Assembly: GCF_025398335.1 (NCBI RefSeq)
Contig: NZ_JAODOO010000002.1
Span: 305,166-369,165 of the forward strand
From: Clostridium sp. CX1
Lineage (GTDB): Bacteria; Bacillota; Clostridia; Clostridiales; Clostridiaceae
Length of the DNA stretch: 64,000 nt
Direction: 5' to 3'
Positions 1 through 64,000 of this stretch are shown here, piece by piece; the stretch's first letter is position 1; every line of letters starts with the position of its first letter. The position numbers and the translations under genes are program-made. The notes under the pieces were generated by a model that saw nothing but the letters and a program-made list of their open reading frames with translations, ran no database searches and was not told where the DNA came from.

Positions 1-2089
1 TATAGACAAGCACTACGTCAAATTCTAAACCCTTGGCTAAATAGGAAGGCACGACTAATAAGGAGTTTTTCTTTTCATAATTTCTATCATTTAAAACCTT
101 TATATCTATGCTGTCCTTTAATCTAATTTGAATATCCCTGGCCTCTTCTTTAGTTTTACATATTATAGCTATTGACTTATATCCCCTTTGATAAAACTTA
201 CGTACATCTTCACAAAGAGATTTATCTAGTTGATTTAAATCCTCCATAAATTTAACTTCCGGTTCTGACTCATGTCTCTCGAAAGATATAATATCCTGTT
301 TTTTATTAAGCAGTCTTTGATTAAAGGCATTAATTTCAAAAGAGGATCTATAACTTTTATTTAGAGTAACCTTAAAGGATTTTGCTTTGAGAAGTATACG
401 CTCCACATAATCGTATATATTGTCATCTCCACTTCTTTCCAAGGTCTGGTTAAAGTCCCCTAACACAGTATATTTTGCGTTTCTAAATAATAGATTAAAA
501 ATGTGATAGTGAATAGGATAATAGTCCTGTGCCTCATCTATTACTACCTGTTTAATTTCACCAAAGTCTTCATTACCTGCCATTTTAAGCTTAATGTATA
601 AAAGAGCAGCGGAATCCTCATAGGATATAAATCCTCTATTAAGGTTTTTATTAGTTTCAGTTATAATTTTTTCTATGTTATCAGGCAGCTTAATACCTTT
701 AGATAACCTAAAAAACAAGTCCTTATCCTTAAAAATCAGCTTATATAATCTCATGTAATCTATCTCAGTAAAACTGTGAATGTACTCCATAAGTTTATTA
801 GCTTCTTTAATAGCTATAAGCCTACTAAAGGACTTTATTTCAAGACTATGAGATTCCGTAGTTCTTTCCACAACCTTTTCAATGGCTTCAAGTCTTTTCT
901 TTCTTAGAGGATGAATCTTATTGAGTATCATGTTTTCTAGTCTCTTTAGCCTTTTGGCTGCTGGCATATTAATCTTATTATTAAGAAATACATCTTTTAA
1001 CTGTTGTGCTGTTTCAATTATTTTCCCGTTATAGTAAACATCTTTAAAGGGAATTAATTTTCTCTCATAGTATTTAATCACTCTATCAATTATTTCTACA
1101 AATTCACTGGAACCCTTAAATTTTATACTTTCAAGTTTAATAACAAACTCTTCGCTTCCCTGCAGCTCCATGAGCCTTTCCATCTGATTTTGTCTTTTCT
1201 CACCTTGAACAAAATCATCAAAGGTTAGCTGTTCTACATTTTCTTCTCCTAGCTCTGGCAGTACGTCAGATATATATTTACTAAATATTGAATTAGGAGA
1301 AATTATCATAACATTATTTGCACTTAACTTTGAGTTTAAGCCTTCATAAAGTAAAAAGGCTATTCTATGCAGTGCAATAGAGGTTTTTCCACTTCCTGCT
1401 GCGCCTTGCACAATTAAAAGATCACTTTCGGTATTTCTTATAATAAGATCCTGCTCCTTTTGAATAGTTTCAACTATACTTTTCATTTTAGGAGAAGAGT
1501 TTCTGCCTAATATCTCCTGAAGTATTTCATCATTTATTTTTATACTGCTGTCGAAAAAATACTTAAGCTTAGAATCTTCAATTTTATACTGCCTTTTTAG
1601 CAAAACCTCTCCATTGACAATACCTGCTGGAGACTTATAGAAAGCCTTTCCTAATTCATTTCTATAAAATATGCTGGATATAGGAGCTCGCCAGTCGTAT
1701 ACATAGATATCCTCCTTTTCCGAATCCATTAAATTACATAGACCAATATAAATTTTCTCCCTATCCCCAAAGCCTTCTTCCGAAAAATCAAACCTTCCAA
1801 AGTAGGGAACTTTAATCAGCCTATTATATCTGTCAATTCTTTTTTCTGTTCCTATATAATCTCTTGTTTTTGTATCAGCTTCATTTAAATATGCTATCAT
1901 CTCTGGTATTTTGTCAAAGTCCTCTGAACCGTGAGAAGTATTCTCCCACATTTCTCTTCTTGAAGATATAACATTACCTAGTTTTAAATTTAAAGCTTCC
2001 TCTTCCTTTTTAATTTCCTTTTTAATAATAGATAAAGTTTTTTCAAGATAATCTAATTCTTCTTTTTGGCTCTCATCAAAATTATTCAT
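1..2089 (-). CDS. helD: HelD-like UvrD/Rep-family helicase, C-terminus cut by window edge
   Basis: This is a superfamily 1 helicase of the HelD type, the Gram-positive factor that releases stalled RNA polymerase from DNA or sigma. About 696 residues are visible, from MNNFDESQKEELDYLEK to the window edge. The N-terminus is a charged coiled coil (first ~70 residues), as in HelD. It is followed by the HelD signature YVYDWRAPISSIFY and a Walker A motif GAAGSGKTSIALHR. The sequence runs off the edge in the UvrD motif KGLEFDVVLVY, so only the last motif and a short tail should be missing. The start at 2089 follows a GGAGAG ribosome binding site. A small dyad, ACATTA-CCAT-TAATGT (2126-2141), lies in the leader. 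Other UvrD paralogs are possible, but the coiled coil and DWRAPISS motif favour HelD. Confidence 0.85.
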   Translation of the reverse strand, partial: MNNFDESQKEELDYLEKTLSIIKKEIKKEEEALNLKLGNVISSRREMWENTSHGSEDFDKIPEMIAYLNEADTKTRDYIGTEKRIDRYNRLIKVPYFGRFDFSEEGFGDREKIYIGLCNLMDSEKEDIYVYDWRAPISSIFYRNELGKAFYKSPAGIVNGEVLLKRQYKIEDSKLKYFFDSSIKINDEILQEILGRNSSPKMKSIVETIQKEQDLIIRNTESDLLIVQGAAGSGKTSIALHRIAFLLYEGLNSKLSANNVMIISPNSIFSKYISDVLPELGEENVEQLTFDDFVQGEKRQNQMERLMELQGSEEFVIKLESIKFKGSSEFVEIIDRVIKYYERKLIPFKDVYYNGKIIETAQQLKDVFLNNKINMPAAKRLKRLENMILNKIHPLRKKRLEAIEKVVERTTESHSLEIKSFSRLIAIKEANKLMEYIHSFTEIDYMRLYKLIFKDKDLFFRLSKGIKLPDNIEKIITETNKNLNRGFISYEDSAALLYIKLKMAGNEDFGEIKQVVIDEAQDYYPIHYHIFNLLFRNAKYTVLGDFNQTLERSGDDNIYDYVERILLKAKSFKVTLNKSYRSSFEINAFNQRLLNKKQDIISFERHESEPEVKFMEDLNQLDKSLCEDVRKFYQRGYKSIAIICKTKEEARDIQIRLKDSIDIKVLNDRNYEKKNSLLVVPSYLAKGLEFDVVLVY

Positions 2090-2239
2090 TTAATCACTCT
2101 CCTATAATTTTAAAATAAAATCTTGACATTACCATTAATGTTGTGATAAGATTATTGTGTAAAATAATTAATTATGATAAAATCGTTATAATTCTGCACA
2201 AAACTTAATTATACTCTTAGAATATAACTTTGTAAAGAT

Positions 2240-2276
2240 AAAAGCCAATGCCTAATTAAATTAAGCATTGGCTTTT
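2240..2276 (-). terminator. clpB terminator, copy 1 of the recurrent GCCAATGC hairpin
   Basis: The arms AAAGCCAATGCcTAA and TTAAGCATTGGCTTT pair with one mismatch. The hairpin sits 8 bases after the clpB stop codon and is followed on the minus strand by a T-rich tract. It is one of about nine near-identical hairpins in the window. Confidence 0.85.
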
Positions 2277-2283
2277 GAATATG

Positions 2284-4884
2284 CTATTCAACTATAATTA
2301 CAATATTATCATCCTTACCATCTACAACTATAGTAGAGCCATCGTAAACTTCACCGGCTATTATTTTTCTAGCTATATTAGTTTCCAGAGTGTTTTCAAT
2401 ATATCTTCTTAGTGGTCTAGCTCCATAAACTGGATCATAACCTTCCTCCGCTAAAAGCTCTTTAGCCTCTTCAGTAACCTTCATAGTGATATTTCTGTCC
2501 TTAAGTCTCTTTCTTACATCTTGAAGGAATATATCTATTATTTTCTTAATACCTTCATTGTTTAGTGGTCTAAATAATATAATGTCATCTAATCTATTTA
2601 AAAATTCAGGTTTAAATCTTCCCTTCATTTCCTTCATTACTGCATTCCTAATATTTTCATCAATAGAATTTTCACTTTTATTTTCAAGAAGATAACTGCT
2701 TCCTATATTAGAAGTCATTATTATTATTGTGTTCTTAAAATCAATAGTTTTTCCTTTATTGTCTGTAAGCCTTCCGTCATCTAAAATTTGAAGAAATACA
2801 TTAAAGACATCCTCATGGGCTTTTTCTATTTCATCAAATAAGATTACTGAATAGGGTTTTCTTCTAACAGCTTCTGTTAGCTGTCCTCCTTCTTCATAGC
2901 CTACATATCCTGGAGGTGCTCCTATAAGTCTTGATACTGAATACTTTTCCATATACTCAGACATATCTATTCTAATAATATTTTCCTCACTATCAAAAAG
3001 ATTTCTAGCTAAGGTCTTTGCAAGCTCTGTTTTACCTACTCCTGTTGGTCCCAGGAATATAAAGGAACCTATTGGTCTTCTTTCATCCTTCATACCAGCT
3101 CTCGCTCTTATAACTGCATTAGACACACTTCTTGTTGCCTCTTCTTGACCTATAACCCTCTTTTGTAAATCCTCTTCAAGGTTTAACAGTTTTTCCCGTT
3201 CTCCTTCTACTAATTTAGACATAGGAATTCCAGTCCATTTAGCTACTATTTCAGATATCTCATTTTCCGTTACCTCTTCTTTTAGTAGAGCACCTTCATA
3301 ATTTTCCTTCATTTCCTCTTCTTTTTTCTTTATTTCAGCCTCAAGCTTAGGAATAAGACCATACCTCAATTCTGCTACTTTATTTAAGTCATATTCTCTT
3401 TCGTATTTTTCAATGTTTCCTCTTGCCTCATCTAATTGCGCCTTTAGATTTCTTATTTGGAGTATATGTCCCTTCTCTTTATCATATTTAGCTGTCATTT
3501 CATCATTTTTTTCCTTAAGCTCTGCAAGCTCTTTGTCTAACACTTCTAGCCTTGATTTTGATGCCTCATCATTTTCCTTTGATAAAGCCTCTTTTTCCGT
3601 TTCTAATTGAAAGAGTTTTCTTCTAACCATATCTAATTCTGTTGGAAGAGAATCTATTTCGCTTCTTATCATAGCACCAGCTTCATCAATTAAGTCAATA
3701 GCCTTATCTGGCAGAAATCTTCCTTGAATATATCTATGTGATAGCTTTGAAGCTGCCACAATAGCAGAATCATGAATTCTAATACCATGATGAATTTCAA
3801 ATCTTTCCTTCAACCCTCTAAGTATAGAAATAGTATCTTCCACAGTAGGTTCATCTACAGTTACCTTCTGAAATCTTCTCTCTAAGGCCTTATCCTTTTC
3901 AATATACTGTCTATATTCATCAAAGGTAGTTGCACCTATACAATGAAGTTCTCCTCTGGCAAGTAGTGGCTTAATAAGATTGCCAGCATCCATAGCTCCT
4001 TCTGTTTTACCAGCTCCCACTATGGTGTGAATTTCATCTATAAATAATATTATTCTTCCATTGGAGCCTTGCACTTCCTTAAGTACAGCCTTCAATCTTT
4101 CTTCGAATTCCCCTCTGTATTTAGCTCCAGCAATTAAAGCTCCCATATCTAAGGAGAATATTATCTTATCCTTTAACCCTTCAGGAACATCTCCTCTTAC
4201 AATTCTTTCTGCTAGACCTTCTACTATAGCAGTTTTACCTACACCTGGCTCTCCGATTAATACTGGATTATTTTTAGTTCTTCTCGAAAGAATTCTAACA
4301 GTTCTTCTTATTTCTTCATCCCTTCCTATAACAGGATCTAACTTATGCTTTTTAGCTAATTCTACTAAGTTTGTTCCATACTTAGCTAATGCATCATAGG
4401 TTCCTTCAGGATCTTGAGTATCCACCCTTTGACTACCCCTTACTTGAGATAACACCTTCATAAACTCTGATTTTTTTATATCAAATTTAGCTAATAGGCT
4501 TCCTACCAACCCTTTATCATCTATATCCATAATAGCTAACATAACATGTTCTACACTAATGTAGGAATCCTTAAACTTTTCAGCTATAGAATCTGCCTTA
4601 ACTAAAACCTCTTCTATTCTCCTAGTTGCATAAACCGCTGAGTTTTGAGCTCCTTCTCCTAAAACTTTAGGCATCTTATCTAACTGAAGGTGTATATCTT
4701 CCTTTAAAGCCTTGATATTCACACCTATCTTCTCAAATATGTTAGGTACTAACCCATCTTCTTGGTTTACTAAAGCTGAAAACAGATGAATTACATCTAC
4801 CTGTTGATGGTTATACTTAACCGCTGTTAGTTGGGCATCATTTAAACTTTGTTGTACTCTTATAGTCATTTTTTCTATGTTCAT
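2284..4884 (-). CDS. clpB: ATP-dependent disaggregase ClpB
   Basis: ClpB is a hexameric AAA+ chaperone that works with DnaK to pull polypeptides out of aggregates. The 866 residues match the usual length. Residues 1-150 are the Clp N-domain. NBD1 has Walker A GEPGVGKT (211-218), Walker B ILFIDEIH (about 279-286) and the pore loop KYRG with Tyr256. A charged coiled-coil M domain spans about 400-520. NBD2 has Walker A GPTGVGKTELAKTLA near 608 and pore loop GYVGYEEGG. The start is placed at 4884 (MNIEKMTIRVQQ) because AGAGGAGAAG lies just upstream and because the -35/-10 promoter falls inside the longer reading frame that begins at 4947. There is no ClpP-binding IGF/IGL loop between the two ATPase modules that I can see, consistent with ClpB rather than ClpC. 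Confidence 0.97.
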   Translation of the reverse strand: MNIEKMTIRVQQSLNDAQLTAVKYNHQQVDVIHLFSALVNQEDGLVPNIFEKIGVNIKALKEDIHLQLDKMPKVLGEGAQNSAVYATRRIEEVLVKADSIAEKFKDSYISVEHVMLAIMDIDDKGLVGSLLAKFDIKKSEFMKVLSQVRGSQRVDTQDPEGTYDALAKYGTNLVELAKKHKLDPVIGRDEEIRRTVRILSRRTKNNPVLIGEPGVGKTAIVEGLAERIVRGDVPEGLKDKIIFSLDMGALIAGAKYRGEFEERLKAVLKEVQGSNGRIILFIDEIHTIVGAGKTEGAMDAGNLIKPLLARGELHCIGATTFDEYRQYIEKDKALERRFQKVTVDEPTVEDTISILRGLKERFEIHHGIRIHDSAIVAASKLSHRYIQGRFLPDKAIDLIDEAGAMIRSEIDSLPTELDMVRRKLFQLETEKEALSKENDEASKSRLEVLDKELAELKEKNDEMTAKYDKEKGHILQIRNLKAQLDEARGNIEKYEREYDLNKVAELRYGLIPKLEAEIKKKEEEMKENYEGALLKEEVTENEISEIVAKWTGIPMSKLVEGEREKLLNLEEDLQKRVIGQEEATRSVSNAVIRARAGMKDERRPIGSFIFLGPTGVGKTELAKTLARNLFDSEENIIRIDMSEYMEKYSVSRLIGAPPGYVGYEEGGQLTEAVRRKPYSVILFDEIEKAHEDVFNVFLQILDDGRLTDNKGKTIDFKNTIIIMTSNIGSSYLLENKSENSIDENIRNAVMKEMKGRFKPEFLNRLDDIILFRPLNNEGIKKIIDIFLQDVRKRLKDRNITMKVTEEAKELLAEEGYDPVYGARPLRRYIENTLETNIARKIIAGEVYDGSTIVVDGKDDNIVIIVE

Positions 4885-4928
4885 ATTCAGCTTCTCCTCT
4901 CCTGTTGTTATTTTTAATCTATAATTAA

Positions 4929-4957
4929 ATAATAATACAAAGGTCAAAGAAAGTCAA
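4929..4957 (-). promoter_or_regulatory. sigma-A promoter of clpB
   Basis: On the minus strand -35 TTGACT (4957-4952), a 17-base spacer and -10 TATTAT (4934-4929) are seen, each box 5/6 to consensus. This predicts a start near 4922 and a leader of about 38 bases, which supports translation from 4884. Confidence 0.75.
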
Positions 4958-4958
4958 A
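4942..4958 (+). promoter_or_regulatory. CtsR operator (tandem heptads)
   Basis: GGTCAAA-GAA-AGTCAAA is an exact match to the known CtsR direct-heptad consensus RGTCAAA-NAN-RGTCAAA. It covers the -35 box and the spacer of the clpB promoter, the expected place for repression relieved by heat. No CIRCE element (HrcA site) is present. Confidence 0.9.
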
Positions 4959-5003
4959 GTGCATTTTTACTTTGATTTTATGTCTATTATATTCAAAAAC
5001 AGC

Positions 5004-5037
5004 AAACCAATGCTTAGTCCTATTAAGCATTGGTTTT
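5004..5037 (-). terminator. terminator of the EFR1 ferredoxin gene, copy 2 of the recurrent hairpin
   Basis: AAACCAATGCTTA, loop gtcctat, TAAGCATTGGTTT form a 13-base-pair perfect stem about 40 bases after the stop codon at 5076. Confidence 0.8.
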
Positions 5038-5075
5038 TCATACAGTATATTTAAGTATACTTAATTACAATTCCA

Positions 5076-5867
5076 TTAACTATTTACCTTCATTTCCTCT
5101 ACAGTAATATTAGGATTTTTGTATCTTCCCTTACTCTCTGTACCTTTACCATATTGAATAGCTCCAACTGGACAAAGATGAATACAGGCTAGGCATTGAG
5201 TACAGACTTTTCCCCATTTAGGTTTTCCCTCTACCTTTATAGTTTTGCAGTTACATACACTTTCGCAAATACCACAGCCTGTGCAATTATCCTTTGCATA
5301 AAACTTTTTAGTATTAGCAGCACCTTTAGCAAATAGAGGATTGATAACACCGGTTAAAAGACCTGGCATAGCTCCCTTAGTAATTTGAAAGACATTCTTC
5401 TTTCTTTCCTTTATAACTTTGTTTATATTTTTTAAGCTTTCTTCTGCAGCTAAAAGCTTTTTCTTCTCTATTTCCTTTGAGTCAACATTACCCATGATAA
5501 TGTAGTTGTTAGGCATTTCAATAGAAAAGCCACTATTTAAATTTAAATTCTTTTTCCTTAAGGCATCACCTAAAACCTTCATAGTGTTTCCTATATTTGC
5601 CCCACAGGTTGCTACAGAAAAAATGTAGTTATCTTTATAATTATTAAGTTTTAGTTTTTCAATAAACTCAATAACCATCTTCGGTGGTGCCCAAGCGTAC
5701 ACTGGATATACAAAACCTATAACTTCATTATCCTTTAGAGTATAATTGAAGTCAGCATCTTTTTTGCCCATTTCTGCTGCTATAGATATTAGCCTATCAT
5801 CGTTATCCTCCGCAATGCTTTTGGCTACTTGCAGTGAATTCCCCGTTCCAGAAAAATAAAATATCAT
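5076..5867 (-). CDS. EFR1-type flavodoxin/ferredoxin fusion protein
   Basis: This is a 263-residue redox protein of the EFR1 type common in Clostridia. The N-terminus is flavodoxin-like and opens with the FMN phosphate loop FSGTGNSLQVAK (6-16). The middle carries VYPVYAWAPP. The C-terminus has two 4Fe-4S motifs, NCTGCGICESVCNC (Cys195, 198, 201, 205) and CTQCLACIHLCPVGA (Cys222, 225, 228, 232). It probably moves electrons between a low-potential ferredoxin pool and an unknown cytoplasmic partner. It appears to be monocistronic, with its own terminator and an AT-rich upstream gap. No partner enzyme gene adjoins it, so the electron acceptor cannot be inferred from context. Confidence 0.88.
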   Translation of the reverse strand: MIFYFSGTGNSLQVAKSIAEDNDDRLISIAAEMGKKDADFNYTLKDNEVIGFVYPVYAWAPPKMVIEFIEKLKLNNYKDNYIFSVATCGANIGNTMKVLGDALRKKNLNLNSGFSIEMPNNYIIMGNVDSKEIEKKKLLAAEESLKNINKVIKERKKNVFQITKGAMPGLLTGVINPLFAKGAANTKKFYAKDNCTGCGICESVCNCKTIKVEGKPKWGKVCTQCLACIHLCPVGAIQYGKGTESKGRYKNPNITVEEMKVNS

Positions 5868-5977
5868 ATTATCCCCTCTTTTTTCTTATACTTTATAATT
5901 ATTATATTTTATCATAAATAGGTGTGAATTTTTGCTATAATCTAAAAAGCTTTTTAACATTTTTTCACAGAAAGTTT

Positions 5978-6013
5978 AAGGTCAATGCTCAAGTTTTATT
6001 GAGCATTGACCTT
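5978..6013 (-). terminator. dapL terminator, variant copy 3 of the recurrent hairpin
   Basis: AAGGTCAATGCTCAA, loop gtttta, TTGAGCATTGACCTT form a perfect 15-base-pair stem just after the dapL stop. Relative to the other copies, both arms carry matching changes (GCC to GTC, TTA to TCA), so pairing has been kept. Confidence 0.82.
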
Positions 6014-6028
6014 TAGAACTCTATTCTT

Positions 6029-7243
6029 TTAAAGTTTATTAATTCTTTCCATGGCGTCTAAGGTATTTTCATAAGTACCGAAGGCAGTAAGGCGGAAATA
6101 TCCTTCTCCCTGTGGACCAAATCCAATTCCTGGTGTACCTACAATATTGGCATTTTCTAATAGGTAGTAGAAAAACTCCCAGGAGGTTATGTTTTTTGGT
6201 ATTTTCCACCAAATATAAGGTGCGTTTACACCACCATAGACAGAATAACCTGCCGACTTTAATCCTTTAAGGATTAACCTTGCATTATTCATATAGTAAT
6301 TCACTTGCTTTTTTATCTCTTCTCTTCCCTCTTTAGAGTAAACTGCCGCTCCAGCTCTTTGAATAATATATGGCGCACCATTGTATTTTGTTCCATGCCG
6401 TCTAGCCCAAAGTGCATTCAGCGAAACACTACCACATTTTAAAGCCTTCGGAACAACTGTATAGCCAAGTCTTACACCTGTAAAACCAGCACTTTTTGAA
6501 AAACTCTTCAGCTCAATAGCACAGTTTTTAGCACCCTCACATTCATAAATGGAATGAGGTACATTGTCTTCAGAAATATATGCCTCATAGGCTGCATCAT
6601 ATATAATAATGGCCTCTATTTTATTAGCATAATCAACCCAAAGTTGCAGCTGTTTCTTTGTAAGCGTTGAGCCTGTTGGATTATTAGGCAAACAAAGATA
6701 AATAATGTCTGGTCTTTCCTTTGGAAGCTCTGGCACAAAATTATTATCTGGAGTACATGGCAAATAGATAACGTCGCTCCATCTTTTTGTAATTCTATCG
6801 TAGTTTCCCGTTCTTCCAGCCATTACATTTGTATCTATATATACAGGGTACACAGGATCACAAACAGCAATTTTATTATCCACACTAAATATTTCCTGAA
6901 TATTACCTGCATCGGAATTTATGCCGTCGCTTACGAATATCTCCCCTATTGAAATATCAATTCCTCGAGATTTGTAATCCCCCTTTACGATGGCATCACG
7001 TAAAAACTCATAACCAAGTTCCGGTCCATATCCTTTGAAAGTTTCTATATGTGACATTTCATCAACGGCTTCATGTAATGTATTAATGATGTTTTGTGCT
7101 AAGGGCTGAGTAATATCGCCAATCCCCAGGTGAATAACTTTCTTATCAGGATTTTTCTCCTTAAAGCTAGCTACTTGCTTTGCTATTGTTGAAAAAATAT
7201 AGCCTTCTGGCAACTTCAAATAGTTATCGTTAATCTTGTACAT
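6029..7243 (-). CDS. dapL: LL-diaminopimelate aminotransferase
   Basis: DapL converts tetrahydrodipicolinate and glutamate to LL-diaminopimelate in one step, feeding lysine and peptidoglycan synthesis. The 404-residue PLP fold-type I protein begins MYKINDNYLKLPEGYIFSTIA, very close to known DapL N-termini. It contains NNPTGS (187-192), IIYDAAYEAY, and the PLP lysine in SFSKSAGFTGVRLGY (Lys250). The family arginine near the C-terminus lies in EGYFRLTAFG. The start at 7243 was chosen over an upstream frame start at 7264 because AAGGAGG lies 7 bases before it. The gene stands alone between terminators, so other dap genes must lie elsewhere. Finding DapL implies the aminotransferase variant of the lysine pathway. 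Confidence 0.95.
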   Translation of the reverse strand: MYKINDNYLKLPEGYIFSTIAKQVASFKEKNPDKKVIHLGIGDITQPLAQNIINTLHEAVDEMSHIETFKGYGPELGYEFLRDAIVKGDYKSRGIDISIGEIFVSDGINSDAGNIQEIFSVDNKIAVCDPVYPVYIDTNVMAGRTGNYDRITKRWSDVIYLPCTPDNNFVPELPKERPDIIYLCLPNNPTGSTLTKKQLQLWVDYANKIEAIIIYDAAYEAYISEDNVPHSIYECEGAKNCAIELKSFSKSAGFTGVRLGYTVVPKALKCGSVSLNALWARRHGTKYNGAPYIIQRAGAAVYSKEGREEIKKQVNYYMNNARLILKGLKSAGYSVYGGVNAPYIWWKIPKNITSWEFFYYLLENANIVGTPGIGFGPQGEGYFRLTAFGTYENTLDAMERINKL

Positions 7244-7354
7244 AATAAAGCCTCCTTGCTGCACTATAACATCATTATATTCAACAAATCTCTGTTATGG
7301 CACTATCTTCTACAGGAGGCATAGTTTCATTATTATATTATTAAACAATTAAAA

Positions 7355-7385
7355 ACCCCTTAAATAATCATATTATTTAAGGGGT
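7355..7385 (-). terminator. terminator of the cold-shock gene
   Basis: ACCCCTTAAATAAT, a short loop and ATTATTTAAGGGGT form a 14-base-pair stem, followed by a T-rich tract on the minus strand, 15 bases after the stop codon. Confidence 0.88.
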
Positions 7386-7399
7386 AAAATATTCACTAA

Positions 7400-7597
7400 T
7401 TAGATAACTGTAATATTTTCTGCTTGAGGTCCTTTTGGTCCTTCAACTACGTCGTAAGAAACTTCTTGACCTTCTACAAGTGTTTTAAATCCATCAGAAT
7501 TTATTTGAGAAAAGTGTGCGAAAATGTCTTTTCCATCTTCTCCTGTAATAAATCCAAATCCTTTTTCTGAATTAAACCATTTAACTGTACCTTTCAT
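7400..7597 (-). CDS. cold-shock protein, CspA/CspB family
   Basis: This is a 65-residue single-domain OB-fold protein that binds single-stranded RNA and DNA and melts mRNA structure. The family motifs are intact: [17 protein letters not shown] with RNP1 KGFGFI (12-17), and RNP2 IFAHF (25-29). The C-terminal [12 protein letters not shown] is also typical. The start follows CGGAGGTACAGTC. The SD lies directly against the right arm of a leader inverted repeat (see 7609-7660), which suggests post-transcriptional control as in other csp genes. It is monocistronic with a strong terminator. The letter suffix (cspA/B/C/D) cannot be decided from sequence alone. Confidence 0.96.
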
Positions 7598-7608
7598 GAC
7601 TGTACCTC

Positions 7609-7660
7609 CGAAATTTTATTTTTCTTAAACTCTTTGTAATAATCCACAAATAAAATTTCG
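7609..7660 (-). promoter_or_regulatory. csp leader inverted repeat abutting the ribosome binding site
   Basis: In the minus-strand transcript CGAAATTTTATTT (7660-7648) and AAATAAAATTTCG (7621-7609) are perfectly complementary over 13 bases with a 26-base loop. The right arm ends in the first bases of the SD. A TATAAT -10 box (7668-7663) predicts a start near 7656, so about nine base pairs of the stem would be transcribed. A temperature-sensitive leader is inferred. Confidence 0.5.
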
Positions 7661-7786
7661 ATATTATAATACTATTTTTTAATAAGTACTAACTGAAATA
7701 TAATTGTGTTAAAATTAATTACGATTTGCTTAAGCGATTTTTATATTATATCACTCTTTATTATATAAATCAAGTGGTTTTTTCTA

Positions 7787-8332
7787 CTAATCTACATAGG
7801 TAACAGGAACATTACTTATTCCTAACTCCTTCGCTGCTGCATATTGATCCTGACCTGATACCATAACCATAGTTTCTTTTCTTACTGTAATTGGCTTATT
7901 AAACTTGTTATTATTTTTCATATAGCTTATTGCCTTGTTTTTTGCACGTTTTACAGATAAGTCCTCGTTATCATTTACTATCCTTGAGATATCTATTATC
8001 TCATCTGTTCCCGTTGGTAATTCATAATTTAAATCTATCTCTCCATCCTTATCCTTTGGTAAATTAAATATTTTTATCGACGATGCCTCTACAGCTATAA
8101 AGGGAACGCCTTTGCTATTTACGCAAGCCTTCAATTTGCCTTTAATGACAAAGTAGTTTACATCCTTCATACCCGTTGATGCATTTTTCCAATAATCCTT
8201 TTTAACAATTACTCTGCAAACGGATTCCTTTTCATCATAGGTACCTATTTTAAATAGTAAATTAACATCTCCACTGTCCAATCTATTTGCCTTTACAGGT
8301 ATTCCCTTAATTATAATTTCACCTTGATTCAT
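7787..8332 (-). CDS. unrecognised protein, OB-fold-like N-terminus and ParB-like C-terminus
   Basis: I do not recognise this 181-residue protein as a named family. Residues 1-90 are beta-rich with a pattern like small nucleic-acid-binding OB folds: VCRVIVKKDYW, then NYFVIKGKLKACVNSKGVPFI. After an acidic linker, residues 125-181 resemble the N-terminal core of ParB/sulfiredoxin-like proteins: RAKNKAISYMKNNNKFNKPI, VMVSGQDQYAAAKELG, then ISNVPVTYVD. The usual G-x-R-R of the ParB CTPase box is replaced by SGQDQY, so nucleotide hydrolysis is not expected. The start follows AAGGAGG with a good spacing. No operon partner is seen: the csp promoter lies downstream and a hairpin lies upstream. A role in nucleic-acid binding is inference only. 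Confidence 0.55.
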   Translation of the reverse strand: MNQGEIIIKGIPVKANRLDSGDVNLLFKIGTYDEKESVCRVIVKKDYWKNASTGMKDVNYFVIKGKLKACVNSKGVPFIAVEASSIKIFNLPKDKDGEIDLNYELPTGTDEIIDISRIVNDNEDLSVKRAKNKAISYMKNNNKFNKPITVRKETMVMVSGQDQYAAAKELGISNVPVTYVD

Positions 8333-8396
8333 AAGTTAAATCCTCCTTGTAATTTCATATAATTTACTAGCTTTACAACAAAATTTTTAAAAAGAA

Positions 8397-8432
8397 AACA
8401 CCTAGAAAGTACAATCTACTTTCTAGGTGTTA
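8397..8432 (-). terminator. hairpin at the end of a small minus-strand gene
   Basis: AACACCTAGAAAGT and ACTTTCTAGGTGTT form a perfect 14-base-pair stem with a short loop, followed on the minus strand by TTTTCTTTTTAAAAATTTTG. It overlaps the stop codon of the 50-residue frame at 8423-8575. Confidence 0.8.
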
Positions 8433-8575
8433 TTAACTAAAATTATATTTAATTCTATATTAATCCTTCCAAAAACTACACAGCTCACAGCAGCAATACT
8501 ATGTTCACCTTTAATGTGTTTATACATATTAGAATCCATTCCAAATGTAGAACCTTTTTCATTACAAGCTAACAT
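8423..8575 (-). CDS. small 50-residue hypothetical protein
   Basis: A short frame begins MLACNEKGSTFGMDSNMYKH and ends LNIILVNNT at a TAG inside the stem of a strong terminator. It has a fair ribosome binding site, GGTGGTGAAGATT before ATG, one mismatch from GGAGGTGA. The strong terminator needs a transcript to end, and this frame is the only coding candidate on the minus strand there. I see no signal peptide or membrane helix. It carries two cysteines (Cys4 and Cys32). I do not recognise the family. The alternative is a non-coding transcript of about 180 bases. Confidence 0.4.
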   Translation of the reverse strand: MLACNEKGSTFGMDSNMYKHIKGEHSIAAVSCVVFGRINIELNIILVNNT

Positions 8576-8922
8576 AATCTTCACCACCATTAATTTATTT
8601 TACAGTATTCATTAAGATGTTTTAGACTTTATCTTTACCATTAAAGATATTGTATCACTATACCTATAAACTTGCAATGCAAATTTATTCTATATTAAAA
8701 TTTATAATCTACAATATGATGTTATTATTTTCAAATGCTTATGTAAATATTCATAAATTGATAGCTTTTACTAATCCTCTATATTAATATTTGCCTCTCT
8801 AATGTATAATAATACTGTTAATGGCTTATAAGAACCTCCATACTATAAAACTATTAGCATTAAATTACAGCCAAGTTACTTAGTTGAAGTAAATATAAAT
8901 TAACGATGAAAGGTATGAAAAA
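8576..8922. other. AT-rich gap, promoter region of the DEAD-box helicase
   Basis: Nothing coding was seen. The gap holds the divergent promoters of the small minus-strand frame and of the helicase. It has several AT-rich boxes but no promoter pair I can call with confidence. Confidence 0.4.
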
Positions 8923-10032
8923 ATGAATTTTAACGAATTAGGAATAAGTGCAGATATTATAAACGTACTAAAGCACACAGGTATTACTACACCAACAGCA
9001 GTTCAACAGGACAGTATCATCCCTATTAAAGAAGGAAGAGATGTTATAGCAGAGGCACAAACTGGTACAGGGAAAACCCTTGCCTTTTTGATTCCTATTT
9101 TTGAAAATATATCACCTAAAGTAAACTCAGTTCAAGCATTGATTGTATCTCCAACAAGGGAGTTAGCTATTCAAATAACAGAACAAGCTATGAAACTTAA
9201 GGAGGCTAAAGATATAAATATATTAGCAGCCTATGGTGGTAAAGATATAGGTTCCCAGCTAAAAAAACTAAGTGGGAGCATTCACCTAATTATTGCCACT
9301 CCTGGTAGACTTTTAGATCATCTGGACAGAAAGACAGTAGATCTTACTAAGTTAAAAACCTTAGTGCTAGATGAAGCAGATCAAATGCTATTAATGGGTT
9401 TTAAAAACGAAGTAGAAGCTATTATAAAAGAGACTAACAAAAAGCGTCAGACACTGTGCTTCTCTGCCACTATGAATTCAGAGGTTAAAAAATTAGCTTA
9501 TAGATATATGAAGGACCCTTTAACAGTTACTGTAGAAAAAGAAGAAGTTACTCTTAGCAGTATTCAGCAACATGTTGTTGAAACTACAGACAGAAGAAAG
9601 CAAGATGCTTTATGCAAGGTTTTAGATGAGGATAATCCCTTTATGGCTATTATATTCTGCAGAACTAAAAGAAGAGTAGATGACCTTGAAATGGCTCTAC
9701 ATAGACGTGGATATAACTGTGAAAAATTGCATAGTGATATAATTCAGTCAAAACGTGAAAGAATCATGAAAGCCTTTAGAAACGCAGACATTCAATATTT
9801 AATAGCTACAGATGTGGCAGCTAGGGGTTTAGATATAAGCGGAGTGGGTCATATATACAATTATGATATTCCTGAAAGCGTAGAGTCATATATACATCGT
9901 ATTGGCAGAACTGGAAGAGCTGGAGAAAGTGGCTACACTTGTCTTTTCATAGATCCAAAGGATAAATTGACTTTAGAGGAGATAGAGAAGTCTATAAAAT
10001 TTAAAATTCCTAGAAGAGAGTTAGATTTATAA
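8923..10032 (+). CDS. DEAD-box RNA helicase (CshA/CshB-like)
   Basis: This is an ATP-dependent RNA helicase with a compact two-RecA core and almost no C-terminal extension (369 residues). Motifs in order: Q-motif TPTAVQQDSI (23-32), motif I AQTGTGKT (45-52), Ia PTRELA, Ib TPGRLLD, motif II DEAD (150-153), motif III SAT, motif IV IIFCRTKRRVD, motif V DVAARGLDI, motif VI HRIGRTGRAG. It lacks the RNA-binding domain that marks DbpA, and the basic tail of full-length CshA, so it is closest to a minimal CshB/RhlE-type enzyme. The likely role is mRNA unwinding or ribosome assembly in the cold. It is monocistronic, read away from a minus-strand neighbour. Confidence 0.93.
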   Translation: MNFNELGISADIINVLKHTGITTPTAVQQDSIIPIKEGRDVIAEAQTGTGKTLAFLIPIFENISPKVNSVQALIVSPTRELAIQITEQAMKLKEAKDINILAAYGGKDIGSQLKKLSGSIHLIIATPGRLLDHLDRKTVDLTKLKTLVLDEADQMLLMGFKNEVEAIIKETNKKRQTLCFSATMNSEVKKLAYRYMKDPLTVTVEKEEVTLSSIQQHVVETTDRRKQDALCKVLDEDNPFMAIIFCRTKRRVDDLEMALHRRGYNCEKLHSDIIQSKRERIMKAFRNADIQYLIATDVAARGLDISGVGHIYNYDIPESVESYIHRIGRTGRAGESGYTCLFIDPKDKLTLEEIEKSIKFKIPRRELDL

Positions 10033-10075
10033 GATTTATTTTCTGTAAGTCCATTTTTCAATAATAGCTTCAAAC

Positions 10076-10126
10076 AGAGAAAGGGCTTCTCTCTTATGTT
10101 TTCACACATTTTGAGACAGCCCCTCT
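10076..10126. terminator. imperfect hairpin between convergent genes
   Basis: AGAG-aaa-GGGCTtCTCTC pairs with GAGACAGCCCCTCT across a loop rich in T. It lies between the convergent helicase and PRPP synthetase genes. The arm AGAGGGGCTGTCTCA is echoed at 27714-27765. Confidence 0.5.
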
Positions 10127-10136
10127 AAACAACATT

Positions 10137-11246
10137 TTACTTGTTACTTAATAATTCCTCAATAACCCTAGTGGCATCTAAATAAGAAGATATAGATTTA
10201 TTATAGTTCAATTTATTTACAACCATTGCAATAAAGAAAGACATATCTACCTCTCTAAACCACTCCGCTTCCTTTACATGTGGAGGTATATAAGTCAGGT
10301 TTGTTGAATAAACCCTCTTTATTATTCCTTCTCTATAAAATCTCTCGAACTTTTCTATTCCTTCAGTAAAGAAAGCAAAGGTAGCTGCTACATAGACATT
10401 TTTTGCGTTACGCTTCTTAAGCTCTAAGGCAATGTCAAATACAGATTCCCCTGAGGCTATCATATCATCAACAATTAATACATCACAGCCTTCCACATCT
10501 CTTCCCATATACTCATGTTCTACAATAGGATTTTTACCATTTACAACTCTTGAGTGATCTCTTCTTTTATAAAATAAGCCTACGTCTACCCCTAATACAC
10601 TGGAATAGTAAATTGCCCTATCCATAGCACCGGTATCTGGACTTATAACTATCATCTTGTTCTTGTCTATCTCTAAATCTTCCTCATCCTTTATGAAAGT
10701 CTTAACTATATCGTAAGTAGGATACAGATTTTCGAAAGAAGTTAGTGTAATAGCATTTTGAACATTAGGATCATGAGCATCAAAGGTTATTATCTCATGT
10801 ACTCCTAGCCTTTCTAATTCCTGCAGAGCCATTGCACAATCAAGGGATTCTCTTCCTTTTCTTCTGTGCTGTCTTGATGCATATAGCAGGGGCATTATTA
10901 CCGTAATTCTTTCTGCCTTTCCTCTAATTGCAGAAATCGTTCTCTTAATATCTTGAAAGTGTTCATCTGGTCCCATGTGATTCATAAAACCAAACATTTT
11001 ATACTCTATACTATAATTTCCAACGTCACAAAGTATGTATACATCTTTTCCTCTTATAGACTCTTCTAATTTTATTTTTCCTTCACCATTAGAAAATCTT
11101 ATGTTCTCACTTTTAATTAAATAGGACTTATCTTCATCTCTTTTTTCTCTAATATGGTAATTTATTTTTTCTCCAAGTTCTCTACAGCTTTCTAATGCTA
11201 CTATACCTAATTCACCATTAAATAAAGGGTTTGTAATATTATCCAT
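10137..11246 (-). CDS. ribose-phosphate pyrophosphokinase-like protein, long form
   Basis: PRPP synthetase makes phosphoribosyl pyrophosphate from ribose 5-phosphate and ATP for nucleotide synthesis and salvage. This 369-residue version is about 50 residues longer than the usual enzyme. It has the tandem phosphoribosyltransferase folds: ATP-side MPLLYASRQHRRKGRESLDC, FDAHDPNVQNA with the metal-binding histidine, and the PRPP loop DVLIVDDMIASGES. The catalytic-loop region deviates from the standard RQDRK..REPITAK, so it may be the divergent paralog found in many Clostridia rather than the housekeeping copy. It lies beside the deo cluster, whose phosphopentomutase can provide ribose 5-phosphate, but a terminator separates them. 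The start at 11246 follows GAGGATTGAG. Confidence 0.8.
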   Translation of the reverse strand: MDNITNPLFNGELGIVALESCRELGEKINYHIREKRDEDKSYLIKSENIRFSNGEGKIKLEESIRGKDVYILCDVGNYSIEYKMFGFMNHMGPDEHFQDIKRTISAIRGKAERITVIMPLLYASRQHRRKGRESLDCAMALQELERLGVHEIITFDAHDPNVQNAITLTSFENLYPTYDIVKTFIKDEEDLEIDKNKMIVISPDTGAMDRAIYYSSVLGVDVGLFYKRRDHSRVVNGKNPIVEHEYMGRDVEGCDVLIVDDMIASGESVFDIALELKKRNAKNVYVAATFAFFTEGIEKFERFYREGIIKRVYSTNLTYIPPHVKEAEWFREVDMSFFIAMVVNKLNYNKSISSYLDATRVIEELLSNK

Positions 11247-11452
11247 CTCAATCCTCTTTTCTTAAAGTACTGCTATTTTCCTGTTATATTATAAGTTATC
11301 TTAGCTATTTATGTCTATACATAATTATATGTTTATGCAAGAAATTATACTGGATACCTGAATCTATATATTATTACATATTTATATAACAGGTTATCTT
11401 AGTTACCTATATCTGTAGGCTAGTATTAATTTAACTCCTTTAACCTATAAAA

Positions 11453-11487
11453 ATAAGCAGTAGGTTTTTTAAAGTCCTACTGCTTAT
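11453..11487 (-). terminator. terminator of the nupC-deoB-pdp operon
   Basis: AAGCAGTAGG and CCTACTGCTT pair over ten bases with a T-rich loop, 9 bases after the pdp stop codon. Confidence 0.8.
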
Positions 11488-11495
11488 AAATATGC

Positions 11496-12797
11496 TTATT
11501 CTGTAATTATTTTGTGGATTAACACTGGATTTACTGATTCACTGCTTATAGAAATGTTTGCATAAATCTTATCCATTACGCTTGCTACATCTTCACGATT
11601 TGAGTAAATAGTTACAAGGCTTTCTCCCTTTTCTACCTTGTCGCCTACTTTTTTACGTAACATTAATCCTACAGCTAAATCAATTTCATCTTCTTTTGTA
11701 GCTCTTCCTGCACCTAAAATCATAGCTGCCACACCGATTTCGTCAGCTACAATGTTAGAAACATATCCACTTTCCTTAGCTGGAACTTCAATTATATATT
11801 TTGCTTGTGGTAACTTTTCTGGACTGTCTACAACAGATGCATCTCCACCTTGGTTCTTTAAGAATACTTTGAACTTCTCTAAAGCTTTACCATTTTTCAT
11901 TACTTCAACAAGCATTTCTCTTGCTTCCTCTAATGTACTTGCCTTTTTAGCTAATACAACCATTTGGCTTCCAAGAGTTAAAACAAGTTCTGTTAAATCC
12001 TCTGGACCTTCTCCTTTTAAAGTATCAATAGCTTCTTTTACTTCAAGAGCGTTACCAATAGCAAATCCTAATGGCTGTGACATATCAGAAATTATTGCCA
12101 TAGTGTTTCTTCCTACGTTGTTACCTATTTTAACCATTGCACGAGCTAAAGCTTCTGCATCTTCATTAGTTTTCATAAATGCTCCTGCACCAGTTTTAAC
12201 GTCTAGTACTATAGCATCAGCTCCAGCTGCAATTTTTTTACTCATTATTGAACTTGCAATTAAAGGAATTGAGTTAACAGTTCCAGTTACGTCACGAAGT
12301 GCATATAACTTCTTATCTGCTGGAGTTAAGTTACCACTTTGACCAATTACAGCAACCTTATCACGGTTAACTAATTCAATAAACTGATCCTTAGTGATTT
12401 CTACATGGAAACCTTCAATAGCTTCTAACTTATCAATAGTTCCTCCAGTATGACCTAAACCACGACCAGACATCTTAGCTACTGGTACATCTAGTGCAGC
12501 TACAAGTGGTGCTAAAACAAGAGTTGTTGTATCACCAACACCGCCTGTTGAGTGCTTATCTACCTTTATACCTTCGATTGCTGATAAATCAATAGTTTCT
12601 CCAGAATTAACCATTGCCATTGTTAAATCTGCTCTTTCACGGTCATTCATATCTTGGAAGTATATAGCCATTGCTAAAGCACTTGCTTGATAATCAGGAA
12701 TTGTTCCTTTAGTATAGCCTTCTATGAAAAATTTGATTTCTTCTGTTGTTAATTCTTTTCCATCACGTTTTCTTGCAATTATGTCTACCATTCTCAT
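11496..12797 (-). CDS. pdp: pyrimidine-nucleoside phosphorylase
   Basis: Pdp splits uridine, thymidine and deoxyuridine with phosphate into base and (deoxy)ribose 1-phosphate. The 433 residues start [20 protein letters not shown], nearly the B. subtilis Pdp N-terminus. It shows the phosphate-binding loop [17 protein letters not shown] (residues about 81-97), the glycine-rich [12 protein letters not shown] and the [20 protein letters not shown] substrate region. It is last in the nupC-deoB-pdp run: 17 bases separate it from deoB, and a terminator follows. The SD is AAAGGTGGT. The length and phosphate loop match the broad pyrimidine enzyme, but strict thymidine specificity (DeoA) cannot be excluded from sequence alone. 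Confidence 0.96.
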
Positions 12798-12814
12798 TTT
12801 TTCATACCACCTTT

Positions 12815-13996
12815 TTATATTAATTTTTGTAAAAAGCTTTCGCCATACTTTGGCATTTGTATATTAAAGTTGTCTGAGATTGTTGCTCCTATATCAGCAA
12901 AGGCTTTACGTACCCCTAATTCCTTTCCTTCCTTAAATCTCTTGGAATAAGCAAGTAATGGTACAAACTCCCTTGTATGATCTGTTCCCTTGTAAGCTGG
13001 ATCATTTCCATGGTCTGCTGTAATTATAAGCAGATCATCTTCCTGTAATTTTTCAAAGACCTCTGGTAATCTTCCATCAAATTCCTCTAAAGCATCTCCG
13101 TAACCAATAGGATCACGACGATGTCCATAAGCCGCATCAAAATCTACTAAGTTAAGAAAACTGATGCCCTGGAAGTCTTCATCTAGTAAGGAAATAAATT
13201 TATCCATTCCATCCATGTTAGAAACAGTTTTAATTGATCTTGTTACACCTTCTCCATTAAATATATCTGAGATTTTTCCAAGAGCAATAGAATCTAAGTT
13301 AGCCTGCTGCAGATAATTCATTACTGTATCGCCAAAAGGCTTTAAAGCGTAGTCATGACGATTAGAAGTTCTCTTGAAAGTATCTACAGATCTTCCCACA
13401 AATGGTCTAGCAATAATTCTTCCAAGTGTATAAGGCTCTTCTAGAGTTATTTTACGGCAATACTCACAGATTTTATACAGCTCCTCTAAAGGTATAATTT
13501 CTTCATTGGCAGCTATTTGAAGTACTGAATCTGCAGAGGTATATACTATTAGTTCTCCTGTTTCAAGTTGTCTTTCACCAAATTCCTTTATAATCTCTGT
13601 TCCACTAGCTGGTTTATTGCCGATAACTTTTCTTCCAGAGAAAGTTTCTATTTTTTCGATTAATTCCTGAGGAAAACCATCTGGGAAAACACGGAAAGGT
13701 GTATCGATGTATAGGCCCATCATTTCCCAATGGCCAGTCATTGTGTCTTTTCCACAGGAAAGTTCCTGCATCTTTCCAAAGTAAGCCTTTGGATGAATAG
13801 CTTTTTCTACACCTTTAATGTCATGAATATTAGATAACCCTAACTCAGCCATATAAGGCATATTAAGTCCATTTTTAGCTTCAGCAATATGAGCTAATGT
13901 GTTGACACCTAAGTCATCAAATTCCTTTGAATCTGGTGACTCACCAATACCTACTGAATCCATAACAATGACATGTATCCTTTTAAAAGCTTTCAT
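12815..13996 (-). CDS. deoB: phosphopentomutase
   Basis: DeoB interconverts (deoxy)ribose 1-phosphate and 5-phosphate, joining the phosphorylases to DeoC and to the pentose phosphate pool. The 393-residue alkaline-phosphatase-superfamily enzyme has the metal-binding N-terminus [15 protein letters not shown], the phosphothreonine region [11 protein letters not shown], the lid GVTRSI, the [17 protein letters not shown] segment and the second metal site ITADHGNDP with a later [10 protein letters not shown]. All catalytic metal ligands appear present. It lies 24 bases after nupC and 17 before pdp, so the three are one transcript. Confidence 0.97.
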
Positions 13997-14020
13997 TATT
14001 AATTCCTTCTTTCTTTTACT

Positions 14021-15247
14021 TTATACGATTAATCCAACAATAGTTGCTGTTAATACACTTACTAGAGTTGCACCATATAGTAATTTTAAACCAAAACGTG
14101 CAACTACGTTTCCTTGTTCTTCATGAAGTCCCTTTACTGCTCCTGCAATAATTCCTATAGATGAGAAGTTTGCGAAAGAAACTAAGAATACTGAAACAAT
14201 GGCTGTTGCTCTTGCTGATAACTGAATAGTTCCACCTGCTAATAGGTTCATTGCAACGAACTCGTTAGATACTAATTTAGTTGCCATTATGCTTGCTGCT
14301 CCTATTGACTCATTTAAAGGTACTCCCATTAAGAATGCAAATGGTGAGAATACATATCCCAGCATATCCTGGAATGAAATACCAAATATTCCTTTGAACA
14401 TTGTATTAACCATAGCTATTATTGCTACAAATCCAATTAACATAGCTGCAACTATAACTGCTACCTTGAAACCATCCATAATATATTCTCCAAGAACCTC
14501 GAAGAATGTTTGTTTCTGCTTAACTTGAGAATCACTTGTTATAGCAGCTTCTGCTAATGCTTGTTCTTGTTCAACTTCTAAAATATCTTCTTCATCTGTT
14601 ACAGTATATGGATTTATAATTGAAGCTATAATAAATCCACCAAATAGGTTTAATACTAATGCTGTTACAACATACTTAGGTTTTAAAAGAACCATATAAG
14701 ATCCTACGATTGACATAGATACTGTTGACATCGCTGAGGCACATAGAGTATATAGACGATGTTTTGGTAATAATCCAAGTTGTTTTTTAACTGATATAAA
14801 TACCTCTGATTGTCCAAGAATAGCTGATGCCACTGCATTATAAGATTCTAATTTACCCATTCCGTTTACTTTACTTAAAACTAGTCCAATATATTTAACT
14901 ATAAAAGGAAGTATCTTCCAGTGTTGTAAAATACCAATTAATGCTGAAATAAATACTATTGGTAAAAGAACACCGATAAAGAATGTAAACTGGTTATCAT
15001 TAACTATACCGCCAAATACAAAGTTTACACCTTCTGCGGCACATTTAAGTAATACTTCAAAGCCACTTGCTATACCACCTACTAAGATATTACCTGCTTC
15101 TGTATTTAATAGCGCAAATCCAAGTATGAATTGTAAAACAATCATTGTTACAATAGGTTTGTATTTTACATTTTTCTTATCGCTGCTGGCAATCCATGCA
15201 AGTCCTAGTGCAACAACTAAACCTATAATTCCTATAATATATTTCAT
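14021..15247 (-). CDS. nupC: concentrative nucleoside transporter NupC
   Basis: This is a 408-residue membrane protein of the CNT family that imports nucleosides with a cation. It begins with an N-terminal helix MKYIIGIIGLVVALGLAWIA. The family elements include GVLLPIVFISALIGILQHW, a GQSEVFISVKKQL segment in the first re-entrant hairpin, and LMGVPLNESIGAASIMATKL followed by NEFVAMNLL in the second. A positively charged loop and a glutamate-rich cytosolic stretch (DEEDILEVEQEQALAEAA) lie in the middle. It heads the nupC-deoB-pdp transcript with an AGGAGGAGC ribosome site. I see no separate DeoR operator in its 212-base upstream gap, so expression may depend on read-through from deoC past the weak hairpin there. 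Confidence 0.95.
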   Translation of the reverse strand: MKYIIGIIGLVVALGLAWIASSDKKNVKYKPIVTMIVLQFILGFALLNTEAGNILVGGIASGFEVLLKCAAEGVNFVFGGIVNDNQFTFFIGVLLPIVFISALIGILQHWKILPFIVKYIGLVLSKVNGMGKLESYNAVASAILGQSEVFISVKKQLGLLPKHRLYTLCASAMSTVSMSIVGSYMVLLKPKYVVTALVLNLFGGFIIASIINPYTVTDEEDILEVEQEQALAEAAITSDSQVKQKQTFFEVLGEYIMDGFKVAVIVAAMLIGFVAIIAMVNTMFKGIFGISFQDMLGYVFSPFAFLMGVPLNESIGAASIMATKLVSNEFVAMNLLAGGTIQLSARATAIVSVFLVSFANFSSIGIIAGAVKGLHEEQGNVVARFGLKLLYGATLVSVLTATIVGLIV

Positions 15248-15339
15248 TCAAATGCTCCTCCTTATAAACTATAAGTTTATTAATACCATATTATATAACG
15301 ATTACAGCTAAAAATTTTTATTCATATTTACTGATAAAA

Positions 15340-15406
15340 AAAATAAATTTTAACATCCAGCTTTGTATTTATACTCTAAAACCTTAGGTTGTCACAAAAC
15401 TGGATG
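15340..15406 (-). terminator. probable leaky terminator between deoC and nupC
   Basis: CATCCAG-c-TTTGT pairs with ACAAA-a-CTGGATG around a 27-base loop, followed on the minus strand by TTAAAATTTATTTTTTTT. The stem is imperfect, so part of the transcription may read through into nupC. Confidence 0.45.
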
Positions 15407-15459
15407 CTGCTCTTAGTAGTATTTATAAATAGCTATTTGTTATCTAAAGATTCCACTAC

Positions 15460-16107
15460 TTAATTTTCAGAAACGATAGCAATACTTGCGCTTGCACCGA
15501 TACGACTTGCACCAGCTTCTATCATTTGCATAGCTTCTTCTTTGTTATGAACACCACCGGAAGCTTTAACACCTATATTTTCACCTACTGTTTTACGCAT
15601 TAATCTAATATCTTCTACAGTAGCTCCACCTTTAGAGAATCCTGTTGATGTCTTTACAAAATCTGCACCTGCTTTTTTAGATAACTCACAAGCTCTTACT
15701 TTCTCCTCTTCTGTTAAAAGACAAGTTTCAATAATTACCTTTACTAAGGCTTTTCCCTTTGCCGCTTCAACAACAGCTCTGATATCTTCTTCTACATAAA
15801 CATCGTTTTTATCCTTTAACTCACCAATGTTTATAACCATGTCTACTTCTGTAGCACCATTTTTGATAGCATCCTTTGTTTCAAAAGCTTTTGTTTCAGT
15901 TGTACTAGCTCCTAGAGGGAATCCTATAACAGTACATACATCAACTCCAGTATCCTTTAGTCCTTCACTTGCTGTCTTAACCCAAACTGGATTTACACAA
16001 ACAGATGCAAATTTATATTCTCTTGCTTCCTCTATTAACTTAAGGATTTGCTCCTTTGTTGTATCCGGTTTCAACACAGTGTGATCAATCATCTTAGCAA
16101 TGTTCAT
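15460..16107 (-). CDS. deoC: deoxyribose-phosphate aldolase
   Basis: DeoC cleaves 2-deoxyribose 5-phosphate to glyceraldehyde 3-phosphate and acetaldehyde. The 215-residue TIM barrel starts [20 protein letters not shown]. It carries [10 protein letters not shown], the Schiff-base lysine in [12 protein letters not shown], the second active-site lysine in [20 protein letters not shown], and the phosphate-binding [12 protein letters not shown] and GASRIGAS. Nothing is missing. It is the first gene after a DeoR-type promoter and is followed by a weak terminator before nupC. Confidence 0.97.
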
Positions 16108-16143
16108 TTATATATCTCCCTTTCTTGTTTAAATTATAGTAAT

Positions 16144-16194
16144 ATAATAAAACCTTTTTGAACATTTGTAAAGTAATTAATGAAAATTTGTTCA
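16144..16194 (-). promoter_or_regulatory. DeoR-controlled promoter of deoC
   Basis: Minus-strand -35 TTTACA (16172-16167), 17-base spacer and -10 TATTAT (16149-16144). TGAACAAATTTTCA (16194-16181) resembles the B. subtilis DeoR palindrome ATTGAACAAAATTTCAAT, centred near -50. A second half-like element CAAATGTTCA overlaps the spacer. The geometry is the same as at cdd. Confidence 0.8.
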
Positions 16195-16251
16195 AAATAA
16201 TATTTTACAAATTATTCAATGATTTATAGATCTTTTAGTGGTAAAAAAGTA

Positions 16252-16307
16252 AAAGCATACTTTATTGTAACCTTTTATAAAGAAAAGGATTACAATAGTA
16301 TGCTTTA
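16252..16307 (-). terminator. cdd terminator
   Basis: A long hairpin with AAAGCATAC...ATTGTAA.CCTTTT paired to AAAAGGATTACAATAGTATGCTTT lies 14 bases after the cdd stop codon. It separates cdd from the deoC promoter. Confidence 0.85.
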
Positions 16308-16321
16308 AATTTAATATATCA

Positions 16322-16720
16322 TTACTTTTCCAGATCCTTCTTTGTGAAAGCCCCTGGTAAAATTTCCTCCAATGATTTAACTATAAATTCGTTTTCATTC
16401 TTTCCTAAGATTATTTTAACATCTTCTGAAGCAAATTCTGCTATTACCTGTCTGCATATGCCGCAAGGGTAAGTGTAGTCGTTTTCTACTCCTACTATAG
16501 CTATTGCTTTAATTTCTCTATGACCTTCTGACATTGCTTTAAATATTGCTGTTCTTTCTGCACAATTAGTTGCTCCATAGGATGCATTTTCTATGTTACA
16601 ACCTGTATATATTGTTCCATCTTCAGTTACTACTGCCGCTCCAACTTTAAAGTTAGAGTAAGGAACATAAGCATTCTTTCTTCCTTCAAAAGCCTTGGAA
16701 ACTAACATTTTGTAATCCAT
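16322..16720 (-). CDS. cdd: cytidine deaminase
   Basis: Cdd deaminates cytidine and deoxycytidine to uridine and deoxyuridine, the substrates of Pdp. The 132-residue protein is the homotetrameric type, with one zinc site: Cys53 and the proton-shuttling Glu55 in TNCAERTA, and Cys86/Cys89 in PCGICRQ. The FKVGAAV and GCNIENASYG motifs bind the nucleoside. It has its own DeoR-type promoter directly downstream of the deoR gene and its own terminator, so it can be a single-gene transcript. The start follows AAAAGGAG. Confidence 0.97.
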   Translation of the reverse strand: MDYKMLVSKAFEGRKNAYVPYSNFKVGAAVVTEDGTIYTGCNIENASYGATNCAERTAIFKAMSEGHREIKAIAIVGVENDYTYPCGICRQVIAEFASEDVKIILGKNENEFIVKSLEEILPGAFTKKDLEK

Positions 16721-16754
16721 ATCAATTACTCCTTTTCCTATTGATTATGATTTT

Positions 16755-16805
16755 ATAATAAAGGTTTTTTGCACATTTGTAAAGATATAAATGAAATTTT
16801 GTTCA
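16755..16805 (-). promoter_or_regulatory. DeoR-controlled promoter of cdd
   Basis: Minus-strand -35 TTTACA (16783-16778), 17-base spacer and -10 TATTAT (16760-16755). The palindrome core TGAACAAAATTTCA (16805-16792) is identical to the centre of the B. subtilis DeoR operator and sits at about -57 to -44. A half-site-like CAAATGTGCA lies in the spacer. Confidence 0.85.
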
Positions 16806-16809
16806 TCCT

Positions 16810-17745
16810 CTATTCTAAAAGCTTCTTTGCAGTGTATTGATCTGTAATTAAAATATTGGCATTTTTTCCTTCTAAGGCTCCTTTTATCGCTCTTACTTTA
16901 TATTTACCACCTGCTACTAGAATAGACTTTTCCTTTTGTTTAAGAGAATCTAAGGATATTCCTATAGTACGACTATTAATTTGTTCGCAACAGATTTGAC
17001 CTTTTTCATCGAAAAATCGAGCACAGATATCTCCTACGCTTTTTTGCTTTAATAATTCCTTCTCTTTTTCACTTAAGTAGCTTAAACGAAAAAGTAGTGC
17101 TTCATCATGAATTGCACCAACGGTAAAGATTGCTACATTTGCTTGAACTCCCATTTCCATAGTGTTTTTGATATGGCGGTCTTCCTCTACCAGTTGTTTT
17201 ACAGTGGCACTATCAAAAATTACTGGCAGCGGTAAGTATCTTGGTACTGCTTGAAAAGCTTCAGCGAAAAAAACTGTTGTTTCTGATGCATATGTGTTTT
17301 CTTCCGAATGACTGATACCTCCATTTAACTGAACTACTTCTACACCTTTAACATTTTGCGGAACAAGCCTTTTAGCCACTTCATACATAGTTGTTCCCCA
17401 ACTTACTCCAAGTATGTCTCCATTTTTTATAGTATCCTGTAAATATTCTGCTGCTTCCTTACTGATATATTCTCTTATAGAAATATGATCATCTGTTGGT
17501 GAAAAGACAACACGAACATCTCTTAGGTTGTATTTCTCCTTTAATTGATGAGCTAACTTGTCTAAATCAGCAAAGGGGTCCATAATATCAATCCTAACGT
17601 AACCCTTTTCTTTGGCGTATTGCAGAAGTCTTGATATAGTTGGCCTTGATATGCCAAGCTGCGTCGCAATTTGCTGCTGGCTATAATCTGATTGATAATA
17701 GAGTCTTGCTACTTCCACACTTAATTGTTGCTTTTCATTATCCAT
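16810..17745 (-). CDS. deoR: deoxyribonucleoside regulator DeoR, SorC family
   Basis: This 311-residue repressor belongs to the SorC family, like B. subtilis DeoR, and should be released from DNA by deoxyribose 5-phosphate. The N-terminal helix-turn-helix is YSQQQIATQLGISRPTISRL (about residues 25-44). The rest is the sugar-phosphate-binding domain with GVSWGTTMYEVAK, VVQLNGGI and FTVGAIH. It is the first gene of the cluster and lies just before the cdd operator-promoter. The start at 17745 is chosen because AGGAAGTGA precedes it at a good distance. A GTG three codons upstream is the alternative. Regulation of cdd and deoC is supported by the palindromes at 16792 and 16181. Confidence 0.93.
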   Translation of the reverse strand: MDNEKQQLSVEVARLYYQSDYSQQQIATQLGISRPTISRLLQYAKEKGYVRIDIMDPFADLDKLAHQLKEKYNLRDVRVVFSPTDDHISIREYISKEAAEYLQDTIKNGDILGVSWGTTMYEVAKRLVPQNVKGVEVVQLNGGISHSEENTYASETTVFFAEAFQAVPRYLPLPVIFDSATVKQLVEEDRHIKNTMEMGVQANVAIFTVGAIHDEALLFRLSYLSEKEKELLKQKSVGDICARFFDEKGQICCEQINSRTIGISLDSLKQKEKSILVAGGKYKVRAIKGALEGKNANILITDQYTAKKLLE

Positions 17746-18124
17746 AATTTTCACTTCCTATCCTTTTGCTATTTTCTAGAACTATTATATTGTGCTTTGC
17801 ATAATAAAGCAAAGTGTAAAGCAGTAATAATGATTACAAATTCTATTTCCACTATAGTTTAAAGCTTCTATAGACTTCTCTATCTATTTAGAGATCCCTT
17901 TTAATATTATACATAAAAATAACTAAATATAAAATTCATCTATTATTTTAAATTCATTATAACTTATAGTGATTTTTAATACAATTATTTACATCAGCAA
18001 CTTCACTTTTTAGAAAACATATATGTTAAAAAGTTAAATTATTCTTAATACAAAGCATTTTTACCTCTAGATATGATAAAATTTAAATGACAATACTATT
18101 AAATTAAGGAAATGAGGATGATTT
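17746..18124. other. AT-rich gap, divergent promoters of deoR and the AraC-family gene
   Basis: No gene was seen. The gap includes a small dyad CTTTGCataataaaGCAAAG near 17795 that could be a deoR promoter operator. The rest shows no structure I can defend. Confidence 0.4.
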
Positions 18125-20215
18125 ATGAGAAGGGAATACGTAACTTTTACGGAAGAACTTCCAGTTAACATTAGCTTAAATACCATTAAGGAATATCCAC
18201 TACACTGGCATAAATGTATAGAAATAATATTTGTTTTGAAAGGCACCGTATATGTTCAGATAGAGTCTGAAACCTATGAGGTTCGAGAAAGGGAAATTGA
18301 AATAATCAACGAGGACGAGCCTCACAGAATATTTTCTGATGATGAAGATAATAAAATACTAATATTTAAAATGGATGTGGAATTCTTTGAAAAGTACTAC
18401 AACGACGTGAAAAATATTTATTTTTACACTAACTCAACAAAGGAGTGGGCACAGGAAGAAGAAAAATATCAAGTCTTAAGAAGATTTTTATCTATACTTG
18501 CCTGTGAAGCAATTCAGAAAAGCGATGATTATGACGAAGAAATAGAAAAGCATATGGTAAAGTTATTATTTCATTTGGTCAATAACTTTCATTATCTATT
18601 ATATGATGAAGAGGATTTAAAGGAAAATGATATACAATTCGAGCGATATCACAGAATATCTAAATTTATTTATAATAACTATATGAATAAGATAAGCTTA
18701 CAGGATATAGCTGAACGTGAATTTTTAAGTTCCTATTATCTATCTCACGAAATAAAAAATATGGCAGGTATTAATTTTAAGGAGTTTTTAAATTCTACCA
18801 GAGTTCATGAATCTGTTAAGCTTTTATTAGACACAGAAAAAACAATATCGGAAATTTCCGAGGATGTAGGCTTCTCTCATACCAGATATTATAATAAGTA
18901 TTTTAAGATGTATTATAATGTAACCCCTCTTCAGTACAGAAAAAAGAATAATATACCTGAAAAGAAATATGAAAAATTTAAAAAGTATGAAGAACTTAAT
19001 ATAGAAGAGGCTATTGATTACATTTCTCCCTACCTTGAAGATTATGATAGATTTAACTACGAAAAAGAAATAATTAAGATAAATGTGGATGTGGCTAATC
19101 TAGGCGAAGACCTTAATGACTACTGGAAAGAGATAATAAACTTGGGAGATGGAATAGAACTATTAAAGGAAAGAGAACAAAGCTTTGTAAAGGATATTCA
19201 AAAAAACATAGGTTTTAAATACGGCATAGTTCAGTACTTATTTCATAAAGATATGAGAATTTATTTTAATAAAAACTTAGATTTTCTTAATTGGAATGAA
19301 GTTGAGAAGCTTATGGAGTTTATGGTGGATATTAAGCTTATTCCCATGATTATATTGGATAAGACCTTTGATGAAATAGAGTTGTTTTTAAGACTTCTAG
19401 AGAGTTTTATACTATATTTTCTAGATCTCTATGGTATTGAAGAAATCCAGAATTGGAGATTTAGAACAGCAAAGGATCTCCCACAGGATTATATTGAAGC
19501 TGCCCAAGAAATATTTGATAAGTATGAATTAGAGGACATAATAGAAGAAGCCTTTGAAGAAGATACCACAGTAAACTCTATTTTTGATACTTCCTACATG
19601 CTTCCTTATATAATCCATAACTTCATAAATGAAAAAAAGGATATGTTGTTCTTAAAAGCCTATGATACTGTAGAAGAAAATTCTGTAATGAGCAATGAAT
19701 TATTCTTTGGTTCACCAGGCATAACCACCCTTAACGGTATAAGAAAAGCCTCCTATTATGCATATTACTTTTTATCAAGACTAGGAAATGTTTTAATTAA
19801 GAAGGAGGATGGCTATATCGTAACAAGGCATGAAGATAACTATCAGATTCTTATCTACAGCTTTAGCGAAGACCTTAATGAGATTATAGAAAATGAAAAC
19901 TCAGCAAAACATAAAAGAAAAAAAACTGTTACTGAAAGAGAAATATCTTTATCTCTTAAGAACCTTCAATATGATTATAAGGTAACAATGTATGAAATAG
20001 GGCAAGAAACAGGATCAGCTTTTAATAACTGGACTCTTATGGGAAAACCGAAAAGGCTTACCGATGAAGAAATGGAGGTTTTATATAATATCTCCCAACC
20101 AAGAATATTTTTAGATTTTGCAAAGAAAAAGCCTGTATATAACTTAATATCAAAGATAGAAGGGTATGGAGCTGTACTAATTACCCTTCAAAAAGTACAA
20201 AAACACCTTTTTTAG
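18125..20215 (+). CDS. large AraC-family regulator with degenerate GH39-like C-terminal domain
   Basis: The 696-residue protein has an N-terminal cupin sensor (about 1-130, LHWHKCIEIIFVLKGTVYVQ). A double helix-turn-helix AraC domain follows (about 178-275, ISLQDIAEREFLSSYYLSHE and then TISEISEDVGFSHTRYYNKYF). A C-terminal region of about 400 residues is arranged like the GH39 xylosidase domains known in some AraC regulators: FVKDIQKNIGFKYGIVQYLF, WNEVEKLMEFMVDIKLIPMI, YGIEEIQNWRFRT. The catalytic NEP motif of GH39 appears replaced by IEEIQNWRF, so it is likely a ligand sensor, not an enzyme. It does not adjoin a sugar operon. The next gene on the same strand is a MATE pump behind a terminator. 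Confidence 0.85.
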   Translation: MRREYVTFTEELPVNISLNTIKEYPLHWHKCIEIIFVLKGTVYVQIESETYEVREREIEIINEDEPHRIFSDDEDNKILIFKMDVEFFEKYYNDVKNIYFYTNSTKEWAQEEEKYQVLRRFLSILACEAIQKSDDYDEEIEKHMVKLLFHLVNNFHYLLYDEEDLKENDIQFERYHRISKFIYNNYMNKISLQDIAEREFLSSYYLSHEIKNMAGINFKEFLNSTRVHESVKLLLDTEKTISEISEDVGFSHTRYYNKYFKMYYNVTPLQYRKKNNIPEKKYEKFKKYEELNIEEAIDYISPYLEDYDRFNYEKEIIKINVDVANLGEDLNDYWKEIINLGDGIELLKEREQSFVKDIQKNIGFKYGIVQYLFHKDMRIYFNKNLDFLNWNEVEKLMEFMVDIKLIPMIILDKTFDEIELFLRLLESFILYFLDLYGIEEIQNWRFRTAKDLPQDYIEAAQEIFDKYELEDIIEEAFEEDTTVNSIFDTSYMLPYIIHNFINEKKDMLFLKAYDTVEENSVMSNELFFGSPGITTLNGIRKASYYAYYFLSRLGNVLIKKEDGYIVTRHEDNYQILIYSFSEDLNEIIENENSAKHKRKKTVTEREISLSLKNLQYDYKVTMYEIGQETGSAFNNWTLMGKPKRLTDEEMEVLYNISQPRIFLDFAKKKPVYNLISKIEGYGAVLITLQKVQKHLF

Positions 20216-20227
20216 GGTGTTTTTTTG
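20199..20227 (+). terminator. terminator overlapping the stop codon of the AraC-family gene
   Basis: AAAACACC and GGTGTTTT pair around a T-rich loop that contains the TAG stop codon, followed by a T run. Confidence 0.85.
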
Positions 20228-20357
20228 TTATTTCACAGTTTATGAATAATGGAACTTCTGCAACTTTGTACTTTTTGTTCAGCAACTAAGTGAATGTTGG
20301 AATTATAGGAAAACCTTATAATAGAGGTATGAATAAAAAAATTTGAGGTGAAAGTTT

Positions 20358-21755
20358 ATGTTAGTAGATGGAGACAGGAAAAATGAAAAAATCAACTTCC
20401 TTACAGAAGATATAGGAAAACTGTTACTAAAGTTCTCCATTCCAGCTATACTGTCCTTGTTTGTAGCTGAAATGTATAATATGGTTGATTCAGTATTCTT
20501 AGGTCAAGTTATAGGACCATTGGGAATAGGAGCATTAACTATTGCATTTCCAGTACAGAGATTGTTTCTTGCCATAGCAATGCTTGTTTCAATAGGAACT
20601 TCCAGTGCAGTTGGAAGAAGTTGTGGTGAGAATGACTATTCAAAAGTTAAAAAAATAATTCCAAATGCCTTTATTGTGTTAACTTTAATAATTGTATTTT
20701 TAGCAGTTGGAATATATATATTTAGAGATAGTTTAATTATAAAATTAGGAAGCAGCGAAAATATATTTCCCTATGCAAAAGCATATATATCAATTATTTT
20801 AATAGGTTCACTATTTCAGGGGTTAATGTTCTTGATGTCCTATATCTTAACTGCCTTTGGAAACACAAAAGTTCTTTTATCAAGCATTTCTATCGGTGCA
20901 GTATGCAATGTTTTTATGAATTACCTTTTAGTGGTTAAATTTAATTTTGGAGTTGAAGGAGCAGCAATTGCTACCGTTGCTTCACAAATATTTGCCTTTG
21001 CATATGCTCTTATGAAATTCATAGAAACTAAAAAACAGATGAATTTAACCTTTGAAAGCAAATTTGATATAAGTATAGCTAAAGGAATAGTACTTGTTGG
21101 TTTTTCTACATTTATAGTTGAAATATCCGATGCAATACTATCCGTAGTACTAAATAAGGTACTTGTTAATATAGGTGGAGACACTGCAATTGTTGCTGTT
21201 GGTCTTATAAGCAGAGTGTCAATGATTTTATTCATTACTGTTATAGGTATAAGTTCAGCTCTTCAGCCTATAGCCGCTTATAATTATGGGGCAGAAAACT
21301 ACCATAGAGTGAAAGAGATAGTTAAGCTTTCAATAAAATCTGTTACCATAACATCAATTTTTCTATGGGCACTGACAATGATATTTGCAAAGGATATTAT
21401 CGGAGTATTTGTTAACGATCAAGCTATCATCAATTACACTGTTGCCGCTTTTAGAATAGTAATTTCAGTATTTCCTTGTGTAGGAGTATACTTTATTGCA
21501 ATTTACTACTATCAAGCAATGGGAATGGCAAAGTCCTCCTTATTACTTTCAGTGTTTAGAGAAATACTAGTTCTTATTCCTCTTCTTCACATTATGGTGT
21601 ACGGATTCAACCTTGGAGTATTGGGAGCCTGGGCAGCTTATCCTGCTGCAGACATTATCTCTTTCATAGTTGCAATAGTATATATTAAATGCAATAGAGC
21701 TGAAATGGAGGAAGAGATTCCTATAAAGACAAAAGCAAGAGTTGCTACAGCATAG
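20358..21755 (+). CDS. MATE-family multidrug/Na+ efflux transporter
   Basis: This is a 465-residue inner-membrane transporter with about 12 predicted helices in two homologous halves. The first half opens KLLLKFSIPAILSLFVAEMYNMVDSVFLGQ, the usual MATE start. GIGALTIAFPVQRLFLAIAM and ISALQPIAAYNYGAENYHRV mark the two bundle repeats. MATE proteins export cationic drugs or metabolites using Na+ or H+. The start at 20358 has GAGGTGAAAG just upstream. It is a single-gene unit, and the converging mod operon shares the terminator at 21807. The substrate cannot be told. Confidence 0.92.
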   Translation: MLVDGDRKNEKINFLTEDIGKLLLKFSIPAILSLFVAEMYNMVDSVFLGQVIGPLGIGALTIAFPVQRLFLAIAMLVSIGTSSAVGRSCGENDYSKVKKIIPNAFIVLTLIIVFLAVGIYIFRDSLIIKLGSSENIFPYAKAYISIILIGSLFQGLMFLMSYILTAFGNTKVLLSSISIGAVCNVFMNYLLVVKFNFGVEGAAIATVASQIFAFAYALMKFIETKKQMNLTFESKFDISIAKGIVLVGFSTFIVEISDAILSVVLNKVLVNIGGDTAIVAVGLISRVSMILFITVIGISSALQPIAAYNYGAENYHRVKEIVKLSIKSVTITSIFLWALTMIFAKDIIGVFVNDQAIINYTVAAFRIVISVFPCVGVYFIAIYYYQAMGMAKSSLLLSVFREILVLIPLLHIMVYGFNLGVLGAWAAYPAADIISFIVAIVYIKCNRAEMEEEIPIKTKARVATA

Positions 21756-21806
21756 CTGGCAGCTTTCAAAATTTAAGTACAGTTATTCCTAATATTATAT
21801 TAATTT

Positions 21807-21841
21807 AAAAGCCAATGCTTAGTTTTTAAGCATTGGCTTTT
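21807..21841. terminator. bidirectional terminator, copy of the recurrent hairpin
   Basis: AAAAGCCAATGCTTA, loop gtttt, TAAGCATTGGCTTTT form a 15-base-pair perfect stem with T runs on both strands, between the convergent MATE and modC genes. Confidence 0.9.
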
Positions 21842-21875
21842 GATTTTTTAATTTAACTATTTCCAAACTCTTTTC

Positions 21876-22940
21876 TTACTTAATCATAAAAACTTTTTCC
21901 GGATTAATATGTATATTCAATGGTTGTTGTAATCTTTTTAAAGTTTCCCACTTTTCTTTTGACACTTCCCATTGTAAACTTTTAGTTTTGACATATGGTT
22001 TTTCTTCAACACTGTCTAAATAAAGGGTAACAGAAAAAGGACTTTCTTTTACATAATTTATTTGACATTTACAAACATTATTCTTCCCCTGCTCCTCTGT
22101 AAGAATAATATTATGTGCTCTGATGCCTACATAGGATAAAGGATCACTTACTTTTTTATTAAGCTTAATTGTACATCCCCAATCTAAAGCTTCTACGGTA
22201 TTTTCATCTATTAGTTTAGTTCTAGAAATATTTTTACATCCTGTAAGCTGTGCTGCTGAAAGTGTGGGCGGATTCTCAAATATATCCTCTCTACTTCCAC
22301 AAGCTGCTACCTTCCCTTTACTAAGTACTACTAGTTTGTTGCAAACACGATATACCTCATCCATGTTATGGGATACAAATACTGCAGTACCTTTGTACTG
22401 GGATAAGGTATCAATAATCTTTTTTTCCATTTCACCTCTTAAATAGTTATCTAAAGCAGAAAAAGGTTCATCAAGCAATAGTGCTTCCGGGTCTATAGCT
22501 AATGCTCTAGCAATAGCAACCCTTTGCTGCTGTCCTCCGGAAAGCTGGCCTGGAAATCTGTTTTCAAGTCCTTGAAGCTGCATCATTTCTATTTTCTCAT
22601 CAACTATTTTAGCCTGCTCTTGCTTTGATAGATTTTTTATTCCAAAGCTAATATTTTGAGTTACAGTCATGTTAGGAAATAATGCGTAGTTTTGAAATAG
22701 AAAGCCAATCTTCCTTTTACGGCTTGGAATATTTATTCCTTTTTCTGAATCATAAAGAACTCTTTCATTTAATACAATTCTTCCTTTACTTGGATTTTCT
22801 AAACCGGCGATACATCTAAGTGTCATACTTTTTCCAGAGCCTGAAGCCCCCAGTAAACCAAGAACATTGTCATCAGTATTAAATTTTACTTTTAAATCAA
22901 ATCCAGGCAGCTTTTTTTCAATATCAACATAAAGTCCCAT
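21876..22940 (-). CDS. modC: molybdate ABC transporter ATP-binding protein
   Basis: ModC powers molybdate uptake with ModB. The 354-residue protein has an ABC domain with Walker A GASGSGKS (31-38), Q-loop FLFQNYALFPNMTV, signature LSGGQQQR, Walker B ALLLDEPFSALD and the switch histidine VSHNMDE. The C-terminal ~130 residues form a degenerate TOBE/Mop-like domain (YVGIRAHNIIL) that in ModC can bind oxyanion for feedback. It begins 2 bases after the modB stop, so the two are translationally close. Tungstate rather than molybdate transport is possible. Confidence 0.92.
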   Translation of the reverse strand: MGLYVDIEKKLPGFDLKVKFNTDDNVLGLLGASGSGKSMTLRCIAGLENPSKGRIVLNERVLYDSEKGINIPSRKRKIGFLFQNYALFPNMTVTQNISFGIKNLSKQEQAKIVDEKIEMMQLQGLENRFPGQLSGGQQQRVAIARALAIDPEALLLDEPFSALDNYLRGEMEKKIIDTLSQYKGTAVFVSHNMDEVYRVCNKLVVLSKGKVAACGSREDIFENPPTLSAAQLTGCKNISRTKLIDENTVEALDWGCTIKLNKKVSDPLSYVGIRAHNIILTEEQGKNNVCKCQINYVKESPFSVTLYLDSVEEKPYVKTKSLQWEVSKEKWETLKRLQQPLNIHINPEKVFMIK

Positions 22941-22942
22941 TT

Positions 22943-23629
22943 TTATCTTCTCCTAAAACCACTTGTGAATTTTCTTTGATGTTCAGACCAATAATTCATT
23001 AATAGCATCACTGTTATAGAAATTCCGACGATTAATATAACCCATATAAGTGCCTTATCCATTTCCCCACTTTCAGCGGCAAAATAGATTGCAACAGGAA
23101 TAGTTTGTGTTTTTTGTGGTATGTTTCCTGCCACCATAAGGGTTGCTCCAAATTCTCCAAGACATCGTGCGAAGGAAAGAACTGTACCTGCTGCTATGCC
23201 TGGCCATGCTAAAGGCAATATAACCTCTGAGAATACTCTCCACTCAGATACTCCTAGTGTTCTTGCTGCACTTACAATATTATTGTCTATTTGTTCAAAA
23301 GCTCCCTTTGTTGTATTATACATAAGAGGGAAAGCTATTACACAAGCAGCTATTACTGTAGCAGGCCATGAAAAAATTATAGTAGTTCCGAACTTTAAAA
23401 GCAACTTACCAATAGGTCCATTTTTGCCGAATATTAATAACAAAAAGAAGCCTACAACTGTAGGTGGCAGAACAAGGGGCAATGTAAATATAATATCTAT
23501 TATAACCTTAAACTTACCCTTATAATTTGTCATCCAATATGCTGCAGCAATTCCAATAAAAAACGTTATAAATGTAGCTACAAAGGTGGTTTTAATTGAA
23601 ACCACTGCTGGTGAAATATCAAAGCCCAT
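22943..23629 (-). CDS. modB: molybdate ABC transporter permease
   Basis: ModB forms the membrane channel. The 228-residue protein starts MGFDISPAVVSIKTTFVATF and has about five helices. It carries the ABC permease coupling motif EWRVFSEVILPLAWPGIAAG with the EAA-type glycine, plus LPLVLPPTVVGFFLLL, which is characteristic of ModB/CysT proteins. The start at 23629 is preferred because GGAGGG lies 7 bases upstream, while the frame is open nine codons further. It lies between modA and modC. Confidence 0.93.
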   Translation of the reverse strand: MGFDISPAVVSIKTTFVATFITFFIGIAAAYWMTNYKGKFKVIIDIIFTLPLVLPPTVVGFFLLLIFGKNGPIGKLLLKFGTTIIFSWPATVIAACVIAFPLMYNTTKGAFEQIDNNIVSAARTLGVSEWRVFSEVILPLAWPGIAAGTVLSFARCLGEFGATLMVAGNIPQKTQTIPVAIYFAAESGEMDKALIWVILIVGISITVMLLMNYWSEHQRKFTSGFRRR

Positions 23630-23675
23630 GTCTTGTCCCTCCATCAAAATTAACACAAAAGATTAATTATATATT

Positions 23676-24479
23676 CTATCTTGCAACCTTAAATCCGTAT
23701 TTTTCAAATACAGCCTTAGCTTCATCACCTTCCATAAATTTAACAAAGTCCTTTGCTGTTTCTATATTCTTACTTGCTTTAACAACACCAACTGGATATA
23801 CTACAGGCTTATGAGAACTTTCCGGCGCAGTAGCTGCAACTTTAACTTTATCAGAAACCTTTGCATCTGTTAAATAAACAAGGCCTGCATCTACATTTCC
23901 TGTTTCAACCCAAGTTAAAACTTCTTTTACATCTTTAGCAAAAATAGATTTTGGTTGTACTTTATCAGATATTTTCAAAGATGTCAAAATCTCTTGTGAA
24001 TACTGACCTACTGGTACGCTTTTTGGTTCACCAAGTGCCACTTTCTTGACTTTATCCCCTGCTATACCATTGAAATCTTTAACTACTGTTGAATCCTTAG
24101 GCACAATTAATACTACATCATTTTGCAAAAGATTTTTTACTGTGCCCTCTTCCATAAGATTTTTACTCTTTAAAGCATCCATTTGCTTTGCAGCTGCAGA
24201 CATAAATATATCTGCTGGAGCCCCCTGTTCAATCTGTTGCTGTAGTGTCCCCGATCCTCCAAAATTATATGTAATCTTAACCTTTGGATTTTCTTTAGTA
24301 TATAACTGTTTTATCTCCCCCATTGCATCCTTTAAACTTGCAGCAGCAGATATAGTTAGAGTTACAGCTTCTTCATTTTTACTCTGACTTGTTGAAGCAT
24401 TAGTACTTCCACAACCAACAGACATAGCTAAAGTTGCAAAAATCAAAGTAGATAATAATGTTTTTTTAAACCCTTTCAC
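23676..24479 (-). CDS. modA: molybdate-binding lipoprotein
   Basis: ModA is the extracellular receptor of the importer. From a GTG at 24479, with GGGGGGA upstream, the 267-residue protein has a lipoprotein signal: KGFKKTLLSTLIF, a hydrophobic stretch and the lipobox MSVGC. The mature part shows SAAASLKDAMGEI, which supplies the oxyanion-binding serines, NFGGSGTLQQQIEQGAPADI, VPVGQYS and GNVDAGLVYLTDA, all typical of ModA. It heads modA-modB-modC. The upstream 24480-24713 gap is shared with a divergent HTH/PBP regulator and contains many repeats (24517-24592). The family also includes tungstate receptors. Confidence 0.94.
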   Translation of the reverse strand: MKGFKKTLLSTLIFATLAMSVGCGSTNASTSQSKNEEAVTLTISAAASLKDAMGEIKQLYTKENPKVKITYNFGGSGTLQQQIEQGAPADIFMSAAAKQMDALKSKNLMEEGTVKNLLQNDVVLIVPKDSTVVKDFNGIAGDKVKKVALGEPKSVPVGQYSQEILTSLKISDKVQPKSIFAKDVKEVLTWVETGNVDAGLVYLTDAKVSDKVKVAATAPESSHKPVVYPVGVVKASKNIETAKDFVKFMEGDEAKAVFEKYGFKVAR

Positions 24480-24516
24480 AAAAATCCCCCCAATAAAGTT
24501 ATTAAAATATATTGTA

Positions 24517-24592
24517 TACAAAACATAATATAACATGACATAACATATTAATAAACCAATATTATTTATGTTTTGTACTGTAACGTTATGTT
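24517..24592. promoter_or_regulatory. repeat cluster between modA and its divergent regulator
   Basis: TACAAAACATAA (24517-24528) and TTATGTTTTGTA (24566-24577) are a perfect 12-base inverted repeat. The heptamer AACATRA/AACATAT recurs at 24522, 24532 and 24542, and its inverse TTATGTT at 24566 and 24586. The location in the divergent promoter suggests binding sites for the regulator encoded at 24714. This is inference. Confidence 0.55.
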
Positions 24593-24713
24593 TATTATAA
24601 TTTTATTCTGTTACTTAATCAAGTATTTCTGGAAAATATATGATATAATTACATTGATAAAGTTTTAATTATATATATTAATTTGTTATTGTACCAATGA
24701 AAGGAGACTATTT

Positions 24714-25685
24714 ATGTTAGAAGATACATCATTAACTGCCCAAGAAGTAGCAGACATATTGAAAATCACTAAAAATACTGTATACGAATTAATAAAGCGT
24801 GGAGATTTAAACGGTTATAAAGTGGGAAAAAAAATTAGAATTGATGTAAAAGATGTGGAAGATTATAAAAATAAGACTAAAAATAGAAGAGGTACTAAAA
24901 CCGATGTTCAAGAAAAAAATATTTCCACCGCCACTAATTCATATGCTTTTTCTATCAATGATACAAAAGTATACTCTAGCAATGAATTTGTAATTTGTGG
25001 CCAAGATGTACTTCTGGATATACTATCTCGTTACTTAGAACTTAATTCCCAAGGAATCCATGTGCTTCGTTCCTATGCAGGTAGTTTTAATGCCTTACTT
25101 GGACTTTATCATGGGAAAGTGCAGATAGCTACTTCTCATCTATGGGATGGTGATTCTAATGAATATAATATACCTTACGTACGAAGAATGCTGCCTGGTA
25201 TTCCATCATTAATAATTCACTTGGCCTGCCGTACCCAAGGCTTTTACGTACAAAAAGGTAATCCAAAGGGTATTAAAGGCTGGGAGGATTTAAAAAGACC
25301 GGATATTAATATAGTTAATAGAGAAAAGGGCAGTGGCTCAAGAGTTCTTCTCGATGAACACCTAAGACTTATTGGAGTTCCTGGATACACAATAAAGGGC
25401 TACCATCGAGAATGTGTTTCTCATCTAGCTGTAGCCAGCACTGTTGCCCGTGGTGAAGCAGATATTGGATTAGGAAATGAAAAGAGCAGTCAACAGGTAC
25501 AGGGAGTTGATTTCATTCCATTACAGAAGGAAAGATATGAATTAGTTATGAAAAAAGAAGATATGCACAAAAAACCCTTCAAAGCAATAATTGATATTAT
25601 TCGTTCTGAAGAATTTAAAATGGAGCTTTCAGGAATAGGCGGATATGATCTTACTGAAACAGGAAAATTAATAGCTGAATTATAG
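24714..25685 (+). CDS. one-component regulator: excisionase-type HTH plus molybdate-binding-like domain
   Basis: The 323-residue protein starts with a MerR/excisionase-type helix-turn-helix (residues 5-52, LTAQEVADILKITKNTVYEL, GYKVGKKIRIDVKDVEDY). After a basic linker comes a periplasmic-binding-protein-like domain (about 85-320), with LRSYAGSFNALLGLYHGKVQ, ATSHLWDGDSNEYN, INREKGSGSRVLLDEHL-like NIVNREKGSGSRVLL, and ADIGLGNEKSS. This is the HTH_17 + PBP_like architecture of one-component sensors that bind small oxyanions or related ligands. It is divergent from modABC and has AAAGGAGACT before its ATG. It probably regulates modABC in response to molybdate or tungstate. No classical ModE is present in the window. 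Confidence 0.85.
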   Translation: MLEDTSLTAQEVADILKITKNTVYELIKRGDLNGYKVGKKIRIDVKDVEDYKNKTKNRRGTKTDVQEKNISTATNSYAFSINDTKVYSSNEFVICGQDVLLDILSRYLELNSQGIHVLRSYAGSFNALLGLYHGKVQIATSHLWDGDSNEYNIPYVRRMLPGIPSLIIHLACRTQGFYVQKGNPKGIKGWEDLKRPDINIVNREKGSGSRVLLDEHLRLIGVPGYTIKGYHRECVSHLAVASTVARGEADIGLGNEKSSQQVQGVDFIPLQKERYELVMKKEDMHKKPFKAIIDIIRSEEFKMELSGIGGYDLTETGKLIAEL

Positions 25686-25705
25686 ACTAAAGAATATTTA
25701 AATTG

Positions 25706-25760
25706 TTAGGTGCTACCTAAGTATTATGAATTAAAACAACAACATTTAGGTAGTACCTGA
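25706..25760. terminator. hairpin of two palindromic arms between convergent genes
   Basis: TTAGGTGCTACCTAA and TTTAGGTAGTACCTGA are complementary to one another with two wobble or mismatch positions, and each is nearly self-palindromic. The T run is poor, so it may act as a cruciform or a weak terminator. Confidence 0.45.
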
Positions 25761-25783
25761 TACCATTACTGTTCAAGTAAAAG

Positions 25784-26425
25784 TTATTTTACAAGTCTCA
25801 CTCCTATATGGAAGGCCTTATCACAGTCCTTAGGAAAGACTTCTTTGCGTATTCTTATCTTTTCATCTAATTCAAACATATCTGAAACTACCTTTGAATA
25901 GTCATCAAATTGATAAGCATCAGCAGAATACATATATTCTGACTCCTCACCAAAAAACCTCTTTAGCATCATTTTATTAGCATCAAATTGTTTATCATAA
26001 CCTATGTCCTTGAGGATTTTTTCTGGCGCACCCATAGTATATATAAAGGCTGTAGGCATTTTTTTAGGAGTAAGCTTAGGACTTTTAGTATATTCTACTA
26101 AAGGAAACATTAATCTTTCTATAAATGATCTAGTTTCTCCAGTAACAGCTCCCAAATACATAGGTGAACCTAAAATCAAAGCATCTGCTTCCTGAATCTT
26201 TTCTAATACCGCAGTAAGATCATCTCTCATTGCACATTTACCATAGCTTTTTCCATCCTTTATCCTACATGCAAAACAGCTAGTACATCCTTTAAAATTC
26301 AAATCATATAGATGGATTAGTTCTGTTTCTGCTCCTTGTGACGCTGAGCCTTCAAGAGCTTTATTCAGCAAAGTGGCAGTGTTCCACTGCTTTCTTGGAC
26401 TTCCATTAATACCTATTACTTTCAT
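25784..26425 (-). CDS. flavodoxin-family NAD(P)H-dependent FMN reductase
   Basis: This is a 213-residue protein of the flavodoxin_2/iron-sulfur flavoprotein type. The FMN loop is INGSPRKQWNTATLL (5-19). GCTSCFACRIKDGKSYGKC resembles the compact cysteine cluster of iron-sulfur flavoproteins (ISF), with two CxxC-like cysteines and a third further on. SPMYLGAVTGETRSFIERLMFP is the flavin-ring-binding segment. ISF-type proteins reduce oxygen or peroxide, or act as quinone/nitro reductases. The cysteine spacing here is looser than in proven ISFs, so a cluster is uncertain. It is monocistronic, with AGGGGGAATTGA before the start. Confidence 0.85.
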   Translation of the reverse strand: MKVIGINGSPRKQWNTATLLNKALEGSASQGAETELIHLYDLNFKGCTSCFACRIKDGKSYGKCAMRDDLTAVLEKIQEADALILGSPMYLGAVTGETRSFIERLMFPLVEYTKSPKLTPKKMPTAFIYTMGAPEKILKDIGYDKQFDANKMMLKRFFGEESEYMYSADAYQFDDYSKVVSDMFELDEKIRIRKEVFPKDCDKAFHIGVRLVK

Positions 26426-26550
26426 AATTCAATTCCCCCTAACAGATTATATACTACCATTATAAGTACAAGTAATTTCTAGTAATAGTGCGCACTTTTT
26501 TGATATATACTACCCTTTTAGTTACCATATAACTAACTTAACTTAGATAA

Positions 26551-26662
26551 GAGCTTCAGTTCACTCCATTTCTGAGGCAAAAGAAGCTGAAGGATGCCGG
26601 TGCAGCTGGCCTTTGCATAATGAGTGAGGCAATGACTTGCCTAAACCCTTTAGATTTTAAAT
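26551..26662 (+). pseudogene. decayed thiE fragment with internal deletion
   Basis: This 112-base stretch matches two separated parts of the intact thiE at 32311-32895. Its left part (26551-26587, GAGCTTCAGTTCACTCCATT...) matches 32603-32639. Its right part (26588-26662, GATGCCGGTGCAGCTGG...GACTTGC) matches about 32803-32872. About 163 bases between them are missing, and the two parts are in different reading frames (ASVHSISEAKEAE then KDAGAAGLCIMSEAMTCLNP). Identity is high by eye, so the copy is not ancient or has been homogenised. It lies in the promoter region of the EamA transporter gene and encodes nothing functional. Confidence 0.85.
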
Positions 26663-26756
26663 TCTTTTTAGATGAACAAAGTTATAGACATATGTTTGCT
26701 ATGGTCTTAAAATATAATAGGAAGTTAAAGCTTATCAAAAATGGAGGAATTTTATT

Positions 26757-27650
26757 ATGCAATCACATTTAGGAGTATTGGCTGCCTTAGCCACAGCAGT
26801 ATGCTGGACAATCACCGCTGTAGCCTTTGAGTCTGCAGGGAAAAAGGTTGGTTCCCTCAGTGTAAATATAATAAGACTTTTTATAGCCTTTGTACTGCTT
26901 TCAGTTTACAACCTTTTCACTAGAGGATTTCTTTTACCAACGGATGCTTCCGGTTTCACCTGGCTATGGCTGCTGTTATCAGGAGTAATAGGCTTTGTTT
27001 TAGGAGATTTATTTTTGTTTCAAGCCTATGTAGAAATTGGTTCCCGTATATCACAGCTTATAATGTCTATAGTTCCGCCAATAACTGCTGTTACTGGTTA
27101 TTTTCTAATGGGAGAAAAAATAACCCTATTAGGCTTTATAGGAATGACTACAACTATTGGAGGCATTGCCCTTGTAATACTGACTAAAGATTCTGATGAG
27201 GAAAAAATCACTTTTTCCAGACCTTTGAAGGGACTTACTTATGCCTTTCTAGGTGCATTAGGACAGGCTTTCGGACTGGTTTTCAGTAAATTTGGAATGG
27301 GTGACTACAGCCCTTTTGCTGCCACTCAAATTAGAATTATAGCTGCAATCTTTGGTTTTTGTATTGTTATTTCAGTAAAAAAATACTGGGGAAATGTCTA
27401 TACAGCTATGAAGGATAAAAAGGCTATGAAAAATATAACCGTCGGCTCTATATTTGGACCTTTTATTGGTGTATCCTTATCTCTACTTGCTGTTCAACAT
27501 GCACCTACAGCTATTGTTTCAACAATAACCTCTATAACACCTATATTAATCATACCTGCCTCTATTATGATTTTTAAGGAAAAGATAGTGGCAAAGGAGA
27601 TTTTTGGATCTGTCGTGGCTCTTATAGGAGTTACTCTGCTATTTATATAA
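26757..27650 (+). CDS. EamA/DMT-superfamily transporter
   Basis: This is a 297-residue membrane protein with ten predicted helices in two EamA repeats. The first repeat is LGVLAALATAVCWTITAVAFESAG to GGIALVILTK, and the second starts KGLTYAFLGALGQAFGLVFSKFG and ends GVTLLFI. The characteristic IVPPITAVTGYFLMGEKITLLGFIG-like segment is present. Such carriers export amino acids, nucleosides or other metabolites; the substrate is not predictable. The start follows AAAATGGAGGAATTTTATT. A decayed thiE remnant lies in its upstream region, which may mark a rearrangement near a thiamin-related locus, but there is no direct link to thiamin transport. Confidence 0.88.
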   Translation: MQSHLGVLAALATAVCWTITAVAFESAGKKVGSLSVNIIRLFIAFVLLSVYNLFTRGFLLPTDASGFTWLWLLLSGVIGFVLGDLFLFQAYVEIGSRISQLIMSIVPPITAVTGYFLMGEKITLLGFIGMTTTIGGIALVILTKDSDEEKITFSRPLKGLTYAFLGALGQAFGLVFSKFGMGDYSPFAATQIRIIAAIFGFCIVISVKKYWGNVYTAMKDKKAMKNITVGSIFGPFIGVSLSLLAVQHAPTAIVSTITSITPILIIPASIMIFKEKIVAKEIFGSVVALIGVTLLFI

Positions 27651-27766
27651 ATCTTATAACATTACTAAGCATTATAAACCTTTTGCTTTTTAAACAAAAT
27701 TTAGTTAAAAAATAGAGAAGGGACTTTTCATATTGCAGCTTTATGCATTATGAGACAGTCTCGTCT

Positions 27767-27797
27767 GACAGTGCTTACTTTTTAAGCACTGTCTTTT
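27767..27797. terminator. bidirectional terminator between EamA and TPR genes
   Basis: GACAGTGCTTA, loop cttttt, TAAGCACTGTC form a perfect 11-base-pair stem with a TTTT tail on the plus strand. It shares the GCTTA/TAAGC centre of the recurrent hairpin family. Confidence 0.75.
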
Positions 27798-27800
27798 AAG

Positions 27801-28934
27801 TTACTTATTATTTATTTCACTAATCATTCCCCTAGCATATTCTGCATATTCAGTATTTGGATAGTCGCTCTTAACTCTTTCAAAGAATGTTAGAGCCTTT
27901 GTGTTATCGTTAACTTCTTTATAGCAGTTTCCTATTTGGTAAAGAACCCATGGCATAATATCTAATTCCGGTGCTACCTGTTCAACTTTTAAAAGTTTTG
28001 GCAATGCTTCTTGATAATTTCCTTGCTTATATAGTTTATTACCTTGGTTATATATGGTCCATACATCATTTGTCTTTATACTATTCCATAGTCTATCAAA
28101 CCTAGACTTTTCCATCTCATCTAGTTTTAAAGACTTTAATATTATTAAGTTATCCAACGCCTTTTCATAATTTCCATCGTAATAAAATTTTTCAGCATCA
28201 TTTAAAGTTGAATTAAGGATAGTTTTATTATTATAGTTGTCAAGTTCTTCCTTTGTAACTTGAAAATTCTTTTGCAGTGTTTTTTGTTTTTCATCCATTC
28301 TTTTATTCTTTTCCCTTGTAGCTCTCTGCTTTTCAAGTTCCTTATCTTCTTTAGTCTCAGCCTTACCAGCACTGTTGAAAATACTTTTAATAGCAGAAGA
28401 CTTACTATAAGCTGCTGCTGATATGGTGATTATTATAGCTAAGGCTAAAAATAATACAGCATACTTTCTTCCAGAATTCTTGGACCTTTTTATTTTATTA
28501 TTTCTAGATAACCTTGAAACTCTGTCTCCCTTCACATAGTTATCAGCGTCAAAATCAGTATTTTTTATGGTATCCAGACCTTTTCCGCTAGTTACATCCC
28601 CTTTTAATTCTTGCAAATACCTGTTTGCTGATACAGTATAGATGTCATATTTAGCTAGTTTATTTAAAACTTTCTCAGCCTTACTATATTTCTTTTTATA
28701 AAAGTAGCAAAGGCCTAAGAGTTTTAATGCTTCAGGAAAATCCGGATTAAGAGATAAGGACCTTTTCAGGTCATTTATTGCCATCTCAACACATCTTATT
28801 TTTAAGCTTTTAATAGCCCTGTTATAAAAAGCTATGGATTTACGAATAGCCTTTGGAATCTCATGTGCATTAAATTCCTCATCACTGATATTAATAGGAT
28901 TCATTTTGTCTATCTCATAGTTAAAATTCATCAA
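27801..28934 (-). CDS. TPR-repeat protein with one transmembrane helix
   Basis: The 377-residue protein has an N-terminal cytoplasmic pair of tetratricopeptide repeats (about 35-110, AINDLKRSLSLNPDFPEALK, LGLCYFYKKKYSKAEKVL). A basic segment and a single transmembrane helix follow (YAVLFLALAIIITISAAAYS, near 158-177). Beyond a charged coiled coil (KEDKELEKQRATREKNKRMD), a second set of TPRs ends with YPNTEYAEYARGMISEIN, like YbgF/BamD repeats. The topology suggests a scaffold spanning the membrane, with TPRs on both sides. No enzyme motif was seen. The start follows AAAGGTGGGAC, and a second ATG directly follows the first. Confidence 0.8.
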   Translation of the reverse strand: MMNFNYEIDKMNPINISDEEFNAHEIPKAIRKSIAFYNRAIKSLKIRCVEMAINDLKRSLSLNPDFPEALKLLGLCYFYKKKYSKAEKVLNKLAKYDIYTVSANRYLQELKGDVTSGKGLDTIKNTDFDADNYVKGDRVSRLSRNNKIKRSKNSGRKYAVLFLALAIIITISAAAYSKSSAIKSIFNSAGKAETKEDKELEKQRATREKNKRMDEKQKTLQKNFQVTKEELDNYNNKTILNSTLNDAEKFYYDGNYEKALDNLIILKSLKLDEMEKSRFDRLWNSIKTNDVWTIYNQGNKLYKQGNYQEALPKLLKVEQVAPELDIMPWVLYQIGNCYKEVNDNTKALTFFERVKSDYPNTEYAEYARGMISEINNK

Positions 28935-29227
28935 TCTAGTCCCACCTTTATTTCAAATACATAATTTATTAAGTTTAAAACATGGCAAACTTCTATATAT
29001 TACAATTAACGCTAAATTATATGTAATAATTATATATTTTTAGACATTATTTTTCAATATATTACAAAAATCAATATTTTAATGTAGCTTTAAGGTTATA
29101 GGATACAGATTTTCCCCTCTCCAATATTACTACTATAAAACAAACATACTAAAAGCCGTGAGTTATATTAATTCCTTGGCACTACGAGCTTTACTGCCTT
29201 TCATAAGTATTTCTTTAAAGATAAGGC
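28935..29227. other. AT-rich gap upstream of the thi operon
   Basis: No gene and no recognised RNA were found. The segment 29149-29229 is less AT-rich and its ends (AAAGCC and GGCTT) can pair, but I could not match it to a known riboswitch. No TPP riboswitch core (CTGAGA with ACCTGATCTGGATAATGCC-like half) is present. Confidence 0.4.
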
Positions 29228-29256
29228 TTGACCAAAATATACGAATATAGTATAAT
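29228..29256 (+). promoter_or_regulatory. sigma-A promoter of the thi operon
   Basis: TTGACC (29228-29233), a 17-base spacer and TATAAT (29251-29256) give a near-consensus promoter with a predicted start near 29263. Confidence 0.8.
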
Positions 29257-29274
29257 CCAATTAATTGCAACAGA

Positions 29275-29331
29275 AGCACAAAATGGGGTACACCACCGAA
29301 AGGGTGTAAGTCTCATTTTGTGCTTTTTTTG
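29275..29331 (+). promoter_or_regulatory. thi leader hairpin with T run (candidate attenuator)
   Basis: AGCACAAAATGGG pairs with CTCATTTTGTGCT (one G-U) and is followed by TTTTTTT, so it is an intrinsic terminator placed about 12 bases into the transcript and about 30 bases before thiS. An inner stem TACACC/GGTGTA with loop ACCGAAAG and an asymmetric bulge AAGT sits inside. It may be a cis-regulatory RNA for thiamin genes. A candidate 'thiS' motif exists in catalogues of structured RNAs as I recall, but I cannot verify a match. Confidence 0.6.
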
Positions 29332-29359
29332 TCTAAAATTTTAGAAAGGTAGTGAGAAA

Positions 29360-29554
29360 GTGAAGGTTAATGGAATCACAATTTTTTTAGAGAAAAATCA
29401 AAGTTTATATGATTTTCTGAAGGCTCAAAATTATGATATGTGTAAAATTGCAGTTGAGCGGAATGGCAAAATTGTTCCAAAGGCAACTTACAAAGATGTT
29501 GAACTTTACGATGAAGATACTATAGAAGTTGTTAGGTTTGTTGGAGGAGGTTAA
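29360..29554 (+). CDS. thiS: sulfur carrier protein ThiS
   Basis: ThiS is the ubiquitin-like protein whose C-terminal glycine is adenylated by ThiF and then carries sulfur as a thiocarboxylate for thiazole synthesis by ThiG. The 64-residue protein begins with a GTG at 29360 behind AAAGGTAGTGAG and ends VRFVGGG, with the required Gly-Gly at the very C-terminus. The central pattern ITIFLEKNQSLYDFLKAQN and IVPKATYKDVELYDEDTIEV is the beta-grasp fold. thiF starts 3 bases after its stop. Confidence 0.93.
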   Translation: MKVNGITIFLEKNQSLYDFLKAQNYDMCKIAVERNGKIVPKATYKDVELYDEDTIEVVRFVGGG

Positions 29555-29557
29555 GCA

Positions 29558-30361
29558 ATGAAAATAACTGTAAATGGAAAGAAATTTGAATTAGAGTGTA
29601 AAACAGCCTTTGAACTAAGAGACCAAATGGGAAATGAAAAGGATATTGTAATTCTCAATGGTTTTCAAATAGATGAAGATTGCAAAGTGTCAGAAGATGA
29701 TGTTTTAAACATAATATGCAAAGGTACTATGCCTAAGAAAGATGAACTTGAGAGCATGATGATGGCAAGACATACTCCAAATGTACATAGAAAGTTAAAG
29801 GAAGGCAAGGTGGCCATAGCTGGATTAGGGGGACTTGGATCTAATATTGCAGTTATGCTTGCAAGAATAGGTGTGGGACAACTGCTTTTAGTTGATTTTG
29901 ATGTTGTTGAGCCAAGTAATCTCAATAGACAAAGTTATTATATAAGCCATTTAGGAATGCCTAAAACTACGGCTTTAAAGAAACAGATAGCGGAAATTAA
30001 CCCTTTTATAAAAGTAGAAACCCAAAACGTAAGAGTAACAGAGGATAATGTTAAGGAGCTCTTTAGTGGGTATGATATTATTTGCGAGGCCTTTGATAAA
30101 GCTGATGCAAAATCAATGCTGGTAAATGTGGCACTAGAACAGCTTACAGATACTAAAATAGTCTCTGCTTCTGGTATGGCTGGCTATGATAGTTCTAATT
30201 TAATTAAGACAATAAACCCAATGAATCGCTTATATATGTGTGGAGACTTGGAAAATGGAGCAAGAATTGGAAAGGGATTGATGGCACCAAGAGTGCAGAT
30301 CTGTGCTGGTCATCAAGCAAACATGATTTTGCGATTGTTACTTGGAATAAATGATGTATAG
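29558..30361 (+). CDS. thiF: ThiS adenylyltransferase ThiF with N-terminal beta-grasp domain
   Basis: ThiF activates the ThiS tail with ATP. The 267-residue protein has an extra N-terminal domain (1-65) that looks like a second ubiquitin-like fold: MKITVNGKKFELECKTAFEL then DVLNIICKG. It has no Gly-Gly end, because it continues into the E1 domain. The E1 core has the nucleotide loop VAIAGLGGLGSNIAV (about 85-99), the ATP-binding LLLVDFDVVEPSNLNRQ, and GAPR-like GLMAPRVQICAG. The CxxC pairs that bind zinc in E. coli ThiF are not seen. The RBS is GTTGGAGGAGG, inside the thiS end. The order thiS-thiF-thiG-thiH is conserved in Clostridia. Confidence 0.9.
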   Translation: MKITVNGKKFELECKTAFELRDQMGNEKDIVILNGFQIDEDCKVSEDDVLNIICKGTMPKKDELESMMMARHTPNVHRKLKEGKVAIAGLGGLGSNIAVMLARIGVGQLLLVDFDVVEPSNLNRQSYYISHLGMPKTTALKKQIAEINPFIKVETQNVRVTEDNVKELFSGYDIICEAFDKADAKSMLVNVALEQLTDTKIVSASGMAGYDSSNLIKTINPMNRLYMCGDLENGARIGKGLMAPRVQICAGHQANMILRLLLGINDV

Positions 30362-30376
30362 GAAAGGATGTTGAAA

Positions 30377-31144
30377 ATGGGTGATAGTTTAATAATTGGC
30401 GGACATGAGTTTAAATCAAGGTTTATATTAGGTTCAGGTAAATATTCATTAGAATTAATAAAAGCAGCTATTGAAAGCGGTGAAGTAGAAATGATTACTC
30501 TAGCCTTACGCCGTGCAAATACAGGTGGAGAGGAAAATATATTGGATTATATACCGAAAAATATTACGTTACTGCCTAACACTTCTGGAGCAAGAAATTC
30601 AGAGGAAGCAGTGAGGATTGCACGTCTGGCAAGAGAAATGGGCTGCGGCGATTTTGTAAAGGTAGAAGTAATTCATGACTCTAAATACCTAATGCCAGAT
30701 AACTATGAAACAATAAAGGCTACAGAACTTCTTGCAAAGGAAGGATTTATTGTTATGCCCTACATGTATCCAGATCTAAATGTGGCAAGGTCTCTGGTAA
30801 ATGCCGGAGCAGCAGCAATAATGCCTTTAGCTGCACCAATTGGAAGTAATAAAGGGCTTTGCACAAAGGATTTCATAAAAATCCTGTTAGATGAAATAGA
30901 TTTACCAATAGTTGTAGATGCCGGTATTGGCCGTCCATCACAAGCCTGTGAGGCCATGGAAATGGGTGTTGATGCAATTATGTGCAATACTGCAATTGCA
31001 ACAGCAAGAGATATTCCATTAATGGCAAAGGCATTTAGACAAGTCATTGAAGCAGGCCGTGCAGCCTATCTTGCTGGCCCTGGACGAGTATTGGATTCTA
31101 AGGCAGAGGCATCTAGTCCTTTAACTGGATTTTTGGAGGAATAG
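30377..31144 (+). CDS. thiG: thiazole synthase ThiG
   Basis: ThiG condenses deoxyxylulose 5-phosphate, dehydroglycine and ThiS thiocarboxylate into thiazole phosphate carboxylate. The 255-residue TIM barrel starts [21 protein letters not shown]. It carries [30 protein letters not shown], the Schiff-base lysine region [43 protein letters not shown] and CNTAIATA, all diagnostic. The start at 30377 is preferred to an ATG at 30368 because the latter touches the GGAAAGG ribosome site directly. thiH begins 2 bases after its stop. Confidence 0.95.
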
Positions 31145-31146
31145 TT

Positions 31147-32301
31147 ATGGAAGTCAGTAGAACAAACCCTATGGAATATCTAGAGGACATGGAAGTAATA
31201 AGCTCTGATATTATGGACAAAGTCTTAAGATTAGTAGAAGAATATGCTTACCATCAATACACCGAAATAGATGTACAGAAAGCTCTATTGAAAGATACTC
31301 TCTCAATAGATGATTATGGTGCCATATTATCTCCGGCAGCAATGCCCTATTTAGAAAAGATGGCTAGAAAATCAATGCTAGAGACCAAGAAGCACTTTGG
31401 TAACTCTGTTTGCATTTTTACACCATTGTATATTGCAAATTTTTGTGAAAACCATTGTGTATATTGTGGCTTTAACTGTCAAAATAAAATCCATCGTGGA
31501 AAGCTGTCTTTAAAAGAGATAGAAGAGGAACTTAAGGAAATTGCCTCTACAGGATTAAAAGAAATTTTGATTCTCACCGGTGAATCCCGCCATAAGTCTG
31601 GAGTAGAATATATTGGCGAAGCAATTAAATTGGCTACAAAATATTTTTCTACCATTGGTATTGAAATCTATCCTCTAAACTCAGAGGAATATGCTTATTT
31701 ACATCACTGTGGTGCAGATTTTGTTTCTGTTTATCAGGAGACCTATAATACAGATAAATATGAACAGGTTCATTTAAAGGGACCAAAACGAGTTTTTCCC
31801 TACCGTTTTCACTCCCAAGAACGTGCACTTCTTGGAGGAATCCGTGGTGTTTCTTTTGGAGCATTGCTTGGTCTAGATGATTTTAGAAAGGACGCCTTTG
31901 CAGCAGGTTTACATGCCTTTTTTATACAGCAAAAATATCCTCATGCAGAGATTTCCTTCTCAGTACCTCGTTTAAGACCTTACCTTAACAATGCAGATAA
32001 TAATCCTAACGATGTTCATGAAAAACAGCTTTTGCAGGTTATGCTTGCTTATCGTTTGTTTATGCCCTTCGCTGGAATTACAATATCTACAAGAGAAAGG
32101 GCTGGTTTTCGTGATAACGTTGTAGGAATGGCTGCTACAAAAATATCCGCTGGCGTAAATGTTGGAGTAGGAGGTCACAAAGAGGAACAAAAAGGGGATG
32201 AACAATTTGAAATTTCTGATCCCCGCAGCCTTGCTGAAATACACCAGATGATTTTAGACAGAGGATTGCAGCCGGTCTATACCGACTATATCAGAATATA
32301 G
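31147..32301 (+). CDS. thiH: 2-iminoacetate synthase ThiH (radical SAM)
   Basis: ThiH cleaves tyrosine to dehydroglycine and p-cresol using a SAM radical, the oxygen-independent route typical of anaerobes. The 384-residue protein has the cluster motif CENHCVYCGFNCQNK (CxxxCxxC, about residues 99-106), then GLKEILILTGES, the SAM-binding GIEIYPLNSEEY, and the C-terminal BATS domain TISTRERAGFRDNV. The start follows GGAGGAATAGTT. It is the fourth of five thi genes. HydG-type enzymes are related, but they carry a second cluster at the C-terminus that is absent here. Confidence 0.95.
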   Translation: MEVSRTNPMEYLEDMEVISSDIMDKVLRLVEEYAYHQYTEIDVQKALLKDTLSIDDYGAILSPAAMPYLEKMARKSMLETKKHFGNSVCIFTPLYIANFCENHCVYCGFNCQNKIHRGKLSLKEIEEELKEIASTGLKEILILTGESRHKSGVEYIGEAIKLATKYFSTIGIEIYPLNSEEYAYLHHCGADFVSVYQETYNTDKYEQVHLKGPKRVFPYRFHSQERALLGGIRGVSFGALLGLDDFRKDAFAAGLHAFFIQQKYPHAEISFSVPRLRPYLNNADNNPNDVHEKQLLQVMLAYRLFMPFAGITISTRERAGFRDNVVGMAATKISAGVNVGVGGHKEEQKGDEQFEISDPRSLAEIHQMILDRGLQPVYTDYIRI

Positions 32302-32310
32302 GAGAAATAT

Positions 32311-32895
32311 ATGCTAATTTGTGTAACTAATCGAAAACTCTGCAGGGATGATTTTCTTAAACAAATAAATTTAATAGCTAAAGGAAAACCTAAGGGAATT
32401 ATGCTAAGAGAAAAGGATTTAAACCTGTGCCAATATGAAAATTTGGCTCTAAAAGTAAAAAGTATCTGCGATACTCATCAGGTACCACTTATTATAAATG
32501 AAAAAATTGAGATTGCAGCTAAAATGAAAATACCCTATATTCATTTATCAATGGCAGATTTAAGGATATATAAGAAGGAGCTGCATCAATTTACTCATAT
32601 AGGAGCTTCAATTCACTCCACCTCTGAGGCAAAAGAAGCAGAAAAATTAGGCGCTACCTATTTGGTTGCTGGACATATATTTGCCACTGATTGTAAAAAG
32701 GGAATACCTCCAAAAGGAATTTCATTTTTAAAAGAAGTGTGTAATTCCGTTGTAATCCCTGTATTTGCTATTGGAGGAATTACAAAGACTAAGGTAAAGG
32801 CTGTGAAAGATGCCGGTGCAGCTGGTGTTTGCATAATGAGTGAGGCAATGACTTGCTTAAATCCTTTAGATCTTGCAGAGAGCTTTAACTTTTAA
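32311..32895 (+). CDS. thiE: thiamine-phosphate synthase-like protein (ThiE/TenI family)
   Basis: The ThiE fold joins hydroxymethylpyrimidine diphosphate and thiazole phosphate to give thiamine phosphate. This 194-residue member is slightly short. It shows MLREKDL, VPLIINEKIEIA, YIHLSMADL, IGASIHSTSEAKEAEKLGATYLVAGHIFAT, KKGIPPKGISFL and FAIGGITKTKVKAVKDAGAAGVCIMS. Several positions that contact the pyrophosphate differ from E. coli ThiE, and TenI-type thiazole tautomerases share this fold, so it may be TenI in function. It is the last gene of the operon. A decayed copy of part of it lies at 26551-26662. Confidence 0.85.
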   Translation: MLICVTNRKLCRDDFLKQINLIAKGKPKGIMLREKDLNLCQYENLALKVKSICDTHQVPLIINEKIEIAAKMKIPYIHLSMADLRIYKKELHQFTHIGASIHSTSEAKEAEKLGATYLVAGHIFATDCKKGIPPKGISFLKEVCNSVVIPVFAIGGITKTKVKAVKDAGAAGVCIMSEAMTCLNPLDLAESFNF

Positions 32896-32907
32896 AAAGG
32901 GACATAT

Positions 32908-32930
32908 GCTTGGGGACTCTGCCCCCAAGC
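32908..32930. terminator. GC-rich hairpin between thi operon and histidine kinase
   Basis: GCTTGGGG, loop actctg, CCCCAAGC. On the minus strand it is followed by CCCTTTTTAAAAG, so it serves the kinase gene best. The outer bases GGGACA/TGTCTC extend the pairing. Confidence 0.75.
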
Positions 32931-32948
32931 CCCTATTGTCTCATTTTG

Positions 32949-35021
32949 CTAAAAATATATATCAGAAAATTCTATATGCACTGGATCTATCCTATCACTA
33001 TCTGCGGCAATTTCAAGATCAGCTTCATTAAAATCCAACACTTTAGTTGGAAACTGCATCTTAAATTCACTACCCTCTCCATACTTGCTGTTTACAGTAA
33101 TTTTACCTCCCTGCATATCAACAAGGGCTTTTACAATAGAAAGTCCCATTCCGCTGCCCTCATGATTTCTTGTTAGGGACTTGTCCACTTGTCTGAACTT
33201 ATCAAATATCACTTCAAGCTTTTGCTTTGGTATTCCAATTCCTGTATCTCTAACAGATATAATAATACTCTCTCCCCTGTCCTCTATTAATACAAATATA
33301 TCGTCTCCTGGATTTGTGAATTTAACTGCATTGGAAAGAAGATTAAGCATAATTCTTTCCATTTTTTCTATGTCACAGGCCATTATTTTTTCCTCTACAT
33401 CAGTATCAAACACTAATCTAACCTTCTTAGTTTCTACGTATTGAGCAACAGATAAAGTTATTTCCTCAATTACATTTACAATATTACAATTAGTAAGACT
33501 TAGTTTTAAAAATCCTGAATCTATTTTTGTACTATCAATTAGGTTGTTAACTAACCTAAGAAGTCTATAACAATTATGCTTTACTGACTTTATATTTCTT
33601 TCTAGTTTTTCTCTAGTATTGTCCGAGGAATCGTCAATAATATATTTTTCTATAAATTGTACTGTAGCATGTATAATATTTAAAGGAGTTCTAAACTCAT
33701 GGGAGATGTTAGCAAAAAACTCCCTTTTTAAGTTATCGTATTCTATTACTTCGTTTAGTAATTTTCGTTCAGTTATGTCTCTAACAACACTAATAACAAC
33801 ATTTTTTCCTTCTTTTACAGAACAAGTACTTGTAATATCAACATCTACAATTTGTCCATTGAGTTTGATAAACTTCTCTTCAACTATTGGCACAATACTT
33901 GACTCTTCCTTTAAGTTATCTAGTCTTTTATAGAGCAAACTGTGATAATCTTTATGAATAAAGCTGGATAACATCTTCCCTTGGATTTCACTAGAGTCTG
34001 ATGCTCCCAAAAGCTTCTTTGCCTCGTCATTTACAAGTTGTATCTCTCCATCTACATGAACAAATATAGCATCAGGTAAGTTGTCTACAAGGGTTTTATA
34101 TCTTTTTTCACTTATGATAAGCTCATTTTCTGTAATTCTATGTTTCCTTATTTCTATCTTTAATTTCTCATTAGATTTTTCTAACTCTTCAGCTTTTAGC
34201 TTTAATGCTTGATTTGTTTCACTTAACTGATAAAATAGAAGTTCATAGGGATTTTTAATACATATAGTACTTACAACTTTGTACATAAGGTAAGAAGATA
34301 CTGCATACATTACATGACCAATCATATTAGATATATCAAAAACATCTGAATATAGGGTAAAAAATATTTCTGAAACAATCATTATTGCAAGAGAAAATAT
34401 CATATAAGTATATACACTTTTATCAAAGGCCTTCTTGTTCTTCATTAAAATAAGAATTGAAGCTATTGATATTAATGCTATTACGTATTCACCTAGTTTT
34501 TTAAATAAAGTTAATCCTACTCCTGTTACATAACAATCAGGGAATATCCCCCATAAAAATACAGACAATAATAAAAATATAGATATTATGAGGTAAATTA
34601 GAATTGAAGTCTTTTCCTTCAACTTTTTCTCGATAAAAGTAAATGCTATAAGAAGAGAGACACTTTGTAAAAATCTTGTAATAATCCATAGTTGTGTAGC
34701 TAAATTTGCTGTATCTCCATAAAATATTCCAATACCTTTATAGGTTAAAGCATGAAGCAGATTAAAGAAACCAGAAAAAGCAAATGAAATTCCTAAGAAA
34801 GTAAAATAACTATTGTTTGATATTTTGTAGGTATTTATAGCAATTATAGAAACACTAAAGTAAAAGATTACGGTGGCTACTTCAATAACAGTGTGAAACA
34901 ATAAATAATTTATAAAGCTAATATAGATTAAGATTACTCCTAATGTGGTTGCTAAAATTATTTTCTTAAAAACCTCTGGTTTAACTAGGGCCTTATCTTT
35001 GTCCATAATTTTAGTTTCCAT
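32949..35021 (-). CDS. MASE3-PAS sensor histidine kinase
   Basis: This is a 690-residue membrane kinase. The N-terminus (about 15-260) has eight hydrophobic helices matching the MASE3 sensor (FSVSIIAINTYKISNNSYFTF, LLHALTYKGIGIFYG). A short coiled coil leads to a PAS domain (about 305-420, YKTLVDNLPDAIFVHVDGEI). The kinase core has H-box FFANISHEFRTPLNIIHATV with phospho-His near 440, N-box NLLSNAVKFTNPG, G1 VRDTGIGIP, and GSGMGLSIVKALVDMQGGKI. No response regulator gene adjoins, so it is an orphan whose partner is elsewhere. In Clostridia such orphans often act on Spo0A, which is possible but unproven here. Confidence 0.92.
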   Translation of the reverse strand: METKIMDKDKALVKPEVFKKIILATTLGVILIYISFINYLLFHTVIEVATVIFYFSVSIIAINTYKISNNSYFTFLGISFAFSGFFNLLHALTYKGIGIFYGDTANLATQLWIITRFLQSVSLLIAFTFIEKKLKEKTSILIYLIISIFLLLSVFLWGIFPDCYVTGVGLTLFKKLGEYVIALISIASILILMKNKKAFDKSVYTYMIFSLAIMIVSEIFFTLYSDVFDISNMIGHVMYAVSSYLMYKVVSTICIKNPYELLFYQLSETNQALKLKAEELEKSNEKLKIEIRKHRITENELIISEKRYKTLVDNLPDAIFVHVDGEIQLVNDEAKKLLGASDSSEIQGKMLSSFIHKDYHSLLYKRLDNLKEESSIVPIVEEKFIKLNGQIVDVDITSTCSVKEGKNVVISVVRDITERKLLNEVIEYDNLKREFFANISHEFRTPLNIIHATVQFIEKYIIDDSSDNTREKLERNIKSVKHNCYRLLRLVNNLIDSTKIDSGFLKLSLTNCNIVNVIEEITLSVAQYVETKKVRLVFDTDVEEKIMACDIEKMERIMLNLLSNAVKFTNPGDDIFVLIEDRGESIIISVRDTGIGIPKQKLEVIFDKFRQVDKSLTRNHEGSGMGLSIVKALVDMQGGKITVNSKYGEGSEFKMQFPTKVLDFNEADLEIAADSDRIDPVHIEFSDIYF

Positions 35022-35206
35022 GTTTAATCAACTCCATTTCTTTTATATAATAACATAAATGTTAGAATAAAATTATTTACTAACGATTATTATTTAGTAA
35101 TAACCATTATTAGGTAATTATCTTACTTTGTTTTCATATTATAACATTATATTCTAGGTTTTTCAAATTTTTCACAAATCCTACTTTGTAATAAAAGAAA
35201 ATATCA

Positions 35207-35243
35207 AAAAGCCAATGCTTAGTATTGTTAAGCATTGGCTTTT
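35207..35243 (-). terminator. MFS gene terminator, copy of the recurrent hairpin
   Basis: AAAAGCCAATGCTTA, loop gtattgt, TAAGCATTGGCTTTT form a perfect 15-base-pair stem, 46 bases after the stop codon of the MFS gene. Confidence 0.88.
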
Positions 35244-35288
35244 ACATTTTATATACTCCTTTTTATCTTAGCCTTGAAGGATTTGTCT

Positions 35289-36491
35289 TTAGGCAGACAC
35301 TGACTCATCAGATTCCTCTATGTAGGCTATTTTTCTACCATGTAGAAAATAATATAGGAAAAGACAAAGAAATATCACTACTGCCATAATCATATACAAA
35401 CCACGATAACCAATTAATGGCACAAAGTAACCTAATATAAATGGTCCAAGACCTACACCTAAATCTTGAAAAATAAAATTAGTAGAAGTTGCTAGTCCCA
35501 TGCGGTGCTTAGGTGAAACTTTTACTGAAATCGCTTGGACACTAGAGGAAGTAGTACCATATCCTAGCCCCACTAAAGCTCCAGCTAATAAAAGTGAGAA
35601 GCCTTTGTGGCTTTGACTAAGAATAACTAAAGCTATAGCAAACAATAAAATAGCTGGATACATAACAAAGTTTTCACCTTTTTTATCAAAGCATCGTCCA
35701 GTAAAAGGGCGTGAGACTAAAACAAACACTGCATAAACTATAAAGAAAAAACTACCTATGTTAACCAGATTAATTTCCTTAGTATAGGAAGTAAGGAAAG
35801 TAAGAATGCTGGAATAGCCCAGAGCAATTAATGCAGCAATAATGGAAATGGGAATAGCTTTTATTTCAAAGAAACTTTTCAGTGAAAAACCTTTTCTCTT
35901 TTCTAATTGCTCTTTGGTAAATTCTAATCTTGGAATCTTTATAAAGAACACAGCAATAAAACTAAATACTAAAAATATAATACATATAACAAAATTCATG
36001 TAAAAGGTACTATGTCCAACTATAAACATCCCTAGAAAAGGTCCAATTGCGGCAGCAACAGTAACACTTAATGCATAATAACCGGTACCTTCACCACGAC
36101 GATCCTGTGGAATAATTTTTGCTACAATTGTCCCTGTTGCTGTTGAGGCAATTCCCATTGCAGCTCCATTTAAAAAACGGTTAATCAAAAGAAATGCCAT
36201 ACTATTAACTAAAACATATAGACATGTAGTAAACAAAAATAAAATAAAGCCTATATAAAGCATCTTTTTCCACCCTACTTGATCAATATATCTACCAGAA
36301 AAGATACGTGCAATAAGTATTCCTATGACAAATATTCCAGAGGCTAGCCCTGCTTCACTAGGTGAGGCATGAAACTTTTCCGTTGCAAATAGGGTGATGG
36401 TCACCATTAATAAGTAAAAAGTAAAATAAAGAAAAAAGTTGGCTGTGGATACAATTAAGAAATTCTTAGTCCACAATTTAGATTTATTCAT
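35289..36491 (-). CDS. MFS efflux transporter
   Basis: This is a 400-residue, 12-helix major facilitator of the drug:H+ antiporter type. The N-half carries GIFVIGILIARIFSGRYIDQVGWKK, the loop 2-3 motif A. ASTATGTIVAKIIPQDRRGEGTGYYAL fits motif C and the following loop, and the C-half has VSRPFTGRCFDKKGENFV. It is 2 bases after a MarR-family gene whose promoter has twin operators, so it is likely de-repressed when the MarR ligand (a toxic compound) is present. The substrate is unknown. Confidence 0.92.
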   Translation of the reverse strand: MNKSKLWTKNFLIVSTANFFLYFTFYLLMVTITLFATEKFHASPSEAGLASGIFVIGILIARIFSGRYIDQVGWKKMLYIGFILFLFTTCLYVLVNSMAFLLINRFLNGAAMGIASTATGTIVAKIIPQDRRGEGTGYYALSVTVAAAIGPFLGMFIVGHSTFYMNFVICIIFLVFSFIAVFFIKIPRLEFTKEQLEKRKGFSLKSFFEIKAIPISIIAALIALGYSSILTFLTSYTKEINLVNIGSFFFIVYAVFVLVSRPFTGRCFDKKGENFVMYPAILLFAIALVILSQSHKGFSLLLAGALVGLGYGTTSSSVQAISVKVSPKHRMGLATSTNFIFQDLGVGLGPFILGYFVPLIGYRGLYMIMAVVIFLCLFLYYFLHGRKIAYIEESDESVSA

Positions 36492-36493
36492 TT

Positions 36494-36916
36494 TTATTTC
36501 TCCTTTTCTTTTGTAATGTTTTCTAGTATTTTAGGAAGTACTTCAAAGATATTTACCTGTTCCTCAAAGGGAATATCTTTCATTACGCTATACTCTAACT
36601 TTGTTATTTTTTCACGACATAATTGATAAATCTCTTCTCCTAATTCCGTTAGCTGAATTATTTTTTCCCGTCGGTTTTTAGTTACTATTTCCTTTACTAT
36701 AAGTTTTTCCTCCAAGGTATGGACTCTCCTAGTAACACTAGGCTTTTCTATATTATAATGGCTAGAAATATCCACAAGAGAAGATGGTCCATTGGTTTTC
36801 AAGTAAATAATAACTTGCCATAGGGAGTAAGAAAGATCATATTCTCCTAATAGCTCATTTAATTTGCTTATAAGCGGTCGATATATTGTTAAGAATCGTT
36901 GAAAAAAACCTTGCAT
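36494..36916 (-). CDS. MarR-family transcriptional repressor
   Basis: The 140-residue winged-helix repressor shows SLWQVIIYLKTNGPSSLVDI, SSHYNIEKPSVTRRVHTLEE (the recognition helix and wing) and REKIIQLTELGEEIYQLCRE. MarR proteins bind palindromes as dimers and leave them when bound to phenolic or other ligands. It is cotranscribed with the MFS gene behind it. The start follows CAGGAGGTAGTG. Two palindromes just upstream (36937-36967) are its probable autoregulatory sites. Confidence 0.93.
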   Translation of the reverse strand: MQGFFQRFLTIYRPLISKLNELLGEYDLSYSLWQVIIYLKTNGPSSLVDISSHYNIEKPSVTRRVHTLEEKLIVKEIVTKNRREKIIQLTELGEEIYQLCREKITKLEYSVMKDIPFEEQVNIFEVLPKILENITKEKEK

Positions 36917-36936
36917 TTCACTACCTCCTGAAAATT

Positions 36937-36993
36937 GTTACCCTGGTTAACTGTTACCCTAGGTAATTATACCCCTTTTTTTCTTAATGTCAA
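36937..36993 (-). promoter_or_regulatory. consensus promoter with twin MarR operators
   Basis: Minus-strand -35 TTGACA (36993-36988), 16-base spacer and -10 TATAAT (36971-36966) are exact consensus. Two 15-base imperfect palindromes, GTTACCCTGGTTAAC (36937-36951) and GTTACCCTAGGTAAT (36953-36967), start 16 bases apart and cover the -10 edge and transcription start, a blocking position. Confidence 0.85.
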
Positions 36994-37005
36994 GAGGCCT
37001 AATAA

Positions 37006-37041
37006 AAAGCCAATGCTTAACAAAATATAAGCATTGGCTTT
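37006..37041 (-). terminator. msrB terminator, copy of the recurrent hairpin
   Basis: AAAGCCAATGCTTA, an AT-rich loop and TAAGCATTGGCTTT. It lies 55 bases after the msrB stop and just upstream of the marR promoter. Confidence 0.85.
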
Positions 37042-37095
37042 CTTAATAATTATTTTTAGCATTTAACCTACTACATGATTCACAGAATTATATCC

Positions 37096-37557
37096 TTACT
37101 TATCATTGTCCTCTACTAATGGAATGTATTCTTCATACCCTTCTTCCTTCATCTTTTTAACAGGAATAAATCTTAAGGCAGCAGAGTTGATGCAATATCT
37201 TAAGCCGCCTTCTTCCACAGGTCCATCTGTAAAAACATGACCAAGATGGGAATCTGCATGCTTACTTCTAACTTCAATTCTATGCATGCTATGACTAAAA
37301 TCCGCCTTCTCCTTTATAAACTCTCTGCTTATAGGCTTTGAAAAAGCTGGCCAACCGCAGCCAGAGTTAAACTTGTGAGTTGAAGCAAATAGAGGCTCAC
37401 CAGAAACAATATCAACATATATTCCCTTTTCAAAGTGGTTATCATAAGTGTTATTAAAGGGTCTTTCCGTTGCATTTTCTTGTGTAACCTTATACTGAAG
37501 CTCATCAAGCTTTTTTAACAATTCTTCTCTACCAGGCTTTTTGTAATCTCTGGCCAT
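37096..37557 (-). CDS. msrB: peptide methionine-(R)-S-oxide reductase MsrB
   Basis: MsrB repairs the R-form of oxidised methionine in proteins. The 153-residue protein has [36 protein letters not shown] and the catalytic cysteine in [15 protein letters not shown]. Only these two cysteines occur, so the zinc-binding CxxC pairs of many MsrBs are absent; the cysteine in GCGW may be the resolving one. No msrA is adjacent. The start follows AAGGAGG. It is the only oxidative-repair gene next to the large helicase-nuclease gene and gives no clue to that gene's role. Confidence 0.95.
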
Positions 37558-37594
37558 AAAATCCCTCCTTAAATCTTTATATAATTCTATCCTG

Positions 37595-40500
37595 TTAAAC
37601 CCCTTTATTGTCTCCTTCTGTAAGCTGATTAACTATTCTATCAACTTCCTTATTAGGATTTCTCCACCAGTCCTTGCTCCATATTCTTATGATTCTCCAC
37701 CCTCTAGATTCTAAATATCTCTGTCTATGAATATCTCTTTCCCTAGCTGACTTTGAACTATGATAGGTTGCTCCGTCACACTCTATGCCTAAGATATAGC
37801 TTGAAGTCCTTGTATCATATATTGCTAAATCAATTTTATACCCGGATACTCCTACTTGGGTATCAACCTTATATCCTCTTTTAACCAAGGCTTCATATAC
37901 CTCTGCTTCAAAATCGCTGTCATGTCTTCTTTCTCTATTCCTATTAACATCGCTGTCTAGAAGACTATTTAGGATTAATTGTGCTCCTTCTTTATTTCCC
38001 TTTGATACTTCTCTAACGTACTGGAGATACCTTTTAAAGAGCCTAGGACCATTATTTTTTGAAGAATCAACACTTAATTCCTCTGGCTCTATTGAGGTTA
38101 GAACATATATCTTCTTTTTAGCTCTGCTTATTGCAACATTTAACCTGTTTTCTCCACCATCCTGTGAAAGAGAACCAAAGTTCACAGATACTCTTCCATT
38201 TTCATTTTTAGCATAGGCTGTGGAAAATATTATGATATCTCTTTCATCTCCCTGCACATTTTCAATGTTCTTCACAAAAAGACTTAAATCTTCATTATTT
38301 TCTTCCCTCTCTATCTCTTTAACATATGCCTTCTTAAACTCCTCATCTTTCTGACCTCTCTTTTCCAGCATATCTTCAATAAGGGATTTTTGATTTATGT
38401 TAAAGGTTATTATTCCTATGGTTTCTTTATTTTTTCTCTCTTTAAATAGCCTTGCTACAATATTTACTATTTCCTCCGCTTCCCTTTCATTATACCTATC
38501 TATCCATCTGCCTTCCACCATTATTCTTTCTATAGGAGCTCCATATTCACTTTCACTTTTTAAGTTTGGCGATACTTGAAGTCTTCCTCCATAGAAGGCA
38601 TAGTTTGAGAAATTGATTAGTTCATCATACTCTGAACGATAATGATAGCTTAGGTGAACGCTATTATAATTTACCTTGGCAAGGTCCAGTAAACTTTCCT
38701 CTTCAAGAGCTGCTATGTTATCCATATCCTCTTCTTCATCACAGCCATTAAATCTGGAATTAAAAGTTGAAGATGGTTTAAGCTGCTTATCATCCCCTGC
38801 TACTACAACTTGTTTTCCTCTGAATATAGTTGGAATAGCATTTTCTACAAAGATTTGTGATGCTTCATCAAAAATCACTATATCAAAGATCTTTTCCTTA
38901 AGAGGAAAAACCTCTGACACAGTTTCAGGGCTTAAAAGGAAACAAGGAAATATCTTTAATATCAAGTCACTGTATTCTTCAAAGTATTTTCTTATAGGCA
39001 AAAGAGATCTTTTTTTATTTGCTTGCCTTTTAAACTCTCTAAAGTTACTCTCCTCTGCTAACTTCGGTATTTTTTCTGCCCATTTATCTAAAATATATTG
39101 TCGACTTAATTTTTGCTTTATAGCCATACTATTTTCTACGTCTTCAACTATACTGTTAAAAGAATTTATTTGTTCAAGAACCTTTTGAACCTTTTCTTCC
39201 TTTTCTATTTCTAAAATATTATAGAGTATAGTAAATTCCAAAAGAGAATTTATTCTTTTCCTCATCACCGTTATATTGCTATTATAAGCATAATTTAATA
39301 TCTTACGTTCTAACTTCTCAAGATTTTTCACAGTTATTAGATCATCTCTGTACTTCTCTATTGTATTTAGTGCATCTATAATATCTAGAAAGTATTCAGT
39401 TAAATCCTCACCCTTTAAGAATTTTTCAATAATCATATTATAAGCTTTATCATTGAGAGCTTTTTTTACAACTAATATGTCCTGAAAAGCTTTCTGTATT
39501 GGTAGATATATTTTTACTACCTTATCTATAAATTCCCTCTCTTTTACGTAAAATTGTTTTCTATTTTCTTCTTCCAATCTTTTATTTTCAGAATAGCTTA
39601 ACCAGTAGCCAATGCTCCACCATCTTCCATCATTTATCTTATTAAGAAGAGAATTATTATATTTTTCATTAAGTACTACTGCTAACTTTTCTGCTTCTTC
39701 CTTATCTAGTTCATAGGAATGCTTCTTAAATAAACTCATTAATCCTTCATAGATTTTATCTTCCTCTAAGCTAATCTTTATAATGTTTTTTATAGGTAGT
39801 ACCATAGCTTCTATCTTTTCAGATAACTCATCTATGTCCATAAAGTTCATTGTAGGATTAACATCTTCTATAAAAGGATTTTTACTGAGAAGTTCACTAT
39901 ACTTCTGAAAGGCTTCCACCTCTTTATCTTTAATTCTTTCTATAGCGTTTCTTAATTCGTAATATTTTCCTTCCTTAAAATCATTATTTTTTTTGAATCT
40001 ATTAAAGTCTTCATATCTTTCATCTTCTTTTCCTATTATCCCTTTTGTTTTGGAATACATTTCCTGCAGTGAAATGCCATAACTCCTTTCCTTATGAAGC
40101 ACTTCACCTACAAGTTCTAGAAGCTGAATTCTGTCATCTATAGACTTAGCTAACCTTGCTATTTCCTCTTTGCCTTTATTTGTGGCAGCTTCACTTTCCT
40201 CTAATGCTTCTGCAATAAAAGAATAGAATCTTTTTTTATCTCCATTTATATCATGGATAAGCACAGACTTCTTATTTAGTTCTTCCAATCTGTTATATAT
40301 TACATCAAGTGCTGCTCTTTTTTCAGATACCATTAGCACAGTTTTATCCTTTGCCAGAGCATCTCCTATAATATTGACAATAGTTTGTGATTTGCCTGTA
40401 CCTGGTGGTCCGTATATGACCAGCTGTTTTGAGTCGTTAACCTTCTTAACTGCTTTTTCCTGACTATAATCTAAAGGAGATATTAAATATAGGTCCTTTT

Positions 40501-41509
40501 CACTAAAGGAAAGTTTACCATGTTCTTCTTTTTCCTCTTCAACAACTGTGCCTACAGAATTACTTTTAAGAAGCTGACTTAAAAGTTCATTGTCAGTTTC
40601 CATAGTTTCCAATTCCATATAATCCTTATATATAGAGTTTGCCATTGGAAATTGTCCCACTACTATATAATTTTTAACCTTAATCTCACCTAAACTGTAT
40701 TTTGGAATAGTATTCTTTTTATAATCATTAAACTTCAAAGGCTCAGTTTCTTCATAGTTTACTATAATACTGTTGTCTTTTAAGTCCTCTATAATCTTTA
40801 GTATAAAATCCTCTTCTATATCCTCAAACTCTGTTTCTATAGCTGGTAACTTAATTTCATTATGTTTGGAACAGGCCATTAAAAAAACTTTATTAATGAG
40901 AACAGGCCTATCTACTATATTGTTGCAATACCACTGATCTCCATTTCTTGAAAAGGTAACAGGAAATAGTACTAAAGGTGCTCTTACAAAAGTTTCATCT
41001 TTAAGATTCCCCTCAACAAAGGGATAGCCAATATACAGCTCATATCTGCCTGTTTCCTTATGTATATCACCTATTTCCTTATGTAGTGCTTTTAAACTGG
41101 CAGAAAAATCAATTATCCTTTCCCCATTTTCATTTATCTTTGCCAGTTCCCAGTCTAACTTTTCATTAAAGGTTTCTTCAATTACTAAAAGTTTATCTTC
41201 TAGTACTTTCATATCTAGCTTTTCTTCTTTAAGTTTTTCTATTTCCAGTTTTTTATCTTTAGGAAGTTCTTTTCTTAAAATTTCTTTTTTGTCATTTACA
41301 TAGGCATAGGAGTCCTCTAGTAATAGAAAGCTTTTACTTTCTCTGTTTAACATCCACTGAATAAGTTCCTCAGCTATTCCTTTTCTTATATCTTCAAGCT
41401 TAACTATATCAAAGGCTCTCTTTTTAGGAAGTGTCATGCTTACTAGACTTCTGTTTCTTCCGCTTAAATTAATAAGTCTCTCCTTATATTTCTGGAGAAT
41501 TTCCTTCAT
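37595..41509 (-). CDS. DUF4011 / SF1 helicase / Vsr-like nuclease protein (Hhe-like defence candidate)
   Basis: This is a 1304-residue single-gene unit. The N-terminus is DUF4011-like ([23 protein letters not shown]..., to about 330). An Upf1/Dna2-type SF1 helicase follows, with Walker [11 protein letters not shown] (367-376), [11 protein letters not shown], a long coiled-coil insertion (about 420-840), motif [14 protein letters not shown] near 880, [10 protein letters not shown], and the last motifs [16 protein letters not shown] and [16 protein letters not shown]. The C-terminal ~110 residues are a PD-(D/E)xK nuclease of the MTES_1575/Vsr type: [20 protein letters not shown] (near 1241), [13 protein letters not shown]. 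This order matches the helicase-Vsr protein reported as an anti-phage system (hhe), as I recall it. No other known defence gene adjoins it. Confidence 0.85.
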
Positions 41510-41708
41510 AAATCTTCACCTCAACCAAAGATAGTACAGTTTTTTGCTATAAATGATCCATACTATGTTTATTAAAAGTACTTAGCTAATGCTAATTCCT
41601 TGTATGCATTATAAAATAATTATGCCCAAGTGAACCATATTATAGTACTAAAGTATTTGACCATTAAAAGATATCTACTTGTGCTTATCATTTTTATGAA
41701 AAATAGAT

Positions 41709-41738
41709 TTGCCATTAGCTGCTGGTAATATGTATAAT
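41709..41738 (+). promoter_or_regulatory. promoter of the NUDIX gene
   Basis: TTGCCA (41709-41714), an 18-base spacer and TATAAT (41733-41738) lie 62 bases before the chosen start. Confidence 0.55.
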
Positions 41739-41799
41739 TTATTTATTAGGAAGATTTTAACTGAAATTTTTTACAAATTAACTATAAGGGGTGATGTTA

Positions 41800-42390
41800 A
41801 TGAAAGATAAAAGAATAACTAAGCTGACTACTTTAGCAGAAACTAAATTTTTAAGTCTTTTTAATGCTGAATACAAAAACAAAAAAGGAGCTACAAAACA
41901 CTGGACAATTGCTTCAAGAAAAAGCCTTGAAATTTTAAAGGAGCAGTACTTCCAAGACAGGAAAGAAAAAGTGGATGCAGTTGTTATGAATGCTATTCAC
42001 AAGGAAAGTAAAAAACTAGTATTAATAAAACAATTCAGGGTTCCTTTAAATGACTTTATCTATGAACTTCCTGCAGGTCTTATAGATAGTAATGAGAGCA
42101 TTGAATCCGCTGTAGCTAGAGAATTAAAAGAAGAAACTGGACTCTCTCTTTTAGAAATTGATGAGGAAAAGACAAGAAATATAGCTTATGTTTCACCTGG
42201 AATGACAGATGAATCTTTGGCTTTAGTATACTGCAGCTGTACAGGTGAAATAACAAGCAAATATCTTGAGGAGAATGAAGACATCGAAGCTATGCTAATT
42301 TCTCGCAGTGAAGCAGAAGAATTGCTAAAAAAAGATGTTAAAATGGATATAAAAGCATATATGGCACTTCTAAGTTTTATTAACTGTTAG
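41800..42390 (+). CDS. NUDIX hydrolase, ADP-ribose pyrophosphatase type
   Basis: The 196-residue protein has a full Nudix box, GLIDSNESIESAVARELKEE plus TGL (residues 93-115). It is preceded by KQFRVPLNDFIYELPAG, the fold pattern of ADP-sugar pyrophosphatases that split ADP-ribose into AMP and ribose 5-phosphate. YVSPGMTDESLALVYC is typical of the subfamily. The start at 41800 is chosen since AAGGGGTGAT lies at the right distance; GTG/ATG codons at 41791 and 41794 fall inside that site. It is convergent to the nicotinamidase-like gene of the importer operon. ADP-ribose hydrolysis would fit a local NAD-metabolite theme, but it is a separate transcript. Confidence 0.88.
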   Translation: MKDKRITKLTTLAETKFLSLFNAEYKNKKGATKHWTIASRKSLEILKEQYFQDRKEKVDAVVMNAIHKESKKLVLIKQFRVPLNDFIYELPAGLIDSNESIESAVARELKEETGLSLLEIDEEKTRNIAYVSPGMTDESLALVYCSCTGEITSKYLEENEDIEAMLISRSEAEELLKKDVKMDIKAYMALLSFINC

Positions 42391-42403
42391 TAAACTTGGA
42401 TTT

Positions 42404-42440
42404 TAAAAAAACGTACTAAATTTTTTCAGTACGTTTTTTC
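42404..42440. terminator. bidirectional terminator
   Basis: AAAAAACGTACT and AGTACGTTTTTT pair over 12 bases with A and T runs on the two sides, between the convergent NUDIX and hydrolase genes. Confidence 0.88.
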
Positions 42441-42483
42441 ATTACATAATAGTATTTTTTTAAGATCTGAAGCTGTCCATCCC

Positions 42484-43158
42484 TTATTCTATAGTTTTAA
42501 TCAATTCAACACCATTTCCCGCCATAATAAATGATGCTACAATATTTAAAAGGTCTGCTTTATGTGTTCCAAGATCATAGGTCTCCACCGTATCCATAGG
42601 AACTATTATCCTTGACTCTATATCCTTTATATTATAATAAGCCTTTGCACAATTTGAAAATTGTTCAATACATATATCAGTGCAATCACCTATTACGATC
42701 ATATTGGTTATTTGGGAATTCTCCTTTAGCCACTGTTGGAATTTGTCTTCAAGAAAACCATTGGTAGAATTTTTTTCTATAAGGGTATAGCCACCAACTT
42801 CCTTTATTTCATCGATAATCTCACTCTCTAAGCTTCCCTTAATACAGTGAGGCGGATATGCCTTAAGCTCAGGGGATTTATCTGTGTGACTATCTGCAAA
42901 GGCTATAACTGGTATGTTATTTTCTCTGCATAATTTCATTGTTTCCACAGTATTTTCTATTAAAGACTTAATTCTCGGGCTGTACAAACTGCCTTCTTTA
43001 CAAAAACCATTTACCATATCTATTATTATTAGCACAGTATTTTTAGGATTTAAGTCTTTTATATGCAATGATGGTTTACTGTTTAATTCATCTAGCATTT
43101 TCTCAAAGGCAGATTTTAATTCTTCTAAAAATAAATATCTATTTCTCACACTTTCCAT
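42484..43158 (-). CDS. nicotinamidase-like isochorismatase-family hydrolase
   Basis: The 224-residue cysteine hydrolase has the complete nicotinamidase-type site. The triad is Asp47 (IIIDMVNGF), Lys129 (LIEKNSTNGF) and Cys163 (IGDCTDICI). The metal ligands are Asp89 and His91 (FADSHTD) and His104 (AYPPHC). The YPPHC and DSH elements are features of PncA rather than of isochorismatases. It would convert nicotinamide to nicotinate and ammonia. It carries about 40 extra N-terminal residues with a helical pattern. It is the last gene of the potDBCA-pfkB-glycohydrolase run, 27 bases after the glycohydrolase. The start at 43158 follows GAGGGTGAT. Confidence 0.82.
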   Translation of the reverse strand: MESVRNRYLFLEELKSAFEKMLDELNSKPSLHIKDLNPKNTVLIIIDMVNGFCKEGSLYSPRIKSLIENTVETMKLCRENNIPVIAFADSHTDKSPELKAYPPHCIKGSLESEIIDEIKEVGGYTLIEKNSTNGFLEDKFQQWLKENSQITNMIVIGDCTDICIEQFSNCAKAYYNIKDIESRIIVPMDTVETYDLGTHKADLLNIVASFIMAGNGVELIKTIE

Positions 43159-43185
43159 GCTTATCACCCTCAATTAATAATTTTT

Positions 43186-44196
43186 TTATTTAAAGTTACT
43201 CTTTCTTTTATCTCTAGCAGAAAGAATATTCTCAGCCATCTTGTAAAAATCTATATGATTGGTCTTTTCTACATGTGATTTCCACTGATCTCTAATACTT
43301 GATGCACCGCCGAAAGCACCACAGAGGGCACCAACAATAGCACCATTAGTATCAGCATCATCGCCGATATTAATTACTGCAGGTAAACATTCCTCATAAA
43401 TTCCACCGCCAGCATAAAAAACACCTAAACTTAAAGGAATAGACTCATAGCTCTTCATACCTGCTCCAATTAATCGGTACAGCATTTTACAGACTTCATC
43501 TAAGCTTTTATCCTTATTGCTGTCTACAACCTTTATAGCCAGTTTTATTCTTTCTTCAACGGAAGGCGACGGTATATCATACCCCTTTTCTTCTCCATAA
43601 TGTGCTCCATAAATTGCTGCTTTCATCACCTCAGAAATTGGCTCCTTCCCTTCTACTGCACAGGCTACAGCAGCTGCTACAGCACAGGTGGAAGCTGCTC
43701 CTGGCTTGCTGCCGTGAGATACAATGGCTGATTGAAAGGCATCCTCTACAGCATTTTTTACATCTCCATGATGGAAGATTCCTATTGGTGCTACTCTCAT
43801 AGCACCACCGTTGGTATCTCCCAATCTCGCTGCCTTAATATAATCTTCTCCGCTTATAATAGAAGTTAGAAATCTTCTTGTGCTTGGCCCAATAACCGTT
43901 GTTTCCAACATCTTATTTTTAATTGCCCATTGTCTCATTTTATCTACAAAAAGCTCTACATGAAAGCCAGCTTTCTCTATTAAAACTGACGCAATAATAA
44001 TACTTTCTTCAGTATCATCGGTTATTTCTCCTTTCTCTAAGGAACCATGAGCCCTCTGCTCTGATGATGGTTTGTTAAAGCCTAAAATCCTTCCATAGGA
44101 TTTTTCTATTTGATTCGGTGTCATAAATGATGCAGGCATTCCCATAGCATCACCTATAGCTGAACCTATTAAAGCTCCATAAGCCCTATTAAGCAT
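43186..44196 (-). CDS. ADP-ribosylglycohydrolase family protein (DraG-like), operon copy
   Basis: The 336-residue protein has the dinuclear metal site of the DraG/ARH family. The N-terminal motif is GALIGSAIGDAMGMP. TDDTEESIIIASVLIE supplies the first aspartates (near residue 58), and the C-terminal IGDDADTNGAIVGALCGAFGG the second pair. Such enzymes cleave the N-glycosidic bond of ADP-ribosyl or related ribosyl groups. The start at 44196 overlaps the end of the PfkB gene by 8 bases, with the ribosome site AAGGAGAGA inside that gene, so the two are translationally coupled. Between a ribokinase-like enzyme and a nicotinamidase-like one, a small-molecule ribosyl substrate is more likely than a protein. 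Confidence 0.88.
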   Translation of the reverse strand: MLNRAYGALIGSAIGDAMGMPASFMTPNQIEKSYGRILGFNKPSSEQRAHGSLEKGEITDDTEESIIIASVLIEKAGFHVELFVDKMRQWAIKNKMLETTVIGPSTRRFLTSIISGEDYIKAARLGDTNGGAMRVAPIGIFHHGDVKNAVEDAFQSAIVSHGSKPGAASTCAVAAAVACAVEGKEPISEVMKAAIYGAHYGEEKGYDIPSPSVEERIKLAIKVVDSNKDKSLDEVCKMLYRLIGAGMKSYESIPLSLGVFYAGGGIYEECLPAVINIGDDADTNGAIVGALCGAFGGASSIRDQWKSHVEKTNHIDFYKMAENILSARDKRKSNFK

Positions 44197-45139
44197 GATT
44201 AGTCTCTCCTTTCATAAGTCTTTCTACATCTTCCAAGCTATACTTTCCATTTGGTCCCATAAAAGTGGTATTTAAAGCACCGCAGGCACTACCTATGCTA
44301 AGCACTTCTTCAAATTCAAGGTTATTTAAAAAACCATAAATACATCCTGCTGCAAAGCTATCTCCTGCTCCTGTAGTATCCATTGATTTTACATTATAAG
44401 CTGCCCCTTTGTATTTTTTGTTGCCTTTATAAGCAGTGATTCCCTCTCCTCCATTTTTAATTATTAAGTATTCTATCTTATATTTTTCTATCCATTTATC
44501 AACCTCTTCCTCTGCATTTAACTTTATTTTGATTTTCTCTAGTTCATTAGCATTAGGTATTAAAACATCACATAACTCTAAAATTGAATATAATATTTCT
44601 GACTCTATTTCACCTACTAAAGGACCTGGATCAAACATAACAGAAGCTCCTCTTTCTTTAACCTCTTTTATAAACCTTAATATTTTTGCTGCATAGCTAC
44701 TTAATAGATAATACCCTGTTAAATAGACAAAGGCAGTTTCTTTTACCAAATTAGGCTTTATGAGGCTATAGGAAAACATCTCTTCACAGCCCTTATAACT
44801 CATAAAGGTTCTCTCTGTAGCAGAATCTAAAACTACAATGCAATAACCTGTGGTTTTATTTTTTTCTACAGCAACACAGTCATTATTAATATTGTTTTCT
44901 AGGAGAAACTTTTCTATTGTATCGCCATCTTCATCCATGCCTATAGCAGATACAGGATATGCATCAATTCCAAGATTTTTTAGTGCACAGGCAACATTTA
45001 TTGTACATCCTCCTACCCTGTTAAAGGAATCTGTAATTAAAGTATCCTCTCCCCTAATGGGATACTTATTTACTAAAATATATTTATCAACTATTATCCC
45101 GCCCATAACAAGGACCTTATTTTCCTTAATTACTGTCAT
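44189..45139 (-). CDS. PfkB-family carbohydrate kinase
   Basis: This is a 316-residue ribokinase-fold kinase. The first PfkB signature is FNRVGGCTINVACALKNLG (near 38-56), and the second is DTTGAGDSFAAGCIYGFL near 250, with the catalytic Asp in GAGDSF. KNGGEGITAYKGNK provides the anion-hole neighbourhood. Substrates of this family include ribose, nucleosides, fructose 1-phosphate and pseudouridine. The gene lies 8 bases after potA and overlaps the glycohydrolase gene. A ribosyl product from that enzyme is the natural guess for its substrate, giving ribose 5-phosphate, but specificity is not proven. Confidence 0.88.
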   Translation of the reverse strand: MTVIKENKVLVMGGIIVDKYILVNKYPIRGEDTLITDSFNRVGGCTINVACALKNLGIDAYPVSAIGMDEDGDTIEKFLLENNINNDCVAVEKNKTTGYCIVVLDSATERTFMSYKGCEEMFSYSLIKPNLVKETAFVYLTGYYLLSSYAAKILRFIKEVKERGASVMFDPGPLVGEIESEILYSILELCDVLIPNANELEKIKIKLNAEEEVDKWIEKYKIEYLIIKNGGEGITAYKGNKKYKGAAYNVKSMDTTGAGDSFAAGCIYGFLNNLEFEEVLSIGSACGALNTTFMGPNGKYSLEDVERLMKGETNHA

Positions 45140-45147
45140 AAAATCAC

Positions 45148-46218
45148 CTACTCATTTAAAATAATACTACTTGCTTTATCCCAGGTTAAATATACATTAT
45201 CTCCGTTTTTAACTTTTTCTTCTCCAAAGAAATTCTGCTGCTGCACTATCACTTCTTCTCCCATAACCTCAACCCTGTATATAGAAAGGTTACCTGCATA
45301 GGTAATAAATTTGATTACTCCCTTTAAAAAAGTCTTATTACTAGGCTTTTCTTTTTCAATAGAAATTTTCTCTGGTCTAATTGAAAGAACACAATTTTGA
45401 TTTAAATTTAGCTTTTCTTCCGCTTCTATATGTATCCTATCTCCATTTTCCATTTGAAGACAGTAGATATCCTCTCTGATATCCCTTATTACTCCTTTAA
45501 AGAAATTTGATTGTCCTAAAAACCCTGCTACAAAGGAGTTAACTGGCTTTTCATAAATAGCATGAGGAGTATCTAATTGTATAATTTCACCTTTATTCAT
45601 AACTGCTATTTTATCAGATAAAGTTAAAGCTTCTTCCTGATCATGGGTAACGAAGATTGTTGTTATACCAACCTTTTTTTGAATTTGACGTAATTCAACC
45701 TGCATATCAACCCTTAATTTTTTATCTAAGGCACTTAAGCTTTCATCTAAAAGCAGTAATCTTGGTTTTATTACTAATGCCCTAGCAAGGGCAACTCTTT
45801 GCTGCTGTCCTCCAGATAATTGCTTAGGCTTTCTCTTTTCGAAGCCAGTTAACTGTACCATTTCAATTGCTTTTGCTACTTCTTTTCTAATTTCGCTTTG
45901 TGACATCTTTCTTTGCTCAAGTCCATAAGCAATGTTTTGCTCAACATTCATATGAGGAAACAGAGCATAGCTTTGAAATACCATTCCTATATTTCTTTTA
46001 TACACTGGGATTTTATTAATCACTTCATCCTCTATTATTACATCTCCTCCATCTGGACTTTCGAAACCTGCAACAATTCTTAAAGTTGTGGTTTTTCCGC
46101 AGCCGGAAGGTCCCAGCAGGGATAAAAAGGTTCCCTTTTCAATACTTAGGTCTACGTTGTCTAAAACTGTATTTGAATCGTACTTTTTACTTAATTTTTT
46201 TATTTGAAAATATGACAT
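45148..46218 (-). CDS. ABC importer ATPase, PotA type
   Basis: The 356-residue ATPase has Walker A GPSGCGKTTTLR (about 37-48), Q-loop MVFQSYALFPHMNV, signature LSGGQQQR, Walker B LLLLDESLSALDKKLR and switch VTHDQEEAL. The D-loop has DESLSALD instead of the usual DEPLSALD. A C-terminal TOBE domain carries LSIRPEKISIEKE. The family is the MalK/PotA group, which serves polyamine, thiamine and phosphonate importers, so the ligand is not fixed. Its ATG overlaps the potC-like stop (TAATG). The symbol potA is avoided because the gene context argues against polyamines. Confidence 0.93.
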   Translation of the reverse strand: MSYFQIKKLSKKYDSNTVLDNVDLSIEKGTFLSLLGPSGCGKTTTLRIVAGFESPDGGDVIIEDEVINKIPVYKRNIGMVFQSYALFPHMNVEQNIAYGLEQRKMSQSEIRKEVAKAIEMVQLTGFEKRKPKQLSGGQQQRVALARALVIKPRLLLLDESLSALDKKLRVDMQVELRQIQKKVGITTIFVTHDQEEALTLSDKIAVMNKGEIIQLDTPHAIYEKPVNSFVAGFLGQSNFFKGVIRDIREDIYCLQMENGDRIHIEAEEKLNLNQNCVLSIRPEKISIEKEKPSNKTFLKGVIKFITYAGNLSIYRVEVMGEEVIVQQQNFFGEEKVKNGDNVYLTWDKASSIILNE

Positions 46219-47012
46219 TAAGCTCCCCTCCTAAATATATTTTTAAGGGATGATTGCATAAGAAGAGCAATAAGTATAATTATTATTAAAGAAACAGCTA
46301 AAATAATCGTTGCTACTGCATTAATCTCCGGTGTAAATCCAAATTTAATTGAAGAATATATTTCAATTGGCAGAGTACTATTGCCAGTAGGAATTAGAAA
46401 ATAAGAAATAACAAAATTATCAAAGGATATCATAAAGGATAAGAATCCTCCTGCAATAACTGCCGGAAATATGGCAGGCAGTATTATCCTTCTAAAAGTT
46501 GTCCATTCATTTGCTCCAAGACTGTAGGATGCCTCTTCTATTGCTTTATCCATATCAGAAACTCTAGCACCTATTACTAATACTGCATAAGGCAGTGAAA
46601 TAATAACATGTCCAATTATTAATATAAATAAATTCTTGCTTAATCCAACCTTCATTAAAAATAGTAATAGTGATAATCCCATAATAAGCCATGGAATTGT
46701 CAACGGCATAAGGACTATAGAGTTCACAGTATTCTTTATTTTTTTCTTTCCTTCAGGGATTTCAAGGACCAAGGCAGTTCCTAGAATTACACAGAGGACA
46801 GCTGTAATAAAAGCAATATAAACACTGTTAATTGCTGCATTTATCAGTTTTGTATTATTAAAAAGCTCTAAATACCATTCAGTGCTAAAGGTAAAAGGAA
46901 GTGCATTATATCTTGATTTATTAAAGGACATCACCGCCATAACAATTATTGGCATGTATAGAAATGTGAATATTAATAGGGCATAGGTCCATCCAAATAT
47001 CCGCTTTTTCAC
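46218..47012 (-). CDS. ABC importer permease, PotC type
   Basis: The 264-residue permease has six helices. It begins MKKRIFGWTYALLIFTFLYMPIIVM, the usual PotC start, and contains the EAA coupling loop EASYSLGANEWTTFRRIILPAIFPAVIAGG. It starts 3 bases before the end of the PotB-like gene region and overlaps the ATPase gene by one base at its end. With the PotB-like protein it forms the membrane pore. Loss or change of specificity cannot be judged from the permease. Confidence 0.93.
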   Translation of the reverse strand: MKKRIFGWTYALLIFTFLYMPIIVMAVMSFNKSRYNALPFTFSTEWYLELFNNTKLINAAINSVYIAFITAVLCVILGTALVLEIPEGKKKIKNTVNSIVLMPLTIPWLIMGLSLLLFLMKVGLSKNLFILIIGHVIISLPYAVLVIGARVSDMDKAIEEASYSLGANEWTTFRRIILPAIFPAVIAGGFLSFMISFDNFVISYFLIPTGNSTLPIEIYSSIKFGFTPEINAVATIILAVSLIIIILIALLMQSSLKNIFRRGA

Positions 47013-47015
47013 CTG

Positions 47016-47834
47016 CTACACCTCCCTGTTAAACTTAGAAAATATGCCTAGAGATACTAGCACCAAGGCAAGAAGTATAAAGGCTATTGCTGCACCAAAA
47101 TTCCATCCATAGATTTCAAAAAATTGATCTTCAATAATTGTTCCTATAACGGAACCATTTACTCCACCTAATATTCTAGGTTCAACAAAGCTTCCAAGAC
47201 ATGGTATAAATACTAAGATAGAACCTGTTAGAATTCCTGTTTTACTTAAAGGAAGAGTAATATTTATAAAGGTGTTAAAAGCAGTAGCTCCAAGGCTTTT
47301 TGATGCTTCTATAATAGAATCGTCTAATTTTTCCAAGGACATATAAATTGTAATAACCATGTATGGAAAGAAAATATGTGTAAGTCCAATTATAACTGCT
47401 GCCTGTGTAAACAGAATACCTAAGCTACCATTTCCAATTATGTGAAGCTTTCTTAGAAATATCTCTAATATGCCACCATCTCTAAGAAGGTTGAGCCAGG
47501 AGTAGGCTCTAACAAGTTCGCTTGTCCAAAAGGGTATGATAATAAGAAGAAGCATAATTCCTTTGCCCTTTCGAACAATTTTAGCCATAATATAGGCCAT
47601 AGGGTAAGCTATTAATAAACAAATAACTGTTACAATAAAACTTATCTTTATAGTTTTTGCAGTTAGTTTTACATATAGACCTTTAGAAAAAAAATCTATG
47701 TAATTTTGTAATGTAAAGCTGGCTGATTGTCCATCACTTAAAAAGCTAAAATAGAGCATTATAAATAATGGTACAATACCAAAGGCAATAAGAACAAAAA
47801 GTGCAGGGCTCATAAGTAGATAGTTTTTCTTCAT
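47016..47834 (-). CDS. ABC importer permease, PotB type
   Basis: The 272-residue permease starts MKKNYLLMSPALFVLIAFGIVP. It has six helices and an EAA loop EASKSLGATAFNTFINITLPLSKTGIL. SFVEPRILGG near the end is typical of PotB. The start at 47834 is preferred since GGAGGAAGAG precedes it, while the open frame reaches 47858. It is followed after 3 bases by the PotC-like gene. Confidence 0.92.
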   Translation of the reverse strand: MKKNYLLMSPALFVLIAFGIVPLFIMLYFSFLSDGQSASFTLQNYIDFFSKGLYVKLTAKTIKISFIVTVICLLIAYPMAYIMAKIVRKGKGIMLLLIIIPFWTSELVRAYSWLNLLRDGGILEIFLRKLHIIGNGSLGILFTQAAVIIGLTHIFFPYMVITIYMSLEKLDDSIIEASKSLGATAFNTFINITLPLSKTGILTGSILVFIPCLGSFVEPRILGGVNGSVIGTIIEDQFFEIYGWNFGAAIAFILLALVLVSLGIFSKFNREV

Positions 47835-48010
47835 TTCTCTTCCTCCATTCAAAATCACTTTTTGTTAAATATGGATACTTCAATCTAGAATTAAGTCTAT
47901 GTATAGGTATATATTAGTGATTCTGAAGTCATATTCAAAAATTACTTATGATAGAGAAGAATTACTAATATATACCCCGCACAAATTAAATCTTAAATTT
48001 ATATATCACA

Positions 48011-49111
48011 CTATTTTGCCTTAACTTCCTGCCATAATTCATTCCAAGCTTTCTTAGTTGCTTCATCCTGATAAGATATAAAGTATAGTTTACTTAGCAC
48101 AGCTTCGCTCATGAAGTTGTCTTCAACTAATTTTGGATCAAGAGCAGCTATTGCAAGTTTATTTGTGGGAGCTGGTCCGCCGGATTTTGCCCAGTTTTCC
48201 TGGAATTCCTTACTGGTCATAAAGTCAATGAATTTATAAGCTAGGTCTTGATTTGGTGCATTTTTCACTATACTCCAGTTATCAACCCAACCAATAGCAC
48301 CTTCTTTTGGTACCACAAATTTTATTGGCTGTCCCTCTTTTTTCATGGAAGCAGATTGTCCACTCCACATAACTCCAAGGGCTACTTGGTTGTTTGCAAA
48401 TAATTTAGACCACTCATCACCAGTTTTCCAATAGGTCTTGTTTAGTGGCTTTTGTTCAAGAAGTTTATTCTTAATTGCATTTAAGTCACTTGGTTTATTT
48501 GGGTTTTGTCCAAGTGCAATAGCTGTAAGCATTACTGCATCATTGAAATCATCTCTAAATCCAATTTGTCCCTTATACTTTTCATCCCATAGAACATTTA
48601 CACTATCAATATTTTCTTTGATTATATTTGTGTTATAAGCTAATGCTGTAGAACCCCAAACCCATGGAACAGCATAAGTCTTTCCATTCATACTGTTTTC
48701 AGGTAAGTTCTTAAACTTATCTACTATGTTCTTATAATTTTCTAATTTATTAGTATCTATTGCTTCAAGTAAATCCTCTTTTTCTGCTACTGGAAGTACA
48801 GAAGCATTAGGAAGTACTACGTCTATTTTGCCTTTTCCATCAGTTCTTAGCTTTGTGAGTAATTCTTCTTCTGAAGACATATAAATATGTTCAACCTTAC
48901 ATTTATACTTGTCTTCAAATTCTTTTACTACCTCTGCTTTGTCTGAGCCATAATCCTTCCAGTTAACTACTACAAGAGTTTTAGCAGCACTATCAGACTG
49001 TTGTCCACTGGTTGCTTGATTTGACTTTAAGCCACAGCTTGTAAAACCAACTGTAAAGATAGTTGTTATCACTAGTGCCATTCCTTTTTTCAAGAAACTT
49101 TTTCTACTCAT
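48011..49111 (-). CDS. ABC importer substrate-binding lipoprotein, PotD type
   Basis: This is a 366-residue receptor. The signal MSRKSFLKKGMALVITTIFT ends in the lipobox GFTSC, with Cys27 as the lipid anchor. The mature part has VVNWKDYGSDKAEVVKEFEDKYKCKVEH, AVPWVWGSTALAYNTNII, GFRDDFNDAVMLTAIALG and PKEGAIGWVDNWSIVKNAPNQ, as in PotD/PotF proteins. In true PotD the polyamine is held by several acidic and aromatic residues. I cannot confirm those here, and the operon context (PfkB, ADP-ribosylglycohydrolase, nicotinamidase) suggests another ligand. It is separated by 176 bases from the PotB-like gene, a gap that shows no clear hairpin. Confidence 0.9.
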   Translation of the reverse strand: MSRKSFLKKGMALVITTIFTVGFTSCGLKSNQATSGQQSDSAAKTLVVVNWKDYGSDKAEVVKEFEDKYKCKVEHIYMSSEEELLTKLRTDGKGKIDVVLPNASVLPVAEKEDLLEAIDTNKLENYKNIVDKFKNLPENSMNGKTYAVPWVWGSTALAYNTNIIKENIDSVNVLWDEKYKGQIGFRDDFNDAVMLTAIALGQNPNKPSDLNAIKNKLLEQKPLNKTYWKTGDEWSKLFANNQVALGVMWSGQSASMKKEGQPIKFVVPKEGAIGWVDNWSIVKNAPNQDLAYKFIDFMTSKEFQENWAKSGGPAPTNKLAIAALDPKLVEDNFMSEAVLSKLYFISYQDEATKKAWNELWQEVKAK

Positions 49112-49165
49112 TTTTATTCCTCCTATAAATAATTAAATTAAGATATTTTTATTATTGTTATTTCT

Positions 49166-49195
49166 ACATATGTTTACATTTCTGTATACATATGT
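49166..49195. promoter_or_regulatory. two ACATATGT palindromes 22 bases apart
   Basis: ACATATGT occurs at 49166-49173 and 49188-49195, two helical turns apart, in the upstream region of the potD-like gene. They could be a paired operator; no regulator gene is adjacent. Confidence 0.4.
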
Positions 49196-49275
49196 ACTAT
49201 TTCTATATTCCATATATTCTATATATTCTTAAAATACCCTTCTTTTTTGCAAGAAATGGTAGTCAAAATAAGATT

Positions 49276-49293
49276 AGGAATGCATGCATTCCT
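49276..49293. repeat. perfect 18-base palindrome
   Basis: AGGAATGCATGCATTCCT is fully self-complementary. It has no T run and no loop, so it looks like a protein-binding site, not a terminator. It lies about 165 bases upstream of the potD-like start. Confidence 0.6.
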
Positions 49294-49314
49294 TTCTGAT
49301 TAAATATTTTATAT

Positions 49315-49353
49315 AAAAAAATCACATGAGGTTTAATCCTCATGTGATTTTTT
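49315..49353. terminator. terminator of the tubZ-like gene
   Basis: AAAAATCACATGAGG, loop tttaat, CCTCATGTGATTTTT form a perfect stem with A and T runs on the two sides, about 100 bases after the tubZ-like stop. Confidence 0.9.
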
Positions 49354-49448
49354 ATTTCTATACTTTAAACTTTATACTAACCTGTACTAACATTTAAACT
49401 TATCTAAATTGTCAATGTCTGACTTTAATTGTTTTAGTAATACTAATC

Positions 49449-50504
49449 CTAGAAAGTATAATTGTCTTCAAGTAAATTATTAAGTTCACTATTATTAAGT
49501 ACGTCTATTTCTTCTTTTTCTTCTTTATTATTCATATTTAAATCAATCATAACACTTCTTTTTTTACTTCTTGATAATTTTCTTTTATTTTTCTCTTCTA
49601 AAGCCATCTTTATTAAATTTATTGATTCTGTAGGAGTTTCACATCCTCCAAGAACTACTATGTTATTCTTATTATTATATGTTATATATGTACTTTTATA
49701 AACTTCGAATAATTTAGTCACTTCATATGGATCATATCCATCAATTTTTAAATTAATACCTAAATAATCACAATCATATAGATCTGGCTGAACAAATACA
49801 CTGTTTTTTATGGCTAAATCAACAGCAGTCTTAGCATCTTTTAGGCCATCATATAACTTTAAAACAAGACCTGATCCTTCTGCTGTATTTATTCTAAATG
49901 AATCTTTATTATCAATACTACCATCAGCATGAATACCTATTATGTTATATGCCAAATCTAAACTTTCAATTACTTCATTATTAATTTCTTTGTAGGTATT
50001 TCTCTTATTATTATCTACAAACTTAACATCGCTTATTAAGTCCATTATACTATTTATATCATTCCAACACTCAATAGTATTTTTAAATGCCAATTCATCT
50101 TCCTTTAAACTAGGTAAAACAGCTACTACATTTACTTTGGCATTTGGTAATACTTTTTTTACTATTTGTATAAAGGTTTTTATTGCGCCGGAACCTGTTC
50201 CCCCAGCCATAGTTGTAAATACTACAACTACTTCTGTTAAAGGATATTTGCTTAGCAATGTTCCTATGGCATTAATATTATCTTTTAGCATTTCTTTAGA
50301 TTTATTTCTATCTCTTCCTGAACCATCTGTTCCTGGATATACATATACATTTTTTATCATATCGGCATTTTTTAGTGGTTTTATATCAAATAAACTGCTA
50401 TTTAAGAATAACCCATTATATCTTTGATTTTTACTTAATAATCCATCTACTATATTTCCAGCACCTTGTCCTAGTGCAACTAATAACATTTTACCTTTTT
50501 CCAT
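49449..50504 (-). CDS. TubZ-like tubulin/FtsZ-superfamily GTPase
   Basis: The 351-residue protein has the tubulin-superfamily GTP site: T1 loop LGQGAGNIVDGLL (Gly12-Asn16), LFLNSSLFDI (T2-T3 region), the diagnostic T4 GGTGSGA (101-107) and VVAVLPSLKEDE (T5). T6 candidates are Asn142, Asn148 and Asn165, and Asp197-Asp201 lie where the T7 catalytic acid should fall. It is not the division FtsZ: GGGGTGTG is replaced by AGGTGSGA, and the FtsZ C-terminal peptide is absent. The tail has a basic stretch KRKLSRSKKRS and then an acidic end EEKEEID...LLEDNYTF. It most resembles TubZ, the plasmid/phage partition tubulin of Bacillus and Clostridium. It is divergent from a MerR/coiled-coil gene. No TubR-sized gene is near. 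Confidence 0.85.
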   Translation of the reverse strand: MEKGKMLLVALGQGAGNIVDGLLSKNQRYNGLFLNSSLFDIKPLKNADMIKNVYVYPGTDGSGRDRNKSKEMLKDNINAIGTLLSKYPLTEVVVVFTTMAGGTGSGAIKTFIQIVKKVLPNAKVNVVAVLPSLKEDELAFKNTIECWNDINSIMDLISDVKFVDNNKRNTYKEINNEVIESLDLAYNIIGIHADGSIDNKDSFRINTAEGSGLVLKLYDGLKDAKTAVDLAIKNSVFVQPDLYDCDYLGINLKIDGYDPYEVTKLFEVYKSTYITYNNKNNIVVLGGCETPTESINLIKMALEEKNKRKLSRSKKRSVMIDLNMNNKEEKEEIDVLNNSELNNLLEDNYTF

Positions 50505-50537
50505 AATTACTCTCCTTATTACATTATTATATACCTA

Positions 50538-50559
50538 TTATCGAAGAAAATTTTGATAA
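50538..50559. promoter_or_regulatory. dyad in the tubZ/tubY-like divergent promoter
   Basis: TTATCgAAg and TTttGATAA flank an AAAAT centre to give an imperfect 22-base palindrome. A TATAAT for the tubZ-like gene lies a few bases to the left (minus strand). The same dyad, read in the other direction, recurs before the acetate transporter gene at 59109-59128. Confidence 0.45.
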
Positions 50560-50653
50560 CCTTATATTTTAAATCCTTTTTTTAAAAAAATTATAATAAT
50601 TACTTAAGTTTACCTCTTATCCATTCGAAAAGAGAAGGGGAGGATTAATTATT

Positions 50654-51484
50654 ATGGATAATAAAGATAAATACATAGATACACAAAAAGTTAGTGCTAA
50701 AATTGAAAATAAAAAAAGAGGCGAAATATTGTACTATTCTATTGAACAGGTTGCTAATTTATTAAACGAAAATACTAGTAACATAAAATACTACACAAGT
50801 ATATTTGACGATCTGTTAAAAATTGCAATAGTAGATAAAGAGTTACGTTATACTAGTAATGATGTTGATAAATTAGAATTCTTAATAAAATTAAAAAATA
50901 AAGGTATGTCTCTTAAAGAGATTCAGAGCTATTGTAATAAGCTGCCTTTAAATGGTACTGAAGTCCAGGAAAGCAATTTATTATCTGTTGAAGAACTTAT
51001 TGATTTAATTAAAGAAGAACAACAAATTCAACTTAATAATTTTAAAGTTCAATTAATGAATGATATGCAAAACTCCAATTCATTATATCTTCAAAATATT
51101 ACTACTGCAATCATTGAAGTTCAAAATAAGACTCTTGATGAATTTAAACAAAATTTATCTATGGAAATTAAAGAATATATAGATTCAAAATTTGATGATT
51201 TTAATGAAATTAACATAAATTCACATGACAAACTTCTTGCTAAAATTACAGGATTTATGTCAGAAAAAATTGACAGCAAAAATGATGAATTAAAACTTAA
51301 TTTACAAAATGATTTCAACACATTTGTTCAATCATCTTTAACTAATAGTGAGCGTTTAATAAAAGAAGTTAAAGATTTTAAAAGAGTTATACAGGATGCT
51401 TATTTTACTCAATATCAAGTAGAAATTGATAATGCTAATACAGGCTTTTTAGGTAAATTACTTCAAATGATTAAGGCTAAATAA
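50654..51484 (+). CDS. MerR-type HTH / coiled-coil protein, TubY-like
   Basis: The 276-residue protein has an N-terminal MerR-like winged helix (27-95): YYSIEQVANLLNENTSNIKY, RYTSNDVDKLEFLIKLKNKG, MSLKEIQSYC. Residues 105-250 are a long amphipathic, mostly helical region with heptad character (EELIDLIKEEQQIQLNNFKV). It ends GFLGKLLQMIKAK, a short cationic amphipathic helix that could touch the membrane. TubY of the Clostridium phage c-st partition locus has a MerR-like HTH and a coiled coil, so this is the natural comparison. Divergent placement from the tubZ-like gene supports it. The MerR ligand domain is absent. The start follows GGGGAGG. Confidence 0.78.
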   Translation: MDNKDKYIDTQKVSAKIENKKRGEILYYSIEQVANLLNENTSNIKYYTSIFDDLLKIAIVDKELRYTSNDVDKLEFLIKLKNKGMSLKEIQSYCNKLPLNGTEVQESNLLSVEELIDLIKEEQQIQLNNFKVQLMNDMQNSNSLYLQNITTAIIEVQNKTLDEFKQNLSMEIKEYIDSKFDDFNEININSHDKLLAKITGFMSEKIDSKNDELKLNLQNDFNTFVQSSLTNSERLIKEVKDFKRVIQDAYFTQYQVEIDNANTGFLGKLLQMIKAK

Positions 51485-51821
51485 TATTTTTAAGAGGATT
51501 AATCTTATACTCTTTTTTAACTGTGCTGTTAATAATTTTATATATTTTCTTTTAACAATCAATTTAAAATTAGTAGCTTTCAATGCTTAACCAGCATGAC
51601 AATGCATATCGTACCCATCTTTGGTTAATAATATATATATGGCAATGCTTAGGAGCAACCTAATCATTTATGCTGCTCCATACAGAAACGGATAGTTCCA
51701 AACTATCCGTTTTGTCCGCTTCTAGTAAAGCCTAACCAATGAACCTCATTGATTTGAATTCTGTAAATATAATTTAGTTTTGGTTAGATCATTTATTACT
51801 GTTTGTCATTCCTCTCCAAAC
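51485..51821. other. gap with two hairpins, possible small RNA
   Basis: No coding frame is convincing. The plus strand can form GGAGCA...TGCTCC (51651-51678 region) and then the strong hairpin at 51686-51712. CAATGCTTA, the half-site of the recurrent terminator family, appears twice unpaired, near 51577 and 51643. A small RNA ending at 51712 is possible. Confidence 0.4.
51686..51712. terminator. strong hairpin between tubY-like and corA genes
   Basis: AAACGGATAGTT, loop cca, AACTATCCGTTT form a 12-base-pair perfect stem. It ends the plus-strand transcript and, on the other strand, may serve corA. Confidence 0.75.
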
Positions 51822-52781
51822 TTATTTATAAATATCAAACCATCCCTTTCTTTTAAACCATAAAAACATAAGTACTGCAATGCCAAACATAAAAAATAAG
51901 GCTGCAAAATATCCATATCTCCATCTAAGCTCTGGCATATAGTCAAAGTTCATTCCATAAACTCCTGCAATAAAAGTAAGTGGTATGAATATTGTGGAGA
52001 TAACTGTTAAAACCATCATGTTAGTATTCATTCTATTAGAGTTTATTGACATATAACTATCCCGCATATCTGCCGTTATATCTCTGTTAGCTTCTATCAT
52101 TTCAGATAACTTCAGCAGATGATCATGTACATCTGCAAAATAAAATTTATTTTCTTTGAACCAGTTTAACCGTTCCGAGTTAACTATTCTATATAGTAAA
52201 TCTCTCATAGAGTTTACAATCCTTCTTAACTGCAGCAAATCTCCTCTAATGTCAAATACCTGGTCAACTAACTTGTATACAGATAAGTGATCAACATTAT
52301 TGTCAATTTTCTCTAGACTGTCTTCTATTTTATATATTGCAGGAAAAAACTGATCCACAACTTTATCTAGTATGGAGTAGGCAACATAGGTAGGTCCCTC
52401 TTCCCATGCCCTTTTATTCACTGATATTCTCTCCCAGGCATGATCTAGTTCATCTTGATGGGTCCTATGTACAGAAACAATATAATTTGCTCCCACAAAC
52501 AATCCTATATCTTCAGGGCATAGTGTTTCTTTGTTTAATGCATTTATAACAAAAAAATCGTAATCTCCATAATAATCAAGTTTTGGTCTATTTGATATCT
52601 GCAGACAATCTTCTATGGCTAAAGGATGAAAGCCAAAGTGATATCTAAGAAGCTTTTGTTCACCTTCATTAGGTTCTTCCATGTCTACCCAGTACCAACT
52701 TATATCTGGATCTGATAAGCTGTCAATGGATGTATAATTCTTTAATTCTAAGTTTTTACTTACAGTTATTATGCGAATCAA
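51822..52781 (-). CDS. corA: CorA-family Mg2+/Co2+ transporter
   Basis: This is a 319-residue pentameric channel. The long N-terminal cytoplasmic domain (DISWYWVDMEEPNEGEQKLL, HPLAIEDCLQ) is followed by a helical stalk and two C-terminal membrane helices. The signature YGMNF sits between them (FIAGVYGMNFDYMPELRWRYGY). It begins with a TTG at 52781 (LIRIITV... read as Met) behind GAGGTGA. It follows the second ADP-ribosylglycohydrolase gene by 20 bases, so they probably share a transcript; that enzyme needs Mg2+. Confidence 0.95.
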   Translation of the reverse strand: MIRIITVSKNLELKNYTSIDSLSDPDISWYWVDMEEPNEGEQKLLRYHFGFHPLAIEDCLQISNRPKLDYYGDYDFFVINALNKETLCPEDIGLFVGANYIVSVHRTHQDELDHAWERISVNKRAWEEGPTYVAYSILDKVVDQFFPAIYKIEDSLEKIDNNVDHLSVYKLVDQVFDIRGDLLQLRRIVNSMRDLLYRIVNSERLNWFKENKFYFADVHDHLLKLSEMIEANRDITADMRDSYMSINSNRMNTNMMVLTVISTIFIPLTFIAGVYGMNFDYMPELRWRYGYFAALFFMFGIAVLMFLWFKRKGWFDIYK

Positions 52782-52801
52782 GTGTTTTCACCTCAGTTAT
52801 A

Positions 52802-53575
52802 TCAATTATTGTCTAGCTGCTGATAAAATGCTTTCAAAACTTCTTTCATTTCCTCAGGCAGCAGTTCCTTAGCTCCTTTAAGTATATAATCTGGAATTTC
52901 CTTATAATAGGCTTCTGCAATGCCTCCAGTTATGCAGGCAATGGTATCACTGTCACCACCTATGGATATTGCATTTCTTATAGCATCTTCATAATCAGTG
53001 GATTCCAAAAAGCTTCTTATAGCCTGTGGAACACTTCCCTGACATGAAACATCAAAGCTATACCAGCTTCTGATACTTTCTAGGCTTTCCTCTAAATTAT
53101 ATCCAAAATTCTTTTCAACATAATCCTTTATTTCATCTTTTTTTCTACCCTTCCTTGCAAGGAATATTGAAGCAGCTGTTGCCTTTGCCCCCTTTATTCC
53201 TTCTAGGTGATTATGTGTTACAGCAGCACTTTCCTCTGCTTTAGCAAGAACTTCTTCAATAGAATTATAGTAAAAGCCAACAGGACTAACTCTCATAGCA
53301 GAGCCATTACCATAGCTGCCATAGGGTTCTCTTTCGTCAAGCATCGCCCATCTCATGAAGCTGCCTCCAAAACCTGCATTAGAATATTTCCTAAACCAGT
53401 ATTTGTAACTTTCAGAGAAAGACTTGTCCTTAATAATAGCCTCCATTGTTGCAACTGTAAGTACTGAATCATCAGTAAACCTTGATTTTGGAGAGAACAA
53501 CTCAAAACTTTTAGTTTTTATATTGTTCCACTCATACACAGATCCTATTATATCTCCAGTTATTGCTCCAAGCAT
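52802..53575 (-). CDS. ADP-ribosylglycohydrolase family protein (DraG-like), second copy
   Basis: The 257-residue protein is a second DraG-fold hydrolase, only distantly like the one at 43186. It has GAITGDIIGSVYEWNN, the metal motif RFTDDSVLTVATM, and the C-terminal GGDSDTIACITGGIAEAYY. In the middle it has YGNGSAMRVSPVGFYY, typical of the short bacterial subfamily. The start at 53575 (MLGAITGD) is preferred: the frame's upstream GTG at 53584 touches the AAGGAGG ribosome site. It is transcribed just before corA. The substrate could be ADP-ribosyl-arginine, O-acetyl-ADP-ribose or another ribosyl compound. Confidence 0.9.
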   Translation of the reverse strand: MLGAITGDIIGSVYEWNNIKTKSFELFSPKSRFTDDSVLTVATMEAIIKDKSFSESYKYWFRKYSNAGFGGSFMRWAMLDEREPYGSYGNGSAMRVSPVGFYYNSIEEVLAKAEESAAVTHNHLEGIKGAKATAASIFLARKGRKKDEIKDYVEKNFGYNLEESLESIRSWYSFDVSCQGSVPQAIRSFLESTDYEDAIRNAISIGGDSDTIACITGGIAEAYYKEIPDYILKGAKELLPEEMKEVLKAFYQQLDNN

Positions 53576-53682
53576 ATTCTTCACCCTCCTTATGCTTTAA
53601 ATTATTCCTCTACTGGTTATATGAGTATTTTACTCCAATTATATCAAAAATATTTCAAAAAACTCTAATAATATGATAATAT

Positions 53683-53711
53683 AGCCACCGACTAATTATA
53701 GACCGGTGGCT
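53683..53711. terminator. hairpin after the DUF438 gene
   Basis: AGCCACCG and CGGTGGCT pair over eight bases around a 13-base loop, 40 bases after the stop codon at 53751. The T run is weak on the minus strand. Confidence 0.65.
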
Positions 53712-53750
53712 TTCTCTTTAAAGATACTACTGAAAAATATGGTTTAGAAT

Positions 53751-55514
53751 TTACATATTTCTAGATTGAATCTCCTTCACAATTTTATCTATAAGTTCCT
53801 GTACTTCAAAGCCTCCTCTTCCACTAATCATTTCAAGAGTTGCTATTGAAGACATAGTTTTAAAGATAACTGGATTCTTTAGTTTACTGAATTTAGGTGA
53901 TAGGTTAACTAAAAATTCTTTTATAAAAGGATATTTATTTACTAATTCTCCAAGGGTAGTTTCCTCTGTAATACCATATATATTTTCAATTGTATCTTTA
54001 TTTTCCTTTTTACTTTCCGACTTTTTATTGTTCCAAGATAGAAGCCTTTGACTGCCAGTTAGGCCTCTTATTTTAGTTGCATCCTGTACCATTTCTAGTA
54101 CTCCTCTGAAGTTTCCTTCACTGTCTCTTACAGCATTATATAGTATATATATGAACTTTCCGTCAAGTTCTAGCCAAAATTCAGCTTCATCATGCTCTCC
54201 TTCTCTAAAGGCTCTGACTATTTCCTGAACGGTATCTACACTCTCCCTTGGATGGCAATTCTGTACCTTTCTTCCAATAACTCCTGGACTTCTTGGAAAC
54301 ACTCTATGACTAACATCATTGTAGAACTTTACAATTTCATTTTCATCTACAAAAGATATATCTACATTAAGGTGCTTAAAAATAAGGTTTATCTGATCAA
54401 GAGTAAGTTTTCCTTCGCTAACTTCTAATTCTGCCTCATTAGAATGGGCTGTAAATAGACCATGTTTTTCCAATACCTTTGAAAGGTCCTTAAGTAGTTC
54501 ATCCTTTTGAAAATTAGCAGTATTCTTTTCTTTCCTATTACCGTAAGGAGGAGGTGTTTCAATCAAGCAATAGCCAATCTCGTCATCTCCCTCTCTCATT
54601 TTAACAAAGTCTTCCTCAGAAAGAAGATCCATGGACGTTGGAAATAAGATTTCTTCTTCCTTCACCATCATATCCTCTACTCTTTCTATAACTTCCTCTT
54701 GAAGCCTTAAAAACTCCTCATCTTTATCTTCTTTTAAGTATCCTTTAGCCTTTTTGATTATATCTCTTATCTCATTGTCTAATGTCCACATAATTTTTGA
54801 AGGTTTATCAAAGCCCTTGCTTTCTAATGCGGCAAATAACTGATTTTGCTTTCTAGAAAAATGAATATTTATTTGTTCTAGTTTCTCATAGAGTTCTTCC
54901 CATTGATTTTTTATAAATTTGTTCTTCAGCATAGACCTCATTTTATTTAATACTGCTCTTATAGCCCTTACTTCATCTAAATAAGTTCTAATTGGGTGTC
55001 CAACAGGTAAATCCAGCTTATTACTTACAAGTATTCCATCGAAAATTTCTAAAAGTTCCTCCATTTTTTCCAATAATAAATCATTGGAAATTCCCTTCTC
55101 CTCAATGTATTGTTCACAAACTGCAAACTCCTGAGCTGTTACCTCTTTGAAGGAATTCTGCACTTTCTTTTTAGCTTCTTTTAAAGATAAATTCCCCTTT
55201 AAATAATCAACCTCTATATTCATTATTTTTTGTATTTTTTCTTCATCAAATTTTAAATTTTCTCCTATACCAATCTTATCACCTTCAACCTTAGGCCAGA
55301 AATAAACATGAAATTCATCATCGCTTATTTTTTCTACCTGTTTATCAAAGCCCTTATCCTCCATCATTTTGTACATAGGAAAAGGCTCAAAATCTTTAAT
55401 TATATGTATTCCTTCATTAGGTTTCAATTCTTGAATTGCCTTTGTAATACAGTCTCTGAAAGATTCATGCTCTCCACGGCCATCTATAGTGATATAATTT
55501 ATTTCTTTTCTCAT
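53751..55514 (-). CDS. DUF2249-DUF438-hemerythrin-like-PAS-DUF1858 protein
   Basis: The 587-residue cytoplasmic protein combines five recognisable parts. Residues 1-80 are DUF2249 (TusA-like, INYITIDGRGEHESF...VYFWPKVEGD). DUF438 follows at about 90-150. A hemerythrin-like helical bundle at about 160-300 has VGHPIRTYLDEVRAI, INIHFSRKQNQLFAALESKG, KIMWTLDNEIRDI and VKEEEILFP. A PAS domain at about 370-490 has FVDENEIVKFYNDVSHRVFPRSPGV and GRKVQNCHP. DUF1858 is at the C-terminus (TTLGELVNKYPFIKEFLVNL). It probably senses a small ligand such as NO, O2 or sulfide. One expected hemerythrin histidine in the MW..xDEIR segment appears to be Leu. It is monocistronic. Confidence 0.85.
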   Translation of the reverse strand: MRKEINYITIDGRGEHESFRDCITKAIQELKPNEGIHIIKDFEPFPMYKMMEDKGFDKQVEKISDDEFHVYFWPKVEGDKIGIGENLKFDEEKIQKIMNIEVDYLKGNLSLKEAKKKVQNSFKEVTAQEFAVCEQYIEEKGISNDLLLEKMEELLEIFDGILVSNKLDLPVGHPIRTYLDEVRAIRAVLNKMRSMLKNKFIKNQWEELYEKLEQINIHFSRKQNQLFAALESKGFDKPSKIMWTLDNEIRDIIKKAKGYLKEDKDEEFLRLQEEVIERVEDMMVKEEEILFPTSMDLLSEEDFVKMREGDDEIGYCLIETPPPYGNRKEKNTANFQKDELLKDLSKVLEKHGLFTAHSNEAELEVSEGKLTLDQINLIFKHLNVDISFVDENEIVKFYNDVSHRVFPRSPGVIGRKVQNCHPRESVDTVQEIVRAFREGEHDEAEFWLELDGKFIYILYNAVRDSEGNFRGVLEMVQDATKIRGLTGSQRLLSWNNKKSESKKENKDTIENIYGITEETTLGELVNKYPFIKEFLVNLSPKFSKLKNPVIFKTMSSIATLEMISGRGGFEVQELIDKIVKEIQSRNM

Positions 55515-55676
55515 ACCTTTACCAACCTTCCTCCCTATAGTTGATTTGTAGTTTTAATAAACAGCACTAGTTTTATTATGATATTTTATTAAAACCTTCA
55601 TCCTCATTAGTGTTCCTAATATTTAGGTTATCTATTATAGTAATAAATTACCATAGGTATGTTACGTTAAAAATTT

Positions 55677-55714
55677 AAAAGCCAATGCTTAGGTTTTATT
55701 AAGCATTGGCTTTT
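55677..55714 (-). terminator. MFS gene terminator, copy of the recurrent hairpin
   Basis: AAAAGCCAATGCTTA, loop ggtttta, TAAGCATTGGCTTTT, about 43 bases after the MFS stop codon. Confidence 0.88.
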
Positions 55715-55756
55715 GAATTTTTATTTAAAGTTCTCTTATATTAATTTCCATAGTCA

Positions 55757-56968
55757 TTAATTGGCAAATTGGCTGCGTTTATTATAACTAATCCTCTTGC
55801 ATACAGTTTTATAAACCCAAAGTGCATTTATAAGCAGCAATATACTAGTGATAAAAAATACATATCGGATACCAAAGTAGGCTGCCACCTGTCCTCCAAG
55901 TATTGAGCCAGCAAAGGTACCTAAATATTGTGCAGACATGCTAAAGCCAAAAACTCTTCCTGTAAGAGAATTAGGCGTTATCTTCTTAATTAGTACATTA
56001 ACCGATGGAGTAAGCCCAGCTGTAGCTAGTCCTAGCAGAAAACGAAGTACTGTCAGCTGAAAAGGACTTTTTACAAAAGCCTGTGGTATAAATATAATTC
56101 CTGCTGCTATCAGAGCTGCTAACATTACCTTTTGTGCTCCAATTCTATCTGAAAGCTTTCCTAATCTAGGTGCTGCTATAATACTTGATAAGCCTGAAGC
56201 TGAAAAAGCTATTCCAGATATCAGTGCAATGTGTTCTGTATTTTGAGATAGCTGAGTAATATACACAGTTATAATTGGCTCTATTGAATAAAATGCTAAT
56301 TGCAAAATAAAAGCTGTTATAAACATAGTAACAAGCAAAGCAGGATTTGGAATCAGGTCCCAAACCTCTTTAAATTTAAGAACTTTTCTATCGGACTTTC
56401 TAAAGTTCTCCTTTACAAAAATATAGGTTAATGCAAATACTATTAACATCAACACACCTGTCATAAAAAATATACTTCTAAGTCCTATAGTTTCTTCTAA
56501 ATAACCACCTACCATTGGTCCTAACAAGGAACCTGAGATAGATGAGGTTGCAATTACGCCTAAGGCCCAACCGGCATGCTCCTTATCTGTTTGAGTTGCA
56601 ATAAGTGTAGTACAAGCAGTACTGTAGCCTGCAACAACTCCCTGGAGCATTCTTAATATCATTAACTGATATACATTTTGTACAAATCCCATGCAGAATA
56701 TTACCACTGCCATTCCAAGACTTGCACGTAAAAGCATTGGTTTTCGACCGAATTTGTCTGCAGCTTGCCCCCAAATTGGCGAAAAGATTGCTAGAATTAT
56801 AAAGGTAACTCCAAAAGTAATTCCTGACATCTGTTCAATCTGCGCTGTATCGTGAACACCCAGCTGGCCTATATAAAGGGGCAGCACAGGGGCAATTTGA
56901 CTAAGCCCTATGGCTGTTACAAACATTCCAAACCAGCAAACTATTAAATTTCTTTTCCAGATTTCCAT
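55757..56968 (-). CDS. MFS multidrug transporter
   Basis: This is a 403-residue, 12-helix major facilitator. The motif A loop GQAADKFGRKPMLLRASLG, motif C-like GVIATSSISGSLLGPMVGGYLEETIG and the second motif A-like LGKLSDRIGAQKVMLAAL show the drug:H+ antiporter type. It begins MEIWKRNLIVCWFGMFVTAIG. An AraC-family gene lies 103 bases upstream on the same strand and may control it. The substrate is not predictable. Confidence 0.92.
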   Translation of the reverse strand: MEIWKRNLIVCWFGMFVTAIGLSQIAPVLPLYIGQLGVHDTAQIEQMSGITFGVTFIILAIFSPIWGQAADKFGRKPMLLRASLGMAVVIFCMGFVQNVYQLMILRMLQGVVAGYSTACTTLIATQTDKEHAGWALGVIATSSISGSLLGPMVGGYLEETIGLRSIFFMTGVLMLIVFALTYIFVKENFRKSDRKVLKFKEVWDLIPNPALLVTMFITAFILQLAFYSIEPIITVYITQLSQNTEHIALISGIAFSASGLSSIIAAPRLGKLSDRIGAQKVMLAALIAAGIIFIPQAFVKSPFQLTVLRFLLGLATAGLTPSVNVLIKKITPNSLTGRVFGFSMSAQYLGTFAGSILGGQVAAYFGIRYVFFITSILLLINALWVYKTVCKRISYNKRSQFAN

Positions 56969-57071
56969 AAACTTAAGCCTTCCTTCTTTGATAATTCCAT
57001 TTAAGCATTATAATATTTAGTAATTGTACCTTGATTATACTTTGTGAAAGGGCTTAAATCCATGTATCAAA

Positions 57072-57902
57072 TTAAACTCCATGGACATTTTTGCTATAAT
57101 ATTCTGAAGGACTTTTGCCTTCAATTTTTTTAAATATACGACTAAAGTAAAATTCGTCTTTAAATCCCAGCAGTTCAGCTACCTCTTTTATCTTTTTATC
57201 TCCTTCGCTTATAAATTCCTTTCCTTTATCAATTTTAATCTTATTAAAGAATTCAATTACAGAATATCCTGTAGTTTCTTTAAAGGTCCTAGATAAGTAG
57301 GCTGGAGACAGCTGAACTAACTCTGACAATTCGGTAAGAGTTAGTCTCCTATTTATATTTTCATGCATATATTTAATAATTTTTTCTACTTTTAAAGATG
57401 TTGAATAGTTAGTGTTTTTCTTTTTTATATTCCCAAAAATCTCATATAGCAGCTGCTGAAGCATTGCTTTACAAATAAGCTCGTACCCTGGAAACTTTTC
57501 AGTCCAACACCTAATTAGCCTTTTGAATGTATCAATAATAGGATAGTAATCCTTTAATTCTTGCATATGCTCTAATGGAAGTAATTTATTTTCCTCCTTA
57601 ATGCTCCATTTGGAATCATTATAATCTACCTCTGCGTAGCTAAAATGAATGGACAAAAAACACATTGGATCATCAATATCTGTTTCTATGGAATGAAGTA
57701 ACTCTGGATGAAAGTAAAACAACATCCCCTTCTTAATAAAATATCTCTTGTTTTCCACTGTAATAATTCCTTTTCCATCGGATATAAGTAATAATTCATG
57801 GTGTTGAATTTTTCTAGTTATTCTTCTTGGAAATTTCCACTCTTCCTTTGATTCTCTATGGTTGCAATAATGAATGTAGAAATATAGTTTACTTATTTTC
57901 AT
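57072..57902 (-). CDS. AraC-family transcriptional regulator
   Basis: The 276-residue protein has an N-terminal cupin (about 1-140, HHELLLISDGKGIITVENKR, FYFHPELLHSIE) and a C-terminal double helix-turn-helix (about 175-272). The first helix-turn-helix is LTLTELSELVQLSPAYLSRTFK and the second KEVAELLGFKDEFYFSRIFK. The start at 57902 follows TTGGAGGC; four more codons upstream are open. It probably responds to a sugar or other small ligand and may regulate the MFS gene downstream. A perfect inverted repeat at 57996-58014 lies in the divergent promoter region. Confidence 0.92.
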   Translation of the reverse strand: MKISKLYFYIHYCNHRESKEEWKFPRRITRKIQHHELLLISDGKGIITVENKRYFIKKGMLFYFHPELLHSIETDIDDPMCFLSIHFSYAEVDYNDSKWSIKEENKLLPLEHMQELKDYYPIIDTFKRLIRCWTEKFPGYELICKAMLQQLLYEIFGNIKKKNTNYSTSLKVEKIIKYMHENINRRLTLTELSELVQLSPAYLSRTFKETTGYSVIEFFNKIKIDKGKEFISEGDKKIKEVAELLGFKDEFYFSRIFKKIEGKSPSEYYSKNVHGV

Positions 57903-57995
57903 ATTTGCCTCCAATTTTAGTTTTCAATTCTTTTATTATAACAAATTATGTGTTTTATGCTATATTAGAACTGTATCAATATATAAACTATTAAT

Positions 57996-58014
57996 CAACT
58001 TAATGATTAAGTTG
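57996..58014. promoter_or_regulatory. 19-base palindrome in divergent promoter region
   Basis: CAACTTAAT-g-ATTAAGTTG is perfectly symmetric. It lies between the AraC-family gene and the thioredoxin-like gene, so it could be an operator for either. Confidence 0.5.
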
Positions 58015-58089
58015 GAATACCATATTATAAAAAAGAAAGAATAACTATATATTATTTATTATAAAATAAAGGTTAGGTGATGATTAAAA

Positions 58090-58350
58090 ATGAAACCAAT
58101 TATGATGTTTATTACTAGCTGGTGCCCTTACTGTAAAACTGCAGCTTCTTGGATAGAAGATATAAAAAGAGAAAATCCCAAATATGCAGATATTGAAGTT
58201 AAAATAATAGATGAAGAACTTGAGCCATCTATAGCTAAGCAGTATGATTACTATTACGTGCCTACCTACTTTGTTGATGAAGTTAAAATCCATGAAGGAG
58301 CTACTTCTAAGAATCAGCTTATAGATGCCTTTGAAGCCGCTTCTAAATAG
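58090..58350 (+). CDS. small thioredoxin/glutaredoxin-like protein
   Basis: The 86-residue protein opens MKPIMMFITSWCPYCKTAASWI, with the redox motif CPYC (residues 12-15). VPTYFVDEVKIHEGA carries the cis-proline at VPT, followed by the C-terminal helix. CPYC is the glutaredoxin dithiol motif, but the short length and YYYVPTYFVD segment fit the small clostridial thioredoxin-like family. It should reduce disulfides in the cytoplasm. The start follows GGTTAGGTGATG. It is monocistronic, ended by the long hairpin at 58386. Confidence 0.9.
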   Translation: MKPIMMFITSWCPYCKTAASWIEDIKRENPKYADIEVKIIDEELEPSIAKQYDYYYVPTYFVDEVKIHEGATSKNQLIDAFEAASK

Positions 58351-58385
58351 TAATTATAAGGGGATGCTTCTCTGACTTAATAAAA

Positions 58386-58449
58386 AAAAGCCTCTTGCAG
58401 TGATAAGTTATAAAATAATTATAACCATTATCACTGCATAGAGGCTTTT
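58386..58449. terminator. long bidirectional terminator
   Basis: AAAAGCCTCT...GCAGTGATAA...TTATAA pair with TTATAA...TTATCACTGC...AGAGGCTTTT in a nearly full-length hairpin, between the thioredoxin-like and acetate transporter genes. Confidence 0.9.
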
Positions 58450-58457
58450 AAAATTTA

Positions 58458-59075
58458 TTATTTTTTAAATATACCAAAAGGCTTTCCTATAGGTAAAAAT
58501 ACTCTTCCAAAGTGAGGATTTAACACAGATGCAGCTGCCCCATAAAAAGAAGCCATAGATATTAAAAATTCTGCAATTGCTGCCATCTTATGTGGGAATT
58601 CCCCCATCACTCCAAAGGAATCAAGAGTTAAACCTAGGAATAAGAAGTTTATAAGGAAAAATATTATAAATAATGACTTATTTGTTTCCGCAGCACCTAT
58701 AGTCATGAAAATAGTGAATATTAAATACCCTAAAAATGCAAATCCAAGTTGCTTAGTGTCTATTGATGCTACAAGCCCCTGTCCAAATACTCCTGCCTTA
58801 ATCATCCATGAAGCTGCCACTGCAAACCAGAAAAATGCATAAGCACCAAAGGCAGTTGTTCCAAAAGTGTTTTGTCTTTTAGAATCATTTATACAGGCAA
58901 ATAACTGAGCAAATCCTCCTAGAAATATTGCCCACGGAATAACAAAAGAAACTCCTTCTGTAAGTCCAAGTTTTTGAGATGATGCTACAAGTGTTACCAT
59001 AGCTAGTCCAAATAACCCTAAAGCTGATGGATCACAATTAGCGATCTTAACATTTTGTGTTTGATTAGTATTCAT
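58458..59075 (-). CDS. acetate/succinate transporter, GPR1/FUN34/SatP family
   Basis: This is a 205-residue membrane protein with six helices. It starts after a short tail with the family motif NCDPSALGLFGLAMVTL, the form of N-P-x-P-L-G-L here. FFWFAVAASWMIKAG and NKSLFIIFFLINFLFLGLTLD follow. Family members take up acetate by proton symport or act as channels. The ribosome site TTAGGAGGATTT precedes ATG. A dyad TTATCAAAATTT..CGATAA at 59109-59128 lies just upstream. Confidence 0.9.
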   Translation of the reverse strand: MNTNQTQNVKIANCDPSALGLFGLAMVTLVASSQKLGLTEGVSFVIPWAIFLGGFAQLFACINDSKRQNTFGTTAFGAYAFFWFAVAASWMIKAGVFGQGLVASIDTKQLGFAFLGYLIFTIFMTIGAAETNKSLFIIFFLINFLFLGLTLDSFGVMGEFPHKMAAIAEFLISMASFYGAAASVLNPHFGRVFLPIGKPFGIFKK

Positions 59076-59108
59076 ATAAATCCTCCTAAAAATAATTACT
59101 ATAAGACA

Positions 59109-59128
59109 TTATCAAAATTTGTCGATAA
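59109..59128. promoter_or_regulatory. dyad before the acetate transporter gene, similar to that at 50538
   Basis: TTATCAAAATTTGTCGATAA. It resembles the minus-strand reading of the dyad between the tubZ- and tubY-like genes (TTATCAAAATTTT then CTTCGATAA). It also contains TGTCGAT, one base from the Spo0A box TGTCGAA. Confidence 0.45.
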
Positions 59129-59269
59129 CGTCAATGTTTTTATTTGGTTTACTTTATTTTTAGTTTGCATAATATTTTATTTGTAAACAAATATAGCATT
59201 AATGATCTATAATACATTTCAATTGGGTAAATCGCTAACTTTAGGATTAGATTACCATGAATATATCCC

Positions 59270-59298
59270 TTGAATGAGAACTTTAATTATGTTATTAT
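59270..59298 (+). promoter_or_regulatory. promoter of the SRP RNA gene
   Basis: TTGAAT (59270-59275), a 17-base spacer and TATTAT (59293-59298). Transcription would start near 59305, about 30 bases before the mature RNA end, so 5' processing is likely. Confidence 0.6.
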
Positions 59299-59336
59299 AG
59301 TCTAGCAGCAAGGAAATAACTTAATTAAAGATAAAA

Positions 59337-59604
59337 TTCGTGCTAGATGGGGAGCCAGCGGTGCCCTGTAACCTGCAATCCGCTACAGCAGGATTGAATT
59401 CCCACTATAGGCTTTACTTTGCTCAGTCTGCCTAATCAAAGTGGTATTGAGAATTGGGTCCCATGCAGCAGAAGCTCATGAAATCCGTCAGATCCGGAAG
59501 GAAGCAGCGGTAAGTGATCACTTCTGAGTGCCGTGGATAAACCTGGTTTGAGCTAACTAGATTAGTAACGTGGGTAGGGTAATTGTCGATAGTGGGTGCA
59601 CGAA
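59337..59604 (+). ncRNA. ffs: signal recognition particle RNA, long Gram-positive type
   Basis: The segment has the universally conserved SRP RNA core: GTCAGATCCGGAAGGAAGCA and then GCGGTAAGTGATC, with the GGAA tetraloop and asymmetric loop that bind Ffh. The Alu-type 5' domain GGGGAGCCAGCGGTGCCCTGTA is also present, followed by CCTGCAATCCGCTACAGCAGG. The ends TTCGTGC (59337) and GCACGAA (59604) pair, giving about 268 bases, as in B. subtilis scRNA. SRP RNA guides nascent membrane proteins to SecYEG. The plus strand carries no coding frame here. In many Firmicutes it lies beside dnaX; here dnaX is not adjacent. Confidence 0.95.
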
Positions 59605-59628
59605 GTACATAGATTATATTTAGAATTT

Positions 59629-59666
59629 TTAAAGCCAATGCTTATGTTGTGAGCATTGGCTTTTTT
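59629..59666 (+). terminator. ffs terminator, copy of the recurrent hairpin
   Basis: AAAGCCAATGCTTA and TGAGCATTGGCTTT pair with one G-U, followed by a run of T. It serves the SRP RNA gene and possibly the convergent gene at 59699. Confidence 0.9.
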
Positions 59667-59698
59667 ACTTTCTAGCAGTCAGTACTTGTTCCTATTCC

Positions 59699-60409
59699 CT
59701 AAATAGCTACATCCTGATTCCATAAACTAAAACTGTTATTTTCCCATTTTAAAGTGTTTAAAACATATCCTAAGGAATCTGCATTAAACCTGCCCGCTAT
59801 TTTTTGATATGCTAACAATTCATATATTCCATCATAGTTAAAGTCCACAGGGTACAGTCCGCTTAATGGATTCACAAAGCCACTTATTGGCTCCTTAAGC
59901 TTGCCATTTTTATCATATATTTCATTTAGGTATTCTTCTCCTCTAAGAGATATGTCTATAATATATTTCTTATTATTTTTTCTACTTATAACTTCTACTT
60001 TATAATTATCTTTATAGGTAACATCGTATTTATATTCTTCATTATACACATTGAAATCAAATATTAATTTTGGTGTATTATTAATAAAGGAATAAACATA
60101 GTGATACATTATTGCACCGCTTCCTCCAGAATCAATACTGATTAAGATATCCTTTACCTTGTCTCCATTAAAATCTCCCAAAAATATTCTCGGATTATAT
60201 CCAGCATTTTCACTTAGCGGCACAGTAGTAAGCCTTCCTGTTCTCCCATCCTGTACTACAAGGGTTATATTTTGAATAAACCCACTCATAGGTGTTCTAG
60301 TGCCTGTGAGGAATACAGTATCTGGTATTCTATCCCCGTTCACATCTCCTCTTGTGCTAAAGACTATAACAGGACTCATTGCATTTGCTCTAAAATAACA
60401 ATTATACAT
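59699..60409 (-). CDS. FG-GAP/VCBS-like repeat protein
   Basis: The 236-residue protein has repeated calcium-loop motifs: DVNGDRIPD (near 22-30), GDFNGDKVKDI and DFNYDGIYEL. They are spaced as in integrin-like beta-propeller (FG-GAP/VCBS) blades. There is no signal peptide or LPxTG, so it may be cytoplasmic or spore-associated; similar small clostridial proteins occur with spore genes, but I cannot show that here. The start at 60409 follows AAGGAGAG. The ATG at 60427 is upstream of that site. Confidence 0.72.
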   Translation of the reverse strand: MYNCYFRANAMSPVIVFSTRGDVNGDRIPDTVFLTGTRTPMSGFIQNITLVVQDGRTGRLTTVPLSENAGYNPRIFLGDFNGDKVKDILISIDSGGSGAIMYHYVYSFINNTPKLIFDFNVYNEEYKYDVTYKDNYKVEVISRKNNKKYIIDISLRGEEYLNEIYDKNGKLKEPISGFVNPLSGLYPVDFNYDGIYELLAYQKIAGRFNADSLGYVLNTLKWENNSFSLWNQDVAI

Positions 60410-60564
60410 AATTCTCTCCTTAATCATAGATATCCATAATATTTTATGAATTCAAGCAGAGAATTGCTACCAATGTCCCCAGCTTTTTTAGATTAATACA
60501 TTAGTTAAGCATCTTTCTATTGAATTTATCCAATACTATTCTTCTTAGCCTGCTTTTAAGTGCT

Positions 60565-61434
60565 CTAAAAGTTTTTAGGCGCTATATTATATAAATAGGC
60601 ACTTAATAGCCCTAATAAAGCTATCATTCCGAAATAGGTGATTGCAAAAAATAATCTTGCTGACTTATCAACCTCATAATATTTTTTATTTTCATCCTTA
60701 TAATATTTGTAAATTTGTACTGCTCCCATTATCAAAAATATTAATATTATGGAGTTAAAAGATTTTATTAGAGCAAATATCATTACAGGAATTCCCAAAA
60801 TCCATAAAGCCGGTGATATGGCAGTTACAATACGGCCGCCATCTAGAGGATGAATTGGAATAAGATTGAATAAATTTAATATGAATCCCGTATAAGCCAA
60901 AGCTAAGAATAACTCTTGCTTAGTATAATAATATACTGCCAAAGCTCCAACTGCACTTATGCTTCCTAGTAAAGGCCCTCCTATTGCAACCCAAGCCTCT
61001 GTTTTCGCATCCTTCGGTTCCTCTTTCATAGATATAAAAGCCCCTACAAAGGGTATGAATATTGGAGCACTTACCTTCAAGTTAATTTTTTTTGCTGCAA
61101 AATAATGACCCATTTCATGCATGAATATTAGTAAGACAAAACCTGCTGCAAAAGCCATACCATATATTTTCGCATATACCCAAATCATAAGCATCATAGA
61201 ACCAAAAGTAGAAAGTAGCTTGCCCAATTTAAGAAATACTATTAACCCCTTAAGTTTCAAAAAGATAAAGCCTAATTTACCTATAATCTTAAGTTTAGCT
61301 AAAGCTGCAACTCCAATCCCTAGGGCTGCTAGTATACCTTTTTTCTTTTTCTTAGCCTTTTCTGTGTCTTCTGCAATAGTTACAAAATCAACACCATTCT
61401 CATTTCTGACCTCTATTTTACTATTGTCGTCCAT
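60565..61434 (-). CDS. site-2-type membrane metalloprotease (M50 family)
   Basis: This is a 289-residue membrane protease. A cytoplasmic N-tail with a KKKKG stretch is followed by hydrophobic helices. The zinc site is HEMGH (near residue 107, FMHEMGHYFAAKKI), and the third ligand is in NLIPIHPLDGGRI (near 194). There is no PDZ domain, so it is closer to the SpoIVFB/YdiL-like minimal group than to RseP. It would cut a membrane-embedded substrate such as an anti-sigma factor or pro-sigma factor. No partner gene is adjacent. The start follows AAGGGGTGGG. Confidence 0.9.
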   Translation of the reverse strand: MDDNSKIEVRNENGVDFVTIAEDTEKAKKKKKGILAALGIGVAALAKLKIIGKLGFIFLKLKGLIVFLKLGKLLSTFGSMMLMIWVYAKIYGMAFAAGFVLLIFMHEMGHYFAAKKINLKVSAPIFIPFVGAFISMKEEPKDAKTEAWVAIGGPLLGSISAVGALAVYYYTKQELFLALAYTGFILNLFNLIPIHPLDGGRIVTAISPALWILGIPVMIFALIKSFNSIILIFLIMGAVQIYKYYKDENKKYYEVDKSARLFFAITYFGMIALLGLLSAYLYNIAPKNF

Positions 61435-61784
61435 TATCCCACCCCTTATTAAAAAATATTAAAAAGTATTAGTAACCATATTATATAATTATATATACAT
61501 TATTATAGGTGAGATATATCAAATAATCAACTATTCCTATGCCCTAAAAATCCTTTCATAGGTTCAATTTATGCCTATAAATAGAAATAGTGTTAACTTG
61601 CTCCATTTACCATTTACTTGGTATCATTTTCGATAAGTAAGAAAATCTATAGTTTGTTTGGAAGGCTCTACTATGTTGGGTGCCTCTGCTTTAATCAATA
61701 CTTAGAATTGGCTATTAACTTAAAAATAGTTACGAAAAGCACTCAGTTTGTATTTAGCTGAGTGCTTTTATCTAATTCTCTATA
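61435..61784. other. AT-rich gap with a terminator
   Basis: No gene and no recognised RNA. It holds the promoter side of the M50 gene and, at 61735-61769, the hairpin of the alpha/beta hydrolase gene. Confidence 0.5.
61735..61769 (-). terminator. terminator of the alpha/beta hydrolase gene
   Basis: AAAAGCACTCAG and CTGAGTGCTTTT pair over 12 bases, 16 bases after the stop codon. Confidence 0.88.
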
Positions 61785-62741
61785 TTAACCTGTTAACCAC
61801 TGCTCTAAAACTATCTTAAGCTGTGGATGCATAGGTTTATGGAGTTCACTTTTATATTGTTTCATTATATCTAAAACTGTCTTTTCCCCACTAAACTCTT
61901 TTAACATGTGATCCATATTTTTTATAACCACTGCTTTAATATTGTCTTTTTTAAGGCTCTCTACTACTTTTAAATCCTCTGCATTGGCCTGCACATCTTT
62001 ATCTCCTGTAACTGCTAGAATAGGACACTTTGCATCACTTAAAGCCTTTAATATATCTTCACTGCTGTATTTGAAATGCTCCCTAAACCACTTTGCAGGA
62101 ACCTTTTTACCCTTTAATCTTATTGTGTCTTCTGTAGAGTTTATCATTTTATTAAATAAATCCTCCTGCTGCTTTCTTATAGTGCTTTCCCTTACAGCAA
62201 GTCTTAATAGAAACCCTTTTAGACCTTTCTTATGTTTTACTTCCTCTAAAATTTGAGCATTTTGATATTTCATAGGTGCCCATAAGTTCGTACCTGCTCC
62301 AGCAAGCAGTACTAAACCAGCTGAGGGGTTTATAGTATTAGCAATAGTAGCTAATATACAGCCTTCACTATGACCTACCAATATAATTTTATCTCTGTCA
62401 ACTTTAGGATGATTTTGCAGAAACTTAATATTACTTAATATATCATTTATCAAATCTGACATTCCAACGGTAAGTGGATCTCCCTCACTTTCACCTACAG
62501 CTCTCTTATCATATCTAAGAGTTATAAAACCTAGGCTTGTAACAAAATGAGCTAATTCCTTATATATATTAGCCTCCATTGGAGGCTTTTTCATATTTCC
62601 ATCTCTATCTGCACCGCCAGAACCATTGACAATCAAAACTGCTGGAAATTTTTCAGCTTCACTGTTAGGTACTGTTAAGGTTCCTTTTAAAACTACATCA
62701 CCTTTTATAGTTACTTGCTCTTCTATAAAGTCAACCTTCAT
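61785..62741 (-). CDS. alpha/beta hydrolase (dienelactone/acylaminoacyl-type)
   Basis: The 318-residue hydrolase has the oxyanion region VNGSGGADRDGN and the nucleophile elbow VGHSEGC, with Ser near residue 132. The acid lies in VTGDKDVQ and the histidine in NMDHMLKEF. The N-terminal beta strand with VVLKGTLTVP is typical of this esterase group. The substrate is unknown. The start at 62741 (MKVDFIEE) is preferred over a TTG at 62759 because AAAGGAGATAGC lies between them. Confidence 0.9.
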   Translation of the reverse strand: MKVDFIEEQVTIKGDVVLKGTLTVPNSEAEKFPAVLIVNGSGGADRDGNMKKPPMEANIYKELAHFVTSLGFITLRYDKRAVGESEGDPLTVGMSDLINDILSNIKFLQNHPKVDRDKIILVGHSEGCILATIANTINPSAGLVLLAGAGTNLWAPMKYQNAQILEEVKHKKGLKGFLLRLAVRESTIRKQQEDLFNKMINSTEDTIRLKGKKVPAKWFREHFKYSSEDILKALSDAKCPILAVTGDKDVQANAEDLKVVESLKKDNIKAVVIKNMDHMLKEFSGEKTVLDIMKQYKSELHKPMHPQLKIVLEQWLTG

Positions 62742-63009
62742 AATGCTATCTCCTTTCAATGTTTATCTATCTTTTCGTAAATATGCAAGGTGCAACCTGC
62801 ACAGACTAGGTTGTGTCCTTTAAAAATTTATCTCCCAGGCATAGTTATTGTTGAAATATATCCACTTACCTGCATATATGTTTTTAAACTAAATATTATT
62901 GTACTAGATATTGTTTTAAAAAACCTAAAAGGACTGCCGCACTAAAATAATTAGTACCACAGCCTTTCAATTCTTAGCTAGCTTTATGCTATCTTGTGTT
63001 CAAATTTAA

Positions 63010-63054
63010 GACCAATCTTTAGTATATTAAGATTAAGCATTGGCTTTTGAACTT
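63010..63054 (-). terminator. degenerate copy of the recurrent hairpin
   Basis: ACCAATCTTTA...TAAGATTAAGCATTGGCTTTT. The left arm CCAATcTT differs from the right arm GCATTGG, but an inner stem AATCTT/AAGATT can form. It lies just after the stop codon of the chemotaxis-type gene. Confidence 0.6.
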
Positions 63055-63058
63055 TTAT

Positions 63059-63904
63059 TTAAATAGCTGTTTCTGCTATTTTTTCTATTTCCATGGCTGA
63101 TGAAGTTAATTCCTCCATAGATGAAGAAATTTCTTCTGTAGCAGAAGCCTGTTGTTCTCCAATCTCAGCAACTCCTGATAAGGTACTAACCATATTTGAC
63201 ACACTAGTTTCAATAGATTTAAGAATTACATTAATATCTTTTACAGATCTAACACTATTATCCGCCATTTTTCGTATTTCATTAGCAACTACAGTAAAAC
63301 CTTTTCCATGTTCACCAGCACGGGCTGCTTCTATAGCTGCATTTAATCCAAGTAAATTTGAACTTGTTGCTATTTGGTTAACAAATTGCAATATTTCAGA
63401 TGTTTTTTTAATTTCACTGATTACAGCATCTCCAATATCCTTTAAAGAATCTAAATCTTGTGAAAGCTTTACAGATGTATTGGCAAGTTCCTCTATTGTA
63501 CTGCCTATTTCTTCTGATGTGGAAGCAATTGTTTCGGAAGCATTATGTAATATTTGTTGTGTATTAACACTTACACCTAAGGCAATTGCACCAATAATAT
63601 CTCCATTTTTATTTTTAATTGGAGTAGCACTGGACTTTGTTGGCGTTCCATAAATATCAGAAGATAAAACTTGTACTACTTTTTTACCAGTCTGCTGGCA
63701 TTTATAAAATCCAGATTCATGAGGAATAAAATTTCCTACGGAAATTTTTGCATCAACCTCTTTTCCTGGAAGATAATATACAAACTTTTCTTTATCAGAT
63801 ATAGCAAACATACAATCCATAGGTAGAGTAGATTGTATAAGAGGCAGTGTTTTTATTAAATTAGCAATAATATCTTCTTCTTGATTCTTAATTAAATTCT
63901 CCAT
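63059..63904 (-). CDS. soluble methyl-accepting chemotaxis-type signalling protein
   Basis: The 281-residue protein has no membrane helix. The N-terminal ~115 residues resemble a cytosolic sensor ([20 protein letters not shown], then [20 protein letters not shown]). The C-terminal part is a short MCP signalling hairpin with the conserved tip [20 protein letters not shown] and [15 protein letters not shown]. It lacks the pentapeptide for CheR. It should couple to CheA/CheW. The start at 63904 (MENLIK) is used; another ATG at 63916 directly touches AAAGG. Recurrent-hairpin remnants follow the stop. Confidence 0.88.
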
Positions 63905-64000
63905 ATTAATTCCCATCCTTTACTACAATAACAAATATGACATAATTATATCATATATGACAAAATTTGTTGAGATAAAATTAAGTTGTTTTTGACGTTT

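Follow-up and report, generated by a model that had tools for sequence, protein, structure and literature searches.

What does a partition motor do in a host that lacks its cargo adaptor? This question is raised by a locus of Clostridium sp. CX1 in which genes for a TubZ-type tubulin and a TubY-like protein stand divergently in the window, by which we mean the whole stretch of 64,000 nucleotides analyzed here. According to a passage of Hayashi 2020 (PMC7762940, citing Oliva 2012), some Clostridia encode chromosomal TubZ and TubY but not TubR, and the TubR-less chromosomal arrangement is therefore not new. The present study adds a split of TubZ loci by TubR, an FtsZ-like conservation of TubZ, a single promoter box and a riboswitch in relatives. 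In literature searches of titles and the starts of abstracts, no study of a chromosomal TubZ was found among the matches listed, and no experimental work on a chromosomal copy turned up. The following features were located in the window.

49449..50504, minus strand: tubZ, 351-aa GTPase of the tubulin superfamily, c-st TubZ type
50654..51484, plus strand: tubY-like gene, 276 aa, with a MerR-type winged helix-turn-helix (HTH), a long predicted coil and a short hydrophobic/basic C-terminal helix
50505..50653, no strand: divergent promoter region of 149 bp, without TubR gene, direct-repeat array or Rfam match
50536..50549, minus strand: conserved box TTTCTTCGATAATA before tubZ, putative TubY site (alignment and degenerate-pattern genome scan)
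50603..50608, no strand: CTTAAG, identical in all 12 short intergenic regions aligned
50625..50631, minus strand: second box, TTTTCGA, oriented like the first and just before tubY, with TTCG kept in 12 of 12
49316..49353, plus strand: terminator-like hairpin of 16 pairs between tubZ and the pot operon (terminator scan)
49276-49293: second terminator-like hairpin in the gap between tubZ and the pot operon (terminator scan)

The earlier note on this DNA had described a tubulin GTPase with T1 and T4 motifs, divergent from a MerR-HTH protein, and both coordinates and motifs were confirmed. T1 (GQGAGN) lies at residues 12-17 and T4 (GGTGSGA) at residues 101-107, and the protein matches Pfam Tubulin at 3.1e-11. 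It is closest to the TubZ of phage c-st, whose structures 4xcq and 3v3t were matched over nearly the full length at 2.8e-43 and 4.4e-43, respectively, and its fold also matched 4xcq (E value, 9e-29; TM 0.92 by target). A placement inside FtsZ proper, which the earlier note had held against its own reading, did not hold: the NCBIfam ftsZ model, with a cut-off of 295.2, gave it 17.5 bits. A separate FtsZ of the genome (185 bits) lies on contig C67, adjoining a gene that resembles FtsA by eye. By sequence and fold, the window protein is a TubZ that lies outside FtsZ. Pfam Tubulin had one further match in this genome, the third, on contig C1, which was set aside as below the cut-off and under an ORF that resembles NADH dehydrogenase by eye.

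The GTPase loops of the window TubZ are intact. GGTG (101-104) and the acidic pair D198/D201, which we take to be the counterpart of FtsZ D209/D212 (T7), did not vary in any of the 24 aligned TubZ rows. The C-terminal tail was modeled as disordered and then as a short end helix. The tail tip was better kept than the linker in the close branch of eight species (74% vs. 68%), but not across all 12 species (49% vs. 52%). The phage search returned only Bacillus phage G as a TubZ relative (23.5%), the plasmid search returned two Bacillus plasmids (26-31%, partial), and TubY had no match in either; these absences carry limited weight because phage c-st was itself missing from the results, though its TubZ is a 30% relative.

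The divergent partner matches Pfam MerR_1 at 2.1e-12. In a monomer model of moderate confidence (pLDDT 69.8; pTM 0.30), it has a winged HTH at residues 28-96, two long helices (112-181 and 189-262) and, at 265-275, a short end helix. The protein is thus predicted to be a MerR-type HTH followed by a coiled coil, in agreement with the long coiled coil proposed earlier, and the coil rests on this model. Identity among TubY proteins was highest in the HTH (72%), lower in the coil (42-44%) and lowest in the tail (37%), where F265 and L269 were nevertheless present in 90% or more of the rows. Although hydrophobic and basic, the tail has a hydrophobic moment no higher than that of shuffled sequences (at least 57 of 1000 shuffles were as high, in 29 of 29 sequences). 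Because of this, and because the tail is the least conserved part, membrane binding by the window TubY rests on homology. Passages of PMC7762940 report that the tail of Bacillus cereus TubY is needed for membrane binding and binds once the coil oligomerizes.

The two genes are separated by 149 bp, a gap that leaves no room for a TubR gene. A Pfam scan of ten flanking genes showed pot-type transporter genes, CorA, a PfkB kinase, two ADP-ribosylglycohydrolases, a hemerythrin/PAS protein and an MFS transporter, with no phage or replication gene among them, in agreement with the earlier note. A large bacterial SRP RNA gene was found at 59338-59603 (RF01854; 204.7 bits), 8 kb from the pair. This gene, in the same contig, supports a chromosomal location. 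The locus is chromosomal, and the earlier description of a chromosomal two-gene TubZ/TubY module stands, with relatives on chromosomes. The gap between tubZ and the pot operon gave three terminator-like matches at two places, compared with a shuffle mean of 0.5. The two ADP-ribosylglycohydrolase genes (window 43186-44196 and 52802-53584) bracket the pot/tubZY/corA stretch. Elsewhere in the window, 37595-41509 on the minus strand encodes a 1304-aa helicase-nuclease protein with DUF4011, AAA and MTES_1575 domains, which is matched by the PADLOC models PDC-S37 (1.2e-196) and Hhe (1.9e-105).

To place the locus among its relatives, a profile of 13 TubZ rows was run on 206 Clostridiaceae genomes, and the loci found were examined up to 1.5 kb on each side. 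A TubZ match was present in 30 genomes and missing from 176. Five tubZ genes encode distant proteins (28-32% identity to the window TubZ; loci L060 and L063-L066), and each is immediately preceded by a gene of TubR size. This ORF of 91-98 aa stops no more than 5 bp from tubZ or runs 8 bp into it, and four of the loci also show a divergent tubY beyond it. The upstream gene of L060, our reference TubR, matches the solved TubR 6tey at 4.8e-4, and the other four share 34-63% identity with it. The 25 close TubZ proteins, the window included, were 58-100% identical to the window TubZ. No ORF of 91-98 aa stood upstream in the 22 close loci with a placeable tubZ start (one of them, L049, shows only 79 bp upstream), and tblastn with one TubR query found no TubR in the 24 close loci besides the window. 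TubY adjoins TubZ in 23 of the 25, in L061 as a fragment only; the two loci without it are L049, with its 79 bp, and L023 (C. magnum, the same DNA as L015). Just upstream of the TubR-like gene of L065, an RNA match to RAGATH-18 was noted at 1103-1164 (64.9 bits).

This split between distant and close TubZ loci is added by our study. The distant loci and the Bacillus plasmid loci L024 and L025, where a small ORF ends at the tubZ start, belong to the same TubZ family and, unlike the window, carry a small gene just ahead of tubZ. In a tree built without the Bacillus plasmids, the TubR-less TubZ rows fell on one side of a branch with a support of 100/100. Twenty-seven rows were labeled TubR-less, of which the database proteins P0112, P0114, P0117 and P0118 were labeled without their neighborhood; the truncated L061 and L023 were left out of both TubZ trees. 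Rooting on the tree with the Bacillus plasmids was rejected, as their branch is four changes long, the TubR label needs two changes, and a single change was seen in 6% of bootstraps. TubR would have been lost once, together with its centromere, in an ancestor, the direction of this change being inferred. The close relatives are chromosomal as well as TubR-less, which does not fit the outcome named against the module in the earlier note, namely homologs always on plasmids or prophages with tubR beside them: seven lie in genomes of one or two contigs, and the named ones lie on contigs of 2.9-6.6 Mb.

The window pair shares with the phage c-st TubZRC-TubY system a TubZ that is about 30% identical along the chain and of the same fold, and a MerR/coiled-coil TubY nearby. 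The window differs in having no TubR beside tubZ, no tubC-like array and a chromosomal position; none of the type III partition hallmarks, namely TubR next to tubZ, a tubC array and carriage by a plasmid or phage, is found there. As far as the excerpt of PMC7762940 describes them, the chromosomal TubZ-TubY pairs of Clostridia are the same as the window pair, having no TubR and a TubY with a putative amphipathic tail, and no difference in kind is apparent; the riboswitch of the relatives described below is not mentioned in that excerpt.

Conservation of the pair was compared with that of FtsZ in 12 species, with C. magnum (L015) left out of identity averages and distance correlations. The core mean pair identity over 66 pairs was 85.2% for TubZ and 84.5% for FtsZ; for TubY, the mean was 51.9%. 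TubZ and TubY distances correlated closely (r 0.95), and FtsZ distances correlated more weakly with those of TubZ and TubY (r 0.65 and 0.70, respectively); none of the three correlations was reached in 5000 permutations. The dN/dS ratio of TubZ ranged from 0.024 to 0.112 in 12 chosen pairs, and that of TubY from 0.108 to 0.256 in 11 pairs. TubZ is conserved like FtsZ and under strong purifying selection, and is therefore not a decaying relic. By these measures, tubZ and tubY are kept by selection and inherited together.

The pair is nonetheless dispensable, as 176 of the 206 genomes are without a TubZ match and the C. magnum copy (L015/L023) is truncated and alone. That TubZ is N-terminally truncated and preceded by a stop codon, and it has no neighboring TubY, in a genome whose FtsZ core is 99% identical to that of the window genome. 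Within the window's genus, tubZ was found in two of seven genomes, one of them truncated. Genes neighboring tubZY are common to close species only, and in two same-genus genomes, located through PotD, another gene follows the pot operon in its place, with homology stopping at window position 49140 or 49247. An empty-site search through CorA was unusable, the best same-genus match being 54% identical. In L043 and L046, tmRNA genes (157-517 and 3645-4004) lie 10 and 119 bp, respectively, from the end of tubY. Since tmRNA genes are a class of integration site, these may mark a past integration site.

The shared promoter was analyzed in an alignment of the 12 short-intergenic loci. Each gene is preceded by a box that contains TTCG, both boxes pointing the same way, and CTTAAG is invariant. 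In the genome of 4.24 Mb, the tubZ promoter held the single match to a degenerate pattern of the tubZ box, and the reversed pattern had eight matches. We infer that TubY binds the tubZ box, a single site that leaves room for other sites or for non-specific DNA binding. Inspection by eye showed conservation of the TCGA-type boxes and of CTTAAG but of no operator dyad for TubY, and a sigma-70 promoter scan was given no weight (21 sites vs. 23.2 in shuffles). Window positions 50480-50680 contain no direct repeats, and no tubC-like array was found in the short-intergenic loci tested; the TubR-bearing L008 has nine direct-repeat families. The 149-bp intergenic region of the window also gave no riboswitch or other Rfam match.

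In another branch, a c-di-GMP-I riboswitch aptamer (RF01051) lies on the tubY strand of the tubZ-tubY intergenic region in four genomes (L016/L048, L017/L051, L018/L053 and L052; L017 is C. chromiireducens), with scores of 64.9-73.3 bits against a gathering threshold of 35. These matches were the following.

L017 9461-9550, minus strand: c-di-GMP-I riboswitch with terminator hairpin, tubY leader (Rfam match)
L016 9524-9613, minus strand: the same
L018 9620-9709, minus strand: the same
L052 1088-1177, minus strand: the same

In all four, a GGTGACTAT...ATAGTCACC hairpin and then a T-rich stretch lie between the riboswitch and tubY, and the hairpin was terminator-like in the two that were scanned. 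The layout of riboswitch and terminator is that of a predicted switch deciding tubY transcription. It was present in four of the eight assessable loci of its branch and absent there from L055, L057, L058 and L059; a relaxed Rfam search of L055-L059 and L062 returned only two T-boxes and no riboswitch. The short-intergenic loci, the TubR-bearing loci and the window are without it. The riboswitch in the tubY leader of these four relatives ties the TubZ/TubY pair to a lifestyle signal. Because c-di-GMP governs motile versus attached life, the task of the pair is likely to be lifestyle-linked and may, for instance, concern cell shape, the pole or attachment to surfaces. Riboswitches of this kind are common before motility and adherence genes, as stated in a passage of PMC6366702. 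No paper joining "c-di-GMP riboswitch" with "tubulin" was found, and among the best 15 of 539 literature matches the sole paper with c-di-GMP, riboswitch and TubZ concerned C. perfringens, the terms not being linked in its available part.

Several other explanations were weighed. As a DNA adaptor, TubY might connect the chromosome with TubZ filaments or with the cell pole, like RacA, the B. subtilis pole anchor. RacA has a coiled coil and a membrane end; it is not known to have a tubulin partner. The DNA-binding domain of RacA has a fold like that of the modeled TubY HTH, which superposes on 5i44 (chains A and B) with a TM of 0.84-0.85 by target, but other MerR proteins fit the model equally well by E value, and RacA was absent from the sequence matches. 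The HTH is the best-conserved TubY domain and may for that reason have a role on DNA other than at its own promoter, and B. cereus TubY is described in a passage of PMC7762940 as binding DNA non-specifically through its tail. The earlier note had favored such an adaptor for chromosome organization. That idea is not supported, since the putative TubY box has a single genomic occurrence and the genome has ParB-type genes of its own (four ParB_N matches, including an adjacent, strong pair); the locus also has no repeat array. We regard the adaptor as unlikely, though as the strongest of the rivals.

A working partition system in a split layout, with TubR encoded elsewhere, would suit the facts that our TubR searches covered the tubZ loci and that TubR is short and fast-diverging, as the other four show; however, TubR stood beside tubZ in no close locus seen, the short-intergenic loci tested have no array and the genome has its own ParB-type genes. 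This is improbable, and we hold it about as improbable that the pair was left behind by an integrated plasmid or phage, whether retained by chance or still in the service of that element. The patchy distribution, the unconserved position, the tmRNA genes near tubY and the truncated C. magnum copy would all suit a remnant; purifying selection with FtsZ-like conservation, intact GTPase residues, ten scanned flanking genes of which none is of phage or replication type, and the riboswitch control in relatives argue against it, as does a two-pattern scan of IMG/VR, which confirmed no TubZ relative. Patchiness, together with TubR-bearing relatives in the same family, would also be expected if the pair targeted foreign elements, host TubZ/TubY co-polymerizing with or poisoning the partition of incoming TubZ plasmids or phages. 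Its slow, uniform evolution is unlike an arms race, and PADLOC matched neither TubZ nor TubY; this is the least probable of the readings.

The reading that we prefer, and to which we give an even chance, is a chromosomal TubZ-TubY pair of a TubR-less type III branch, in which GTP-driven filaments are tethered to the membrane and regulated by TubY and move no plasmid. The host would have retained the motor after a single ancestral loss of TubR and its centromere. TubZ would polymerize through its intact GTPase site, and its tail would bind TubY, whose coil would oligomerize and whose end helix would touch the membrane; the HTH would act as an autoregulator at the shared promoter, and in one branch the supply of TubY would be set by c-di-GMP. 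Passages of PMC5322520 report that TubY coats TubZ filaments and that the tail tip of c-st TubZ interacts with the TubR-centromere complex and with TubY.

The pair can be tested, as its named carriers include the industrial species C. kluyveri, C. cellulovorans and C. saccharoperbutylacetonicum, and the riboswitch in relatives is a first lead to its trigger. A wider picture, which we offer tentatively and at somewhat less than even chances, is that a partition tubulin was captured once by Clostridium and became a second, host-owned cytoskeleton with FtsZ-like conservation. TubY without TubR would then serve as membrane anchor and regulator, one branch would have come under the c-di-GMP switch from motile to attached life, and the domesticated spindle may reshape the settling cell.
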